64,000 nucleotides of DNA from an uncultured Spirochaetia bacterium (lineage in GTDB: Bacteria; Spirochaetota; Spirochaetia; SZUA-6; Bin103), in contig CATQHW010000003.1 of the NCBI GenBank assembly GCA_958296075.1, positions 496,001 through 560,000 of the forward strand. Reading direction: 5' to 3'. The position numbers and the translations under genes were made by a program. This document shows, piece after piece, positions 1-64,000 of this stretch; position 1 is the stretch's first letter; every line of letters starts with the position of its first letter. Under the pieces are notes generated by a model, which saw only the letters and a program-made list of their open reading frames with translations, was not told where the DNA came from and did no database searches.

Positions 1-316
1 GCTCGGCAAGGAGTTGACGCTGCTGGCCTGGGCGGTGGAGGACGCCGACCCGGCCCGCATTCCAGCCGCCGTCCGCAACTGGTTGGGCTTGGCGCCGGAA
101 GAGCGCTGGTGGCTGTATACGATGACCAACGCGGCGACCGGTCATGCCCTCCACGGCCGCAACAAGGGCTGGCGCAAGGCGGTGCGCTACGCCCTCACCG
201 AGAACCCGGTGACCGACAGCCGCGAGCGGCCGGCGGAGCTGTTCCGCTTGGTCGCCGACCACGACGGCGGCGCCAACGGCCGCGGCAGTCGCAAGGCGAC
301 CGCCGCGGCGCCGTGA
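1..316 (+). CDS. C-terminal part of a DUF3780-like anti-phage-associated protein (5' end outside window)
   Basis: Open frame runs in from the window edge (GKELTLLAWAVEDADPARIPAAVRNWLGLAPEERWWLYTMTNAATGH...GKGWRKAVRYALTENPV); stop overlaps the GTG start of the DUF1156-type methylase. Family assigned from memory of DUF3780 C-termini and gene context. Confidence 0.55.
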   Translation, partial: LGKELTLLAWAVEDADPARIPAAVRNWLGLAPEERWWLYTMTNAATGHALHGRNKGWRKAVRYALTENPVTDSRERPAELFRLVADHDGGANGRGSRKATAAAP

Positions 317-3300
317 GCGCCGGGGTGAGCCAGGCGGCCGCGCAACGCGAGCTCCGCTTCGGCGAACGGGCGCCCGTCGCCGAGTGGCCCAGCTTCATCG
401 AGGTCCAGTTTCCGGTCTCCCTGCTGTCGAAGGAGAGCTACAAGGAGCGCAAGGCCAACTACAGCCAGACCCTGACCGGCTTGGGCAAGTGGTGGGGCCG
501 CAAGCCGTTGATCCTGGTGCGCGCGGTGATTCTGGGCCTGCTGCTGCCGGCATCCGGCGATCCCCGGCGAGATCGGGAGGTCTTTCTGGCGCTCCTCACC
601 ATGGACGCCGAAGGACTGCGGCGGCGGAAGAGCCGGAACATCCCGTTGCCGGAGGTGTGCCGGCGGCTCGATGACGATGAACGCCGCGCCTGGTTCGACG
701 TTGGGGAGGGTCCCCGGCTCCGGCTCAAGAAGGGCACGACCGCCGGGCAGCGGCAACGATTGCAGTTTCTGGTATTCGACCGGCTGAGCTACGACGAGAA
801 GCTCGCGTACTGCGATCGTCCCGAGCAGACCGACGGCCCTTCCCCGGCCGCGTGGGAGGCGATCAACGCCCACCTCGGCACCGCCGCGGCCAGCCTTCCC
901 GATCTGGTGCGCGAGTTGGGGCGGCGGCGGTTCGGCCAGGTTCCCCGCGTGGGCGACGCTTTCTGCGGTGGTGGCAGCGTGCCATTCGAGGCGGCCCGCA
1001 TCGGCTGCGACGCGTACGGCTCCGACCTCAACCCGGTGGCGGCGCTGCTCACCTGGGGCGCGCTCCACATCGCCGGCGGCGGCGAGCAGACGGCCGCGGC
1101 CGTGCGCGCCGCTCAAGAACGAGCTTACCGCGCGGTCGATCGGCAGATCACCGAGTGGCGCATCGAGCACAATGACGCCGGCTGGCACGCCGACGCCTTT
1201 CTCTACTGCACGGAGACCAAGTGTCCGGAGTGCGGCTGGATGGTGCCCCTGGCGCCGAGCTGGGTGATCGGGCAGAAGACCCGCACCGTGGCCGAGCTGG
1301 CGCCGCTCCCGGCGCAGCGGCGATTCGGCATTCGCATTCGCTCCGGCGTGAGCGCCGCCGCCATGGCCGCCGCCGGAGCCGGCACCGCGCGGCAGTCGCG
1401 GCTCGTCTGTCCCAATCCCGGCTGCGGGGCGTCCAGCCCCATGGCGGCGATCCGCGGCGATCGGCGCGGCGAGGGCGGTCGCGGTTACGGGCTGCGGCGC
1501 TGGGAAAGCGGTGACCTGACGCCGCGGCCCGGCGACGTATTCCAGGAGCGCCTCTACTGCGTGCGCTGGCGGCTGCCGCGCCTGGATGACCTGTTGCGGG
1601 CCGAGCAGAAGCACGAAGGATGTGGTGCGCCGCTTCCGGAGTGGGTGCCGCTCGAACGTGCGATCGGGGAGTTGAGCGCCTTTCTCGATGCCCGCGGCCG
1701 GCGCGAGCTCGCCGGCTTGCGCGCGCGCGACTGGCGGGCCGAGGATGCCGAGCTCGACGCCGCCCGCCGCGATCTGCTGAACGCCCGCCGGAACTCGGGT
1801 CCGCGCGGTCTTGAACCGTTGCGGAGCCGCGTCAGCGACCTCGAAGCGGCGCGGAAGCGGCGTGAGGCGATGGTAGCCGCGCTGGCCGCAGCGGTGCCGG
1901 CGGCGCTGTACCGCGACGCACGGGACGACGATCTGGAGCGGGAGGGCAGGGCGCTGGCCTTGCTGCGCGAGCGCTTCGCGGAGTGGCAGCGCCGGGGGTT
2001 CCTGCCGCGCCGGGCGATCGCGCCGGGAAGCGAGACCACCCGCCTGATTCGCGAGCGCGGGTGGACCCACTGGCACCACCTGTTCACGCCGCGGCAGTTG
2101 CTCACTAACGCCCTGCTCCTCAAGCAGATCGACACCGCCGCCACGGTGCACGAGCGCGTCGCCATGCTGCTCGGCGCCGCCCGCTGCGCCGACTGGAACA
2201 GCAAGCTGTCGAGATGGGACAGCGGAGTCGGCAAGGAGTTGGTCAATCAGGCCTTCTACAACCAAGCGCTGAACACGCTCGATTCATTCGGCGTCAAGGG
2301 ATTTTCAACGATCGGTAAGGCTTGGTTCGTTCGTGCTCCATCATGCAATATCGTCCGGAGCGGGACGATCGTTGCCGCGGACGCCCGCGAACAGGAGTTC
2401 AACGCAGACTTGTGGGTTACGGACCCACCATACGCAGACGCCATCAACTATCACGAACTCTCCGAAGTGTTTCTGGCATGGCATGGACGGCTCCTCACCA
2501 CCCTGTTCCCTCATTGGTACGCCGACAGCAAGCGGGCGCTGGCCGTACAGGGCGCTGATTCAGACTTCCGCCGCAGCATGGTCGAATGCTACCGAAGCCT
2601 TTCGGAACACATGCCGCAACAAGGGATGCAGGTGGTTATGTTCACGCATCAGGATCCAGCGGTCTGGGCCGATCTTGCGCTCATTCTCTGGGCTGCCGGC
2701 TTGCGGGTAACCGCCGCGTGGACCATCGCCACCGAGACGGAATCCGCCCTGAAGGAAGGCAACTACGTCCAGGGGACCGTGCTCATGGTGCTGCGCAAGC
2801 AGACGGCGGCCGACACCGCCTTCCTGGACGAAGTCGTCCCCGAAGTGGAAACCGAAGTCAAGCGGCAGCTCGCCTCGATGCACGATCTGGATGACCGCGA
2901 CGCGCCCAACTTCTCCGATGCCGACTACCAGCTCGCCGCCTATGCCGCCGCGCTTCGCGTGCTGACCAACTACCGCGCGATCGAAGACGTGGACGTATCG
3001 TACGAGCTGTCGCGCGAGCGCCGGCGCGGCGAGGCCAACCCGCTCGCCAGGATCATCGAAGACGCGGTGCGCACGGCCAGCAACTTCCTGGTTCCCATCG
3101 GCCTGCCGGCGCACGTGTGGCGCGGCTTGGCGCCGGAAGAGAAGCTCTACCTCAAGGGGCTGGAGGTGGAATCGCACGGCGACTTCCGCGCCGGCGTCTA
3201 TCAGGAGTTCGCCCGCGGCTTCGGCGTGACCGATTACCGCTCCCTGCTGCACACCGGCAAGGCCAACCGGACCCGGCTCAAGACCGCCTCCGAGCTGCAG

Positions 3301-3546
3301 CGCGCCGACCTGGCCGGCGCCGGCCTGCTGCGGCACGCCCTCTACGCCGTCTGGCAGGCCGCCGCAACCGGCGACGTGACCGACAGCCTCACGTGGCTGC
3401 ATACGGAGGTCACCGACTACTGGCCCCAGCGCGAGGCCCTGAGCGCCATCCTGCGCTGCCTCGCGGCGTTCGACATCGATCACTGGCGCGCGGATGCGGA
3501 TGCCGCCCGCCTGCTGGCCGGCGCCGTGGAAAACGATCATGTCTGA
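313..3546 (+). CDS. DUF1156-type adenine-specific DNA methylase with zinc ribbons
   Basis: In-frame GTG at 313 overlapping the previous stop; KANYSQTLTGLGKWWGRKPLILVRAVILG N-terminus, AFCGGGSVPFEAARIGCDAYGSDLNPVA SAM motif, CPECGW and CPNPGCG Zn-ribbon motifs, WVTDPPYADAINYHELSEVFLAW catalytic DPPY motif. Confidence 0.85.
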   Translation: MSAGVSQAAAQRELRFGERAPVAEWPSFIEVQFPVSLLSKESYKERKANYSQTLTGLGKWWGRKPLILVRAVILGLLLPASGDPRRDREVFLALLTMDAEGLRRRKSRNIPLPEVCRRLDDDERRAWFDVGEGPRLRLKKGTTAGQRQRLQFLVFDRLSYDEKLAYCDRPEQTDGPSPAAWEAINAHLGTAAASLPDLVRELGRRRFGQVPRVGDAFCGGGSVPFEAARIGCDAYGSDLNPVAALLTWGALHIAGGGEQTAAAVRAAQERAYRAVDRQITEWRIEHNDAGWHADAFLYCTETKCPECGWMVPLAPSWVIGQKTRTVAELAPLPAQRRFGIRIRSGVSAAAMAAAGAGTARQSRLVCPNPGCGASSPMAAIRGDRRGEGGRGYGLRRWESGDLTPRPGDVFQERLYCVRWRLPRLDDLLRAEQKHEGCGAPLPEWVPLERAIGELSAFLDARGRRELAGLRARDWRAEDAELDAARRDLLNARRNSGPRGLEPLRSRVSDLEAARKRREAMVAALAAAVPAALYRDARDDDLEREGRALALLRERFAEWQRRGFLPRRAIAPGSETTRLIRERGWTHWHHLFTPRQLLTNALLLKQIDTAATVHERVAMLLGAARCADWNSKLSRWDSGVGKELVNQAFYNQALNTLDSFGVKGFSTIGKAWFVRAPSCNIVRSGTIVAADAREQEFNADLWVTDPPYADAINYHELSEVFLAWHGRLLTTLFPHWYADSKRALAVQGADSDFRRSMVECYRSLSEHMPQQGMQVVMFTHQDPAVWADLALILWAAGLRVTAAWTIATETESALKEGNYVQGTVLMVLRKQTAADTAFLDEVVPEVETEVKRQLASMHDLDDRDAPNFSDADYQLAAYAAALRVLTNYRAIEDVDVSYELSRERRRGEANPLARIIEDAVRTASNFLVPIGLPAHVWRGLAPEEKLYLKGLEVESHGDFRAGVYQEFARGFGVTDYRSLLHTGKANRTRLKTASELQRADLAGAGLLRHALYAVWQAAATGDVTDSLTWLHTEVTDYWPQREALSAILRCLAAFDIDHWRADADAARLLAGAVENDHV

Positions 3547-6457
3547 GCTCGCCGCGCCCCTGCGCCGGGCGCTGGAACGGACCGGCTACCTGACCGGCGC
3601 CGAGCCGGCGGCCGCCAGTGTCCGGCTCGCCGGTGGCGGCGACTTGCTTCGACCCCCTTCGTTCGCACCCGATGCGTGGTGGCGGAGCAACCCGGAAGCG
3701 ACGGCGCAGCACGGCAGCGCCGACCTCAAGGTGTACTTCAAGTTCGTCGCCGAACCGGACGCCGTGCCGGTGGCGGAGTGGCAGCAGGAGGTCTGGAACC
3801 AGGGCTTCTGCCCGCTGCTGTGGCTGGTGTCGCCGCACCGGATCGACCTCTACAACGGTTTCGGCCGGCCGCAGCGATCCGAAGACGCCGCACAGAACCG
3901 CCTCGATACCTTTCGCCTCGTGGACGACGAGCTGGCGCGGCTCGACCGGTTGGCCGGACGCCTGGCCATGGAGACCGGCCAATTCTGGCGGCAACGGCCG
4001 GGGGTAGACCGCGCGTCGGCGGTCGACCGCCAGTTGCTCCGCGATCTTGCCGCGCTCAAGAGTGACCTGGAGGATTCCGGGCTCGCTGCCGCGCCAGCGC
4101 AGGCGCTCATCGGCCGCTCGATCTTCACGCAGTACCTGATCGATCGACAGATCGTGGACCGGGAGCGCCTGGAGCGGATCTGCGGGCACGGCGAGTTGCC
4201 GAGCGTGCTGCAGGATCGCTCCGCAACCGCGCGGTTGTTCGACTGGCTGCGCGAGATCTTCAACGGCGACATGTTCCCGAGCGGGGCGCCGGTTCCCTCC
4301 GCCGCGCATCGCGGCCGCGTGCGCGACTTCCTCACGGCGACCGATCCGGTGACCGGCCAACGCTCCCTGTTCCCCTACCGCTTCGACGTCATCCCCGTGG
4401 AGCTGATCAGCGCCATATACGAACAATTCGTCCACTCCACCGGCGCCACGGGGCGGCGGGCCGACGTCCACTACACGCCGCTCACCGCCGTTTCGCTGGT
4501 GCTGGACGAGGTGTTCGACCGCCTGACCGGCGCCGAACGGGTCCTCGATCTGACCTGCGGCTCCGGCGTCTTCCTGGTCGAGGCGCTGCGCCGGCTGGTC
4601 TATCGGCAGTCCGGCGGCGGTGTCCCGACCCGGGCGGCGATCCGCCGGACGCTGCATGAACAGGTCTACGGCGTGGACCTCAGCCCGGAGGCGGTGAGTA
4701 TCGCGGCGTTCAGCCTCTATCTGGCGGCACTGGAACTCGATCCCGACCCGCGCGCCGCCGACGTCAGATTCCAGCCACTGGTAGGCCGCACGCTGCGGGC
4801 CGGCGATGCGTTCCACGTCGACCTGGGATCGGCGAAGTTCGACCTCATAGTCGGCAATCCGCCGTGGAGCTACCAGGGACGGGCGGGGACCGGCGCCCGC
4901 CGCCTGCGCGCTGCGGGCACGCCTCAGTCGCCGCGCGGACGGAGCCTGGACTTCGTGCGGCGCGCCATGGAGTTCGCCCACGACCGGACCAGATTCGGCA
5001 TGATTCTGAGCGCCACCCCCTTCTTCAGTCGGAGCGCCAACGGTCTGGCGGCCGCGCAGAGCCTGGTCGAGTCCCTCGGCCCGGTGACGCTGGTCAACCT
5101 GTCGGATCTCTCGAAGTGGTTGTTTTCAAGAGCCGATATGCCGGCCATGGCCCTGCTGTCGCGTCATTACGACCAGAAACCGGACCGGATGACGCTGGTG
5201 CAGGCCCGCTGGTCGCCGGCGGGTGAGCGAAGCCATACCATCGAAATCGCGCCATCCGACGTCACGACGCTCCCGATAGCCAGTTGGAAGCGCAACCCGG
5301 GATTGTTCAAGGCGGCGTTCCTCGGGACCCGGCAGGATCTGTTGTTGCTCGACGATCTGTGGGATAAACATGATACTCTCGAAAACCGACTCGGAACGCT
5401 CGATACCGAGCTGAGAGCCGGATTGACGTTCGGTGATCGCAGCCGCGAAGCCGGGTTCCTGAAAGGATTTTCGTTTGCCCAACGGAAAGCGATCGGTCAC
5501 TTCTCGTTGCCGATAGAGCTGCCGATCTTCGACCATGATCACGCTCAGAGGCCACGCCACAGGAAGGCATATCGTGCTCCTGTCGTTCTCGTAAACGAGT
5601 TCATGTTGAAGGAAATACCTCGCCTCGTCGTTGCGGTAGCGGAGCAGGATACCGTTTATACCGATGCATACTTCGGCGTGTCGTTTTGCGGCTCCAGGCC
5701 TGACGCGGCGTACCTCGTGGCCGGAATCCTCGGGTCCGCGCTCGCGACTTGGTACTTCCTGATGACCGGATCGGCCTTCGGTTTATGGATGCGGCGGGTC
5801 AAGCGGGCTGACATCGGCGCCTTGCCAACGTCCGAGATCGGTCATTCTTTGGGGGCCGACGCCGGGATGCGCGTCGTACGGCTTGTGCGCACGTTCCATA
5901 ATCGCGCTCCGGGTGACGACGATTGGCGGTCGCTCGACGACGCGGTATTCGATCTGTATGGGCTCGACGAGGAGGATCGCATCGTCGTGCAGGACGGATT
6001 GGCGCAGGCACGCTGGCAATGGCTGGAGGGGAAGCGGAATGCGGTCAAGCCCGCCGATGAGGCCGACCTGCAGGCATATGCGCGCGCGTTCCTCCGGACG
6101 ATGGACGTTTGGTTGTCCGCCGGCGAACGCAGACACATGCGGGCCGAAATCTATCGGCTGCCGTCTGACGCACCGCTTCGAGTCATTCGCTTCATACTGG
6201 AAGAGGGGCCTGGTCCGTCCAAAGCAGTGAAGGTCATTACGCCGGCGGGGGACCTGAGCGAGGTACTGGCCCGGATCGGTGAGCGGACCAGAGTGCAGAT
6301 CACCAAGGAGCTGGTTGGACTCCGCGACCTGCGCGTCCACGCGGAGGACGAAGTCTCGATCATCAAACCGGCGGCGCGCCGCAACTGGTTGCGCGTTCAC
6401 GCGCTGGAAGATGCCGACGGTGTGGTGAGCGCCAGCGTGTACACAAGCCCGTCGTGA
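3539..6457 (+). CDS. Eco57I/N6-adenine DNA methyltransferase-like protein
   Basis: ATG at 3539 overlapping the previous stop; VLDLTCGSGVFLVEALRRLVYR and FDLIVGNPPWSY (NPPW) motifs; 973 aa; long C-terminal specificity-like region. Confidence 0.85.
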   Translation: MSELAAPLRRALERTGYLTGAEPAAASVRLAGGGDLLRPPSFAPDAWWRSNPEATAQHGSADLKVYFKFVAEPDAVPVAEWQQEVWNQGFCPLLWLVSPHRIDLYNGFGRPQRSEDAAQNRLDTFRLVDDELARLDRLAGRLAMETGQFWRQRPGVDRASAVDRQLLRDLAALKSDLEDSGLAAAPAQALIGRSIFTQYLIDRQIVDRERLERICGHGELPSVLQDRSATARLFDWLREIFNGDMFPSGAPVPSAAHRGRVRDFLTATDPVTGQRSLFPYRFDVIPVELISAIYEQFVHSTGATGRRADVHYTPLTAVSLVLDEVFDRLTGAERVLDLTCGSGVFLVEALRRLVYRQSGGGVPTRAAIRRTLHEQVYGVDLSPEAVSIAAFSLYLAALELDPDPRAADVRFQPLVGRTLRAGDAFHVDLGSAKFDLIVGNPPWSYQGRAGTGARRLRAAGTPQSPRGRSLDFVRRAMEFAHDRTRFGMILSATPFFSRSANGLAAAQSLVESLGPVTLVNLSDLSKWLFSRADMPAMALLSRHYDQKPDRMTLVQARWSPAGERSHTIEIAPSDVTTLPIASWKRNPGLFKAAFLGTRQDLLLLDDLWDKHDTLENRLGTLDTELRAGLTFGDRSREAGFLKGFSFAQRKAIGHFSLPIELPIFDHDHAQRPRHRKAYRAPVVLVNEFMLKEIPRLVVAVAEQDTVYTDAYFGVSFCGSRPDAAYLVAGILGSALATWYFLMTGSAFGLWMRRVKRADIGALPTSEIGHSLGADAGMRVVRLVRTFHNRAPGDDDWRSLDDAVFDLYGLDEEDRIVVQDGLAQARWQWLEGKRNAVKPADEADLQAYARAFLRTMDVWLSAGERRHMRAEIYRLPSDAPLRVIRFILEEGPGPSKAVKVITPAGDLSEVLARIGERTRVQITKELVGLRDLRVHAEDEVSIIKPAARRNWLRVHALEDADGVVSASVYTSPS

Positions 6458-7128
6458 ACTTTGGTTCGCTGCCCGAGGATGTTGGCCCAAGGTTCGTCGA
6501 CATCGGGCATGAGCGTAGTATCGCGATACTGTCGATTCTGAATACCGGCTGGGGTCACGCGATGCAACTGGCCATGGTCGATGCGCGGGACGGTGAGGTC
6601 GAGATCACGGAGTGCCTCCGAATGGGGATGCGACGGGCGCTGCAAGACCGGATCGGTAGTTGGGCCAAGAGGATGACCATTCTCCCGGGCGCCGAGTCTC
6701 GCTCCGGCGCAGCCTTGAAGCCGGACGGACGAACCGATATTCCGATTCATTTCCAGGAGGTTCGCGAAGCTTACGACGACCATGACCCCCACGCGATAAT
6801 CGAGTGCAAGCGGGTTGCGGGGAATGATGCAGCGCTGTGCCGGCGCTACGTCGTCGACGGGATCGACGATCGCTTCGCCAGCGCCAAGTACGCGGGCCGG
6901 CACCGGGTGGCGTTCATGGCCGGGTACGTGCTGTCCGGCAGCGTCGACGCCGTGACGTGTCAGATCAACCGGTATCTGTCGAATCGCGGTCGCGTCGCCG
7001 AGCGCCTGGCCTCCTGCACGGTGCTGTCCGAAGCGTGGGCGCGCAGCAGCCGCCATCCCCGGCCGCAGTCTTCCGCACCGTCGATCGACCTGCACCACGC
7101 GTTCCTGACGGTTCCAGCGGCTTCCTGA
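6454..7128 (+). CDS. Predicted PD-(D/E)XK-family nuclease-like protein
   Basis: GTGA overlap with upstream methylase; GRTDIPIHF...DPHAIIECKRV pattern resembles D-x(n)-(D/E)-x-K; 224 aa. Confidence 0.5.
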   Translation: MNFGSLPEDVGPRFVDIGHERSIAILSILNTGWGHAMQLAMVDARDGEVEITECLRMGMRRALQDRIGSWAKRMTILPGAESRSGAALKPDGRTDIPIHFQEVREAYDDHDPHAIIECKRVAGNDAALCRRYVVDGIDDRFASAKYAGRHRVAFMAGYVLSGSVDAVTCQINRYLSNRGRVAERLASCTVLSEAWARSSRHPRPQSSAPSIDLHHAFLTVPAAS

Positions 7129-7141
7129 CCGGCGCGTCGCG

Positions 7142-9814
7142 GTGCTGAATCGATACTCGTCCCGCCGCCAGCGGCTCGATGCCGGGTTCCTGAACGCCCG
7201 GCTCACCGGCGCCCGCAGCTACGACCGCATCGCCGGCTATTTCTCCTCGTCGATCCTGGAAGTCGCCGGAGAGGCGCTGGAGAGCGTGCGGGGGCCGGTC
7301 CGCGTGGTCTGCAACTCGGCGCTCGCGCGGGAGGACGTGGAGGTCGCCAAGGCGGCGCAGGCGGCCATGCGCCGCGAGTGGTGCGATTCGCGCCCGGAGC
7401 TGTTGGGCGACGCGGCCAAGCCGCGCTTCGAGCGGCTCTACGAGTGGCTGCGCTCCGGCGCGGTCGAGATTCGCGTACTGCCCGATGAGGCGTTCGGCCT
7501 GATCCATGGCAAGGCCGGCGTAGTGACGCTCGCGGACGGGCGGCGCACCTCGTTCCTCGGCAGCGCGAACGAAACCGGGGCAGCGTTCCGGCTCAACTAC
7601 GAGCTGATCTGGGAGGACGATTCGCCTGAAGCGGTGGCGTGGGTCCAGGAGGAGTTCGACGCGCTCTGGTCGTCGCCCTGCGCGGTGCGCCTTGCCGACT
7701 TCGTGATCCAGGACCTGGACCGGCTGTCGCGCCGGGAATCGGTGGGGGAGGTGAGCCGCTGGCGGGAGCAGCCCGATCCCGCTTCGGTCGTGGTCGAGGC
7801 GCCGGTCTACCGCCAGGAGGTCGGGCTCTGGGAACACCAGAAGCACTTCGTGAAGCTCGCCTTCGACGCGCACCGCGGCCCGCACGGCGCGCGCTTCGTG
7901 CTGGCCGATCAGGTCGGACTGGGCAAGACCGTGCAACTGGCGATGGCGGCGCAGCTCATGGCGCTGGTGGGGGACGGGCCGGTGCTGGTGCTCGCGCCGA
8001 AGCCGTTGCTGCGGCAGTGGCAGGACGAACTCGACGCGCTGCTCGGCGTGCCGTCGGCGCTGTGGGATGGCCGCCAATGGGTGGACGAGCGCGGCGTCGA
8101 ACATCCCGGCGCCGGCGACGAGTCGATCCGGCGCTGCCCGCGCCGGGTCGGCATCGTCTCCACGGGCTTGATCACGCGCGGTTCCGAGGCGGTGGAGCGG
8201 CTGGTGAACCTGCGCTTCGAGTGCGTGATTCTGGACGAAGCGCACCGGGCGCGGCGGCGCTTCCAGGCGGGTCGGCCCGGCCGGCCGAACAACCTGCTGC
8301 TGTTCCTGCGGCGCATCTCGCCGCGTACGAAGAGCCTGCTGCTCGCTACCGCCACCCCGGTGCAGCTTCATCCCATCGAGGCGTTCGACCTGCTCGACGC
8401 GCTGGCGCAGGGTTCGGACGCGGTGCTGGGGTCGGCCGGCAGCCGCTGGCGGCAACCGCAGGCGTCGCTCGACCTGCTCATGGAGCGGACGCCGCCGCCG
8501 GCCGACTTCCACGAGCGGTGGGACTGGTTGCGCAATCCGCTGCCGCCGCGCTCGGAAGGGGCCGACTTCGAGATTCTGCGCCGGTCGCTGTCGTTGTCGG
8601 ACGAGCACGCCTACGCGCCGGGCAGCGCGGCGGACCGATTACGGCCGTCGGATCGGCTGCGTATCGAAGACGGGTTCGGGCGTTTCCTGGAGCACCACAA
8701 CCCCTACATTCGCCGCATCGTCCGGCGCACCCGCGAGTATCTCGAAACCACGGTCGACCCGGAGACCGGCGAGCCGTATCTCACGCCCGTGCGCGTGCGG
8801 CTGCATGGCGGCGCGCCGGCCGACGCGATCGCGCTGCCGCCGTTCCTCGAAGACGCCTACCAACGCGCCGAGGAGTTCTGCCGGATGCTCGCTGCGCGCG
8901 CCAACGCCGGCTTCTTCCGCACCATGCTGCTCCGCCGCATGGGCAGCACGATCGAAGCGGGCCGTCTCACGGTCGAGCGGATTCTCGCCGGCTGGCAGGC
9001 GCGCGACGACGACGAGGATGACGAGGACGGAGACGATCAGCTCCGCGCGCTGACCGGCGCGGAACGCGGCGTACTGCTGCAACTCACGCGGGCGCTGCAA
9101 GCGAACCGCGAACTCGATCCGAAGCTCGCCGCGGTCAAGCGCCTGCTCACCGCAGAAGGCTGGCTCGACCACGGCTGCATCGTCTTCAGCCAGTATTACG
9201 ACTCGGTGTGGTGGCTCGCCAACCAGCTCACGCGCGAGCTGCCGGACGAGGCGATCGGCATCTACGCCGGCGCGGACCGGTCCGGCGTGATGCGCGGCGG
9301 TCGGTTCGAGCGCACGCCGCGGGACGCGTTGAAGGACGCCGTGCGCCGCGGCGAAGTCCGGCTGCTCCTCGGTACGGAAGCGGCCTCGGAGGGGTTGAAT
9401 CTGCAGCGCCTCGGGTCGCTGATCAATCTCGACCTGCCGTGGAATCCGTCCCGCCTCGAACAACGCAAGGGGCGCATTCAACGCATCGGGCAGGTCCGCT
9501 CCGAAGTCGACGTCTACAACCTGCGCTACGCCGGATCGGTGGAGGATCGCGTTCACGAGCTGCTGTCCGAGCGTCTGGAGACCATCTCCCGGCTGTTCGG
9601 CCAAGTGCCGGACACGCTCGAAGACGTCTGGGTACAGGTTGCGTTGGGGGAAGCCGAACAGGCCAGGCAGACCATCGACGCCGTGCCGCGGCAGCACCCG
9701 TTCGACCGGCGCTACCGCCGCGAAGTCAGCCACGTCGACTGGGAGTCCTGCGCCCGCGTACTGGACGCCGCCGCCAGAAGACGAACCTTGTCCCGAGGAT
9801 GGCAGGACCGGTAA
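7142..9814 (+). CDS. Phospholipase D-like/SNF2-family helicase
   Basis: N-terminal PLD-like FGLIHGKAGVVTL...FLGSANETG; helicase motifs LADQVGLGKTVQLAMAAQ (Walker A-like), ILDEAHRARR, LLATATPVQ, GTEAASEGLNLQRL, QRKGRIQRIGQ. Confidence 0.9.
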   Translation: MLNRYSSRRQRLDAGFLNARLTGARSYDRIAGYFSSSILEVAGEALESVRGPVRVVCNSALAREDVEVAKAAQAAMRREWCDSRPELLGDAAKPRFERLYEWLRSGAVEIRVLPDEAFGLIHGKAGVVTLADGRRTSFLGSANETGAAFRLNYELIWEDDSPEAVAWVQEEFDALWSSPCAVRLADFVIQDLDRLSRRESVGEVSRWREQPDPASVVVEAPVYRQEVGLWEHQKHFVKLAFDAHRGPHGARFVLADQVGLGKTVQLAMAAQLMALVGDGPVLVLAPKPLLRQWQDELDALLGVPSALWDGRQWVDERGVEHPGAGDESIRRCPRRVGIVSTGLITRGSEAVERLVNLRFECVILDEAHRARRRFQAGRPGRPNNLLLFLRRISPRTKSLLLATATPVQLHPIEAFDLLDALAQGSDAVLGSAGSRWRQPQASLDLLMERTPPPADFHERWDWLRNPLPPRSEGADFEILRRSLSLSDEHAYAPGSAADRLRPSDRLRIEDGFGRFLEHHNPYIRRIVRRTREYLETTVDPETGEPYLTPVRVRLHGGAPADAIALPPFLEDAYQRAEEFCRMLAARANAGFFRTMLLRRMGSTIEAGRLTVERILAGWQARDDDEDDEDGDDQLRALTGAERGVLLQLTRALQANRELDPKLAAVKRLLTAEGWLDHGCIVFSQYYDSVWWLANQLTRELPDEAIGIYAGADRSGVMRGGRFERTPRDALKDAVRRGEVRLLLGTEAASEGLNLQRLGSLINLDLPWNPSRLEQRKGRIQRIGQVRSEVDVYNLRYAGSVEDRVHELLSERLETISRLFGQVPDTLEDVWVQVALGEAEQARQTIDAVPRQHPFDRRYRREVSHVDWESCARVLDAAARRRTLSRGWQDR
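9191..9579. repeat. Direct repeat copy 1 (within PLD-SNF2 helicase gene)
   Basis: Matches 11071-11459 with 5 mismatches in 389 nt by eye. Confidence 0.95.
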
Positions 9815-9847
9815 CCGGCCCGTCGCCGGGTCCGCTGCGCCGGTGAA

Positions 9848-11029
9848 CTACTCCGCCGGCGGGGCGGGACCGCCGGGGGTGGCGACCATGGCCAGATGCG
9901 CCAGCAGGGACGGGATGCCGGGCTCGTAGCCGCCGTCCTTCGGCCACACGACGCCGCGGGCGACCAGCCCCCGGAGCGCCTCCCTGGCTTTCGCCCCGCT
10001 TCCGTCCGGCGCGGCGGCCAGGGCATTCACCAGTTGGAGGCGTTCCATCTTCTTATCCTTCGCGTTAACGAACTCCCGGGCAGCCGCCGCGGCGTACTCA
10101 AGCAGCTCCGCATCGTCCAACTCGTCGATGCGGCTGCCGTAGAAGGCGTTCTTGATCGGCCCGAACGACTCAAGGGTCCGCTTGGCGACCGCGTCGTCCA
10201 CGCGCCGCGCGCCGTTCCGGTTCAGCGCCATCACGATGGCGTGGCCCACCTCCTGGAGAAAATAGGGATACCGGTCCGCCGTCTCCAGTACCCTCACCAA
10301 GGCGTCTTCGTCGGCCTCGACGCCCAGCTCTCCGAGCGGCCTCATCAACGCAGCCCGGTCCTCGCCCGGATCAAGCCGCCCGACCGGCACACGCCGGGAT
10401 CGCTCCCAGTGGCTGGTCTCCATCGCTTGCAGCGCGTGTTGAATCCCCGGCGTCCCGGCCAGCACGAGCAGGAAGGGGGCGCCCTTCCCGCGAATGCTCT
10501 GGGAGGCGTCCAGCAGCCCGCCTCCCATCTCCGGGTCCAGCACGTGCGCCTCGTCCACCAGCAGGGCCAACGGTCCTGCGGCGCAGCGGGTCGCCAGCAT
10601 CTGCTCCACGGACGGCCCTGGTGACCGGTCCAGGTCGAGCTTGACGCCGAACAGAGACAGGCGGCTGAGCGAGACGCCGGACTGCTCCGACAGGCGGCGT
10701 ACGGCGCCGTGCCAGCCGTCGTACGGGGCCAGCGCCTTCTCCAGCGCTTCCCTGGACGCCGCCGCGCCCTTGGCGGTCGCCTGCACCACGGCCGCGCCGG
10801 CCTGCTGCATGCGGTCGCCGATGACTTTCAGCAGTACGGTCTTGCCGTTGCCGCGCGGGCCGTACAGGATGACGTTCGCGCTTGGGGAACGCTTCGCCCG
10901 GAGGTCGGCCGCCATCGGCTCCACGGCCTCCAACTCCCGGTTCCGTCCCGCCAAGTACGGGGGGAGGTCACCGTCGCCGGGTCTGAACAGGTTGGAGGGG
11001 TACATCGACCGGATCGGCTTGATGTCCAT
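9848..11029 (-). CDS. AAA/STAND-like ATP-binding protein
   Basis: ILYGPRGNGKTVLLKVIG Walker A, LALLVDEAHVLD Walker B; 393 aa. Confidence 0.8.
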   Translation of the reverse strand: MDIKPIRSMYPSNLFRPGDGDLPPYLAGRNRELEAVEPMAADLRAKRSPSANVILYGPRGNGKTVLLKVIGDRMQQAGAAVVQATAKGAAASREALEKALAPYDGWHGAVRRLSEQSGVSLSRLSLFGVKLDLDRSPGPSVEQMLATRCAAGPLALLVDEAHVLDPEMGGGLLDASQSIRGKGAPFLLVLAGTPGIQHALQAMETSHWERSRRVPVGRLDPGEDRAALMRPLGELGVEADEDALVRVLETADRYPYFLQEVGHAIVMALNRNGARRVDDAVAKRTLESFGPIKNAFYGSRIDELDDAELLEYAAAAAREFVNAKDKKMERLQLVNALAAAPDGSGAKAREALRGLVARGVVWPKDGGYEPGIPSLLAHLAMVATPGGPAPPAE

Positions 11030-11070
11030 CCCTGAGCCTCCTCGACAGCTATCCTATCGTATCGGGGCTT

Positions 11071-11459
11071 CAGGAATACGACTCGGTGTGGTGGCTCGCC
11101 GACCAGCTCACGCGCGAGCTGCCGGACGAGGCGATCGGCATCTACGCCGGCGCGGACCGGTCCGGCGTGATGCGCGGCGGTCGGTTCGAGCGCACGCCGC
11201 GGGACGCGTTGAAGGACGCCGTGCGCCGCGGCGAAGTCCGGCTGCTCCTCGGTACGGAAGCGGCCTCGGAAGGGTTGAATCTGCAGCGCCTCGGGTCGCT
11301 GATCAATCTCGACCTGCCGTGGAATCCGTCCCGCCTCGAACAACGCAAGGGGCGCATTCAACGCACCGGGCAGGTCCGCTCCGAAGTCGACGTCTACAAC
11401 CTGCGCTACGCCGGATCGGTGGAGGATCGCGTTCACGAGCTGCTGTCCGAGCGTCTGGA
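11071..11459 (+). pseudogene. Direct repeat copy 2: truncated helicase fragment
   Basis: Nearly identical to 9191-9579; retains the helicase frame (YDSVWWLADQLTRELPDEAIG...VHELLSERLDR*) but lacks the rest of the gene. Confidence 0.92.
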
Positions 11460-11462
11460 CCG

Positions 11463-11510
11463 ATAGCCGGCCGTCCTCCTTGGGCCACACCACGCCACGG
11501 GCGACCAGCC
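11463..11510 (-). pseudogene. Fragment of the 3' end of an AAA ATPase gene (paralogue of 9848-11029)
   Basis: ccgtcctccttgggccacaccacgccacgggcgaccagcccccgg resembles ccgtccttcggccacacgacgccgcgggcgaccagcccccgg at ~9931-9973 (codes LVARGVVWPKDGG on minus strand). Confidence 0.7.
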
Positions 11511-11542
11511 CCCGGGCGCGCCCGCCCGGCGTCCGGCCCGCT

Positions 11543-11869
11543 TCAGTCGCAGCCGGTGGCGCGAGCGAGGGCGAGACAGATCCGTAGCATCTTGCTCGCC
11601 GGGACGCGTCCGATGAACCGGCTCAGCCGTGTCTTGTCGACGGTCTGCACGTGATCGAGATTGGCAGCCGAGGCGCGCTTAAGCCCGTCGTCTATGCCGA
11701 CCTCCACTTCGGCGGGGGAACCGTGGATGGTCGAGGTTATGGGCGCGACCATCACGGTGCGCAACAGCGGGATTACCTCCTGCCTGCTGATGATCACCAC
11801 CGGCCGCCGTTTATCCGGCGCCTTGAACGTGTACTGCCAGATCTCGCCCCGATTCAGCTTCCCGGCCAC
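11543..11869 (-). CDS. mazF: MazF/PemK-family toxin (endoribonuclease)
   Basis: LNRGEIWQYTFKAPDKRRPVVIISRQEVIPLLRTVMVAPITSTIHGSPAEV...DHVQTVDKTRLSRFIG. Confidence 0.88.
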   Translation of the reverse strand: MAGKLNRGEIWQYTFKAPDKRRPVVIISRQEVIPLLRTVMVAPITSTIHGSPAEVEVGIDDGLKRASAANLDHVQTVDKTRLSRFIGRVPASKMLRICLALARATGCD

Positions 11870-12087
11870 GAGCCTTCCTCACTCCAGCCGGCCAGTTCCT
11901 CGCCGCCGTCCGGCGCGGCCGCATACGCCTCGCGGTACTGCTCGGCGATCATCTGCTGCTGCTTGCGTTGCAGAAACTCCGCTGCCACCCGCCGCAGAAC
12001 CGCCGACCGCCCCTCCCGGCGGACCTCCTCCGACGCGTCGAGCCGCGCCAGAAGCGCCTCATCAAACATGACCTGTATCGGTTTCAT
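11854..12087 (-). CDS. Ribbon-helix-helix antitoxin (MazE-like)
   Basis: MKPIQVMFDEALLARLDASEEVRREGRSAVLRRVAAEFLQRKQQQ; directly upstream of and overlapping the MazF-like toxin. Confidence 0.8.
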   Translation of the reverse strand: MKPIQVMFDEALLARLDASEEVRREGRSAVLRRVAAEFLQRKQQQMIAEQYREAYAAAPDGGEELAGWSEEGSWPGS

Positions 12088-12297
12088 ATCCGTAAACTAC
12101 GTTGGTAGTCTCTGTATAGCAATCGAGCGGCCACGGCCCGCCGTCGCCCGCCAGGCGAGGGCGCGGCCGATGCGCTTGCCGGTGAGCCGGCCGAGCTTCT
12201 AAGATCGGCGCCGCTCGGACCTCCCATCAAAAGCCTCTCGATCCTCCTTCCGGCGCTGCGGCGCCGCGCCGGCCGGCTCCTGCTCGGCTTCGCCTGC

Positions 12298-13965
12298 ATG
12301 ATCGGTCAGAACTACGCCCTGCTGCGCGGTTCGGAGCTGCTCCGGCAGCTCCTGGACGAGATCGCCGCCGGCGCCAACGAGCGCGCGGTGGTGCTGGGGC
12401 TGATCGCCCGCGCGCTGGCCTTCGCAGCCGCCATGGGGGTCTGCATGTTCGGTATGCGCCGGCTCATCATCGGCGTCTCGCGGGACGTCGAATACGAGCT
12501 GCGCGATCTGCTGTACCGCAAGCTGCTGGCGCTCGACTTCGACTTCTATCAGCGGCGGCGTACCGGCGACATCATCTCCCGCTGTACCAACGACCTGAAC
12601 GACGTGCGCACGCTGCTCGGCCCCGGCATCATGTACGTGCCGGACGCGCTGTCGCGGCTCGCGCTGTTCGCCCCCGTGCTGGTCGGCCTGCACGCGGCCA
12701 TGGCCGGCGCCCTGGGCGTTCTGATGGCCGTGCTGGTCGCCGTGATCGCCGTCGTCACGCCGCGGCTCCGGCCCCGTTTTCGCCGCGTGCAGGAGCTGGT
12801 GGCCGCCATCAACGACCGCGTGTGGCAGATCGTCACCGGCATCAACACCGTCAAGCTGTACGGGCTGGCCGCCTCGGAGACCGAGCGCTTCCGCGACCTC
12901 AACCGGCGCTACATCGCCGCCAACGTGGGACTGGCGCGCACGCGCGGCGTGCTGTGGCCGCTGCTGCAGTTCCTGTACGGACTGGCCACGCTGCTGCTGC
13001 TCCTCCTGGGCGGCGGAGCGGTGATCCAGGGCACCCTCACCATCGGCGAGCTGCTGCAGTTCGCCACGATCGTGGCGGTGCTGACCTTCCCGGTCCTGTC
13101 GCTCGGCTGGGTGACCGCGCTCATCCAGCAGGGGGTGAGCGCCATGGAGCGCATCCGCACGATCCTGGACCATCCGGCCGCCGCCCGCCCGCCTCACCCG
13201 CTGCCGGTGCCGGCCGGGCCGCTGGCCGTGACCGCGCGCGGCGTGTCGTACCGCTTCCCGAACGCCGACCGGGACGCGCTGGCGGGCGTGAACCTGGCCA
13301 TCGAGGCCGGCCGGACGCTCGGCGTCACCGGCGGCGTCGGCAGCGGCAAGAGCTCGCTGGTGTTGCTGCTGGCCGGCATCGCCGCGCCGTCGGCCGGCGT
13401 GCTCGCCTTCAATGGCGTCGACGCCGCGGCGATCGATCCGTTCGCCTATCGAGGCCGCATCGCCTACGTCCCGCAGGAGCCGTTCCTGTTCTCGGCCACC
13501 GTGGCCGAGAATATCGCCATGGGCAACGAGCGCGGGGTATCCCGCGAGCGGATCGCCGACGCGGCCCGCCTGGCGGCCGTGGACGAGGACATCGCCCGGT
13601 TCCCGGACGGCTACGACACGGTGGTCGGCGAGCGCGGCATCACCCTGTCCGGAGGCCAGCGCCAGCGGGTGGCGATCGCGCGGGCGCTGGTGCGCGACAG
13701 CGACCTGCTGATCCTGGACGACGCGCTGTCGTCGGTCGACTCCGATACCGAGACGACGATCCTCACCGGTCTCCGCACGCTGCAGGCGTCGCGCACGATC
13801 GTGATCGTCTCCCATCGGGTCTCGGCGCTGCAGCTCGCCGACCGCATAGCGGTCATGGACGGCGGTACGGTGGCGGAGGTCGGCTCGCACCAGCAGTTGC
13901 TGCGCGCGGGCGGCCGCTACGCCCGGCTGGCGGAGCTGCAGCAGCTCGAGGAGGCCCTGCGGTGA
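12298..13965 (+). CDS. ABC transporter, fused permease/ATPase (subunit 1); true start probably upstream
   Basis: TM region then GGVGSGKSSLVLLLAG, LSGGQRQRVAIARALV, LLILDDALSSVD. In-frame SLSILLPALRRRAGRLLLGFAC upstream looks like the genuine N-terminus (e.g. TTG at 12175). Confidence 0.92.
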   Translation: MIGQNYALLRGSELLRQLLDEIAAGANERAVVLGLIARALAFAAAMGVCMFGMRRLIIGVSRDVEYELRDLLYRKLLALDFDFYQRRRTGDIISRCTNDLNDVRTLLGPGIMYVPDALSRLALFAPVLVGLHAAMAGALGVLMAVLVAVIAVVTPRLRPRFRRVQELVAAINDRVWQIVTGINTVKLYGLAASETERFRDLNRRYIAANVGLARTRGVLWPLLQFLYGLATLLLLLLGGGAVIQGTLTIGELLQFATIVAVLTFPVLSLGWVTALIQQGVSAMERIRTILDHPAAARPPHPLPVPAGPLAVTARGVSYRFPNADRDALAGVNLAIEAGRTLGVTGGVGSGKSSLVLLLAGIAAPSAGVLAFNGVDAAAIDPFAYRGRIAYVPQEPFLFSATVAENIAMGNERGVSRERIADAARLAAVDEDIARFPDGYDTVVGERGITLSGGQRQRVAIARALVRDSDLLILDDALSSVDSDTETTILTGLRTLQASRTIVIVSHRVSALQLADRIAVMDGGTVAEVGSHQQLLRAGGRYARLAELQQLEEALR

Positions 13966-15776
13966 GCGCCGGTCCCACGCCGCGGGCGGGGACGCGGACC
14001 GGCGAGAGCGGACTGGACTTCCGCCTCACCCGCCGGCTCGGCGCCTACGTGGTGGGCCACAAGGCGCTGGTCGGCGTATCGCTCGCGGCCATGCTGGCGA
14101 CCGACCTGCTGCAGGTACTGGTACCGGCGCTGGTCAAGCTCGGCATCGACCGGGACGTCGCCTCCGGGGACCTGCGCGGCCTGCGCACCACCGCGCTGCT
14201 GCTGGCGGCGGCCATGGTGGGCCGGTTCGTCACCCAGGTGGGGTTCACGGTGATCGTCGAGATGCTCGGGCAGCGGCTGCTGTTCGACCTGCGCCTGGAC
14301 CTGCTGCGCAAGGTGCTGCGGCTCGGCAACGACTACTTCGACCGCACGCCGGTGGGATCGACCCTCACCAACGTCACCAACGACGTAGAGGCGGTCCGCC
14401 AGTTCATCGCCGACGGCATCGTCAACATACTGGGCGACTCGGTGAAGGTCCTGTTCATCCTGGGCGCGATGGTGCTGATCAACCCCGCTCTGGCGGCCGT
14501 CACCTTCATCACCCTGCCGCTGTTCGCCGTCGCCACGGTCGCCTTCCGGAACGCCCTGCGCCATGGCTTCCGCGGCGTGCGCGCCGCCAACGCGGCGATC
14601 AACACGGCGCTGTCGGAGACGGTCACCGGCATCCGCGAGATCACGGTCCTGAACTATCAGGCGCGCAGTCTGGCCGACTTCCAGGAGCACAACCGCGACT
14701 ACCTGCGTTCCTATCTGGTCGTCGTCCGCGCCTTCTCACGGTACTTCCCCACCATCGAGGTGGTCACCCACGTCGGCATGCTCACGGTGATGCTGGCCGC
14801 GCACTTCACCATCGGCGTCTCCTTGCAGATCGGCGACGTGTTCGCCTTTTCCGGCTACATCACCATGCTGTTCATGCCGTTGCGTCAGCTCGCCGAGAAA
14901 TTCAACAGCTTCCAGTCGGCGATGGCGGCGTCCGAACGCATCTTCGCCATGCTCGATCGCGACGAATCGATCGCCGTCCCCAGCCCGGCGGCGCCGTTGC
15001 CGCCGCGCGGCGAACAAGGCGCCGGCGTGGCGTTCCGCGGCGTGAGCTTTGCCTATACGCCGGGAACTCCGGTGGTCACCGACCTGTCGTTCCGGGTGCA
15101 GCCGGGCGAGCGCATCGCCCTGGTCGGCGGCACCGGCTCCGGCAAGTCGACGGTGATCAACCTGCTCAACCGCCTGTACGACGCCGGCGGCGGCGTGGTC
15201 GAAGTCGACGGCGTCGACGTGCGCCTGATCGCGACGGACGATCTGCGCCGGCGGATCGTCACCATCCCGCAGTCGCTGTTCCTGTTCAGCGGCACGGTCC
15301 ACGACAACATCGCCCTGTACGATCGCTCCGTGGGCCGCGCCCAGGTGGTGGAGGCGGCGCGGGCGGTCAACCTGGACGCCTTCATCCGGTCGCTGCCGCG
15401 CGGCTACGACGAGGAGGTGCTGGAGGAGGGCAAGTCCCTGTCGACCGGGCAGAAGCAGCTCCTGTCGTTCGCGCGCGCGTTCGTGCGCGATCCCGACGTG
15501 GTGATCATGGACGAGGCGACCTCCAGCATCGACGCCGAGTCGGAGCGCCTCATCGAGGACGCCACCGCCACCCTGCTGGCCGGGCGCACCGCGATCGTGA
15601 TCGCCCACCGGCTGTCGACCATCCGGTCGGTCGATCGCATCCTGGTCCTGCACGACGGGGCGCTGGTCGAGGAGGGCGACCACGACAGCCTGCTCGCCCG
15701 CGACGGCGTGTACGCGAAGCTCTACCGGGTACAGATGCTGGCGCTGGCCGACCGCCGGCCGGGCGAAAACCGTTGA
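13962..15776 (+). CDS. ABC transporter, fused permease/ATPase (subunit 2)
   Basis: GTGA overlap at 13962; VGGTGSGKSTVINLLNRLYDAGGG, LSTGQKQLLSFARAF, VIMDEATSSID; pairs with upstream gene as a heterodimeric exporter. Confidence 0.92.
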   Translation: MSAGPTPRAGTRTGESGLDFRLTRRLGAYVVGHKALVGVSLAAMLATDLLQVLVPALVKLGIDRDVASGDLRGLRTTALLLAAAMVGRFVTQVGFTVIVEMLGQRLLFDLRLDLLRKVLRLGNDYFDRTPVGSTLTNVTNDVEAVRQFIADGIVNILGDSVKVLFILGAMVLINPALAAVTFITLPLFAVATVAFRNALRHGFRGVRAANAAINTALSETVTGIREITVLNYQARSLADFQEHNRDYLRSYLVVVRAFSRYFPTIEVVTHVGMLTVMLAAHFTIGVSLQIGDVFAFSGYITMLFMPLRQLAEKFNSFQSAMAASERIFAMLDRDESIAVPSPAAPLPPRGEQGAGVAFRGVSFAYTPGTPVVTDLSFRVQPGERIALVGGTGSGKSTVINLLNRLYDAGGGVVEVDGVDVRLIATDDLRRRIVTIPQSLFLFSGTVHDNIALYDRSVGRAQVVEAARAVNLDAFIRSLPRGYDEEVLEEGKSLSTGQKQLLSFARAFVRDPDVVIMDEATSSIDAESERLIEDATATLLAGRTAIVIAHRLSTIRSVDRILVLHDGALVEEGDHDSLLARDGVYAKLYRVQMLALADRRPGENR

Positions 15777-15790
15777 CACCGGTTCGGTTC

Positions 15791-16867
15791 ATGAGTACGT
15801 CTAGTCCGATGGACGTCGGTCCACTGGTCGCCGCCGAAGCGCCCGCCGCCGCGGTGGAGCGGGAGGCCGAACGGCTGTTCACCGCCCTGATGCACGTCGA
15901 CTGCCGGCCGGGGACCCGCTGGACCCTGGAGCACTGCCGGGAGATCGCTCCGCTCACGTGGCAGATCAACCGGCTCAAGGAGCGCCGCAACGCGATCGTG
16001 CTGGCGCACTCCTACGTCGATGCGGAGATCGTATACGGGGTCGCCGACTTCAAGAGCGACTCCTACGCGCTGGCCCTGGAGGCGCGCAACAGCGACGCGG
16101 AGGTGATCGTCTTCGCCGGCGTGGTCTTCATGGCGGAGACCGCCAAGATACTCAAGCCGCGCGCGACCGTGCTGGTGCCGGACATCGCCTCCGGCTGCTC
16201 GCTGGCCGACTCCCTCACCGCCCCGGAGCTGCGGGCGCTCAAGGCCGAGCACCCGGGCGCCGCGGTCGTCTGCTACATCAACAGCTCGGCCGAGGTGAAG
16301 GCGGAAAGCGACGTCTGCGTCACCTCCGGCAACGCCCTCAGGATACTGGAGCGCCTGCCGGAGCGGCGCATCCTGTTCGTTCCCGACCGCATCATGGCCG
16401 CCAACCTGCAGCGCGACCTGCGCGCGCGCGGCAGCGACAAGCAGATATTCAGCTCCGCCGGCACCTGCCTGGTGCACGACCAGTTCACCGCCGCCGGGAT
16501 CGCCGAAGAGCGGGCGCGCTTTCCCGGTCTGTACGTGGTCAGCCATCCGGAATGCGCGCCGGAGGTCACCGCGGCCAGCGACTTCGTGGGCAGCACGCAG
16601 GCCATGATGGATCATGTGCGGGACACCGACGCCCCCTACTTCATGATGCTCACCGAGTGCGGGCTGGTCAGCCGCCTGCAGGCGGAGAACGCCGGCAAGC
16701 GCTTCATCGGCTCCTGCCGTCTGTGCCCGTACATGAAGCTCAACAGCCTGGCCAAGATCCGCGACGTGCTGGTCGATCCGGCGCCGGACCAGGTGATCGA
16801 AGTCGATGTCGAGGTTGCCCGCGCCGCCAAGGTGAGCATCGACCGCATGTTCGACTTGGCCGCCTGA
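15791..16867 (+). CDS. nadA: Quinolinate synthase
   Basis: NAIVLAHSYVDAEIVYGVADFKSDSYALALEA, FAGVVFMAETAKILKP, LVPDIASGCSLADS, LMLTECGLVSRLQAENAGKRF, CPYMKLNSLAKI. ORF opens at 15773. Confidence 0.95.
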   Translation: MSTSSPMDVGPLVAAEAPAAAVEREAERLFTALMHVDCRPGTRWTLEHCREIAPLTWQINRLKERRNAIVLAHSYVDAEIVYGVADFKSDSYALALEARNSDAEVIVFAGVVFMAETAKILKPRATVLVPDIASGCSLADSLTAPELRALKAEHPGAAVVCYINSSAEVKAESDVCVTSGNALRILERLPERRILFVPDRIMAANLQRDLRARGSDKQIFSSAGTCLVHDQFTAAGIAEERARFPGLYVVSHPECAPEVTAASDFVGSTQAMMDHVRDTDAPYFMMLTECGLVSRLQAENAGKRFIGSCRLCPYMKLNSLAKIRDVLVDPAPDQVIEVDVEVARAAKVSIDRMFDLAA

Positions 16868-16875
16868 GCGCCGGC

Positions 16876-17715
16876 ATGCTCAGCCGCCCCATCGTCGAGG
16901 CGGCCGTGGCCGCGGCGCTGCGGGAAGACTTGGCGTACGGCGATCTGACCACCGAAGCGGTCGTCGGCGCGGCGCGGCGCGGCCGCGCGCGCATCCTGGC
17001 GCGGGAGCCGCTCACCCTGTGCGGCACGCAGGTAGCCGCGCACGCCTTTTGGGCGGTCGATCCCGATCTGGCCATCGAGCTCGGCGGCGCCGAAGGCGAC
17101 TTGGTGACGCCGCCGAGCCAGGTCATGCTGGTCGCGGGCACCATCCGGTCGATCCTGGCCGCCGAGCGGGTGGCGCTCAACTTCCTGCAGCACCTGTCGG
17201 GAGTCGCCACCGTCACCGCCGCCTTCTGCGCGGCGGTCGCCGGCACCGGCGCCGCCGTCTGCGACACCCGCAAGACCACCCCCGGCCTGCGCGCGTTGGA
17301 GAAGCACGCCGTACGCTGCGGCGGCGGCCGCTCGCACCGCAGCACGCTCGCCGACTGCGCCCTGATCAAGGACAATCACATCGCCGCGGCCGGCGGCGTG
17401 GCGGCCGCCGTGCGGCGGGTGCGCGCGCGCGCGCCGCACGTGGCCCGCGTCGAGGTCGAGGTGGAGACGGTGGAGCAGCTCGCCGAGGCGTTGGACGCCG
17501 GGGCGGAGGTGATCCTGCTCGACAACATGCCGCCGGCGCAGGTACGCGCGGCCGTGCAGGCGGTCGCCGGCCGCGCCGTCACCGAGGCGTCCGGGTCGAT
17601 CCGCCTCGACAACGCTCGCGCCTACGCCGAAGCGGGGGTCGACGTGATCTCGACCAGCGCGCTGACCGGCGCGGTGCGGCGGGTCGACCTGAGCCTGGAG
17701 CTGGAAGCGGACTGA
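16876..17715 (+). CDS. nadC: Nicotinate-nucleotide pyrophosphorylase (carboxylating)
   Basis: LREDLAYGDLTTEAVV, CDTRKTTPGLRALEKHAVRCGGGRSHRSTLADCALIKDNHI, VEVETVEQLAEALDAGAEVILLDNM. Confidence 0.95.
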   Translation: MLSRPIVEAAVAAALREDLAYGDLTTEAVVGAARRGRARILAREPLTLCGTQVAAHAFWAVDPDLAIELGGAEGDLVTPPSQVMLVAGTIRSILAAERVALNFLQHLSGVATVTAAFCAAVAGTGAAVCDTRKTTPGLRALEKHAVRCGGGRSHRSTLADCALIKDNHIAAAGGVAAAVRRVRARAPHVARVEVEVETVEQLAEALDAGAEVILLDNMPPAQVRAAVQAVAGRAVTEASGSIRLDNARAYAEAGVDVISTSALTGAVRRVDLSLELEAD

Positions 17716-19286
17716 TGCGTACGGTCCGCACCGATTGCCTGGTCATCGGGTGCGGCCTGGCCGGCGCCGGCTACGCCTACCAGAGCGCCAAGGCCGGTCT
17801 GGACTGCATCCTGCTGACGGGCGAGCCGAGCGCCGCCGAGTGCAACAGCGCGCGCGCTCAGGGCGGCATCGTCGATCCGGCGGTCGACCCGCGGTCGCTG
17901 CGCGACGACATCATGGCCGCCAGCGCCGGCGCCGCCAATCCGCGCGCGATCGACTTCATCGTCGAGCGTGGCGGCGCGGCGGTGCGCGAGCTGCTGGTGA
18001 AAGAGCTCGACGTCCCGTTCGAACGCGACCGCCGCGGCAAGCTGCGCATGACGCGCGAGGCCGCTCACTCGGCGGCGCGCATCCTGTTCGCCAAGGACCA
18101 GACCGGCAAGGCTATCGTGACCGCCCTGCACCGGGCGGTCGCCGCCTCGCCGCGCATCCACCTCGCCGCGCACACCGTGGCCGTCGACCTCCTGACGCTG
18201 TCGCACAGCTCGGCCGACCCGCTGCACAAGTACGAGCCGCTCACCTGTTTCGGCGCCTACGTGCTCGACGTCGCCTCCGGCGAGGTGTACGCGATCGTCG
18301 CCGCCAAGACGGTGCTGGCGACCGGCGGCCTCGGCCAGATCTACCTCTACTCGACCAATTTCCCGAGCGCCTACGGCCACGGGGTGGCGATGGGGTACCG
18401 CGTGGGCGCGCGGGTGATCGACCTGGAGTACGTGCAGTTCCACCCGACCGTGTTCGTCAGGAAGGACGCGGCGCCGTTTCTGATCAGCGAGGCGGTGCGC
18501 GGCGAGGGCGGCCATCTGGTGGACGCCGCCGGCCGGCGCTTCATGGAGGATCACCATCCCGACGGGTCGCTGGCGCCGCGCGACGTGATCGCCCGATCGA
18601 TCACGTTCGAGATGATCCGCACCGGCGCGCCCTCCGTGTTCATCGATCTCTCCGGCCTTGATCCGGCATACGTGACGGAGCGCTTCCCGACCATCTACCG
18701 GCACTGCCTGGATGCCGGTTTCGACATCACGCGCGAGCCGATCCCGGTGGTGCCGGCCGCCCACTACTCCTGCGGTGGCCTGCACACCGACCTGTACGGC
18801 CGCACCAACATCGTCAATCTGTCGGCGGTGGGAGAGGCGGCCTGCACCGGCTTCCACGGCGCCAACCGGCTGGCAAGCACGTCCTTGCTGGAGTGCGTGA
18901 CCATGGCGCGGGAAGCGGCGGCGGCGGCGGCTGAGGAACTTGCCCGCAGCCGTTTCGAGCCGCCGGAGGTGCGGCCGTGGGAGGGCCGCCGCGTGCAGGC
19001 CGACGAGGACCTGATCCGGCAGGACCTCAACCTGATCAAGGCGACCATGTGGAACTACGTCGGCCTGGTCCGCACCGGCCGGCGGCTGCAGCGCGCGCGG
19101 GACATGCTGCGCGAGCTGCACGCCCAGGTGGACGATTTCTACCGCGGCTACGCGGTCTCCAAGCCGCTGTTGAACCTGCGCAACGCGGTGCAGACCGCCT
19201 TGCTGGTCGTGTACGCTGCCTGCCACAACACGCGCAGCATCGGCTGCCACTACCGCGAGGACGGCCACGACCGCTGCGCCGACTAG
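17715..19286 (+). CDS. nadB: L-aspartate oxidase / FAD-dependent oxidoreductase
   Basis: VIGCGLAGAGYAYQSAKAGLDCILLTGEPSAAECNSARAQGGIV; TVLATGGLGQIYLYSTN; HYSCGGLHTDLYGRTNI; next to nadA-nadC. Confidence 0.9.
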   Translation: MRTVRTDCLVIGCGLAGAGYAYQSAKAGLDCILLTGEPSAAECNSARAQGGIVDPAVDPRSLRDDIMAASAGAANPRAIDFIVERGGAAVRELLVKELDVPFERDRRGKLRMTREAAHSAARILFAKDQTGKAIVTALHRAVAASPRIHLAAHTVAVDLLTLSHSSADPLHKYEPLTCFGAYVLDVASGEVYAIVAAKTVLATGGLGQIYLYSTNFPSAYGHGVAMGYRVGARVIDLEYVQFHPTVFVRKDAAPFLISEAVRGEGGHLVDAAGRRFMEDHHPDGSLAPRDVIARSITFEMIRTGAPSVFIDLSGLDPAYVTERFPTIYRHCLDAGFDITREPIPVVPAAHYSCGGLHTDLYGRTNIVNLSAVGEAACTGFHGANRLASTSLLECVTMAREAAAAAAEELARSRFEPPEVRPWEGRRVQADEDLIRQDLNLIKATMWNYVGLVRTGRRLQRARDMLRELHAQVDDFYRGYAVSKPLLNLRNAVQTALLVVYAACHNTRSIGCHYREDGHDRCAD

Positions 19287-19295
19287 GAAGGACGC

Positions 19296-20405
19296 ATGGC
19301 TACCCAGACCGCAGAACCGCTTGCCCGGGGCGCTTCCGCGCCGGCCGGCGCGCCGCGCGCGCTCACCCTGATCGACTGCGACGTGCATCCGTACGTGAAC
19401 GGCATCCACGAGATTACCCCCTATCTGCCGCGGCGGTGGCGGAGCTGGATCGAGCAGACCGGCTATCAGGGTCCGCCGCCTCCGGTCTACCCCAAGGTGT
19501 TCGAGCTGGCGTCGCGCCGCGACGCCTGGCCGCCGTCCGGCAAGCGTCCCGGCGGCGATCCGGCGTTCGCGGCCGAACAGCTTCTCGACGAGTGGTCGGT
19601 GGACATCGCCATCCTCAACAACCTGTACGCCCTGGGCAGCATCAAGAACCACCACTTGGCGCGGGAGCTGACCCCGGCGCTGAACCGCTGGCTGCAGGAC
19701 CGCTGGCTCGACGCGGACGACCGCTGGCGCGGCGCGCTGTGCGTGAATCCGGAGGATCCGGACGGCGCGCCGGCGGTGATCGAGGAGTTCGCCGGCGACG
19801 AGCGGTTCGTGCAGGTGCTGCTGCCGGTCCGCTCCAGCGCTCCGTACGGCCGGCCGCAGTTCCGGCCGATCTTCCGCGCCGCCGCCGCCGCCGGGCTGCC
19901 GGTCGGACTCCACTTCGGCGGCTCGCCGGCCAACCCGATCACGGCGTGCGGCTGGCCGTCGTTCTACATCGAAGACCACACCAGCATGTCGCAGGCGTTC
20001 GAGGCGCAGGTGCTGAGCCTGGTCTGCGAAGGGGTGTTCGACGAGATACCGGCCGCGCGCGTGATCCTGATCGAAGGCGGCTTCGGCTGGCTGCCGCCGC
20101 TGATGTGGCGGCTGGACAAGAATTACCGGGGTCTGCGCGACGAGGTGCCGTGGCTGCGCGACCTGCCCAGCCGCTACATCCGGCGCCACTTCCGGGCCAC
20201 CAGCCAGCCGATGGAGGAGCCGGAGGATTCCCGGCACCTGCTCTGGCTGTTCGACATGATCGGCGACGACGGCTTTCTCATGTTCGCAACCGACTACCCG
20301 CACTGGGATTTCGATTCGCCCGACCGGGCGCTGCCGCAGACGCTGCCGGCGGCGTTGCGTCGCCGCATCCTGGCGGGCAACGCGCAGGCGACCTATGGGT
20401 TCTGA
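19296..20405 (+). CDS. Amidohydrolase-family metal-dependent hydrolase
   Basis: [10 protein letters not shown] start, [56 protein letters not shown]. Confidence 0.85.
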
Positions 20406-20781
20406 GCCGGCCGACCCGGGCGAGCACGACCTGGGCCCGGTGACCGGCTACCCGCAGGGGGAGCCGGTGGCGGTCCGGGTAGGGCGCCGGCGGCTGGTCC
20501 TGATCCGGGACGGCGAGCAGGTATTCGCGCTGCGCGACGCCTGCCCGCATCAGGGCGCGGCGTTGTCGGCCGGCCGGGTCGTCTCGGCCTGCCGGCTGCG
20601 GTGGGAGGACCCGCGCTGGGTGCAGACCGACCTGCGCGCCGTGCAGTGCCCGTGGCACGGCTGGTCGTTCGGACTGCGCGACGGCCGCGCCCTGTTCGCC
20701 GGCGAGGACCCGGGCGCGCGCGTGCGCTCCTACCCCGCGCGGGTCGCCGGCGGGCGCGTGCGCGTGCGGGTGGAGCGGTGA
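20395..20781 (+). CDS. Rieske [2Fe-2S] ferredoxin-type protein
   Basis: [10 protein letters not shown] ... [15 protein letters not shown]: both CxH...CxxH Rieske ligand motifs. Confidence 0.88.
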
Positions 20782-21263
20782 CCGAGGGCGTTACCGCGAT
20801 CGGCTTTCCCGAGCTGACCCGGCGGATGGCCGCGCTGGAGCTGCCGCCGGTCGACTTGGTGGTCGGCATCGGCCGCGGCGGCGTGATTCCGGCCGCGTTG
20901 GCCGCGCAGCGCCTGTCGTGCGACCTGCGGGTCATGGCGGTCCGCTTTCGCGACGACGCGCACCGGCCGGAGCGGGCGGAGCCGCTGGTCATCCCGCCCG
21001 CCTTCGACGTGGCCGGCCGGCGCGTGCTGCTGGTCGACGACGTCGCGCGCACCGGCGCCACGCTGCGCGCCGCGGCCGGCGCCTTGGCGAACGCCGCCGC
21101 CGTGCACACGCTGGTGGTGGCCGGCCGGGCCGACTACGCCCTGTTCCGGATCGACTCCTGCATCGCTTGGCCCTGGCAGGTCGACGGCGGCGGGCAGGCT
21201 GCCGTTCAGCCGTCCTGCGCGGGCGTCGGCTCCTCCGGCCGCGCCCGAAAGATCTGCACGTAA
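20778..21263 (+). CDS. Phosphoribosyltransferase-like protein
   Basis: GTG start overlapping the Rieske stop; DLVVGIGRGGVIPAALAAQRLSCDLRVMAVRFRDD and RVLLVDDVARTGATLRAA (PRPP loop). Confidence 0.82.
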   Translation: MTEGVTAIGFPELTRRMAALELPPVDLVVGIGRGGVIPAALAAQRLSCDLRVMAVRFRDDAHRPERAEPLVIPPAFDVAGRRVLLVDDVARTGATLRAAAGALANAAAVHTLVVAGRADYALFRIDSCIAWPWQVDGGGQAAVQPSCAGVGSSGRARKICT

Positions 21264-22828
21264 CGGAGCGCGGTAAGCACCAGGGTGACGCCGGCGCCGG
21301 CCAGCGTCACGCCGGCCCGGTCGCTCGCTGCCGCGGCCGCGAGCGCAGGGAGCGCCAGCAGTGATCCGATCAGGGCCTGCTGCGCGAGCGGCGCCAGCGC
21401 GTGCCGGAGCGTGAGGCGCGCCATCCTGAAAAGGTGCCAGACCAGCAGGAAGTAGCAGGAGGCGGCGAGTAGCGACGCCACCGCCACGGCGGCGTGTTGA
21501 TCGCCCAGGATCGCCCCGGCCAGCAGCCCCACGGTCAGGCTTGCCAGCGCGGCGGCCTGATAGAATGCGAACAGCGCCTGTTTGTTGAGCACGGAGAAAC
21601 CGTAGTGCAGCGGACCGGCGATCGCCTGCAGGAGCACGAAGGGCGTGATCAAGCGCGCGAACTCCCCGGCGACCCGCCACTGCGCTCCCAGCACGACGCC
21701 GAACAGCTCCGGCCCGGCGGCAGCGACGACCGCCAGCGGCGGAACGGCGACCGCCGTCATGAGGCGGTACACGCGGTAGATCAGCGCGCCCAGGGCGCCG
21801 TCGCGGTGCGCGGTCCGTACCTGCGATCCGAAGACGTCGGAGACCGAATACCCGATCAGCCCTATGGGCGCCAGACACATCCGGCGCGCCATCACGTAGA
21901 GGCCGGCGGCGGCGGCCCCGAACAGTGTCAGGAACAGCACCGCAGGAAGGTGCTCGGTCAGCTTCGTGACGATGCCGGCCGTCCCGCTGAACGCGGGAAA
22001 CCGCCAGTAGCGGCGCCCCAGACTCATCAACTCCCGCCGGCGGATGGCGCCCGGAGCAGCGCGGACCAGATCGGCCGGCAACCGGAGGATGGACGCCAGG
22101 GCGGTGATCTGGCCCGCCAGCCGGCCGCCGATGAGGCCAAGCGGTCCGAGCGGTGAGCCGCCGATCTGGCCAAAGCCGATCTGAACTGCGGCGCCCGCCG
22201 CCGACTGAATCACCGCGAAGCGCGCCAGGCGGGCGAGCGCGCGGCGGCGGACGGCGACCTGGTAGACGAGCTGCAGGACCGACGTGACCAGCACGCTGAG
22301 CGGCAGCAGCCACAGGTACGCGGTCAAGGCTGGCTCCTCGAGCAGCGCGGCGATCGGTCCGGCGAACACCGCCACGCCGAGCGCGGCGGCCGCGGACACG
22401 CCGAGCGCGGCGCAACAGGAGAGCAGCAGCAGATGCGCCGCGTCGCCGTCATCGTCGGGCAGGGGAATGGCTTGCTGGTAGCCCAGGCAGGCGATCACGC
22501 TGAGGACCGCGGCGCAGGCGGTGTACGCGCCCTGCACGCCGAAGTCGGCAGGCGCGTAGAGCCGGGTCAGGACCGGGGTCGCAGCCACCAGCAGCGCCTG
22601 ACTTACCGCGCTGCCGCTGGCGCGGGTAAAGAACGACCGCAGCAGGCGGTCGCGCGTCCAGCCCCGCGCGAGTCGCGCGAAGAACCCGGCCGGCCCCTCG
22701 GGCGAGCGGGAGCCGCCGCTCGTCAGCGGCCGCTCCGGCGTCGGGCGGCGTTGCGCCGCAGGGTCGCCGCGGCGCCGGCCGCCAGCAATGCGAGCAACGC
22801 GCCGATGAGTATCCACATGAGCATCCAC
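21206..22828 (-). CDS. Polysaccharide/oligosaccharide flippase (Wzx-like); start uncertain
   Basis: LLRSFFTRASGSAVSQALLVAATPVLTRLYAPADFGVQGAYTACAAVLSVIACLGYQQAIPLP; many TM segments. ORF overlaps the sulfatase 3' end, so the genuine start is probably nearer 22725. Confidence 0.82.
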   Translation of the reverse strand: MDAHVDTHRRVARIAGGRRRGDPAAQRRPTPERPLTSGGSRSPEGPAGFFARLARGWTRDRLLRSFFTRASGSAVSQALLVAATPVLTRLYAPADFGVQGAYTACAAVLSVIACLGYQQAIPLPDDDGDAAHLLLLSCCAALGVSAAAALGVAVFAGPIAALLEEPALTAYLWLLPLSVLVTSVLQLVYQVAVRRRALARLARFAVIQSAAGAAVQIGFGQIGGSPLGPLGLIGGRLAGQITALASILRLPADLVRAAPGAIRRRELMSLGRRYWRFPAFSGTAGIVTKLTEHLPAVLFLTLFGAAAAGLYVMARRMCLAPIGLIGYSVSDVFGSQVRTAHRDGALGALIYRVYRLMTAVAVPPLAVVAAAGPELFGVVLGAQWRVAGEFARLITPFVLLQAIAGPLHYGFSVLNKQALFAFYQAAALASLTVGLLAGAILGDQHAAVAVASLLAASCYFLLVWHLFRMARLTLRHALAPLAQQALIGSLLALPALAAAAASDRAGVTLAGAGVTLVLTALRYVQIFRARPEEPTPAQDG

Positions 22829-24696
22829 GGCGCACCCGCCGGGGCGGTGTCGGCCGGCGCCTGCTGAGGGTCACCTGCCGCCGGGCCGCTCGCGCTCTGC
22901 GCTTGCGGCGTCGCCGACGTCTGGCTCGGCTCGCTCACTCCCGCGGGATTGTGGACGCGGAGCTGTACTTGGTACGCCACGCCGTTGATCAGGCCGGACA
23001 GCGTGTGGCTGGTCATGGCATAGCTGCAGATATCGATGCCCCACCACGTGCTCCAGTCGGACTCCGGCGAGCTCATGAGCCGGAGCTCGTAGCGAGTGAT
23101 GCTCGTGTCGTGGGGATCGTCCCAGGCGAAGGTGATCGATCCGTCTCCCGCGGTGGCGGTGAGACCCGACGGCGGCGCCGGTGGCGATACGGCGCGGGTC
23201 GGCGTCAGGAGCTCGCCGGCTTCCGAGTCGGTCAGCCGCAGCGGCGGTTGTCCCGCGCCGCCGTTGCGCATGTAGATTTCCACTCGGCACTGCATCTCGA
23301 GCCGGTGGCGTTCGTACAGCTCGGGCCAGTAGAAGAAATCCGTGGAGTTCCAGGCGTTCCAGTCATTCCATAGTGCGGCAAGGCGCGCCGCCGTGTCGGG
23401 ATCCTCCGCCAGCCGGTCGCGCGTCTCTCCGGGGTCGGCGCGCAGGTCGAACAGCGCAGGCCGCTCCGCGAGGCGGTCCTTGACCAGTTTGGCGTCGGCC
23501 GTCCGCACCGCGTACCCGACGCCGGCGTTCTTGATCCGGTCGGTCGCCCAGAACAGCGCCTCGTGCGGAACGCCGGATGCTGCCCCGCGCATGAAGGGAT
23601 CCAGATTCACCCCGTCGAGCGGCGTGTCGGCGGCTGCCGCGGCGCCGGCCAGAGCCAGCGCGGTGGCGGCGATATCCAGGCTGATGACCATCGGCTCGAA
23701 GGTAGTTTCGCGGGGCCAGCGGGCCGGCCATGAGGCGGCGAAGGGCACGCGGATGCCGCCTTCGAACAGGCTGCCCTTGCCGTTCCGCAGCGGCCGGTTG
23801 TCCGCCCAGCCGGCTTCCGCCTCGGACGCGCCGCCGTTGTCGCTCAGGAAGAAGGTGAGTGTGTTTTCCCAGCGTCCGGCCGCCTGCAGCGCCGCCACGA
23901 TGCGGCCCACGTTGTGATCGAGGGAGTCGATCATCGCCAGGTATCTGCGCCGCTTCTCGTCATCGACGTGGCGATACTTGCGCACCGTCTCGGCGGGCGC
24001 CTGCAGCGGGACGTGCGGCGCGTTGTAGGAGAGGTACAGAAAGAACGGTTCCTCCCGGTCGGCGGCGACGAAGTCGATCGCCCGGTCGGTGAGGGCGTCG
24101 GTCAGGTAGCCGGAGAACCCGGAGGCGCCGCGGCCGTCGTTGAGCGGCAGCAGGTATTCATCGAGCGGGGATTCGGTGACGTCGACGCGGAAGTAGTCGT
24201 GACCGCCGCCGGTGAAGCCGTAGAAGTATTCGAACCCGCGGTTGAGTGGGTGGAACGCCGGCGCCGCGCCGAGATGCCATTTCCCCACCATGCCGGTGCG
24301 GTAGCCGGCCTCCCGGAGGTAGCCGGCGACGGTCGGTTCGTCCAACGGCAGCCCGTGGTGTTCGTCGAACGGGGCGTGGGTCAGGTTGATCTCCATGCCG
24401 AACCGCGACGGGTAACGGCCGGTCATGAGACCCGCGCGCGACGGAGAGCAGATCGGGTGCGCGACGTAACCGTTGCTGAATATGACCCCTGCGCGCGCGA
24501 GCCGGTCGATGTGGGGGGTCTCGATCTCCGCCGCGCCGTGAAAGCCGACGTCGCGGTATCCCAGGTCGTCCACCAGGATGACCAGGATGTTCGGCCGGTC
24601 ATCACCGACATGCTCCTGGGATGACGCCGGCCACCTGCCGGCCAGAAGATAGCCGCACGCCAGAACGAACGGCAGAACCACCCGGAGAACCGCCAT
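22723..24696 (-). CDS. Secreted/anchored sulfatase with C-terminal fibronectin type III domain and TM segment
   Basis: Signal-like MAVLRVVLPFVLACGYLLAG; RPNILVILVDDLGYRDVGFHG; CSPSRAGLMTGRYPSRFG (Cys-type sulfatase signature); APPSGLTATAGDGSITFAWDDPHDTSITRYELR FnIII-like; C-terminal [33 protein letters not shown]. Confidence 0.9.
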   Translation of the reverse strand: MAVLRVVLPFVLACGYLLAGRWPASSQEHVGDDRPNILVILVDDLGYRDVGFHGAAEIETPHIDRLARAGVIFSNGYVAHPICSPSRAGLMTGRYPSRFGMEINLTHAPFDEHHGLPLDEPTVAGYLREAGYRTGMVGKWHLGAAPAFHPLNRGFEYFYGFTGGGHDYFRVDVTESPLDEYLLPLNDGRGASGFSGYLTDALTDRAIDFVAADREEPFFLYLSYNAPHVPLQAPAETVRKYRHVDDEKRRRYLAMIDSLDHNVGRIVAALQAAGRWENTLTFFLSDNGGASEAEAGWADNRPLRNGKGSLFEGGIRVPFAASWPARWPRETTFEPMVISLDIAATALALAGAAAAADTPLDGVNLDPFMRGAASGVPHEALFWATDRIKNAGVGYAVRTADAKLVKDRLAERPALFDLRADPGETRDRLAEDPDTAARLAALWNDWNAWNSTDFFYWPELYERHRLEMQCRVEIYMRNGGAGQPPLRLTDSEAGELLTPTRAVSPPAPPSGLTATAGDGSITFAWDDPHDTSITRYELRLMSSPESDWSTWWGIDICSYAMTSHTLSGLINGVAYQVQLRVHNPAGVSEPSQTSATPQAQSASGPAAGDPQQAPADTAPAGAPWMLMWILIGALLALLAAGAAATLRRNAARRRSGR

Positions 24697-24712
24697 CGAC
24701 AGCGGTTCTCCG
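24683..24712 (-). promoter_or_regulatory. Hairpin over the sulfatase ribosome-binding site and start codon
   Basis: Perfect 11-bp inverted repeat CGGAGAACCGC-(catcgaca)-GCGGTTCTCCG; on the minus strand the ATG lies in the 8-nt loop and the GGAGAA Shine-Dalgarno-like element in the 5' arm. Confidence 0.55.
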
Positions 24713-24983
24713 CGGGAGGCGCCGCCGCCCGGTGGGCGCGCGGGGGCGGCGTGGTCGCCTCCTCGCACTCGGGCACTCCTTACGCATCGGGTCGCGGCAC
24801 CGCCGCGCGTATCGGGTCGCATGGTACCGTTGGCGCGCCGAACGGTCAAGGCACGGAACCGGCCGGACGCGCGGCTCGGATCGACGGCCTGCTTGACCGC
24901 GGATACCGGGCGGAGTACCATGGCGGCGTGGCGCGGATTCGCCGCCGCGGTCGCCTCTTCTTCACCTCCGGACTCCCGCGCCG

Positions 24984-25919
24984 ATGAAGACGCTGATTAC
25001 CGGCGGGGCGGGCTTCATCGGCTCGCACGTGGCGGAGGCGTTCCTGGCCGCCGGCCACGACGTGGCGGTCGTCGACAATCTGCGGAGCGGAAGCGCCGAT
25101 CACGTGCCGCGCGGCGTCCGGTTCTACGTCGCCGACGTCGGCGGCCCGGAATTTTCCGCGATCCTCGCCAAGGAACAGCCGTATCTGGTCAGCCATCACG
25201 CCGCGCAGGTAAGCGTCCCGGCCTCCGTACGCGATCCGCAGCTCGACGCCCGCATCAACCTTCTCGGCCTGCTTGGTACGCTGCAGGGCTGCGTGGAGCA
25301 CGACGTCGGGCGCTTCGTCTTCGCGTCGAGCGGTGGCGCCATCTATGGCGAAGCCGACCGGCGTCCGACGACAGAGGACACGCCGCCGCTGCCGCTCTCT
25401 CCGTACGGGATTCACAAGCTGGCCGGCGAGCATTACCTGGAGTTCTACCGGCGGGAGCACGGGTTGCGATCGGTCGCGCTGCGTTACGGCAACGTATACG
25501 GCCCGCGTCAGGATCCGCACGGCGAGGCCGGAGTGATCGCGATCTTCGCCGAACGGCTGCTGCGCGGTGAGCGGCCGGCGATCTTTGCCTATCCCGATCA
25601 GCCGGCCGGGATGACCCGCGATTACGTATACGTGGAAGACGTGGCGCGGGCCAATCTGCGGGCGCTGCAGAGCGGCGCCGAGGGGCCGCTCAACATATCG
25701 GGAGGAAGCCCGGTCCACACCGGCGACCTGTTCGACCTGGTACGCGCGGCGTACGGCTCCGACCTCGCGGCGCGCCCGGGGCCGGCGCGGCCCGGCGACG
25801 TCCGCGAGAGCTGGCTCGACATCACGCGGGCGTCGGACGTGCTTGGCTGGCGGCCGGAGGTGCCGCTTGCCGAAGGAATCGCCCGCACGGTACGGGACCT
25901 GCGCTCGCGCAGGCGCTGA
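24984..25919 (+). CDS. NAD-dependent epimerase/dehydratase (UDP-glucose 4-epimerase-like)
   Basis: MKTLITGGAGFIGSHVAEAFLAAGHDVAVVDNL; SPYGIHKLAGEHYLEFYRREHGL (YxxxK); RYGNVYGPRQDP. Confidence 0.93.
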   Translation: MKTLITGGAGFIGSHVAEAFLAAGHDVAVVDNLRSGSADHVPRGVRFYVADVGGPEFSAILAKEQPYLVSHHAAQVSVPASVRDPQLDARINLLGLLGTLQGCVEHDVGRFVFASSGGAIYGEADRRPTTEDTPPLPLSPYGIHKLAGEHYLEFYRREHGLRSVALRYGNVYGPRQDPHGEAGVIAIFAERLLRGERPAIFAYPDQPAGMTRDYVYVEDVARANLRALQSGAEGPLNISGGSPVHTGDLFDLVRAAYGSDLAARPGPARPGDVRESWLDITRASDVLGWRPEVPLAEGIARTVRDLRSRRR

Positions 25920-25957
25920 CTGCGCCGCGCCATCCCGTCGAGCCCGTCACCTCAGGG

Positions 25958-26686
25958 CTACGGTCCATGGTCGTCGATGCTGAACGGCATGGCGCGCCGC
26001 ATCATGCGGCTTTCGGAGCGCGGCGGTAACTCGCGCATGCAGCGCCGCACCGCCGCCGGCCGGCCGGCCGGCGGCACGTCGACGATCAGGCCGGTGGTCT
26101 CCACGCTGCGCAGCACCTCCAGATCGGTGCCGCACACGCCCTCCGGCGTCTCCAACAGCAGCGGCCGGTCGACGACGCCGCAGACGCGCTGGATGTTCGC
26201 CAGCGTGTGGAACGACAGCGGTGTTTCGCGGATCGCCGGCCGGAACAGCAGGCCGTTGATCGCCAGTTCGCCGAGTGCGCGGACCATCCCCTCGTCGGCT
26301 CGATGGTGGACGGAGACGACGATGCCCAGGTCGGACAAGGTCAGCAGCGCCGCGTCCGTGCCGGCGGCGTCGAACATCACGTAGTCGCAGCCGATCTCGA
26401 CCAGGGCCTTGGTCGGCTCCAGGGTGAACATCGGCAGGCGTACGCCCCAGATGCGGTCGCCCAGCGCTTTGGCGGCGGCGGTCACGGCGGGATGATCGAC
26501 GCCGCCCGGACGCAGCAGAAATGCGTCCGCGTCGACGTGCGCCAACTCCGGATCGTCGGCCAGCGCCTGCGGGGCGGCCTGCGCGATCAGCGCGAACTCG
26601 TCGCAGTCCCTGCTGCCGGCGGCGAAGCCGGCCGGCCGCGGCGAGTGCTCGCGGACCCGGTCGAGCAGCTCGATCAGCCGGCTCAT
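25958..26686 (-). CDS. Conserved hypothetical protein, TIM-barrel-like, last gene of the decarboxylase cluster
   Basis: [15 protein letters not shown]...; start overlaps the OadB-like stop; repeated strand-like motifs [36 protein letters not shown]. Confidence 0.6.
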
Positions 26687-27807
26687 CCGAACATCGCGAT
26701 CAGCACGCCGGCGGCGACCGCCGAGCCGATCACGCCCGCCACGTTCGGCCCCATGGCGTTCATCAGCAGGAAGTTGCCGGGGTCCTCGTCCTGTCCTACC
26801 TTCTGCACCACGCGGGCCGCCATCGGCACCGCGGATACGCCGGCAGCGCCGACCATCGGGTTCACGCGCCGGCCGGTGAGCGCGCACATCAGCTTGCCCA
26901 TCAGCACGCCGGAGGCGGTGCCGATGGCGAAGGCGATCAGGCCCAGGGCGATGATCTGCAGCGTCTGGGCATTGAGGAACGCGGCGGCGCTCATGCGCGA
27001 TCCGACCGACAGGCCAAGGAGGATCGTGACGATATTGATCATCTCGTTCTGCGCGGATTGCGAGAGGCGTTCCAGCTTGGTGGAGAGCGCGCTCGCCTCC
27101 CTCAGGAGGTTGCCCAGCATCAGCATGCCGATCAACGGCGCGGCGGCCGGCACTACCAGCGCCGAGGTCACCGTCGTGAGGATCGGGAACAGGATCTTCA
27201 CCGGGGTGGAGACCGGCCGCAGGTCGGCCATGCGGACCCGGCGCTCGCGCCGGGTAGTCAACAGCCGGATGATCGGCGGCTGGATGATCGGCACCAGCGC
27301 CATGTAGGAGTAGGCGGCCACGGCGATCGGTCCCAGCAAATGGTCGGCCAGCTTGCCGGTCAGGTAGATCGCGGTGGGACCGTCGGCGCCGCCGATGATC
27401 GCGATCGATGCGGCTTCCGGCAACGTGAATCCCAACTCGCGGGCGCCCAACAGCGTGGCGAATATCCCGAACTGGGCCGCCGCTCCCAGGATGAAGGTCT
27501 GCGGCCGCGCCAGCAGCGGCGTGAAGTCGGTCATGGCGCCGATGCCCAGGAAGATCAACGGCGGGAAGACGCTCGACTTGATGCCAAACACGTAGATCCG
27601 TTCCAGCAGGCCGCCGGGGTCGGCCAAGTCGACGCCGGGCAGGTTGACCAGCAGCGCGCCGAAGCCGATCGGCACCAGCAGCAGCGGTTCGTATTGACGG
27701 ACGATGCCCAGGTAGAGCAGCGCGCCGGCCACCGCCAGCATGGCCACGCGCGGCAGCGCCAGCTCGGGCACGCCGGTCGCTTGCAGGAACTGTTCGAACA
27801 ACCCCAT
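26683..27807 (-). CDS. Na+-translocating decarboxylase beta subunit (OadB/MmdB/GcdB family)
   Basis: [74 protein letters not shown]...[15 protein letters not shown]. Confidence 0.95.
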
Positions 27808-27822
27808 CGTCAGCCGCGCCGT

Positions 27823-28266
27823 TCAGTGGATGGTGAGCAGGGGTTGGCCTGCCGCGCGGTTGTCGCCGGGACTCACGTGCACCTCGGCGACAGTGCCGGC
27901 GGCCGCGGCGGTGACGTCGATATCCATCTTCATCGCTTCCATGACGACGACGAGCTGGCCGGCGCTCACCTGATCGCCGGCCGTGACCTTGACCTCCGTT
28001 ACGGTACCGGCCATCGGCGCCGGCAGCACGCCCGGTCCCGCTGACGCGGGCGGGGGAGCAGCGCTCGCCGCCGCCGGTGCGGGTGCGGGCGGCCCGGGCG
28101 ATGCCGCCGGCGGCGCGGACGCCGCCGCCGGAGATGCGGGCGCCGCTGCCGGCTCCAGGTCGACGCGATAGGTGCGCCCTTCGTGGGTGATCGCCAGGGT
28201 GTCCCCGTCGCGGACGACGTCGACCTCGTAGAGGTTCCCCTCGTAGCGGAAGCGGATCGTGCTCAT
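27823..28266 (-). CDS. Biotin/lipoyl carrier protein of the decarboxylase
   Basis: GTVTEVKVTAGDQVSAGQLVVVMEAMKMDIDVTAAAAGTVAEVHVSPGDN (EAMKM biotinylation motif). Confidence 0.93.
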   Translation of the reverse strand: MSTIRFRYEGNLYEVDVVRDGDTLAITHEGRTYRVDLEPAAAPASPAAASAPPAASPGPPAPAPAAASAAPPPASAGPGVLPAPMAGTVTEVKVTAGDQVSAGQLVVVMEAMKMDIDVTAAAAGTVAEVHVSPGDNRAAGQPLLTIH

Positions 28267-28589
28267 GGCGTTGCCGGCCGTTCGAGCGCGCCGCCGCGGC
28301 GGTGTGCCGGCGCGGCGCCCAGCCGCCAGCGCACCGCGTCCGCCGCGTCGTACGGCCGCCACGCGGCGGCGCTCGGCAGGCGGCCGGCGTCCCGCTCGGC
28401 GGCCAGAAAGGCGGCGGTGGCCGCGGCGATCCATCCGGGACTGCCGGGTCCGGCCGGTTCCGCAACCGGCGCCGCCGGTCGCCGGCCGGCGACCGCCGTG
28501 AGCGCCACCATCATCGCGCTCAGGAACACCAGAAAGACGAACACGACCCCCATGCCGAGCAGGACGATGGAGGACGTCTGGGGATTCAT
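28263..28589 (-). CDS. OadG-like small membrane subunit
   Basis: Single N-terminal TM: SSIVLLGMGVVFVFLVFLSAMMVALTAVAG; position between carrier and carboxyltransferase genes. Confidence 0.78.
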   Translation of the reverse strand: MNPQTSSIVLLGMGVVFVFLVFLSAMMVALTAVAGRRPAAPVAEPAGPGSPGWIAAATAAFLAAERDAGRLPSAAAWRPYDAADAVRWRLGAAPAHRRGGALERPATP

Positions 28590-28593
28590 GACG

Positions 28594-30141
28594 CTACAGG
28601 GGAATGTTGCCGTGCTTCTTCGCCGGCCGGTCCTGACGCTTGCGGGCCAGCATCTCGATGGAGCGCACCAGCTCGATCCGCGTGGCGGCCGGCTCGATGA
28701 CATCGTCGATGAAGCCGTGGCCGGCGGCGATGAACGGATTCATCACGGTCTCGCGGAACTCTTCCACCTTTTCCCGACGCTTGGCCGCCGGGTCGTCGGC
28801 GGCCGCGATGTCGCGGCGGAAGATGATGTTGGCCGCCCCTTCGGCGCCCAGGACGGCGATCTCCGCGCTGGGAAACGCCAGCACGCGATCGTAGCCGAGC
28901 GACTTGGACGCCATGGCGATGAAGGCGCCGCCGTAAGCCTTGCGCACGATCAGCGCCACCTTGGGCACGGTCGCCTCGGCGATCGCGTACAGGATCTTGG
29001 CGCCGTGGCGGATGATGCCGCCGTGCTCCTGCGTGACGCCCGGCAGGAAGCCGGGGACGTCGACCAGCGACACGATCGGCACGTTGAACGCGTCGCAGAA
29101 ACGCAGGAAGCGGGCCGCCTTGTCCGAGGAGTCGATGTCCAGGGATGCGGCGTAAACGCTCGGCTGGTTGGCGAACAGGCCGATGGTGCGGCCGGCCAGC
29201 TTGGCGAAGCCGACCACCACGTTCTGGGCGAACTCCGGCTGCACCTCGATGAACGAGCCGCGATCGACCGCTTCGGCGATCATGGCGCGCACGTCGAAGG
29301 GGCGGCGCGCGTCGTCGGGGATCAGATCGCCGATGCCGCCCGTGGCGCGGTCGATCGGGTCGGTGACCGGCAGCAGCGGCGGAGATTCCTGGTTGTTGAG
29401 CGGCAGGTAGCCGAGCAGGCGCCGCAGCCCGGCCAGGCACTGCGGCTCGTCGGCGAAACGGAAGTGCGCGACGCCGCTGGTGGCCGAATGCGGAGCGGCG
29501 CCGCCCAGGTCGCCGTGCGAGATCTCCTCGCCGGTCACCGCGCGGATCACCTCCGGGCCGGTGATGTACATGTTGCTGATGGTGTCGACCATGAAGATGA
29601 AGTCCGTGATCGCCGGCGAGTAGACCGCGCCGCCGGCGCACGGCCCCAGGATCACCGAGAACTGCGGGACCACGCCGGAGGACAGGGTGTTGGCGCGGAA
29701 GATCTTGGCGTAGCCGTCCAGGGACAGGACCCCTTCCTGGATACGGGCGCCGCCGGAGTCGTTGATCTGGATGAACGGCACGCCGGAATCGAGGGCCAGC
29801 CGTTGCGCGGCCGCGATCCGCTCCGCGTGCATCTCTCCCAGCGTGCCGCCGACCACGGTGAAGTCCTGGGCGGCCACGAACACCTGCCGGCCGTCGATCT
29901 TGGCGCTACCGGTCACCACGCCGTCGCCGGGCACGCGCCGCCGGTCCATGCCGAAGTCGCTCGACCGCCCCATCATGAACGGCTGCTGCTCGATGAAGGA
30001 ATCCGGGTCGACCAGCGCGGCGATCCGCTCGCGCGCCGTCAGCTTGCCCTTGGCGTGCTGCGACTCGATGCGCTTGGCGCCGCCGCCGGCCTCGGCCTCG
30101 CGGCGCTTGCTCCGGTACGTCTCCAACAAGCGTTCTTGCAT
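28594..30141 (-). CDS. Acyl-CoA carboxyltransferase / methylmalonyl-CoA decarboxylase alpha subunit
   Basis: MQERLLETYRSKRREAEAGGGAKRIESQHAKGKLTARERI; GGTLGEMHAERI; INDSGGARIQEGVLSLDGYAKIF; ILGPCAGGAVYSPAITDFIFMV; AIAEATVPKVALIVRKAYGGAFIAM. Confidence 0.93.
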   Translation of the reverse strand: MQERLLETYRSKRREAEAGGGAKRIESQHAKGKLTARERIAALVDPDSFIEQQPFMMGRSSDFGMDRRRVPGDGVVTGSAKIDGRQVFVAAQDFTVVGGTLGEMHAERIAAAQRLALDSGVPFIQINDSGGARIQEGVLSLDGYAKIFRANTLSSGVVPQFSVILGPCAGGAVYSPAITDFIFMVDTISNMYITGPEVIRAVTGEEISHGDLGGAAPHSATSGVAHFRFADEPQCLAGLRRLLGYLPLNNQESPPLLPVTDPIDRATGGIGDLIPDDARRPFDVRAMIAEAVDRGSFIEVQPEFAQNVVVGFAKLAGRTIGLFANQPSVYAASLDIDSSDKAARFLRFCDAFNVPIVSLVDVPGFLPGVTQEHGGIIRHGAKILYAIAEATVPKVALIVRKAYGGAFIAMASKSLGYDRVLAFPSAEIAVLGAEGAANIIFRRDIAAADDPAAKRREKVEEFRETVMNPFIAAGHGFIDDVIEPAATRIELVRSIEMLARKRQDRPAKKHGNIPL

Positions 30142-30259
30142 GCAGGCGAGGGGGAGGGCCCGAAACCGGACCCGGAAGCAAAGTCTACCGCCGCGGCGGC
30201 GGCCGGTCAAATTTCCGAGCGCGCCGTTCGCAGGCCATCGCAGCGCGCTGTGCGCGCGG

Positions 30260-31120
30260 CTACGAGCCGGTGGAGGTATAGCGGCGCACGCCGAGCCGCC
30301 ACAGGCCGGCGGCCAGGGCCAGGAACGCGAACCCCGCGCACGGCGCGAGCCAGGCGGCGGCCGGCGGCGCCTGCAGCGGGTCGGAGCGTCCCAGGACGGC
30401 CACCACCGGAAAGTAGGTCACGGTGCCGATCGGCACGACGAACAGGAACAGGTAGCGGAGCGCGCGGCCGAACACGGCGATCGGGTACTGCGTCGCCTCC
30501 ACCCCGCCGTGGGAGACGATGTTGATGATCTCCAGCGTCTCGGTGCTCCAGAAGGTGAGGGCGGCCGCCAGCAGGAACAGCGAGAAGAAGGCCGCGAACG
30601 CGCCGGACGCCGACCACAGGAGCAGGGCGGCGTCGCCGGCGGTCGGACCGTCCGGCAGCCGGCTCAGCGCCCAGATCAGGACCGCCGCGCCCTGCAGCAG
30701 CCGGCCGATCCGCTTCGGGGCGAACTCCAGGCCGAGCACCTGCAGCAACGACGAGCGCGGGCGGAGCAGCACGCGATCGAAGGCGCCGTCGCGGACGTGG
30801 ACGCTGAACCGGTCGAAGCCGCGCGCCACCGTATCGGCCACCGCGAACACCACGTGCACCACGCCGTAGAACAGCGCCACCTCCGGCAGCGCCCAGCCGC
30901 GGATGCTGCCGAACCGCCCGAACAGGGCCCAGATCGCCAGGAACTCCACGACCGCGTTCAGGAACTGGCCGAGCGCCTCCAGCAGGAACGATGAGCGGTA
31001 CTGCAGGTGCGCGCGCAGGTTGGCCGCCGCGTAGCGGCCGAACATGCGCAGCGCCCCCGGACCGCCCCGCGCCGATCGCACGCCGATGTCCACGCTCGCC
31101 GCTCGCCATCGCCTAGCCAC
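30260..31120 (-). CDS. ABC-2 type permease
   Basis: FGRYAAANLRAHLQYRSSFLLEALGQFLNAVVEFLAIWALFGRFGSIRGW; adjacent to second permease and ATPase. Confidence 0.82.
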   Translation of the reverse strand: MARRWRAASVDIGVRSARGGPGALRMFGRYAAANLRAHLQYRSSFLLEALGQFLNAVVEFLAIWALFGRFGSIRGWALPEVALFYGVVHVVFAVADTVARGFDRFSVHVRDGAFDRVLLRPRSSLLQVLGLEFAPKRIGRLLQGAAVLIWALSRLPDGPTAGDAALLLWSASGAFAAFFSLFLLAAALTFWSTETLEIINIVSHGGVEATQYPIAVFGRALRYLFLFVVPIGTVTYFPVVAVLGRSDPLQAPPAAAWLAPCAGFAFLALAAGLWRLGVRRYTSTGS

Positions 31121-31946
31121 CCTGGATCACCACCCGCCGGACGCCGGCCGCCACCAGCCGGCGGCCGATCACCACCAGCGCCACGGCCCACGCCGCCTGC
31201 ACCAGCAGCGCCTGCGCCGCGGCGGCGCCGGCCAGGTGGCCGGTATAGATGCGGAACGGCGTGTCCATCAGTCCCGCGAACGGCAGCAGCGCCAGCACCG
31301 CCTGCACCCGGTCCGGCAGGTAGGGGAGCGGCACCAGCAACCCGGAGCAGAACCACGCCACCGCCGGCATCAGCGTATTCCAGCCGGCGGCGCTGACGGT
31401 GCGCAGCAACAACCCCTGCCCCACCACGGTGAACGCCGTGCCGATCAGCAGCCCCAGCGTGATGCCGGCGGCGAAGCCGAACGCCGCGGCGGCGCCGGCC
31501 GGCGGGGCCAGGCTCCACTCCCGCACGCCGAGCAGCGGCAGCGCCACGGCCGCGATCAGGACCATCGGTACGACGCGCAGCGCCGTCATGCCGACCCGCC
31601 AGCCGGCGACGCCGGCCGCCCAGTGGGCGTACAGGTCGAGCGGCCGCAGCAGATCGTGGGCGACCGCACCGCTGCGCACCCGTTCGGCGACCACCGGATC
31701 GACGGCGTGCGGAAAGAGCGCGAACAGCGCCTGCCCCAGCCAGACGTAGGAGGCCAGGTGCTCGGTGCCGAAGTCGCTCGCCTGCGGCGCGCCGCGGTAG
31801 AACCCGTCCAGGATCATCAGCCGCAGCAGCCCCCAGAAGATCTGCGTGGTCAGGGCGGCGAGCGCCGCTGCACGGTACTGCAGCATGGCGCGCAGGCGGG
31901 CGCCGGCCAGCGCGGCATAGCCGCGCAGCGGCAGGACGGCGGCCAT
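31113..31946 (-). CDS. ABC-2 type permease
   Basis: LRGYAALAGARLRAMLQYRAAALAALTTQIFWGLLRLMIL; multiple TM helices; overlaps neighbour. Confidence 0.82.
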   Translation of the reverse strand: MAAVLPLRGYAALAGARLRAMLQYRAAALAALTTQIFWGLLRLMILDGFYRGAPQASDFGTEHLASYVWLGQALFALFPHAVDPVVAERVRSGAVAHDLLRPLDLYAHWAAGVAGWRVGMTALRVVPMVLIAAVALPLLGVREWSLAPPAGAAAAFGFAAGITLGLLIGTAFTVVGQGLLLRTVSAAGWNTLMPAVAWFCSGLLVPLPYLPDRVQAVLALLPFAGLMDTPFRIYTGHLAGAAAAQALLVQAAWAVALVVIGRRLVAAGVRRVVIQGG

Positions 31947-31949
31947 CGA

Positions 31950-32948
31950 TCAGCCGTGGCGGCGGTACAGCTCGGCGATGATCCGCTCGATCGGTGGAGC
32001 TTCCACGAACAGATCGCGCACCGCGCAGTGGTCGGTGACGTGGCGGATCAGCGCCGCGGCCGGCACGCTGCGGGGATCGAACCGCAGGCGCAGGCGGTGC
32101 CCGCGTCGTTCGACCACCTCGGCATCGGGGACGCGCAGCTCGCCGGCGCCGTGCTCCAGGTCGACCGACAGGTAGCGCTCGCCGGCCGCCGCGGCGCGCA
32201 GTTCGGCGACCGAACCGTCCAGGACGATGCGGCCGGCGCTGATGACGATCACCCGGTCGCAGAGCGTCTCTATGTCGTCCATGTCATGGGTGGTGAGGAT
32301 CACGGTCACGCCGCGCTCGCGCAGCCGGCCGATGAAGTCGCGTACGGCGAGCTTGGCCACGGCGTCCAGGCCGATCGTCGGCTCGTCCAGGAACAACAGG
32401 CGCGGTCCGTGCAGCAGCGCGGCCGCCAGGTCGCAGCGCATGCGCTGACCCAGGCTGAGCTGCCGCGCCGGCGTGTCGAGCAGCGCCTGCAGACTCAGCA
32501 ATTCGACCATTTCCGGCCGCGTCTGCGCGTAGCGGTCCGGCGGCACCCGGTAGATGTCGCGCAGCAGATCGAACGACTCCGTCACCGGCAGGTCCCACAG
32601 CAGTTGCGTGCGCTGCCCGAACACCGCGCCGATGGAGGCGACGTACCGCCGCCGGTCGGTCCACGGCGTCATGCCGTCGATCACGCAGGTGCCGGCGTCG
32701 GGCACCAGGATGCCCGACAGCAGCTTGACGGTCGTGCTCTTGCCGGCGCCGTTGGGGCCGATGTAGCCGACCAGCTCGCCGTGCCGGACCGTGAAGGAGA
32801 CGTCGTCGACGGCCGTGACCAGGCGATGGCGGCGGCGCACTACGCCGGCGAGCGCGCCGGCCATGCCCGGCCTGCGCTCGGCGACCCGAAAGCGCTTGGT
32901 GAGGCCGCTGGCGCGGATGTGTACCGGTGCGGAAGAGGAGGGCGACAT
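31950..32948 (-). CDS. ABC transporter ATP-binding protein
   Basis: GYIGPNGAGKSTTVKLLSGIL, LSLGQRMRCDLAAALLHGPRLLFLDEPTIGLD, LTTHDMDDIETLCDR. Confidence 0.93.
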   Translation of the reverse strand: MSPSSSAPVHIRASGLTKRFRVAERRPGMAGALAGVVRRRHRLVTAVDDVSFTVRHGELVGYIGPNGAGKSTTVKLLSGILVPDAGTCVIDGMTPWTDRRRYVASIGAVFGQRTQLLWDLPVTESFDLLRDIYRVPPDRYAQTRPEMVELLSLQALLDTPARQLSLGQRMRCDLAAALLHGPRLLFLDEPTIGLDAVAKLAVRDFIGRLRERGVTVILTTHDMDDIETLCDRVIVISAGRIVLDGSVAELRAAAAGERYLSVDLEHGAGELRVPDAEVVERRGHRLRLRFDPRSVPAAALIRHVTDHCAVRDLFVEAPPIERIIAELYRRHG

Positions 32949-33080
32949 CGCGAATCCCCACGTCTACACCGATCTGCGCCTGCATGGGAAGCGGGCGGCC
33001 CGCCGCCTTCGGCGTCGAAGGCGCGGTGTCCCGATCCGTGGAGCCGCGCCAGCCCGAGCCGGCACTCGTCATCGAGCGGC

Positions 33081-33629
33081 TCATTCCTTCATGAGCATCT
33101 TGACGAATTGCCGGACGTCTCCTTCCACTACTCCCAGGTCTTTGCGCATCGCGTTCACGACCGACCGAAATGAGCCGGCGTGATCTTCGTTGGCCAATGT
33201 TCGGCGGCTCTCCACGGACGTTATGAAGTTGGCCAGCGATTCCATCAGGTCGCGACCGGCTACGAGAGCGGTCATCCGCGCGTAGTTGCGCATATCTTCG
33301 ATTTCGTGGTCCGCGATCACGCCGTCGTCGTCGGACTTGGCGATGCACGCCAGGGTATCCTCGTACAGCTTGAGCTTCTGCCGAAACAGTTCGACCCGGT
33401 ACTCCCGTTCGGTTTCGGAGCGAACCTGAAAGTGGATGGTCACGCCAACCGACGCCACCACCAGAACGACCGCGATTATCGCGGCGAGCAACTCGATCGT
33501 CAGCTCGTTGACGTTGCTGGCGAACAGCACGTGGACGAGGATGGATGAGGTGACGACCAGCGCTGCCGCGAGCACGACCACGACAAACGTCGATGAAGAT
33601 TTCAAGGCTTGCTTGCTCGCAGACAACAT
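33081..33629 (-). CDS. Hypothetical membrane protein (two N-terminal TM segments, coiled cytosolic tail)
   Basis: FVVVVLAAALVVTSSILVHVLFA and LTIELLAAIIAVVLVVASVGVTIHF; lower GC and different codon feel from neighbours. Confidence 0.6.
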   Translation of the reverse strand: MLSASKQALKSSSTFVVVVLAAALVVTSSILVHVLFASNVNELTIELLAAIIAVVLVVASVGVTIHFQVRSETEREYRVELFRQKLKLYEDTLACIAKSDDDGVIADHEIEDMRNYARMTALVAGRDLMESLANFITSVESRRTLANEDHAGSFRSVVNAMRKDLGVVEGDVRQFVKMLMKE

Positions 33630-33722
33630 TTCCCAAGTCTCCTGTCCCAGGACTATCCACCACCATATCGAAGCCGGTCCGTTTCGGAAATGGCGCGGGC
33701 CGGCGGCACCCGGCCCGGCCCG

Positions 33723-35237
33723 CTACGAGCCGGCGGAGGTCCATGGGAACCGCATCGCGGGGCGGCTGCGCGGCGCGCACAGGCGCGCCGGCACGAAGCC
33801 GCGCCGCCGGCGCTCGATCGTCCCTGCGGCCAGCAGCGCCGCCAGCGCCTCGTCGATCTCCGCCTCGCGCCAGTCGCGGAGGTAGCCGAACCCCCGCGTA
33901 CGCCGCAGCCCGAGGGCGGCCGCGTCATAGGTGGGCCGACCGCCCAACAGCAGCGCGGTCTCGCGCAGGCCGAAGCGCCCGCGGTGCCAGCGCACCAGGC
34001 CGGCGATCCCGGCCGCCTCCGGCGGCGGCTCCGCGACCTCCCGGTCGCAGACGTCGCAGCCGCTGCACGCCACCTCGCCATCCGTGAAGGGCGCCAGGAG
34101 CTGCTCGCGCCGGCAGCGGCGGGAATCGGCATAGCCGAGCATGGCGGCGTAGCGCCGCCGGTCTACCGGCGCCATCGGCTCCAGCCGCCGCCGCTCCGCC
34201 CCACCGGCGTGCAGCAGCAGCGCCTCGGCCGGCCGGCCGTCGCGCCCGGCGCGGCCTGCCTCCTGCAGGTACGCCTCCATCGACGGCGGCGGGTCGAGGT
34301 GCACGGCGGTGCGGATGTCGCCCTTGTCGACACCCATCCCGTAGGCGGAGGTGGCGACCAGCACCCCGTCGGCCGACTCGAAGAACCAGCGTTCGATCGC
34401 CCGCCGCTCGTCGGCGTCCAGGCCGGCGTGATAGAAGCGGGACGAGACGATGCCGGCCGCCTGCAGGTGGCGGGCGTAGTGCTCGGTGCCGCCGCGGCTG
34501 GAGGCGAAGGCGATCAGCGGGCGGGCCATCCGCTCCGCGCACTCGACCAGCGCGCGCCGCTTGGAGAGCACCTCGCGGACCGTGTAGCGCAGGTTGGTCC
34601 GGTCGGGATCGACCGCCACCACCGACACCGGCGCATCGGCGTAGATCACCTCCCGGATGCGCCGGACGATGTCGCCGCTGGCGGTGGCGGTGAAGGCGCT
34701 CACCACCGGGATGCCGGCCGCCCGGATCACCGGGCCCATCTCGACGTAGGCGGGCCGGAACCGGTCGCCCCACTCCGAGATGCAGTGCGCTTCGTCGATC
34801 ACGCAGTGGGAGACGCTCAGGCTGGGCAGCGCCTCCCCGAAGCGGCCGACGAGCGCCTCGGGCGTGGTGAACAACAGGTCGATTTCCCGTTCCGCCAGCC
34901 CGTGCAGGATGCGTCTGCGCTCCGGCTGTTCCTGCGCGCCGGTGAGCGCGGCGACCCGCAGCGGCCCCTCCCGCAGCCGCCGGAGCTGGTCCTGGAGCAG
35001 CGACAGCAGCGGCACGATCACCATCGTCGGACCCGCCAGCAGGCGCGCGGGAAGCTGAAAGCAGAGCGACTTGCCGCTCCCGGTCGGCATCAGCACGATC
35101 TGGCTGCGGCCGTCCAGGATGTTGTCGACCACCAGCCGCTGCGCCGGGTAGAGATAGGGCGCGCCGAAGGTGGCGTGCGCCTCCGCCTCTACCGGGTCAT
35201 CGTAGTCGTGCGCCGCGCCGGCCGCTGCCGTTTCCAC
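33723..35237 (-). CDS. recQ: RecQ-family ATP-dependent DNA helicase
   Basis: QIVLMPTGSGKSLCFQLPA, CVIDEAHCISEWGDRFRPAY, VSAFTATASG, YHAGLDADERRAIERWFF, SAYGMGVDKGDIRTAVHLDPPPSMEAYLQEAGRAGRDG. Confidence 0.92.
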   Translation of the reverse strand: METAAAGAAHDYDDPVEAEAHATFGAPYLYPAQRLVVDNILDGRSQIVLMPTGSGKSLCFQLPARLLAGPTMVIVPLLSLLQDQLRRLREGPLRVAALTGAQEQPERRRILHGLAEREIDLLFTTPEALVGRFGEALPSLSVSHCVIDEAHCISEWGDRFRPAYVEMGPVIRAAGIPVVSAFTATASGDIVRRIREVIYADAPVSVVAVDPDRTNLRYTVREVLSKRRALVECAERMARPLIAFASSRGGTEHYARHLQAAGIVSSRFYHAGLDADERRAIERWFFESADGVLVATSAYGMGVDKGDIRTAVHLDPPPSMEAYLQEAGRAGRDGRPAEALLLHAGGAERRRLEPMAPVDRRRYAAMLGYADSRRCRREQLLAPFTDGEVACSGCDVCDREVAEPPPEAAGIAGLVRWHRGRFGLRETALLLGGRPTYDAAALGLRRTRGFGYLRDWREAEIDEALAALLAAGTIERRRRGFVPARLCAPRSRPAMRFPWTSAGS

Positions 35238-35273
35238 TCCGCAGGAGTTAACGGCGCCGCCGGCGCCGGCGCT

Positions 35274-35999
35274 TCAACGCGCGGGCGGTGGAACGCCAGC
35301 GCGCGGATCGAAGTAGTCGTCCAGCATGACCGTGATCGTGTACAGGCCGCGGTAGAAGATGAAGACGCTGACGTCGACCTGGACGGTGACCTCGCTGACC
35401 AGGACGCGCCCGTCCCGCAGCTCGTAGGCCGCGCGAAGGGCCATGGCGCGCACCATCGGCGGCAGCGGGTCGACCGTGTACTCGATCTCCAGCGGCACGC
35501 CCTGCTCCGAGACCCACGCGCGGCCGCGGATCGTGTACTGCTCTTCCGGCTGTTCGATGCGGTAGCCGACCGCCGGCTGCCCGCGGATCGTGCGCCGGGC
35601 GCCGTCGCGCTCGGCGCCGGCCGCGGCCGTCAGATCGGCCTGGAACGCATCGGAAAACCGCGCGGCGCTGGCGCCGGTCGCGCCGTCGGCATCCAGCCGC
35701 ACTTCCTGCCCGTCCTGCACGGTGCGCACCAGTTCGTAGGTCAGCTCGCCGCCGGCGACCCGTGCGCGCACCTCGGTCTCGCGGCTCGAGCGGAGCGTGC
35801 CGTCCGCCGACCGTTCCTGCGTGCGCGTCACCCGGGTGCGGGGAACCAGGTGCTCGCCGGCCGTGACCAGGGCGACCGCCCGCTCCCAGAGGGCGTCCGC
35901 GCTCGCCGGCGCGGCGGCGGCCAGCAGCAGCGCGGTGACGCAGGCGCGCCGCGCGCGTACCCTGCCGGCGGCCGGCACCGCGCATGCGCTCGCACCCAT
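35274..35999 (-). CDS. Hypothetical exported protein
   Basis: N-terminal signal-like VTALLLAAAAPASADA; no family recognised. Confidence 0.55.
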   Translation of the reverse strand: MGASACAVPAAGRVRARRACVTALLLAAAAPASADALWERAVALVTAGEHLVPRTRVTRTQERSADGTLRSSRETEVRARVAGGELTYELVRTVQDGQEVRLDADGATGASAARFSDAFQADLTAAAGAERDGARRTIRGQPAVGYRIEQPEEQYTIRGRAWVSEQGVPLEIEYTVDPLPPMVRAMALRAAYELRDGRVLVSEVTVQVDVSVFIFYRGLYTITVMLDDYFDPRAGVPPPAR

Positions 36000-36748
36000 T
36001 TCCCTATTCTGCCACCGTCGAGGTGGACGGCATAGCGCTGCCGGCGGCGGCGGTCTGGTCGCTGCTGGCAGCGCACCTGACGCCGGCGCGGCGGCAGCGC
36101 ATCCGCGAGGTGGCCGCCCGGCGCAGCTTTGCGGTCGCCACGGTCCTGGAGCAGGTCCACGACGACGGCAACGTCGCGGCCGTGCTGCGCACCTGCGAGG
36201 CGGTCGGCTTCCCGGCCGTGCACGTGATCAGGGCGGGGACCGCTGAGCCGGGGACGCCGCGCCCGCCCAACCGGGTCACCCAGGGGGCGCAGCGGTGGCT
36301 GGAGGTGGCGTGGTGGGACCCCGGCGAGCCGTGGGTCGACCGCCTGCGCGGTGCGGGCTACCGCGTGCTGGTGACCCGTGCCGGCGGCGGGCGGGCGATC
36401 GAGCAGGTCGACTTCACCCCGCCGGCCGCGGTGGTATTCGGCAACGAACACGCCGGCGTCACGGACGCGACGGCGGCCGCCGCCGACGGCTGGTTCTCGA
36501 TCCCGATGGCCGGCTTCACGCGCAGCTTCAACGTCAGCGTCGCCGTGGCGCTGGTGCTGCAGCACGCGCGCCGCTCGCGCGCTGAGGCGCCCGGCGCGGG
36601 CGGCGACCTGACCGCCGATCAGCGGCTGATCCTGGCCGCCCGGTACGCCGTGCGTTCGCTGCCGAGCGCCGCAGCGCTGCTGCGCCGCGCGGTGCGCGAC
36701 GGTTCGTTTGACACCGGCGGTCGCAGACCGGACGGTACCGACCCATGA
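35984..36748 (+). CDS. SpoU/TrmH-family RNA 2'-O-methyltransferase
   Basis: EQVHDDGNVAAVLRTCEAVGFPAVHVI; VVFGNEHAGVTDATAAAADGWFSIPMAGFTRSFNVSVAVALVL. Confidence 0.9.
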   Translation: MRSHPFPYSATVEVDGIALPAAAVWSLLAAHLTPARRQRIREVAARRSFAVATVLEQVHDDGNVAAVLRTCEAVGFPAVHVIRAGTAEPGTPRPPNRVTQGAQRWLEVAWWDPGEPWVDRLRGAGYRVLVTRAGGGRAIEQVDFTPPAAVVFGNEHAGVTDATAAAADGWFSIPMAGFTRSFNVSVAVALVLQHARRSRAEAPGAGGDLTADQRLILAARYAVRSLPSAAALLRRAVRDGSFDTGGRRPDGTDP

Positions 36749-37944
36749 TCATCGAACCGCGCGTGCGCGGCTTCATCTGCATGACCGCGCACCCCGACGG
36801 CTGCGCCGCGAACGTCGGCGAGCAGATCGCCCACGTCCGCGCGCGCGGCCGCATCGACGGCCCGCGCTCGGTACTGGTCGTCGGCGCGTCGACCGGCTAC
36901 GGGCTCGCTTCGCGCATCGTCGCCGCGTTCGGGTGCGGCGCGAAGACGGCCGGCGTCTTCTTCGAGCGGCCCGGCTCGGCCAAGCGGACCGCCTCCGCCG
37001 GCTGGTACAACAGCGCGGCGTTCGAGCGGGCGGCGGCGGACGCCGGACTGGGCGCGTGGAGCTACAACGGCGACGCCTTCGCCGACCAGGCCAAAGAGCG
37101 CGTGGCCGGCCTGATCGCCGAGCATCTGGACGGGTCGGTCGATCTGGTCGTCTACAGCCTCGCCGCGCCGCGCCGCGTCCATCCGGAGAGCGGCGAGACC
37201 TTCAATTCGATCATCAAGCCGATCGGCGCTCCGTTCACGGGCAAGACGATCGACGCCCGCACCGGCGCCCTGGCCGACGCCGCCATCGAGCCGGCCACCG
37301 GCCGGGAGGTCGAGCAGACCGTGGCGGTGATGGGCGGCGACGACTGGCGGCGCTGGATGGAGGCCCTGGACGGCGCCGGCGCGCTCGCCGGCGGCTGCCG
37401 CACCGTCGCCTACACCTACCTGGGCCCCGAGCACACGTGGCCGATCTACCGCGACGGCACGATCGGCAAGGCCAAGGAGGACCTGCAGCGGACCGCCGGC
37501 GCGCTCGACCGGTGGCTGCGCGCCCGGTGCGGCGGCCGGGCGCTGCTGTCGGTCAACCGCGCGCTGGTGACGCAGGCCAGCGCCGCGATCCCGACGGTGG
37601 CGGTCTATCTGGCCATGCTGTCGCCGCTGCTGCGCGAGCGCGGCGCGGACGAGGGGTGCATCGAGCAGATCGACCGCCTGTTCCGGGAGCGCCTGTACGT
37701 CGCCGGCGGCGTTCCGGTCGACGGGGCCGGCCGCATCCGGCTGGACGACCACGAGATGGCGGAGGCGGCGCAGGCGGCGGTACGCGAGCGCTGGGAGCGG
37801 GTCACCGAGCAGGGGTACCGGCAGGTCCTCGACGTCGACGGCTACCGGCGCGAGTTCCTGCGGCTGTTCGGCTTCGGGATGCCGGACGTCGACTACGGCG
37901 CGGACGTCGACCCCCAGGTGCCGATCCCGTCGATCGACGGCTGA
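36745..37944 (+). CDS. fabV: Trans-2-enoyl-CoA/ACP reductase (FabV type)
   Basis: MIIEPRVRGFICMTAHPDGCAANVGEQI; VLVVGASTGYGLASRIVAAFGCGAKTAGVFFERPGSAKRTASAGWYN; VAYTYLGPEHTWPIYRDGTIGKAKEDL. Confidence 0.95.
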   Translation: MIIEPRVRGFICMTAHPDGCAANVGEQIAHVRARGRIDGPRSVLVVGASTGYGLASRIVAAFGCGAKTAGVFFERPGSAKRTASAGWYNSAAFERAAADAGLGAWSYNGDAFADQAKERVAGLIAEHLDGSVDLVVYSLAAPRRVHPESGETFNSIIKPIGAPFTGKTIDARTGALADAAIEPATGREVEQTVAVMGGDDWRRWMEALDGAGALAGGCRTVAYTYLGPEHTWPIYRDGTIGKAKEDLQRTAGALDRWLRARCGGRALLSVNRALVTQASAAIPTVAVYLAMLSPLLRERGADEGCIEQIDRLFRERLYVAGGVPVDGAGRIRLDDHEMAEAAQAAVRERWERVTEQGYRQVLDVDGYRREFLRLFGFGMPDVDYGADVDPQVPIPSIDG

Positions 37945-37957
37945 CCGGCGGGCGGGG

Positions 37958-38722
37958 GTGACGGTGCCGTTCGACGCCGAGTTGGAGGTCGCCAAGCGGG
38001 CCGCCCGCGCCGCTGGCGCCATCCATCTCTCGCGGCGCGGCGCCGGCGAGGTCTCGTTCAAGGCGGACGCGTCGCCGGTGACCGAGGTCGACCGCCGGTG
38101 CGAGGCGCTCATCCGCGGCGAGCTGCTCGGCGCGTTCCCGGCCGACGGCTTCCTGGGCGAGGAGTCGGGGCCGGCCGCCGGGAGCAGCGGGCGCACCTGG
38201 ATCGTCGACCCGCTGGACGGTACCCGGCCCTACATCAGGGGGATCGTCACGCACGCGGTGCTGATCGCGCTGGAGGACGCGGCCGGCCCGGCGCTCGGCG
38301 TGATCCACCTGCCGGCCATGGACCTGACGTGCTGGGCGGCGCGCGGCGGCGGCGCCTACTGCAACGGCGAGCCGGCCCGTGTGTCGGCGACCGCTGCGTT
38401 GGCCGACGCCATGGGCAGCGGCCTGGGCTTCGTGCAGCGATTCGACGAGCCGCTCGGCGCGCGGCTGTTCGCGCTGCTGCGCCGCACCGGCTACAGCTAC
38501 GGGTTCATGGACGCCTATTCGTACGTCTGCCTGGCGACCGGCCGCATCGACTTCTGCGTCAACCTGCTCGACGCCCCGTGGGACTGCGCCGCGGCGGCGG
38601 CCATCGTCGCCGCCGCGGGCGGCCGCTGGTCCAACGCCGACGGCGCCGCATCGGTGCACCGCGGCACCTTCGTGGCCAGCAACGGCGTCCTTCATCGAGC
38701 GGTGCTCGACGCGCTCCGGTAA
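37958..38722 (+). CDS. Inositol monophosphatase-family phosphatase (possibly histidinol-phosphatase-like)
   Basis: FLGEESGPAAGSSGRTWIVDPLDGTRPYIRGI; DAPWDCAAAAAIVAAAGGRWSNADG. Confidence 0.9.
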   Translation: MTVPFDAELEVAKRAARAAGAIHLSRRGAGEVSFKADASPVTEVDRRCEALIRGELLGAFPADGFLGEESGPAAGSSGRTWIVDPLDGTRPYIRGIVTHAVLIALEDAAGPALGVIHLPAMDLTCWAARGGGAYCNGEPARVSATAALADAMGSGLGFVQRFDEPLGARLFALLRRTGYSYGFMDAYSYVCLATGRIDFCVNLLDAPWDCAAAAAIVAAAGGRWSNADGAASVHRGTFVASNGVLHRAVLDALR

Positions 38723-38806
38723 TACGGCGCGCGGCGCTTCATCGCCGGTTGGAACTCCCGGCGCGCCGGCAGCCGGAACCGACCTCACACCGGGTAGAAT
38801 GCCGGT

Positions 38807-40588
38807 ATGCTGGCGCCTGAATCGCCGCCGCTCCGCGCTCTCCCGCCGTTTCCGGCGATCCCGTACGGCCTTGCCTACTTCAAGGGCATCCGCCGGGAAG
38901 GCTGCCTGTACGTGGACAAGACGCGCTTCCTGCACGCGTTGGAACAGGAGCGGTTCGTGTTCTTCATCCGCCCGCGGCGCTTCGGCAAGACCTGCTGGCT
39001 GTCGCTGCTGGAGAGTTACTACGCGCGCACCGAGGCCGGCGACTTCGAGGCGGTGTTCGCCGGCACCGACATCGGGCGCGCACCCACCCCCAACCGCAGC
39101 CGCTACGTGGTGCTGCGGTTCAACTTCTCGGCCTTCAACGACGCCCTGGAGACGCTGGAGCGGAACTTCGAGAACTACTGCCACATCCAGCTCATCTACA
39201 CGCTGGAAGCCTGCCCGGAGCTGTTCCCGGAACGGGTGGTCCACCGAATCTGCTCGCAGGCGACCATCAACGACAAGCTCAACGCGCTGTTCCGGCACTC
39301 CCAGCTCGCGCAGATCCCGCTCTACGTCCTGATCGACGAGTACGACAACTTCGCCAACACGATCCTCGCGCATCAGGGCACTGACGCCTATCACTCGTTT
39401 ACCCACGGCGGCGGCTTCTACCGCAACTTCTTCGCCACGCTCAAGGCCGGCACCGAGAACGGCAGCATCGAGCGGCTGTTCGTGACCGGCGTCTCGCCGA
39501 TCACCATGGACGACGTCACCAGCGGCTTCAACATCGGCGCCAACCTGAGCCTGCGCCCCGCGTTCAACGAGATGCTCGGCTTCACCGAGCACGAGGTGCG
39601 GGACATGCTGGAGACCTACCGGGACCTGGGCGTGTTCGACCAGGACCCGGAAGCCGCGCTCGACACGATGCGCGAGTGGTACGACGGCTACCGGTTCGCC
39701 ACGGCCGCCGACAACGTCGTCTATAACACCGACTTGGTGCTCTATTACCTGAAGCACTCGCTGCCCAACGAGCCGGGACCCGACAACCTGATCGACGCCA
39801 ACGTGCGCATCGACTACGGCAAGCTGCGCCACCTGCTGACGGTCGGGCAGCGGTTGAACGGCAATTTCGACCTGCTGCGCGACGTGATCGCCGAGGGGTG
39901 GGCCGACAGCGAGATCGTGGACAGCTTTCCGCTGGCGCGGCTCGCCGAACGGGAGAACTTCCTGTCGCTGCTGCACTACTTCGGCCTGTTGAGCATTCGC
40001 GGCGTGACCGCCGGGACGCCGCGGCTCGGCATTCCCAACCAGACGGTGCGGCGGCTGATGTACGGCTACCTGCGCGACGCCTATGACGACGTGGGGGTGT
40101 TTTCGCTGGACTTGGTGGAGTTCGACCGGCTGACGCGGCGGATGGCGCTGGCGGGCGACTGGCGGCCGGCGTTCGAGCGGCTGAGCGCGGCGGTGGCGGA
40201 GCAGACCAGCGTGCGCGACTACCTGCAGGGCGAGAAGGTGGTGCAGGGCTTTCTGGCCGCCTACCTGAGCACGTCGAGCTATTTCGTGTTCCACACTGAG
40301 ATGGAGCTGGCCAAGGGCTACGCCGACCTGGTGCTGGAGCCGCGCCCGGCGCGCTATCCGGGCATGCGCTACGGCTACGTGATCGAGTTGAAGTACCTGT
40401 CGCGCGGCGCGGCGGAGGAGCAGGTAGCGACAACGGCCGCCGAGGCGGCGGCGCAGGTGCGCGGGTATCTGGGGGACGGCCGGCTGGCGCGCCGCTACCC
40501 GGAGGCGGAGTTCAAGGGGCTGGCGCTGGTGTTCTGCGGCTGGGAACTGGTCCATAGCGCAGAGGTGGCGGAGGTGCAGGTAGCGTGA
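38807..40588 (+). CDS. AAA-ATPase-like / PD-(D/E)XK nuclease family protein (full-length)
   Basis: IPYGLAYFKGIRREGCLYVDKTRFLHALEQERFVFFIRPRRFGKTCWLSLLESYY; PLYVLIDEYDNFANTIL; EWYDGYRF; C-terminal ELAKGYADLVLEPRP...GYVIELKYL. Confidence 0.9.
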   Translation: MLAPESPPLRALPPFPAIPYGLAYFKGIRREGCLYVDKTRFLHALEQERFVFFIRPRRFGKTCWLSLLESYYARTEAGDFEAVFAGTDIGRAPTPNRSRYVVLRFNFSAFNDALETLERNFENYCHIQLIYTLEACPELFPERVVHRICSQATINDKLNALFRHSQLAQIPLYVLIDEYDNFANTILAHQGTDAYHSFTHGGGFYRNFFATLKAGTENGSIERLFVTGVSPITMDDVTSGFNIGANLSLRPAFNEMLGFTEHEVRDMLETYRDLGVFDQDPEAALDTMREWYDGYRFATAADNVVYNTDLVLYYLKHSLPNEPGPDNLIDANVRIDYGKLRHLLTVGQRLNGNFDLLRDVIAEGWADSEIVDSFPLARLAERENFLSLLHYFGLLSIRGVTAGTPRLGIPNQTVRRLMYGYLRDAYDDVGVFSLDLVEFDRLTRRMALAGDWRPAFERLSAAVAEQTSVRDYLQGEKVVQGFLAAYLSTSSYFVFHTEMELAKGYADLVLEPRPARYPGMRYGYVIELKYLSRGAAEEQVATTAAEAAAQVRGYLGDGRLARRYPEAEFKGLALVFCGWELVHSAEVAEVQVA

Positions 40589-40953
40589 GACACCGGCGCC
40601 AGTGGCCGCGCGCGTCGACCTGGATCGCGCTGCTCACCGGACTCAGCGGGGCCGTGCAGGTGACCCTGGGGGTCGCGCGGCTCGTCGTGCCGGCTTACCT
40701 GCCGATGGAGAACGACAGCGGCGACGAGGTGTCGGGCCTCGTCCGGATCGTCTTCGGCGTTTTCCTGATCCTGCTGGCCAAGGGTCTGATGGAGCGCCGG
40801 CGGATCGCATGGGTCGCCGCCGTGGCCCTGTCGGCGGCGCAGGCGGCGGTAAGTCTGCATCGAGCGTTCCAGGGCGAAGGCGTCGTCCTGCCGGTCGCGG
40901 AATTGTTGTCGATCGCCGTGCTGCTGGCGTTTCACCGGAGGTTCTCGCTGTAG
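40585..40953 (+). CDS. Hypothetical small membrane protein
   Basis: ATGA overlap with upstream ATPase; WIALLTGLSGAVQVTLGVARLVVPAYLP...RIVFGVFLILLAKGLMERRRIAWVAAVAL; about 3-4 TM. Confidence 0.6.
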   Translation: MRHRRQWPRASTWIALLTGLSGAVQVTLGVARLVVPAYLPMENDSGDEVSGLVRIVFGVFLILLAKGLMERRRIAWVAAVALSAAQAAVSLHRAFQGEGVVLPVAELLSIAVLLAFHRRFSL

Positions 40954-41064
40954 GTTACGAGCGCGAAGTAGACGGCGTCGCTCCAGCCGTCCAGGTTTCT
41001 GAACTGGTCGCGCAGCAGATAGGAGCCGACGATGCCGTACGCCAGCGCCCAGATATTGCGACGG
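40941..41064 (-). pseudogene. Fragment of a potassium/ion-channel gene truncated at the selectivity-filter region
   Basis: Minus-strand frame RNIWALAYGIVGSYLLRDQFRNLDGWSDAVYFALVTYS then divergence to ENL instead of the expected TVGYGD. Confidence 0.6.
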
Positions 41065-41067
41065 CCA

Positions 41068-41285
41068 TGGCCGAGCAGACCAGCGTGCGCGACTACCTGC
41101 AGGGCGAGAAGGTGGTGCAGGCTTTCTGGCCGCCTATCTGAGCACGTCAAGCTATTTCGTGTTTCACACCGAGCTGGAGCTGGCCAAGGGCTAGGACCCG
41201 AAGCCGCGCTCGACACGATGCGCGAGTTCACGGGGCTGGCGCTGGTGTTCTGCGGCTGGGAGCTCGTGCAGAGCGAAGCGGTGAC
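41068..41285 (+). pseudogene. Shuffled remnant of an AAA-ATPase/PD-(D/E)XK gene
   Basis: Three near-identical blocks of the intact gene: 41068-41192 ~ 40195-40320 (with a 1-nt deletion), 41193-41226 ~ 39643-39676, 41226-41280 ~ 40510-40566. Confidence 0.92.
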
Positions 41286-41362
41286 GGTCGCCGGGGCCGG
41301 GGCCGGGCGTCTCGCCGACCGGCGATCTCGACGGCCGGTCGGCGACGGCATAAGGTGGCGGC

Positions 41363-42092
41363 ATGATCGACGTGACGGTGGTGCGAGTTCATCCAGGAAC
41401 GGGAAGATCCCGAGGTCGCCGCGGTCTATCCGCACGGGATACACGAGGCGATCGCCCAGGGGCTGCGGCGCGAGTCCGACTTGGCGGTGACCACCGCCAG
41501 CCTGGACCAGCGCGATCAGGGGCTGTCGCAGGAACGGCTCGACGCCACCGAGGTGTTGATCTGGTGGGGGCACAAGGGGCATGCCCAGGTCGATGAGGCG
41601 ACCGTAGACCGCGTGCAACTCCGTGCCAACGACGGCATGGGACTGATCCTGCTCCACTCCTCGCACGTCTCCAAGATCATGAAGCGGGTGCTCGGCACGC
41701 GCTGCAGCCTGCGCCACCGCGACATCGGCGAGCGCGAGCGCGTCTGGAACGTCGAGCCCAACCACCCGATCACGCAGGGGATCGGCGACTACTTCGAGAT
41801 CGAGCGCGAGGAGCTGTACGGCGAACGCTTCGACATCCCCGCGCCGGACGAATTGATCTTCGTTTCCTGGTTCGAGGGGGGCGAGGTGTTCCGCTCGGGC
41901 GTCACCTACCGCCGCGGCAATGGCAAGGTCTTCTACTTCCAGCCGGGACACGAGACCTACCCGATCTACTACCAGCCGGAGATCGTACGGGTGCTGGTCA
42001 ACGCCGTGCGCTGGGCGGCACCGCTGCGCATCATCCCGGGCGTCGCCGGCATCAAGGCCGAGCCGCTGGAGCCGGCGCGGCGCGGCGGCTGA
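41363..42092 (+). CDS. ThuA-domain (trehalose-utilisation-like) protein with an N-terminal frameshift
   Basis: Frame from ATG 41363 gives MIDVTV; from 41382 gives CEFIQEREDPEVAAVYPHGIHEAIAQGL...VLIWWGHKGHAQVDEATVDRVQ...MGLILLHSSHVSKIMKRVLGTRCSLRHRDIGERERVW. Frames join only with a +1/-2 shift near 41381. Confidence 0.82.
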
Positions 42093-42115
42093 ATCGGGCG
42101 AGCCTCCGGCTCCGC

Positions 42116-43060
42116 CTACTCTGAGCTTCCGGCGATTTCGCCGTAGATGTCGGCGCCGGCCACCTCGCTCCAGCGGTCGAGCACGCGCCGCCACACCGGC
42201 CCCGGCGCGCCGCTGCCGATCGGGACGCCGTTGAAGCGGACCACCGGAGCCAGACAATAGGGCGTCGTGGGCAGCCACGCCTCCTCCGCGTTGACCGCGT
42301 CGTAGGTCTGCAGGTCGTCCTCCACGAAGCCGATGCCCAGGTCGGACAGCAGCTCGGTGAGCACCGTCAGGCTGATCCCCCACAGCACGTTGCGCCGGCG
42401 GGGAGACACCACTTGGCCGTCGCGGTAGATGACGAAGTTGGAGCCGCCGGTCTCGGTGATGTTGCCGTGGATGTCGAGATAGACCGCGATCGCGTCCGGG
42501 TCGATCTGGTGGGCCTGGTAGTCGCCGATCCACATGTGCAGCCGGTTGCGGTTCTTGATCTTCGACGACAGACACTCCGGCGGCCAGTGGCGGTTCGACG
42601 GCGTCACGCAGTGCGCGCCGCCGGTGAATAGCGGCTTCCAGAGGTGGAACGGCATCGGAAAGGTGTGCTGCACGTAGGTGGCGCGCGGCGGTCCCTTCAG
42701 CCCGGCCGCACCGGCGTACACCGGGTGCTGTCCGGCGGTGACGTAGTAGATCAGCCCCAGCTCCGCGCCGCCGGCGGCCGCGCGGTTGTGCTCGATGAGC
42801 CGCCGCGTGACCGCCATCGACTCTTCCGCGTCGATCGGCGGATCGATGTGCGCGTACCGGCACGAGCGGTACAGGCGCTGTACGTGATCGGCCAGCCGGT
42901 ACGGCTCGCCGCCGAAGGTGCGCAGGAAGTCGGTGACCGCCGCGCCGATGGTGATGCCCAGGTCGTAGACCGGCAGCTTGCACTCGCCGGCCGGAACGAA
43001 CTCCCCGTTCAGGTAGGCGAGCGGGCCGTCAGCGGCGGCTATGCTGTCGGGATGCGTCAT
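42116..43060 (-). CDS. Aminotransferase class IV (branched-chain/D-amino-acid type)
   Basis: LAYLNGEFVPAGECKLPVYDLGITIGAAVTDFLRTFGGEPYRLADHVQRLYRS; DIHGNITETGGSNFVIYRDGQVVSP. Confidence 0.92.
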   Translation of the reverse strand: MTHPDSIAAADGPLAYLNGEFVPAGECKLPVYDLGITIGAAVTDFLRTFGGEPYRLADHVQRLYRSCRYAHIDPPIDAEESMAVTRRLIEHNRAAAGGAELGLIYYVTAGQHPVYAGAAGLKGPPRATYVQHTFPMPFHLWKPLFTGGAHCVTPSNRHWPPECLSSKIKNRNRLHMWIGDYQAHQIDPDAIAVYLDIHGNITETGGSNFVIYRDGQVVSPRRRNVLWGISLTVLTELLSDLGIGFVEDDLQTYDAVNAEEAWLPTTPYCLAPVVRFNGVPIGSGAPGPVWRRVLDRWSEVAGADIYGEIAGSSE

Positions 43061-43101
43061 GCCTGGATCATGCCGGTTGAGCCGGCCGATGGGGAAGGGC
43101 G

Positions 43102-44373
43102 TTGAGCGCCGGCCGCGACGACCGCCGCCGGCAGCGCCGCACCGCGCGCGCGTTGACGCTGGAGTTCCTGTTTCAGAACCTGTTCAGCTACGCGACCGAG
43201 GGCGTCGTGTTCACCGGCCTGGCGTTGTGGTTGGGCGCCACGACGCTGCAGATCGGCCTGCTCGGCTCGATCGGGGGGTTCGGGTTCACGGCGGTCCTGG
43301 CCGCCCCGTGGCTGGTGCGGGCGGCGCGCGGCTCGCGGCGCGTCGTGATGATGGCCGTGTACGCGATCCGCCTGTGCAGCCGCGCCGGCATCCTGGCGCT
43401 GCTGTTCGTGCGCCCGCCGGACGCGGTCTGGTGGCTGCTGGCGCTGGCGGGCGTCGCCCGCTTCGCCGCCGCGCTGTACGCGCCGTTGAGCCGGGCGTGG
43501 ATCGCCAGCGCCGTCCCGGCCGCCGATCACGGCCGGTTCCTGAGCACGCGGCTGTCGATCGCGATGATCGGCGCGGTGGTCGCTCCGCCGCTGGCCGGCG
43601 CGGTGGTCGACGCGCTGCCCGGAACGGCGGGATTCGCGCTGGCGTTCGGCGCCGGGCTGGCGTTCGGGACGATCGCGCTGTGGCTGCTGTCGGCCGCCCA
43701 TGACCCGTCCGCCCGGCAGCCGGCGCGGCAGTCGGTGCGCGGCCAGGTGGCGCGGTCGCTGCGGTTCGGTCCGTTCCGGCGGATGTACCTGTTCCAGACC
43801 GCGCAGGCGTTCGCCGACGGGCTGGCCGGCTCGTTCCTGGACATCCTCTACCTCAAGTACCTGGGGCTGTCGTTCTTTCTGATCAACGCGCTGGTGGCGG
43901 CATCCAAAGGCGCCAAGGGCCTGTCGGCGTTCGCCAACCGCTGGCTGCAGAAGCGCCATGAGCCGCTGCCGCTGTTCCAGGTGTCGGCCGTGGTCATGTC
44001 GCTGACGCCGCTGCTGCTGATCGGCGCGTCGCCGGGGGCGGCGGTGCCGGTAGCGGTCGCCCTGATCCTGCAGGAGGCGGCGCGCGGCGTCATGAGCCCG
44101 GCGGAGCAGACGCTCATGATGCGCTGGGGGACGGCGGGAGATCAGACTGGCGACTTCACGCTGATCTTCTTCAGCCGCGGCGTGGCGAGCGCGTTCACGC
44201 CGCTGCTCACCGCCGCGCTCCTGCGCGCCGTGTTCGGACTCGACGTCCAGGCCGACACGATCGATCCGCGGCCGATCCACCTGCTGATCGCCGCCGGCGT
44301 CGCGCTGAAGCTGCTGGCGCTGCTGCTCATGCCGCGGCGGGGCGGCGCCGCGCCGCGGGACGATTCCCGCTGA
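43102..44373 (+). CDS. MFS-family transporter
   Basis: About 12 TM; FSYATEGVVFTGLALWLGATTLQIGLLGSIGGFGFTAVLAAPWLVR. Confidence 0.85.
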   Translation: MSAGRDDRRRQRRTARALTLEFLFQNLFSYATEGVVFTGLALWLGATTLQIGLLGSIGGFGFTAVLAAPWLVRAARGSRRVVMMAVYAIRLCSRAGILALLFVRPPDAVWWLLALAGVARFAAALYAPLSRAWIASAVPAADHGRFLSTRLSIAMIGAVVAPPLAGAVVDALPGTAGFALAFGAGLAFGTIALWLLSAAHDPSARQPARQSVRGQVARSLRFGPFRRMYLFQTAQAFADGLAGSFLDILYLKYLGLSFFLINALVAASKGAKGLSAFANRWLQKRHEPLPLFQVSAVVMSLTPLLLIGASPGAAVPVAVALILQEAARGVMSPAEQTLMMRWGTAGDQTGDFTLIFFSRGVASAFTPLLTAALLRAVFGLDVQADTIDPRPIHLLIAAGVALKLLALLLMPRRGGAAPRDDSR

Positions 44374-44397
44374 CCCGTTCTATCATCGGCGGACGCC

Positions 44398-45498
44398 ATG
44401 ACCCCGGTGATCATTACTCCCGGTGCGTTGCGCGCGCGCCTGGACCGCTTCCCGCGGCTGCCGCTCGGCGTCTACCCCACGCCGCTGCAGCCGGCGCCGG
44501 GCCTGAGCCGGGAGCTGGGCCGCGCGGTGCTGGTCAAGCGCGAAGACCTGTCCGGCTTGGCGTTCGGCGGCAACAAGGTGCGCCACGTGGAGCTGCTCAT
44601 GGCGGAGGTGCGGCGCGCCGGCGCCGACACCGTGATCAACGTGATGGGGTACCACTCCAACAACGCCCGGCTGGCGGCCGCCGCCTGTGTGCGCGCCGGC
44701 TTTCGCTACCACGTCTTTCTGCGGCACGCGGCCGGCAGGCCGGTGCAGGGCAACTGCCTGGTCGATCACCTGCTGGGAGCGGCCGTCCACCTGCTGAACG
44801 ACGAGGAGTCGCGGCGGGACCTGGAGCTGGCGCGCCGCGTGGCCGAGCGGCTGCGGCGCGCCGGCGCCGTTCCGTACGTGATGAACGACGAGTCGTTTCC
44901 CAAGCTGGCCGGCATGATCGGCTTCGCCGGCGCCGGCCTGGAGTTGGCCGATCAGCTCCGCGCCGCCGGGGTAGTCGGTCCGGTGCGGGTGGCGGGGGTC
45001 GCCGGCCGCAGCCTGTGCGGTCTGGCGCTGGCGTCGCTCAACCTCGGCCTGGACTGGCGTTTCACCGGCGTCCGCGTAGCCTCGGCGCCGCCGCTGACCG
45101 ACTACGTCTTCCGCCATGCCGGCACGGTGCGGCGGCGGCTCGACCTGCCGCGCACCTATGCGCCTGCGGACTTCGACGTCGTCGACCGCTACGCCGGTCC
45201 CGGCGGGCCGGCGCCGGCGGTCCTGCAGGCGGTGCGGCTGGCGGCGCGCGCCGACGCGCTCATGGTCGATCCCAACTACACCGGCGTGGCCCTGGCCGGC
45301 CTGATCGACCGTATCGAGGACGGCGGAGTCGGCGCCGATGAGACGGTCGTGTTCGTGCATACCGGCGGCACGCCGGCGATCTTCAGCTATGCCGAGGAGC
45401 TGGTGCCGGCCGAGACGCTCGCGGTGACGCCTGCGGCACAGGAGGGCAGCTCCCCGGCGCCGGCGCGGAGAGCGGCGATGATCGCGTCCGGGTCGTAG
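44398..45498 (+). CDS. PLP-dependent D-cysteine desulfhydrase / ACC-deaminase-like enzyme
   Basis: [87 protein letters not shown]. Confidence 0.9.
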
Positions 45499-47447
45499 AC
45501 GCAGCCGGCCCAGGCGCCGCCGCTGGCCGCCTGCAGCGCCGCCCAGAGCCGGGTGTCGTCGGGCAGGTCGGCGCGCGGCGCGATGCAGGGGGCGGTCGGG
45601 CGCGCGGCCAGCACCGCCTCGGCCCGGCTCCGGGTCAGCTCGCCGTCCGCCCCGGTGGCGACCAGCTCCACCGAACCGGTCAGCTCCCGGCGGTCGACCA
45701 CGATCTCCACCGTGTCGCCGTCGCGGAGGCGGCCGATCGGCCCGCCCGCCAGCGCCTCCGGCCCGACGTGGCCCACGCATGCCCCGGTGGAGACGCCGGA
45801 GAAGCGGCCGTCGGTCAGCACCGCCACCCGCTTGCCCCAGGGGATGAACTTCAACGCGGAGGTGACCTGATAGATCTCCTCCATGCCGGTGCCGGCCGGC
45901 CCGATCCCGGCCACCACCACCACGTCGCCGGCGCGGACCGGATGCTCGCCCTCGCCCTTGATGGCGGCGACCGCGGCGGCCTCGCTCCCGAACAGGCGCA
46001 CCGGCCCGCGGTGGCGGTAGACTCCGTCCGCGCCGACCACGCCGGAATCGATCGCCGTCGCCTTGATGACCGAGCCGTCCGGCGCCAGCGAACCGGTCGG
46101 AAAGACCACGGTGCTGGTCAGCCCGCGGCGCCGGGCGGTGTCCGGGTCCATGATCACCGCGTCAGGATCGACGCCGTCCGCCTGCCGGCAGTGGCGGCGC
46201 AGATCGTGCCGCCGCGGCGAATCCTGCCAGCGGTCGAGCGCCTCGCCCCAGGTCAGCCCGGCCGCGGTCAGCGCGGCCGGATCGATCAGGCCGGCGCGGC
46301 GCAGGTGCAGCATCACCTCCGGCACGCCGCCGGCCACGAAGACCCGCACGGTCGGATGGTTGGCGGGGCCGTTGGGCAGCGCGTCGACCAGCCGCGGGGT
46401 GGAGCGGTTGACCCGGCTCCAGTCCTCCACCGTGGGGACCGGCAGGCCGGCCGCGTGGGCGATCGCGGGAACGTGCAGCAGCAGGTTGGTGGAGCCCCCG
46501 AACGCCGCGTGCGCGACCATCGCGTTGTCGACCGCGCGCCGGTCCAGGATGTCCGCCATCGACCGGCCGTTCGCGCGCTGGGCGACCGCCGCCGCCGCCG
46601 CGCGGCGGCCCATGTCGAGCCAGATCGGCTGTCCCGACGGAGCGAGCGCGGTGTGCGGCAACGCCAGCCCCAGAGCCTCGGCGACCACCTGCGCGGTCGC
46701 CGCCGTGCCCAGGAACTGGCACCCGCCGCCGGCCGATCCGCACGCCTTGCAGCCGGCTGCGGCCGCCTCGTCCAGCGTGATCAGGCCGTGCGCGAAGCGG
46801 GCGCCGATCGTCTGCACGGTGCCCAGGTCCTCGGCGCCGCGCGCCGGCAGGGTCACCCCGCCGGGGATCACCACCCCCGGCAGCGCCCGCTCCCCGGCCA
46901 GCGCCAGCAGCATCGCCGGCAACCCCTTGTCGCAGGAGGCGACGCCGATCACCCCCTGCCGGGTCGGCAGCGAACGCGCCAGCCGGCGCATCACGATCGC
47001 GGCGTCGTTGCGGTACGGCAGGCTGTCCATCATCCCCGGCGTCCCCTGCGAGCGCCCGTCGCACGGGTCGGTGACGTGCGCGGCGAACGGGACGCAGCCG
47101 CCGGCCGCCAGCGCCTCGGCGGCGGCGCGCACCAGCAGGTGCACCTCCCAGTGACCGGTGTGGTAGCCCAGCGCGACCGGCGATCCGTCCTCGGCGCGCA
47201 GGCCGCCGTGCGTCGACAGCAGCAGGTAGGCAGGGCCGTCCGAGCGGGCCGGCTGCCAGCCCATGCCCACGTTCTGGGTCAGGGCGAACAGGTTGCCGCT
47301 CGGCTCCTCGCGCAGCATGCGCTCGGTGAGCGGGATGGCGCCGGGCGCGCCGTGGCCGGCGGTGGCCGGCAGCGGCGGCGCCTCGAAGCCGAGCACGGCG
47401 TCCAGGTCGGCGGCGGCGCCTGCGCCTGCGGCGGGGACGTCGGCCAC
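45387..47447 (-). CDS. IlvD/Edd-family sugar-acid dehydratase, YjhG/YagF (D-xylonate dehydratase)-like
   Basis: [28 protein letters not shown]...[104 protein letters not shown]. Confidence 0.9.
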
Positions 47448-47449
47448 CG

Positions 47450-48316
47450 TCAGGAGCCGGCGGCCCCGGCCGTGTCGAAGGCGCCTACCGGGTTGGTGAG
47501 GGTGCCGATCGATTCGATCGTGATCGCCACGCGGTCGCCGGCCTGCAAGGTGAAGCCGTCCGGCGGCACGATGCCGGTGCCGGTCATAAGGAGGCAGCCG
47601 GCCGGGAAGGTGTTGTGCCGGTACAGGAACGCGGCCAGCTCCTGCGGCGTGCGCTTCAGCTCCGCCAGCGTGGTGGCGCCGCGGAAGGCGGCCGCGCCGC
47701 CGCGCACGATCTCCAGGTCGATGCGGGTCGATGGATCGGGGGCGGTGTCGCGGATCAGGATCGCCGGGCCGAGCGCGCAGCTCCCGTCGTAGATCTTGGC
47801 CTGCGGCAGATAGAGCGGATTTTCGCCTTCGATGTCGCGGGAGCTCATGTCGTTGCCGATCGTGTAACCGAAGATGCGCCCGCGGCGGTCGATCGCCAGG
47901 GTGAGCTCCGGCTCCGGCACGTTCCAGGCGGAGTCCGCGCGGATGCGCACGGTGCCGCCGGGGGCGACGGTGGTGCGCGCGCTGCCCTTATGGAACAGTT
48001 CCGGCCGCTCGGCGGTGTAGACGCGGTCGTAGAAGCTGCCGCCGCCCGCCTGCTCCGATTCGGCCATGCGCGCGTCGCGGCTGCGGTAGTAGGTGACGCC
48101 GGCGGCCCAGATCTCCTGGCCGACCACCGGCGCGAGCGGCGCCCCGGCGGCCCCTTGGGGCGCGGCTTCCGCCCCCGCGAGACGCCGTTCCAGATACGCC
48201 GCCACGTCGTCCTGGCGGAACAGCTCGTCCCAGTCGTGATCGGCGAGCAGCCGCCGCTCCCCGTCCCGTTCCACCACGGTGCCGGCCCGCGTCCTGCGGA
48301 GCTTCATGACCGGCAA
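47450..48316 (-). CDS. Fumarylacetoacetate hydrolase-family protein (2-keto-3-deoxy-sugar-acid dehydratase-like)
   Basis: [105 protein letters not shown]. Confidence 0.9.
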
Positions 48317-48359
48317 GCAGACCGGAAGCGGACCGCAACCGTCAAGGCGGCCGCCGGCC

Positions 48360-49043
48360 TCAGGCGGGTTCCGTCTCGAACGCCGTGATGCCGCGGGACT
48401 CGGCGCTGACCTCCACGCCGATCAGGTGGACGGCGCGTCCCGGCGCACGGTGCTTGTCGGCGTAGCGCCGCTCCCTGAGCTGCGCCAGCGCGCCCGGTTC
48501 CGAGCGCTCCGTTACCTTGACCTCGATCAGGTAGGCGTTGCCGGCCAGAAAGATCGCCAGGTCGAGCCGGCCGCGGCCGGAGGCGTCCTCCACCGCCACG
48601 CGCTCCCCTGCCTGCCGGTGCAACGCGGCCAGCAGGCGCGCGAATCGCCCGGGCGCCGTCGCGTCCTGAGAAGCCGGCGCACCGGACTCGCGTTCGATGT
48701 CCGCCATCTGCTCCGTCATGCGTGAAGGCAGTTCGCCCGGCCTCTTGAAGTTGCCGCTGCCGAAGCTCAGCCGTACGACCGGGTGGCGCCTGGACCAGTC
48801 CCAACCGTCGTGGACGGCCAGCCCGCGGAACAGCTCCTCGCTTCCTTCGAACAGCTCCTTGAGCATGTCCACGAACATGCTCTTGCCGAAGCGGCGCGGG
48901 CGGGACAGGAAGTAGTGGGTGCCGGCGTCGTCCACGAGCCGGCGGGCGTAGCCGGTCTTGTCGACGTAGTAGAAGCCTTCCTCGCGGATGCGACGGAAGG
49001 TCTGGATGCCGACGGGGAGCTTCCGTTTACCCACGGCGGGCAT
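48360..49043 (-). CDS. Internally deleted AAA-ATPase/PD-(D/E)XK family protein
   Basis: N-terminal KLPVGIQTFRRIREEGFYYVDKTGYARRLVDDAGTHYFLSRPRRFGKSMFVDML joined (…HRQAGERVAV|EDASGRGRLDLAIFLAGNAYLIEVKV…) straight to the C-terminal nuclease; Walker B-containing middle missing; 227 aa. Confidence 0.8.
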   Translation of the reverse strand: MPAVGKRKLPVGIQTFRRIREEGFYYVDKTGYARRLVDDAGTHYFLSRPRRFGKSMFVDMLKELFEGSEELFRGLAVHDGWDWSRRHPVVRLSFGSGNFKRPGELPSRMTEQMADIERESGAPASQDATAPGRFARLLAALHRQAGERVAVEDASGRGRLDLAIFLAGNAYLIEVKVTERSEPGALAQLRERRYADKHRAPGRAVHLIGVEVSAESRGITAFETEPA

Positions 49044-49208
49044 AGCTTGAGAGCAGGCTATGGGGGAGTCAATGGATCGGCTACTCGGCCGATGAGGCGC
49101 CGATTATCTCTATCAGGCGTCGGAAAGAAGCTCGGCGCCGCGGCCGCCGGTGGACTTCGTATCAGAGGTCCGTTGGTCGTCGCGCCGCAGGCCGTGTTAA
49201 GGTGAGGA

Positions 49209-50414
49209 GTGCGCCGGTACGACGTCACGGTCATCGGGGCCGGCATCGTCGGTCTGGCCTCCGCGTACCGGCTGCTGCAGCGCCATCCTTCGCTGGCCGT
49301 GCTGGTGCTGGAAAAGGAGCGGCAGGTCGGCCTGCACCAGACCGGACGCAACTCCGGAGTGCTGCATTCGGGTCTCTACTACCGCCCCGGCTCTGCGCGG
49401 GCGCGGACGTGCGTGCAGGGGCGAGCGCAGATGGTGGCGTTCGCCCGCGAGCACGGCATTCCGCACGAGACCTGCGGCAAGGTGGTGGTGGCGGTCGGCC
49501 GGCGGGAGCTGGAACGCCTGCCGGCGCTGTGCGCGAACGGCCGGCGCAACGGGCTCGACCGGGTCGAGGTCGTCGACCGCGCCGCACTGCGGGAGATCGA
49601 GCCGCACGCCGGCGGCCTGGGCGCCGTCTGGGTGCCGTACGCCGGCATCATCGACTTCGCCGCGGTGGCGGCCAAGCTGCGCGATCTGCTGCTGGCCGCA
49701 GGCGCCGCGGTCACCACGCTGGCGGAGGCGACCGGCATCCGCCGCAGCGCGGACGGCGTCGAGATCGCCACGCGCGCCGGGCGCCGCGCCAGCCGCCATC
49801 TGATCAACTGCGGGGGCCTGTACTCGGACCGGATCGCGCGGCTCGACGGACTCACCTCACCTGCCCGCATCGTCGCCTTCCGCGGCGATTTCTTTGAGCT
49901 GGCGCCCGCCGCCCGGCACAAGGTGCGCGGTCTGATCTATCCGGTCCCCGACCCGTCGATGCCCTTCCTGGGGGTTCACCTGACGCGGCGTACGGCCGGC
50001 CAAGTGGAGTGCGGGCCGAACGCCGTGTTCGCGCTGAAGCGCGAAGGATACGGCAAGGCCGACGTCGACGGGCGGGATGCTCTCGAAGCGCTCAGCTACC
50101 GCGGCACCTGGCGGCTACTGCTCCGCCATGCCCGCTACGGCATCCGCGAGTACGCGCGGGCGCTCTCGCGCCGGCGCTTCATCGCCGCCGTGCGGCGGCT
50201 GGTTCCGTCGCTGACCGACGCGGAGGTGCGGCCCTCGCGGGCGGGCGTGCGCGCCCTGGCGCTCGCGCCCGACGGCGCCATGGTCGACGACTTCCTCATC
50301 GTCCGCGGCGAGCGGTCCGTGCACGTGCTCAACGCGCCCTCGCCCGCCGCCACCGCCGCCTTGGCGATCGGCAGCGACGTGGCCGAGGCGGCGACTGCGG
50401 CCTTCGCACTCTGA
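49209..50414 (+). CDS. lhgO: L-2-hydroxyglutarate oxidase-like FAD-dependent oxidoreductase
   Basis: RRYDVTVIGAGIVGLASAYRLLQRHPSLAVLVLEKERQVGLHQTGRNSGVLHSGLYYRPGSARARTCVQG; FLGVHLTRRTAGQVECGPNAVFALKREGY. Confidence 0.92.
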   Translation: MRRYDVTVIGAGIVGLASAYRLLQRHPSLAVLVLEKERQVGLHQTGRNSGVLHSGLYYRPGSARARTCVQGRAQMVAFAREHGIPHETCGKVVVAVGRRELERLPALCANGRRNGLDRVEVVDRAALREIEPHAGGLGAVWVPYAGIIDFAAVAAKLRDLLLAAGAAVTTLAEATGIRRSADGVEIATRAGRRASRHLINCGGLYSDRIARLDGLTSPARIVAFRGDFFELAPAARHKVRGLIYPVPDPSMPFLGVHLTRRTAGQVECGPNAVFALKREGYGKADVDGRDALEALSYRGTWRLLLRHARYGIREYARALSRRRFIAAVRRLVPSLTDAEVRPSRAGVRALALAPDGAMVDDFLIVRGERSVHVLNAPSPAATAALAIGSDVAEAATAAFAL

Positions 50415-50513
50415 CCGGACCGTCGCCCGCGGACTCCGTCCGGGGCGGGCCGAGCGGCGGCTCGATCCGGCCGCGGTTGACTTCCGCACCGATCGTCCCA
50501 CATATGAGGGGCG

Positions 50514-51653
50514 ATGCGCATCTTCGTTCCCAAAGAGACCGAACCCGGCGAGCCGCGCACCGCCGTCACCCCCGACGCGGTGCAGCGCTATCGACGCAAG
50601 GATGGGGCCGTCGTAGCCGTCGAATCCGGCGCCGGCGCCGGTTGTCACTTCGCCGACGACCAGTACCGCGAAGCGGGGGCGGAGGTCGTCGCCAACCGCA
50701 AGCAGGAGCTGGCCAACGCCGACATCGTCCTGCGCGTCCGGCGCCCGCCGGACGACGAGGTGCCCCGCATGAAGAACGGGGCGATCCACATCAGCTTCCT
50801 GGACCCGTTCAATGAGCCGAAGCTGATCGACGCGCTGGCCCGGCGGGGCGTGAGCGCGATCAGCGTGGAGCTGGTCCCGCGCTCAACCCGCGCCCAGAAG
50901 CTCGACGCCCTCAGCTCCCAGCACAACATCGCCGGTTACGCCATGGTGGTGCTGGCCGCCGAACGGCTGGGCGCCGTCATGCCGATGATGATGACGCCGT
51001 CCGGCACGCTGCAGCCGGCGCGCGCGTTCATCATCGGCGCGGGGGTAGCCGGCCTGCAGGCGATCGCCACCGCCAAGCGCCTCGGCGCACGCGTGGAGGC
51101 GTTCGACACCCGTCCGGTGGTGGAGGAGCAGGTCAAGTCGCTCGGCGCCAGGTTCATCAAGGTCGACCTGGGAGCGACCGGGCAGACCGACCAGGGCTAC
51201 GCCCAGGAGCTGACCCCGGAGCAGCTCGGCAAGCAGCGCGAGCTGATGGCGGACACCTGCGCCAACGCCGACATCGTCATCACCACCGCGCAACTGTTCG
51301 GGCGCAAGGCGCCGGTGGTGCTCAGCGCCGACGTCGTGGGGCGCATGAAGGCCGGCTCGATCATCGTCGACTACGCGGTGGAGTCGGGCGGCAACGTCGA
51401 AGGGTCGGTCGCCGGCAAGGAGATTCAGGTCGACGGCGTCCGCATCGTCGGCCTGCGCAACATCCCCGGCCGCTACGCCGTGTCCGCCAGCGCCATGTAC
51501 GCCAACAACCTGTACAACTACGTCGACGAGTTCTGGGACGACGAGAGCAAGGGCGTGAAGCTCGATCGCGAAGACGAGATCATCGCCGGCAGCTTGGTCA
51601 CCCACGACGGGCAGATGGTCAACGAGATGGTCCGCAAGATCACCTCGGGATAA
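50514..51653 (+). CDS. pntAA: NAD(P) transhydrogenase subunit alpha, part 1
   Basis: MRIFVPKETEPGEPRTAVTPDAVQRYRR; ALSSQHNIAGYAMVVLAAERLGAVMPMMMTPSGTLQPARAFIIGAGVAGLQAIATAKRLGARVEAFDTRP. Confidence 0.96.
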   Translation: MRIFVPKETEPGEPRTAVTPDAVQRYRRKDGAVVAVESGAGAGCHFADDQYREAGAEVVANRKQELANADIVLRVRRPPDDEVPRMKNGAIHISFLDPFNEPKLIDALARRGVSAISVELVPRSTRAQKLDALSSQHNIAGYAMVVLAAERLGAVMPMMMTPSGTLQPARAFIIGAGVAGLQAIATAKRLGARVEAFDTRPVVEEQVKSLGARFIKVDLGATGQTDQGYAQELTPEQLGKQRELMADTCANADIVITTAQLFGRKAPVVLSADVVGRMKAGSIIVDYAVESGGNVEGSVAGKEIQVDGVRIVGLRNIPGRYAVSASAMYANNLYNYVDEFWDDESKGVKLDREDEIIAGSLVTHDGQMVNEMVRKITSG

Positions 51654-51708
51654 CGCCGAACCGCATCCTGGAAGCGGACGCCCGGCGTCCGAAGACAAAC
51701 GGAAGGTC

Positions 51709-52029
51709 ATGGAAGCCGCACAACTATTTCAGTTTCTGTTCTTCATCTTCGTGCTTGCGATGTTCCTTGGGTTGGAGCTCATCACCAAGGTGCCGTCGCA
51801 ACTCCACACGCCGCTGATGTCGGGCTCCAACGCGATCTCCGGCATCTCGATCGTCGGCGCCCTGACGGTGGCGGGGCAGGGCGGCTCCGGCACGTTGGTG
51901 ACGATCTTCGCCGCGGCGGCGGTGGGATTCGCCACCATCAACGTGGTCGGCGGCTATCTGGTCACCGACCGCATGCTGGAGATGTTCAAGGCCAAGGAGA
52001 CCGGCAAGGGCGGGGGAGCGTCGTCGTGA
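51709..52029 (+). CDS. pntAB: NAD(P) transhydrogenase subunit alpha, TM part
   Basis: FFIFVLAMFLGLELITKVPSQLHTPLMSGSNAISGISIVGAL. Confidence 0.95.
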   Translation: MEAAQLFQFLFFIFVLAMFLGLELITKVPSQLHTPLMSGSNAISGISIVGALTVAGQGGSGTLVTIFAAAAVGFATINVVGGYLVTDRMLEMFKAKETGKGGGASS

Positions 52030-53468
52030 TCTACCTCATCGTGGTCGCCTACATCGTATCGGCGATCATGTTCGTGTTCGGACTGAAGATGCTGGGCAGG
52101 GCGACCACCGCCCGGCGCGGCAACGGCCTCTCCTCGCTGGGGATGCTCATCGCCGTCATGGCCACCGTGCTGAGCATCATCGACAGCATCCGGGTCGAGT
52201 GGGTGGTGCTGGCGGCCGTGATCGGCGCCGGCATCGGCGTCGCCGCCTCCCGGCTGGTGAAGATGACCGCCATGCCGGAGATGGTAGCGCTGTTCAACGG
52301 CTTCGGCGGTCTGGCCAGCCTGCTGGTCGGCTGGGGCACCTTTCAGGCGGCCGCCGACCGGTTCGGCGTCGGCTTTCAGACGCAGGCGGTCGATCCGGCC
52401 CAGTTCACGCAGGCGCTGGGCGGCGGGTTCAGCGCCGCCACCATCTATCTGGCGATCCTGATCGGCGGCGTCACCTTCACCGGCAGCATCATCGCCTGGG
52501 GCAAGCTGTCCGAGGTGGTCACCTCGCGGCCGGTGCTGTTCCCGCTGCAGCAGGTGGTCAACGCGCTGGTGCTACTGGCCATCGTGGCCGGCGGCGTCTG
52601 GTTCACCGTCGCGCCCGACCAGTACTGGATCGCGGTCGCGGTGACCGGGCTCGCCTTCGTGCTCGGCATCATGGCCGTCATAGCCATCGGCGGCGCCGAC
52701 ATGCCGGTAGTGATCTCGCTCCTGAACAGCTACTCCGGCCTGGCCGCGTGCGCCGCCGGCTTCGTGATCTCCAACAACCTGCTGATAATCACCGGCGCGC
52801 TGGTGGGCGCCAGCGGCATCGTCCTGACGTCGATCATGTGCAAGGCGATGAACCGGTCGCTCACCAACGTGCTGTTCTCGGGCTTCGGCGCCGGCGGCGG
52901 CACGACCGCGGGCGGCAAGGGCATTCAGGGCGAGGCGAAGTCGATGAGCACCGAGGACGCCTACTACATCCTGGAGGCGGCCCGCTCGGTGATCGTCATC
53001 CCCGGCTACGGCATGGCGGTGGCGCAGGCGCAGCATGCGGTCCGCGAGCTGGGCGACCTGCTGGAGCACAACGGAGCCGAGGTGAAGTACGCGATCCACC
53101 CGGTGGCCGGCCGCATGCCGGGCCACATGAACGTGCTGCTGGCGGAGGCGAACGTGCCGTACGAGCAGCTCGCGGAGATGGATGACGTCAACCCGACGAT
53201 GGAGACCGTCGACGTGGCGATCGTGATCGGCGCCAACGACGTGGTCAATCCGGCCGCGCGGGAGGACGAGGGCAGCCCGATCTACGGGATGCCGATCATC
53301 AACGCCGACTCGGCGCGCACCTGTTTCGTCCTCAAGCGGTCGATGGCCTCCGGGTTCGCCGGCATCGACAACCCGCTGTTCTTCAAGGACAACTCGTACA
53401 TGATCTTCGGCGACGCCAAGGCGACCGTGGAGTCGATGGCCGGCGAGTTCAAGGAGAGCGCGGCCTAG
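52026..53468 (+). CDS. pntB: NAD(P) transhydrogenase subunit beta
   Basis: MPEMVALFNGFGGLASLLVGW; MPVVISLLNSYSGLAACAAGFVI; VIVIPGYGMAVAQAQHAVREL; YAIHPVAGRMPGHMNVLLAEANVPYE. Confidence 0.96.
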   Translation: MIYLIVVAYIVSAIMFVFGLKMLGRATTARRGNGLSSLGMLIAVMATVLSIIDSIRVEWVVLAAVIGAGIGVAASRLVKMTAMPEMVALFNGFGGLASLLVGWGTFQAAADRFGVGFQTQAVDPAQFTQALGGGFSAATIYLAILIGGVTFTGSIIAWGKLSEVVTSRPVLFPLQQVVNALVLLAIVAGGVWFTVAPDQYWIAVAVTGLAFVLGIMAVIAIGGADMPVVISLLNSYSGLAACAAGFVISNNLLIITGALVGASGIVLTSIMCKAMNRSLTNVLFSGFGAGGGTTAGGKGIQGEAKSMSTEDAYYILEAARSVIVIPGYGMAVAQAQHAVRELGDLLEHNGAEVKYAIHPVAGRMPGHMNVLLAEANVPYEQLAEMDDVNPTMETVDVAIVIGANDVVNPAAREDEGSPIYGMPIINADSARTCFVLKRSMASGFAGIDNPLFFKDNSYMIFGDAKATVESMAGEFKESAA

Positions 53469-53497
53469 GCCCACCACAGTTTCGTCGCGCTCAGGAG

Positions 53498-53805
53498 CTC
53501 GTCGCGCTCAGGGCGTCGGGACGGCGTCGGACTGAACCAACTCGGCGCCCCGGAACACCAGCGACAGGCCGGTGAACCGGACCGTGGGATACTGCCGGCG
53601 GAGCGCGGTCATAGTAGGCGTTCAGCATCGTCAGCCACAGCGTCTTGCCGAACCGCCGCGGCCGGATGAAGAACACGAAGCGCTCCCGCTCCAGGTCGCG
53701 GATGAAGCGCGTCTTGTCGACGTACAGGCAGCCGTCGAGCCGAATGCTGCGAAAATTGGCGCGTCCGTACGGGATCGGCGGATGCTGAACCGACGCGGCT
53801 GACAC
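53498..53805 (-). pseudogene. Remnant of an AAA-ATPase/PD-(D/E)XK gene: N-terminus joined out of frame to C-terminus
   Basis: IPYGRANFRSIRLDGCLYVDKTRFIRDLERERFVFFIRPRRFGKTLWLTMLNAYYDRA, then in another minus-strand frame TVRFTGLSLVFRGAELVQSDAVPTP*, matching the C-terminal FKGLALVFCGWELVHS motif of the intact gene. Confidence 0.88.
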
Positions 53806-53936
53806 GGCTATCTTCTCGTACGACGTTTGAGCGAGTTTGGCAGCAGCTCCGTAGCGCTGTCCATCCCGCCGGCACTCCGGACGACGCGCCGTTGACGCCC
53901 CCGCGCGATTGACACGCTCAGACCCGAGCCTCTACC

Positions 53937-54203
53937 GTGTCAGGCACGTTGTCTAACACAAGGTCGCTCAGCGTACGCCACGTCCAGCATCACCTCGCCG
54001 CCGTGCTTGCCGACGTCGAAGCAGGCGAGGAGATTGAGGTGGTTCGCCATGGCCGGCCCGTCGCCCGCATCGTGCCGCTCCCGCCTACCTCGCAGGCGTG
54101 CGACTGGAGTGACGCAGAGAAGCGTCTGCAGGCGGTCTACCCGATTCCCATCAGCGGCTCGCCTGCAGCGCAGCTCATTGCGGAGGGTCGCGGAGAACGG
54201 TGA
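53937..54203 (+). CDS. Phd/YefM-like antitoxin
   Basis: SLSVRHVQHHLAAVLADVEAGEEIEVVRHGRPVARIVPLP; overlaps the PIN-domain ORF start. Confidence 0.82.
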   Translation: MSGTLSNTRSLSVRHVQHHLAAVLADVEAGEEIEVVRHGRPVARIVPLPPTSQACDWSDAEKRLQAVYPIPISGSPAAQLIAEGRGER

Positions 54204-54919
54204 GTCTCTACTACGACGCCGGCGTGATCGTGAAACTCTACGCACGTGAAGACCTGAGTGATGTCGTCACCCGTCAGGGTCACGCGGTGGTAGTAAACCG
54301 CCTGCATGAAATCGAGATGCGAAATGCGCTGCGTCTAAAGCGGTTTCGCGACGAGATCGACGCCGGTCAACTCGCGGCATCGCTGGGCATGATCGCCACC
54401 GACTTCCCCGGGAATGAACCGGACCGTCCCTCGGCGGAGGCCGGCATGACGGCGATGCTGGCGGTAGCTGCCGGCAACGTGCGGCGGAAGGTCGCGGAGG
54501 TCGCCGGCGACCGGCCGGAGGTGAAGGCCTGGATCATGGCACGGATGCGCGGCATGTATACCGGGATGGACGACGACGACCGCTTCACGGCGGAAGACTA
54601 CGGCCGGGTGATCGACGAAATGCGCGCCGAGGCGGAGGCCGCGAAGGCGCCGCCGAAGACGCGTAGAGGCGGACGCGGACGCGGACGCGGACAACACGTC
54701 CGTCGCGGACGTGGTAAGGCAGTGTTTGGCCGCCGAGCTTCCCAGAATGGCGGACCGGCGGCGGAAGCGCCGGACACGCGGCCGGATATCGGCGGCGGAA
54801 TCGTGACCGCGCCGACGATCGAAGACCTGCGCCGCGCCCTGGACAACCTGCGCGCGACCGCCGGTGCCAGACGCCGGATACGTGCTGGAAGGCCGCTACG
54901 CCGCCGTCGGCGGAGGTGA
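54200..54919 (+). pseudogene. Chimeric ORF: N-terminal half of a PIN-domain (VapC-like) toxin joined to unrelated sequence
   Basis: MSLYYDAGVIVKLYAREDLSDVVTRQGHAVVVNRLHEIEMRNALRLKRFRDEIDAGQLAASLGMIATDF is VapC-like, but the C-terminal acidic residues are absent; sequence after ~54410 (MTAMLAVAAGNVRRKVAEVAGDRPEVKAWIMARMRGMYTGMDDDDRF...) is of another type. Confidence 0.65.
54669..54692. repeat. Hexanucleotide tandem repeat (GCGGAC)x4 encoding RG-type repeat
   Basis: gcggacgcggacgcggacgcggac read directly; followed by CGGAC-aacac-GTCCG inverted repeat. Confidence 0.85.
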
Positions 54920-55115
54920 CGCCATGACGGCATCGTGTGGAGGTCGAGTAGTCGAAACACCGGCGTTGGTCGGTGTCTGCCGGGGATGGTCGCTCGGCAC
55001 TGATGAGACAGACCAGGGGATTACCGTGGAACCGTGGAAAGTGAGTCCAGAAATGGAAGCTTCGATGCGGGATCGGAAGCGTATCGAGGACATGATCGCC
55101 AAGGGGGTGTTCCGT

Positions 55116-56380
55116 CAGGGCAATCGACTGAATTTTTGGGGGATGACAAGCGTGGTCTGATTGGTATTCTCTTATAGAGCAATAGCATGGCTCTGGGAGG
55201 GACAAGCAGATGAGCGCAGTTCAATCCGCAGATTCCGAGCACACCATCGAGTTCTTGGACAGCTTCGCCGACCTGGACGACCCGCGCCAACAGGCCAAGG
55301 TGCTCTATCCGTTGGAGGAGATCTTGCTGCTGTGTCTGTGCGCGGTGCTCAGTGGCGCCGATTGCTGGGTGGATGTCGCCCTCTACGGCCGGCAGCGGCT
55401 GGCATTCCTGCGCCGCTTCTTGCCGTTCAAACACGGGGTCCCGTCGCATGACCAACTGGGGATCGTGTTCGCCAAGCTGGACGCCAAGCAGTTCCAGAGC
55501 TGTTTCATCGGCTGGGTGGAGCGGTTCACGACCGCGGTGCGCGGGGTAGTGGCGGTAGACGGCAAAACCATGCGCCGTTCGTTCGACCGCGCCGCCGGGC
55601 AGGGGCCGATCCATATGATCTCGGCGTGGAGTGCACGCCAACGGCTGGTGTTGGGGCAACGCAAGGTGGACCGGAAGTCCAACGAGATCACCGCGATCCC
55701 GAAGCTGCTGGAGTTGCTGGAGCTCCGGGGTGCGGTGCTGACCCTCGATGCGCTGGGCACGCAGCGTGCCATCGCCGCCCAGATCGTTGCCCAGGAAGCG
55801 GATTATGTGTTGGGGCTGAAAGGAAATCAGGGGACCCTGCACGAAGAGGTGGCGCTGCTGTTCGACGAACAGCAGGACGGCTTTGCCGGGCACGAGGTCA
55901 GCGAGCATCGCACCCGCCAGAAAGACCACGGGCGCTTGGAGACGCGGCGTGTGGTAGCGACCGAGCAGATCGGGTGGCTGCAGGACAGCCACGCTTGGCC
56001 GGGGCTGCGCAGCATCGCGAAGGTGGAGAGCCGGCGTGAGTTGCTGGTCGAGGGCAAGGTCGAACAGGAGACGCGGTACTATCTGAGTTCGTTGCCGGGC
56101 GACGCGGAACAGATCGGCACGGCAGTGCGGAGCCACTGGGGGGTTGAGAATGGGCTGCACTGGGTGATGGACATGGTATTTCGGGACGACGAGTGCCGCA
56201 TACGAACCCAGCACGCTCCGGCGAACTTCGCCACCATCAAGCATATGGCCAGCAATCTGCTGCGGCGCGGCAAGGGCAGGCACAGCATGCGATCCAGTCG
56301 CCACCTCGCGGCGTGGAATGAGGACTTCCTCTACTCGCTCCTCACCAAGTAATGCTGCTGCTGTTCAGTCGATTGCCCTG
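55116..56380 (+). mobile_element. ISAs1-family insertion sequence, apparently complete
   Basis: 17-bp perfect terminal IRs CAGGGCAATCGACTGAA (55116-55132) / TTCAGTCGATTGCCCTG (56364-56380); 10-bp direct target duplication GGTGTTCCGT at 55106-55115 and 56381-56390. Confidence 0.95.
55210..56352 (+). CDS. ISAs1-family transposase
   Basis: FLDSFADLDDPRQQAKVLYPLEEILLLCLCAVLSGADCWVDVALYGRQRLAFLRRFLPFKHGVPSHDQLGIVFAKLD; VVAVDGKTMRRSFDR; MISAWSARQRLVLGQRKVDRKSNEITAIPKLLELLEL. Confidence 0.96.
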   Translation: MSAVQSADSEHTIEFLDSFADLDDPRQQAKVLYPLEEILLLCLCAVLSGADCWVDVALYGRQRLAFLRRFLPFKHGVPSHDQLGIVFAKLDAKQFQSCFIGWVERFTTAVRGVVAVDGKTMRRSFDRAAGQGPIHMISAWSARQRLVLGQRKVDRKSNEITAIPKLLELLELRGAVLTLDALGTQRAIAAQIVAQEADYVLGLKGNQGTLHEEVALLFDEQQDGFAGHEVSEHRTRQKDHGRLETRRVVATEQIGWLQDSHAWPGLRSIAKVESRRELLVEGKVEQETRYYLSSLPGDAEQIGTAVRSHWGVENGLHWVMDMVFRDDECRIRTQHAPANFATIKHMASNLLRRGKGRHSMRSSRHLAAWNEDFLYSLLTK

Positions 56381-56862
56381 GGTGTTCCGTGGGAACATGG
56401 GATCGTTCTGGACTCAGATCGGTATCATGTTTGGGGTTGCCTTTGTCGTGTTCGTGGTAGCGGCGGCGGTAGGAGTCTCAATGTGAAGAAGAGCTACTGG
56501 CGGCTGTCCGCGACCGGCGACGGATCGACCCTGCACGCGACCGCCAAGCACGCCGGCGACGCTTGAACGCCCTGCGCCGCTTCGTGGTGGCGGAGGCGCA
56601 CGCGCTGACGCATGGCGGAGAGGCGGAGGCCATGACCGCCGCCGAGACCGAGGCCGCCGGCGCGGCCGCGCGTCGCCTTGACCTGTCCGCTGAGAACGTC
56701 GAGGTCGCGCGCTGGATGGCGGCGGCGCTGAGCGTGGCATCCGGCCGGCCGGTGACCGCGATCGACGTGGACGAAACGCCAGGAGCGCCGCCGAGATCGA
56801 GGCCGCTTACGCGACGCTGACGAAGCGGACGGCCGCACGGCCGGCCGGCCGGAGACGAACGC

Positions 56863-57891
56863 ATGAGCAAGCGCAAGCGCCCCTGCGCCGCGTGCGCCGG
56901 CTGTGGCTACGCCGACCCTGAGCCGCACGACCCCAGATATGAGCCGTCCCCGCGCCGGTTCTGCGCCGCTTGCGCCGGTACCGGTTGGGACTACCGAACG
57001 CCGGCGAAGGTGCGCATGAGCGACGCCACGGCGGCGCGCGTGCTGGCCGGCATGGCGGAAGCCGAGGCGCGACCGACCGAGCGTGACGGCGCGGTTGCAG
57101 GGTTGCCGGCTGACGGCTTAGGCTGCGCGGCCGTGGGCGAAACTCCGCCCTGGTACCGCGTCTGGTTCGACTCTCCGTACTACGGGATCCTCTATGGCGA
57201 CCGCGATCAGGCCGAGGCGGACGCCTTCATCCGCCGTCTGGCGCGCACCCTGCGGGCGCAGCCGCCGGCCGCAGCGCTGGACGTGGCGTGCGGCACCGGC
57301 CGGCACGCGGTGGTGCTGGCCGACCTGGGTTACGACGTGCTGGGAATCGACCTGTCGGCGCCCAGCATCGCCGCCGCGCGGCGGCGCGCGCGCCCCAACC
57401 TGCGCTTCCAGGTCCTGGACATGCGGGCGATCGAGTGGCGGGAGCGTTTCGACGCCGCACTCAACCTGTTCACCAGCTTCGGCTACTTCGGCGCCGAAGA
57501 CGACGAACGGCGCGTGCTGGCCGGCATCCGGCGCGCCCTGCGGCCCGGCGGCGAGCTGGTGATCGACTTCCTCAACGCCGCGCGGACCGTCGCCGAGCTG
57601 GTGCCGCGCGAGCGAACCGAGCGCGGCGGCATCGCCTTCGACATCACCCGCGAGCTGGCCGATCGCACGATCGTCAAGACGATCGAGGTCGACGACCCCC
57701 GGCGGCCGGCCGGCCATCCGCGCCCGCGCTTCCAGGAGCGCGTGCGCGCCCTGAGCGCCGGCACCCTGCGCGGCTACCTGCAGGACGCCGGCCTGCCCGT
57801 CGAGCGGTGCTACGGCGACTACGCGCTCAACCCGTTCCGCCCGGACGTCTCCGACCGGCTGATCCTGGTGGCGCGCAAGCCGGAACGCTGA
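56863..57891 (+). CDS. SAM-dependent class I methyltransferase, ORF fused in frame to an N-terminal CxxCxGxG zinc-finger-like module
   Basis: CAACAGCGYADPE...FCAACAGTGW N-terminus; WYRVWFDSPYYGILYGDRDQAEADAFIRRL...ALDVACGTGRHAVVLADLGYDVLGIDLS methylase. An in-frame GTG at 57133 could be the true methylase start. Confidence 0.78.
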   Translation: MSKRKRPCAACAGCGYADPEPHDPRYEPSPRRFCAACAGTGWDYRTPAKVRMSDATAARVLAGMAEAEARPTERDGAVAGLPADGLGCAAVGETPPWYRVWFDSPYYGILYGDRDQAEADAFIRRLARTLRAQPPAAALDVACGTGRHAVVLADLGYDVLGIDLSAPSIAAARRRARPNLRFQVLDMRAIEWRERFDAALNLFTSFGYFGAEDDERRVLAGIRRALRPGGELVIDFLNAARTVAELVPRERTERGGIAFDITRELADRTIVKTIEVDDPRRPAGHPRPRFQERVRALSAGTLRGYLQDAGLPVERCYGDYALNPFRPDVSDRLILVARKPER

Positions 57892-57896
57892 CGCCG

Positions 57897-59498
57897 ATGC
57901 CGGCCACCGGCGCCCGTATCGACACGGTGCCGCTCTCGCTGCTCCACCCGGGCCATGCCCTGCTGCGCGACTTGGCGGCCGGCTCGCCGGCCGCCGCGCG
58001 GTTCTTCACGGTCCCGCCGGGGGAGCCGGCCGCGGCGCTGCAGCACGCCGCCCGGTCGCGGTCCGGCCCTTCCCCTCTGCCCGCCCCGGTGGCGCAGGCG
58101 CTTGCCGCTCACCAGCGCCGGTGCGACGGAGACGACCGGTCGACCGCCAACGCCGAGGCGCTGGCCGCCGGCCGGGCGTCCTGCGTCGTCACCGGCCAGC
58201 AGGCCGGGCTGCTCGGCGGCCCGGTCTACACCGCCTACAAGATCGCCACCGCGGTGCGGCTGGCGCGCCGGGCGGCCGAGCGCACCGGCCGGCCGTGCGT
58301 GCCGGTGTTCTGGCTCGCGTCCGAAGACCACGATATCGGCGAGGCCAACCACACCTTCGGCACCAAGCTGGACGGCGAGATCGGCCGCGTCTCCTTTCGC
58401 GCCGCCGGCGGGCGCGAGCTGCGCCGGCTGCCGCTCGACGCGCAGGTGACCGGCAGCGTCGCCCGCTACTTCGGCGACCTGCTCCCGGCCGGCGACCGGC
58501 GCCGCGCGCGCGCTCCGTACGCGCCGGACGGAGCGCAGAGCTATACCGGCTGGGTGGCGCGGAGCTGGATGCGGCTGTTCGCCGGCGCCGGTCTGGTGAT
58601 CGTCGAGCCGGCGCTCCTGCGGCCGGCGTGCGGGGCGCTATTCGAGCGCGCGCTCGAACAGCGCCCCGCGGTCGCCGGGGCGCTGGCCGCGGTAGCCGGC
58701 GAGCTGGCCGCCGCCGGCTACCGGGCGCCGCTCGACCCGGCCGCCGCCGGCGTCCCGTTCCGCATCGAAGCGGACGGCGCGCGCGTGCGCGTCGCCGACG
58801 CTGCCGCCGAGTTGCGCCGCGGCGGCGTCGATCCGGCCGCCCTGTCGACCGACGCGGCGCTGCGCCCGATCTTCGCCGACGCGCTGCTGCCCAATCTTGC
58901 GCACGTCGTCGGCGTCGGCGAGCTCGCCTACCACGCCATGCTGAAGCCGCTCTACGCCCTGTTCGGGGTGGCGCAGCCGGCCGTGCTGCCGCGGCGCAGC
59001 CTCACCTTCCTGACCGTCGGCGAGGCGGAGGCGCTCGACCGCTACGCGGTCGCCGTGCGGGAGGCGCTGGCCGGCGAAGCGCATCCCGGCGCGGCGACTG
59101 CCCGGCTGCTCGGCGCCGGCGAAGCGGCCGAGTTCGAGCGGGCCGCGGCGGGCATCCGCGCGGCGTTCGAGCCGCTCGCCGGCCGCGTCGGCGGCGTCGA
59201 TCCGGGGCTGGCGCGCACCTGGCAACGCTCCCGCGACCACGCCCTGCTTGGCCTGGCCCGCCTGCGGTCGCGCACCGGCCGCGCCGTACTGGCGCGCCGC
59301 GGTTATTCGCGCGCCGCGCTGCACCGGCTGCTCAACCAGATCCGCCCGCGCGGCCGGCCGCAGGAGCGGGTCTTTCCCGTGCCCCACTTCCTTGCCCGAT
59401 TCGGCGCGGCATTCCTCGACGCGTGCTTGATCGACGAGCCGGCCGGCCCGTTTACTCACGAAGTGGTGACCCTGCCGGCCGCACCGGATGGACCATGA
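57897..59498 (+). CDS. bshC: Bacillithiol biosynthesis cysteine-adding enzyme BshC-like
   Basis: ASCVVTGQQAGLLGGPVYTAYKIATAVRLARRAAERTGRPCVPVFWLASEDHDIGEANHTF. Confidence 0.92.
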   Translation: MPATGARIDTVPLSLLHPGHALLRDLAAGSPAAARFFTVPPGEPAAALQHAARSRSGPSPLPAPVAQALAAHQRRCDGDDRSTANAEALAAGRASCVVTGQQAGLLGGPVYTAYKIATAVRLARRAAERTGRPCVPVFWLASEDHDIGEANHTFGTKLDGEIGRVSFRAAGGRELRRLPLDAQVTGSVARYFGDLLPAGDRRRARAPYAPDGAQSYTGWVARSWMRLFAGAGLVIVEPALLRPACGALFERALEQRPAVAGALAAVAGELAAAGYRAPLDPAAAGVPFRIEADGARVRVADAAAELRRGGVDPAALSTDAALRPIFADALLPNLAHVVGVGELAYHAMLKPLYALFGVAQPAVLPRRSLTFLTVGEAEALDRYAVAVREALAGEAHPGAATARLLGAGEAAEFERAAAGIRAAFEPLAGRVGGVDPGLARTWQRSRDHALLGLARLRSRTGRAVLARRGYSRAALHRLLNQIRPRGRPQERVFPVPHFLARFGAAFLDACLIDEPAGPFTHEVVTLPAAPDGP

Positions 59499-59519
59499 GC
59501 TGCCCGCTGTGAGCGCGCC

Positions 59520-60734
59520 GTGAGGATAGGGATCTCCTGCTACCCGACCCATGGCGGCAGCGGCGTGGTCGCCACCGAGCTCGGTCTGCGGCTGGCGGAG
59601 CGCGGCCATTCGGTCGCGTTCGTGAGCTATTCGGCGCCGCTGCGCTTGAACGAGCTGCCGCCGCGCGTCTGCTTCCACGAGGTGGCGATCGAGGAGTACC
59701 CGCTGCTCAAGCAGTTCCCGTACACGCTCGCGCTCGCCTCCAAGCTGGCGGAGGTGGCGCGGTCGCACCGCCTGCGGGTGCTGCACGTCCATTACGCGAT
59801 CCCGTTCGCGGCCGCGGCGATCCTGGCCCGGCAGATCGCGCCCGACCTCGACCTCAAGGTGGTGACCACCCTGCACGGCACCGACATCACGCTGGTCGGC
59901 AGCAACGACAGCTTCCGGCCGGTGACCGCCTTCTGTATCGAGCGCTCCGACGCGGTGACCGCCGTCTCGTACGCGCTGCGCGCGGAGACCGACCGCGTGT
60001 TCGGTACCACGCGGCCGATCGAGGTGATCCCCAACTTCGTCGATCCCGCCCACTACCGCGACGCCCGCCCGGCCGTCTGGCCAGCCGGCGGCCGGCCGGA
60101 CGCCACGGCCGGGAAGCGGCTGCCGGTGATCGTGCACATCTCCAACTACCGGCCCGTCAAGCGCGTGACCGACGTGGTGCGCGTATTCGCGCGGGTGGCG
60201 GCCGAGCTGCCGGCGCGGCTGGTGCTGGTCGGCGACGGCCCGGACCTGAGCCAGGCGATCGATCTGGCCCGCGAGCTCGGCGTGCTCGACCGCGTTCGCC
60301 TGATCGGCGTCGTCGACGACGTAGCGCCGTACCTGCGCGGCGCCGACCTGCTGCTGCTGCCCAGCCGGAACGAGTCGTTCGGATTGGTCGCCCTGGAGGC
60401 GCTGGCCGCAGGCATACCGGTGATCGCCAGCCGCGTGGGCGGCCTGCCGGAGGTGGTGCAACACGGCGTCTCGGGGTATCTGTTTCCTCCGGGAGATGTG
60501 GAGGGGATGGCCCGGCAGGCGGCGGCGGTGTTGCGCGACCGGCCGCTGGCGGGTCGGTTGGGCCGCGCCGGCGCCGAGCGCGTGGCCCGCCGGTTCCCCC
60601 CCGAGCGGATCATCCCCCGCTTCGAAGAGCTCTACCGCCGCGTGCTGGGCCTGCCGGCCGGCGCGGAACCGGAGGTCGACGACGGTGACGCGCATGCCGA
60701 GTCCTTCGACCATGAGCGCCGTGCGCGCGCGTGA
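59520..60734 (+). CDS. bshA: N-acetyl-alpha-D-glucosaminyl L-malate synthase BshA-like glycosyltransferase
   Basis: MRIGISCYPTHGGSGVVATELGLRLAERGHSVAFVSYSAPLRL; TLHGTDITLVGSNDSFRPVTAFCIERSDAVTAVSYALRAET; LLPSRNESFGLVALEALAAGIPVIASRVGGLPEVV. Confidence 0.95.
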   Translation: MRIGISCYPTHGGSGVVATELGLRLAERGHSVAFVSYSAPLRLNELPPRVCFHEVAIEEYPLLKQFPYTLALASKLAEVARSHRLRVLHVHYAIPFAAAAILARQIAPDLDLKVVTTLHGTDITLVGSNDSFRPVTAFCIERSDAVTAVSYALRAETDRVFGTTRPIEVIPNFVDPAHYRDARPAVWPAGGRPDATAGKRLPVIVHISNYRPVKRVTDVVRVFARVAAELPARLVLVGDGPDLSQAIDLARELGVLDRVRLIGVVDDVAPYLRGADLLLLPSRNESFGLVALEALAAGIPVIASRVGGLPEVVQHGVSGYLFPPGDVEGMARQAAAVLRDRPLAGRLGRAGAERVARRFPPERIIPRFEELYRRVLGLPAGAEPEVDDGDAHAESFDHERRARA

Positions 60735-61638
60735 CGGGCGCCCGCTCCGCCTGGGGACGCGGCGCAGCGCGCTGGCGCGCGCGCAGGCGGAGATGGTCGC
60801 CGCCCGTCTGCCGCGGCCCGTGACCGTCGTGCCGATCGCCGTAGGGGCCGACGCCGACCGGCGGCCGCTGGAAGCCATGGCCGGGGCGCGCGCCTTCACC
60901 GGCGCCATCGAACGCCGCCTGCTGGCGGGCGACATCGATCTGGCGGTGCACGCGCTCAAGGACCTGCCGGTAGCGCCGGTGGCGGGGCTGCGGGTGGCCG
61001 CCCGTCTGCCACGCGGGCCGGTGGGCGATCTGCTGCTGCGGCGTGGCGCGGCCGCCGGCGCGCCGCTGGGGCTGCCGGCCGGCGCCCGCGTCGGCACCGG
61101 CTCGCCGCGCCGCGCCGCGCTGCTGTCCGTGCGCGCGCCGCAGGCGCGGGCGGTGCCGATCCGGGGCAACGTGCCGGCGCGCATCGAGCGCTGTCTGCAG
61201 GGCCGCGTCGACGCGATCGTGCTGGCGCAGGCCGGCATCGAACGGCTGGGCGCCGCGGTCGGCCCGCTGCTGGCGCAGTTGCGCAGCGTGCCGCTCGATC
61301 CGCCCGGCTGGCTGCCGGCGCCCGGTCAGGCGGCGATCGCCGTGCAGGCGCGCGACGACGATCCGCAACTCCTGGAGGCGCTGGCGGCCATCGACGACGC
61401 CGACACCGCCGTCGCCGTCGACCTGGAGCGAGCGCTGCTGCAGGCGGCTGGGGGTGGATGCCGCGCGTCGCTCGGCGCCTACGCGCGGCCGGCCGGCGCC
61501 GGGTGGCAGGCCGACGTAGCGCTGCTCGACGGCGGCGGCTGCTGGCAGGCGCGCCACGCCGCCGGCGGCGCGCGGGCGGTCCGCGACGAGTTGCACGACT
61601 GGGTCGGCCGGGTGAGTCCGGCAGGGGGCGTCCCATGA
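60712..61638 (+). CDS. hemC: Porphobilinogen deaminase (hydroxymethylbilane synthase)
   Basis: LRLGTRRSALARAQAEMVAARL; FTGAIERRLLAGDIDLAVHALKDLPV; ARVGTGSPRRAALLSVRAP; IRGNVPARIERCLQGRVDAIVLAQAGIERLG. In-frame ATG also at 60694. Confidence 0.9.
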   Translation: MSAVRARDGRPLRLGTRRSALARAQAEMVAARLPRPVTVVPIAVGADADRRPLEAMAGARAFTGAIERRLLAGDIDLAVHALKDLPVAPVAGLRVAARLPRGPVGDLLLRRGAAAGAPLGLPAGARVGTGSPRRAALLSVRAPQARAVPIRGNVPARIERCLQGRVDAIVLAQAGIERLGAAVGPLLAQLRSVPLDPPGWLPAPGQAAIAVQARDDDPQLLEALAAIDDADTAVAVDLERALLQAAGGGCRASLGAYARPAGAGWQADVALLDGGGCWQARHAAGGARAVRDELHDWVGRVSPAGGVP

Positions 61639-62768
61639 CCCTCATTCACGCCTCCGACCTGCACCTGTCGGAGGCCGACTCCGACTACTGCCTGGAGGTG
61701 CTCGACGAGCTGGCCGAACTCTGCGCCGGCGCGCAGGCGTCCGCGCTGCTGCTGGCCGGCGACGTCTTCGACAGCTTCGACGCCGCCGAGGCGCTGCGCG
61801 CGCCGTTCGGCGCCCGCGTCGAGCGTCTGGCCGAACGGTGCCGCGTGCTGTTCCTGCCGGGGAACCACGACGAGCTGCGGCAGGGGTCGCGGCGGCTTCG
61901 CGCGCTCGACCTGGGGCCGGTGACGCTGCTCGACGGCCGGCCGTTCTCGCTGGTGCGGTTGGCGGCGGCGGCAGACGAAGGAGGGGCCGAGCACGAAGCG
62001 GCCGAGCAGGAAGCGGTCGAGGTGGTGGCGATTCCCCACCAGCCGAGCTACGACGGCTACCGCGATTGGGGCGTTCCGCCCAAGGGTGCGCCGGTCCGCA
62101 TCGTCCTGGCGCACGGCATCGTGCCCGGCATGGCGTACACGGGGCCGGCCGGCGAAGACGGAGAGGAGGCGCCGGCCGGGCTGCTTGCGGCGGGTCTGTT
62201 CCGGGACCTGCAGGCCGATTACGCGGCGCTCGGCCACCTGCACGGCCGCCGCCGGGCGGTCGAGGACGGCGTGACGCTCAGCTACCCGGGGTCGGCGCGC
62301 GTGTGCCGCCGCGGCGAGGCGGGGGAGCGCGGCGTGTGGCGCCTCACGGCAAGCGCCGCCGGGGTCACCGGTGAGTTCGTGACCCTGCCGGCGGCCGGCC
62401 GGTACCGGGATTGCGAGGCGCCGGTCGATCCGTCCGGCGCCGTCGATCTGGCGCCGCTGCGCCCGGAACGCTGGCACCGGAACGACTGGGTCGTGCTGCG
62501 CGCGACCGGCGTCGTGGAGGATCAGAACGACCTGCCGGCCGCGTTGGCCGATCTGCGCGGGCGATACGCCGGCGCGGTGCGCCGGTTCGAGATCGACGCG
62601 GCCGATTGCGAAGCGATGCCGGGCATCGCTTCGCAACCGCTGGCCGCCCGCTTTCTGGAGCTGTGGGCAGCGAGCGAGCCGCAGGACCCCGCCGAGCGGC
62701 CGGCATGGCTGCGCGCGCGGCAGCTCGGCCTGCTGGCGATCAAGCAGGAGTTGGCGGCCGGCCGATGA
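61635..62768 (+). CDS. Metallophosphoesterase, SbcD/Mre11-like
   Basis: MTLIHASDLHLSEADSD; LLLAGDVFDSFD; FLPGNHDEL; ALGHLHGRR. Confidence 0.88.
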   Translation: MTLIHASDLHLSEADSDYCLEVLDELAELCAGAQASALLLAGDVFDSFDAAEALRAPFGARVERLAERCRVLFLPGNHDELRQGSRRLRALDLGPVTLLDGRPFSLVRLAAAADEGGAEHEAAEQEAVEVVAIPHQPSYDGYRDWGVPPKGAPVRIVLAHGIVPGMAYTGPAGEDGEEAPAGLLAAGLFRDLQADYAALGHLHGRRRAVEDGVTLSYPGSARVCRRGEAGERGVWRLTASAAGVTGEFVTLPAAGRYRDCEAPVDPSGAVDLAPLRPERWHRNDWVVLRATGVVEDQNDLPAALADLRGRYAGAVRRFEIDAADCEAMPGIASQPLAARFLELWAASEPQDPAERPAWLRARQLGLLAIKQELAAGR

Positions 62769-64000
62769 TCACCTGCCTGCGACTCGAACGGTTCGGTGCG
62801 TTCGTGGACCGCGAACTGCGGTTCGGCGCCGTGACGCTGTTCGTGGGGCCGAACGAGAGCGGCAAGACCACGATCGTCGACGCGCTGTGCGATGCGCTCT
62901 GCAAGCCCCGGTCCAACCGGACCGCCGGCAAGCGCCTGGGGCTCCGCTACGGAACCGAGCGGCTGGTGACGGCCGAGTTCGACGGCGAGCCAATGTCGAT
63001 CCCGGAAGACGCGTTCTACGACCTGTACGCGATCCGCTCCGGCGACCTGACGATCGACGTCAAGCCCGGCGCAAGTTGGGTGGAGGCGCTGAAGGCGGAG
63101 CTGTTCACGGCCGGGCTCGACCCGAAGCGGCTGCACGAAGCGCTGGCGCGCCGCGCGAGCACCGACGGCGGCAGCCGTCACAACCGCGAGCTGCGGCGCC
63201 TGCAGGAAGAACGGAGCCGGTTCGAAGAGCGGCGCGACGACCTGCGGCAGCGCGCCGCCGCGTCCCGCGCCGCCGAGTCGGCCGTCGCCGGACTGCGCGC
63301 CGAGCGCGGCCGGCTGGCCGCCGACCTGCAGGCCGTGACCGGCGCCCTGCAGGAACGGCAGCGGCTGGCGCGCCGCCGCCTGCAGCAGGCCGAACGGCGC
63401 GAGGCGGAGCGGCTGCTGCAGCGCTTCGAGGAGCTCGATCGGATACCCGCCGCGTCGGCCGCGTCGGCGGCGGCGGCCGCCCGGCTGCAGGAGCTTGCCG
63501 ATGCCGCCGATGCGGCAGCCCAGGAGGTCGCCCGCGCGCGCGATGAGTTGGAGCAGAAGCGCGCCCGGCTACGCGCCCCGGACGGCGGCTCGCCGGCCGG
63601 CGCGGCGCTCCCGGAGGCCGGCCGGCCGGCCGTTTCCGCCGCGGGAGTCGCTCTGGGCCTGTTCGCCGGAGGCGTCCTGGCCGCGCTGCTGATGGTCGCG
63701 GACGTGCCGGTGCTGGCCGCGGCGGCGGCCGGCGTGGCCGCCGGGGGCGCGACGCTGTCGGCCGCCGTCCTGATTCGCCAGCGCAGCGCCGGGTTCGCGG
63801 CGGCGCAGGCGGAGATCGACCGCGCCGCCGAGCTGCTGCGCTCGTGCCGCGAACGGCATGAGCAGGCGGAGCGCGAGCTGCGCGGCTTCCTGGAACGGCA
63901 CGGGGCGGAATCCAGGGAGCAGTTGCTGCTGCGGCTCGGCGGCGTCCGTGTCGAGGCGGAGCGGCGGCGCGACGCGGAGGAGGAGCTCGTCGCGGCGGCC
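62765..64000 (+). CDS. SbcC/YhaN-like AAA ATPase with coiled coil (runs off window)
   Basis: ITCLRLERFGAFVDRELRFGAVTLFVGPNESGKTTIVDALCDALC Walker A; YAIRSGDLTID; extended Arg/Glu-rich coiled coil; two TM-like stretches near 63650-63780; overlaps SbcD-like stop. Confidence 0.85.
   Translation, partial: MITCLRLERFGAFVDRELRFGAVTLFVGPNESGKTTIVDALCDALCKPRSNRTAGKRLGLRYGTERLVTAEFDGEPMSIPEDAFYDLYAIRSGDLTIDVKPGASWVEALKAELFTAGLDPKRLHEALARRASTDGGSRHNRELRRLQEERSRFEERRDDLRQRAAASRAAESAVAGLRAERGRLAADLQAVTGALQERQRLARRRLQQAERREAERLLQRFEELDRIPAASAASAAAAARLQELADAADAAAQEVARARDELEQKRARLRAPDGGSPAGAALPEAGRPAVSAAGVALGLFAGGVLAALLMVADVPVLAAAAAGVAAGGATLSAAVLIRQRSAGFAAAQAEIDRAAELLRSCRERHEQAERELRGFLERHGAESREQLLLRLGGVRVEAERRRDAEEELVAAA

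Follow-up and report, generated by a model that had tools for sequence, protein, structure and literature searches.

A predicted methylase-nuclease cassette nested within a Type-2 BREX-related operon of an uncultured Spirochaetia bacterium

The operon described here combines a known defence system with what appears to be a new arrangement. The known part is a Type-2 BREX-related (BR) operon; the new part is a putative two-gene restriction cassette nested in it, consisting of a predicted N6-adenine methylase (MT2) and a predicted nuclease (NUC) that lie between the DUF1156 methylase gene and the PLD-helicase gene. We consider it probable (roughly 70%) that MT2-NUC is an autonomous restriction-modification (RM) cassette that was inserted at this point, with activities predicted from the proteins. 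The gene content and the recurrence of the pair are well supported by sequence comparison, and the biochemical roles and any coupling to the host operon are presumed.

Locus and operon layout

The window, i.e., the whole stretch of 64,000 nucleotides that was analysed, covers positions 496001-560000 of contig C3 in a genome assembly of 4.05 Mb and five contigs (G000). Its left neighbour was read as locus L009, and a window position equals the L009 position minus 12000. The operon comprises six genes in the order DUF499 ATPase, DUF3780, DUF1156 methylase, MT2, NUC and PLD-helicase, all on the same strand (Table 1); five of these co-directional genes are held by the window, the last ending at 9814, and the DUF499 gene lies just to its left. 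A preceding sequence-only reading had described five co-directional genes with overlapping junctions and a 13-nt gap, with which the coordinates agree, and had expected an ATPase such as DUF499 left of the window, where the leftward extension indeed shows DUF499, joined to DUF3780 by an ATGA overlap. DUF3780 and DUF1156 meet in a GTGA (stop 314-316, GTG at 313), DUF1156 and MT2 overlap by 8 nt (stop 3544-3546, ATG at 3539; an alternative MT2 start, the upstream ATG at 3494, was judged less likely), MT2 and NUC again meet in a GTGA (stop 6455-6457, GTG at 6454), and 13 nt separate the end of NUC (7128) from the helicase GTG (7142). The GC3 of MT2 (0.81) and NUC (0.77) lies below that of the BR genes (0.86-0.92), which is consistent with a later arrival of the pair and is no proof of one.

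Table 1. Genes of the operon and occupants of the DUF1156/PLD-helicase junction. Positions are those of the window unless a locus is named.
Feature	Position or locus	Strand	Remark
DUF499 ATPase gene	L009 about 8553-11684	+	outside window; in-frame TAG at L009 8790-8792
DUF3780, 3' part	1..316	+	whole gene L009 11681-12316, 211 aa
DUF1156 N6-adenine DNA methylase (BR modification gene)	313..3546	+	1077 aa; NF042963, PADLOC DUF1156_MTase
MT2, Eco57I-like N6-adenine DNA methylase	3539..6457	+	972 aa; Pfam N6_Mtase, Eco57I; model
NUC, predicted PD-(D/E)XK nuclease	6454..7128	+	224 aa; residues E48, D95, E117-x-K119
PLD (HKD)-SNF2 helicase, BR effector	7142..9814	+	890 aa; NF042964, PLDc_2, SNF2, Helicase_C
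Junction cargo: MT2-NUC	window
Junction cargo: Schlafen-AlbA genes	L160, L168; remnant in L158
Junction cargo: Fic	L162
Junction cargo: VapC pair	L174
Junction cargo: AbiEii + DUF6577	L198 7683-9516, L199 9121-10949 (- strand)		two genomes, same order as window's
Junction cargo: AAA ATPase + 553-aa partner	L169

The BREX-related core

By its gene content, DUF499-DUF3780-DUF1156-PLD-helicase is a Type-2 BR system, a type described in 2026 (Rakesh and Krishnan, PMC12839542), and an anti-phage role is predicted for it. All four features of the type are present (DUF499 ATPase, stand-alone DUF3780, DUF1156 N6-methylase, HKD/PLD-SNF2 helicase), and the genes share order and strand with the system as presented in PMC12839542 (NF042961, NF042963, NF042964); the window's operon differs by the additional MT2-NUC and by the in-frame TAG in DUF499. 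The DUF1156 protein, which carries the methylase motifs FCGGGS and DPPY, scores 1302 bits with NF042963 (cut-off 1000) and reaches an E of 2e-273 with the PADLOC DUF1156_MTase profile. The helicase scores 1245 bits with NF042964 (cut-off 1100) and has a PLDc_2 domain at residues 52-176, with HxK at 122-124 and GSAN at 140-143, followed C-terminally by SNF2 and Helicase_C domains (Pfam). DUF3780, here a gene of its own, was recognised from the in-window fragment (E 1.2e-26) and from the whole gene (PF12635, 179 bits, cut-off 27), and DUF499 has its Pfam match at G000:C3:492979-493704 and, apart from the TAG interruption, can be aligned throughout with the DUF499 of 22 other Type-2 systems. The same order of DUF1156 and PLD-helicase is found in the 29 other loci compared, which comprise ten plasmid records and 19 genome loci chosen for a DUF1156 gene followed by a PLD-helicase gene. 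These matches uphold the defence operon that the sequence-only reading had named; its appeal to DISARM-like logic is not supported. DISARM does have an SNF2 helicase, a PLD domain and a methylase in common with the operon, but the helicase gives 157 bits with the DrmD model against a cut-off of 610, and neither DrmA, DrmB (DUF1998) nor DrmC was found among the operon proteins, where only sub-threshold helicase cross-matches appeared; DISARM was thus rejected.

The genome as a whole carries eight DUF1156 methylase loci (L010-L016; G000 C2:344103, C1:179635, C2:1186066, C3:496406, C2:1318830, C1:384177, C3:908489 and C1:306119) together with five DUF499 loci by Pfam, and is thus heavily loaded with BR-type systems for its 4 Mb.

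Properties of MT2 and NUC

MT2 contains CGSGVF and NPPW, in line with the CGSGxF and NPPW motifs of N6-adenine methylases; together with the NF042963 match of DUF1156 and the N6_Mtase and Eco57I matches of MT2, this agrees with the two adenine methylases proposed earlier. The AlphaFold model of MT2 (pLDDT 84) has structural matches to CamA, M.BseCI, BpuSI, DrdV, BrxX and MmeI. An N6-adenine methylase core with a large target-recognition region is also found in Type II/IIG/IIL RM enzymes (MmeI, BpuSI, DrdV; PADLOC REase_MTase_IIG), but the N-terminal domain of MT2 has no conserved D...E-x-K before residue 300 in 31 aligned rows, and the presumed nuclease is a separate protein, NUC; the interpretation of MT2 as a fused type IIG/IIL restriction-methylase was rejected on the lack of this nuclease motif. 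BREX PglX/BrxX resembles most of the MT2 model in fold (TM 0.46 by query), but at 11-12% identity, and the assignment of MT2 to this family was also rejected, its score being 41 bits against an NCBIfam cut-off of 400.

For NUC, residues E48, D95, E117, K119 and H215 are invariant in 61 aligned proteins, the most distant of them only 13% identical to the window's copy. In the AlphaFold model (pLDDT 89), which has an alpha-beta core, E48 opens a long helix, D95 precedes a strand, and the strand after that contains E117-x-K119. This is the layout expected of PD-(D/E)XK nucleases, for which a helical E and a conserved D and E-x-K are typical. Three relatives of NUC match PDDEXK_9 weakly in Pfam; the window's NUC has no Pfam match of its own and no named family in the libraries searched. 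It had no match in phage records and none by sequence search among solved structures, and Foldseek with the model returned nothing significant among solved structures or viral models, so that both the PD-(D/E)XK fold and the nuclease function are predicted from the conserved residues, the model topology and the three weak Pfam matches. With D...E-x-K common to 61 of 61 aligned proteins, the nuclease suspected from the window's letters stands as a predicted one.

MT2-NUC as a separate unit

Relatives of MT2 were collected by a scan of one genome per species, from which the best 80 of at least 318 were kept. At 45-52% identity, the nearest of these 80 belong to Pseudomonadota, Chloroflexota and a Longimicrobiales genome; in every one of them, MT2 is followed immediately by a NUC relative. 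An open reading frame of 195-265 aa adjoins the MT2 end in 66 of the 77 relatives whose MT2 frame is intact, these being drawn from the best 80 of at least 318, and often overlaps it by 1 or 4 nt; about half of the other 11 end at a contig edge or are truncated. DUF1156 or DUF499 was seen near two of the 80 only, in flanks that reached 10 kb at the longest and were often shorter, so that 78 of the 80 relatives kept from the at least 318, which span many phyla, have the pair without BR genes in these flanks. Plasmid copies are found in Agrobacterium, Bradyrhizobium, Ciceribacter, Methylobacterium, Sagittula and Pseudomonas; the annotation around them shows no BR gene. Some stand-alone copies are preceded by a regulator gene (MerR-like, LexA-like or another helix-turn-helix type). 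MT2-NUC is a widespread two-gene cassette of a predicted methylase and a predicted nuclease.

G001, a genome from the family to which the window's genome also belongs, has an intact MT2-NUC that is 67-70% identical to the window's pair and is flanked by the last codons of DUF1156 (LVAGAVENDHV) and by broken pieces of the helicase gene. Since G001 keeps MT2-NUC between these remnants, it is very likely that the common ancestor of the two genomes already had the nested arrangement, and that the BR genes were the first to be lost in G001. The sequence-only reading had coupled both methylases with the nuclease, which these comparisons do not support: NUC goes with MT2, and the pair stands alone in many phyla and outlasts the BR genes in G001.

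Recurrence within BREX-related operons and a cargo slot

Copies embedded in BR operons are rare among the MT2 relatives listed, and were found in three settings: the window's lineage, L047 and L083. L047, from a Longimicrobiales genome, is a Type-1 BR (Hma) operon with matches to HmaA, HmaB and HmaC; this type has related DUF499, DUF1156 and SNF2 helicase proteins, and according to PMC12839542 it lacks DUF3780 and the PLD domain and carries a nuclease at the helicase C-terminus. L083, from Desulfobacteraceae, is called Type-3-like for its combination of DUF1156, a DUF499-like ATPase, a PLD-less helicase and a weak match to PglZ; a repressor gene precedes the pair there. In a tree of 81 MT2 proteins the label 'BR-embedded' changes three times, at least two of these changes being forced by well-supported branches, which supports repeated entry of MT2-NUC into BR operons, with at least two independent events among few cases. 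In two different genomes, the helicase gene of a Type-1 BR operon has a small gene as its neighbour (L047 7480-8241, L014 11043-11426); in L047 it is aspartyl-protease-like (Pfam), and the L014 gene has a similar N-terminus.

The insertion point is not peculiar to this cassette. Among 30 Type-2 BR loci with DUF1156 and helicase both in view, the window included, 21 have the two genes side by side and nine have them apart, and the junction is, judged by these comparisons, a cargo slot whose occupants are mostly toxin-type or toxin-antitoxin genes (Table 1). The DUF3780/DUF1156 junction is also often filled (Fic confirmed; other occupants named by eye). The kinds of genes in the slot suggest that the cargo may also penalise loss of the operon.

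Interpretation and alternatives

In the autonomous-cassette reading, the BR core would label the cell's own DNA through DUF1156 and would use DUF499 and the PLD-helicase to restrict DNA that is unmarked, following the model published in PMC12839542. MT2 would methylate adenine at sites of its own and thereby protect them, and NUC would cut those sites when unmethylated; as NUC consists of hardly more than a nuclease core, its specificity would probably come from MT2. The cassette is probably translated from the same message as the BR genes and would add a second, independent restriction layer. Against full autonomy, close overlaps are equally what one would see with an MT2-NUC pair absorbed into the working BR machine. 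MT2 and NUC would then be integrated subunits of one machine with two methylase specificities and an added nuclease effector, as in the sequence-only reading and in the auxiliary-effector model of PMC12839542, which counts PD-(D/E)XK nucleases found in BREX and BR loci among the auxiliary effectors and already reports auxiliary and backup nucleases within BR-type loci; an extra methylase-nuclease pair is not among the cases that we found described there. The unbroken run of co-directional overlaps and the lack of a regulator gene in front of the window's MT2, unlike some stand-alone copies, fit such integration, but the occurrence of the pair away from BR genes, also on plasmids, its retention in G001 and the empty junction of most of the BR operons compared make it unlikely.

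Another possibility, also rather doubtful, is that the nested pair acts mainly as an addiction module, harming cells that lose or break the operon, with any anti-phage effect being secondary. The same slot elsewhere holds VapC, AbiEii, Fic and Schlafen-type genes, which can poison the cell that carries them; in G001 the pair has survived the BR genes, and in the window it is intact next to an interrupted DUF499. However, protection against phage is also what an ordinary RM pair provides, so the two roles can coexist, and G001 shows that the pair did not prevent decay of the BR core there. It is improbable, finally, that the whole locus is a decaying, inactive island with reading frames as relics, for which the TAG, a duplication of the helicase tail at 11071-11459 and the change of frame in two other DUF1156 genes of the genome (L015, L016) could be cited. 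Five of the six operon genes are full length and contain the motifs searched for, and frame changes in an assembly may stem from sequencing errors. The TAG, which could itself be an assembly error, lies ahead of the P-loop at residues that vary in other DUF499 copies, with conserved sequence resuming on either side, and a restart at a GTG two codons past it would keep the P-loop domain.

In the favoured, autonomous-cassette reading, this TAG suggests that the BR core is impaired in this assembly or depends on that restart, with the cassette intact.

The duplicated helicase piece measures 389 nt (window 9191-9579, 98.7% identity to the repeat) and is probably a remnant of tandem duplication; between the two copies lies a convergent AAA ATPase gene (9848-11029, - strand), and a fragment from the 3' end of this ATPase gene comes after the repeat. 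A PemK/MazF-like toxin gene (Pfam E 4.5e-19) lies nearby at 11543-11869 on the - strand.

Significance

The autonomous-cassette reading would place a modular restriction cassette, with overlapping genes, in the middle of the operon of another defence system, at one exact Type-2 BR junction that takes varied, mostly self-toxic cargo. It also brings to light a widespread cassette of a predicted methylase and a predicted nuclease, the latter without a named family in the libraries searched. A broader and tentative idea, which we hold to be rather unlikely, is that internal slots of BR operons favour self-toxic modules (restriction pairs, toxin-antitoxin pairs, Fic and Schlafen-type genes) so that breakage of the operon harms the cell, MT2-NUC being an RM-type guard that entered at least twice independently. 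The arrangement thus raises the testable question of whether defence operons are layered by nested modules, and whether such modules may guard their host operon against loss.
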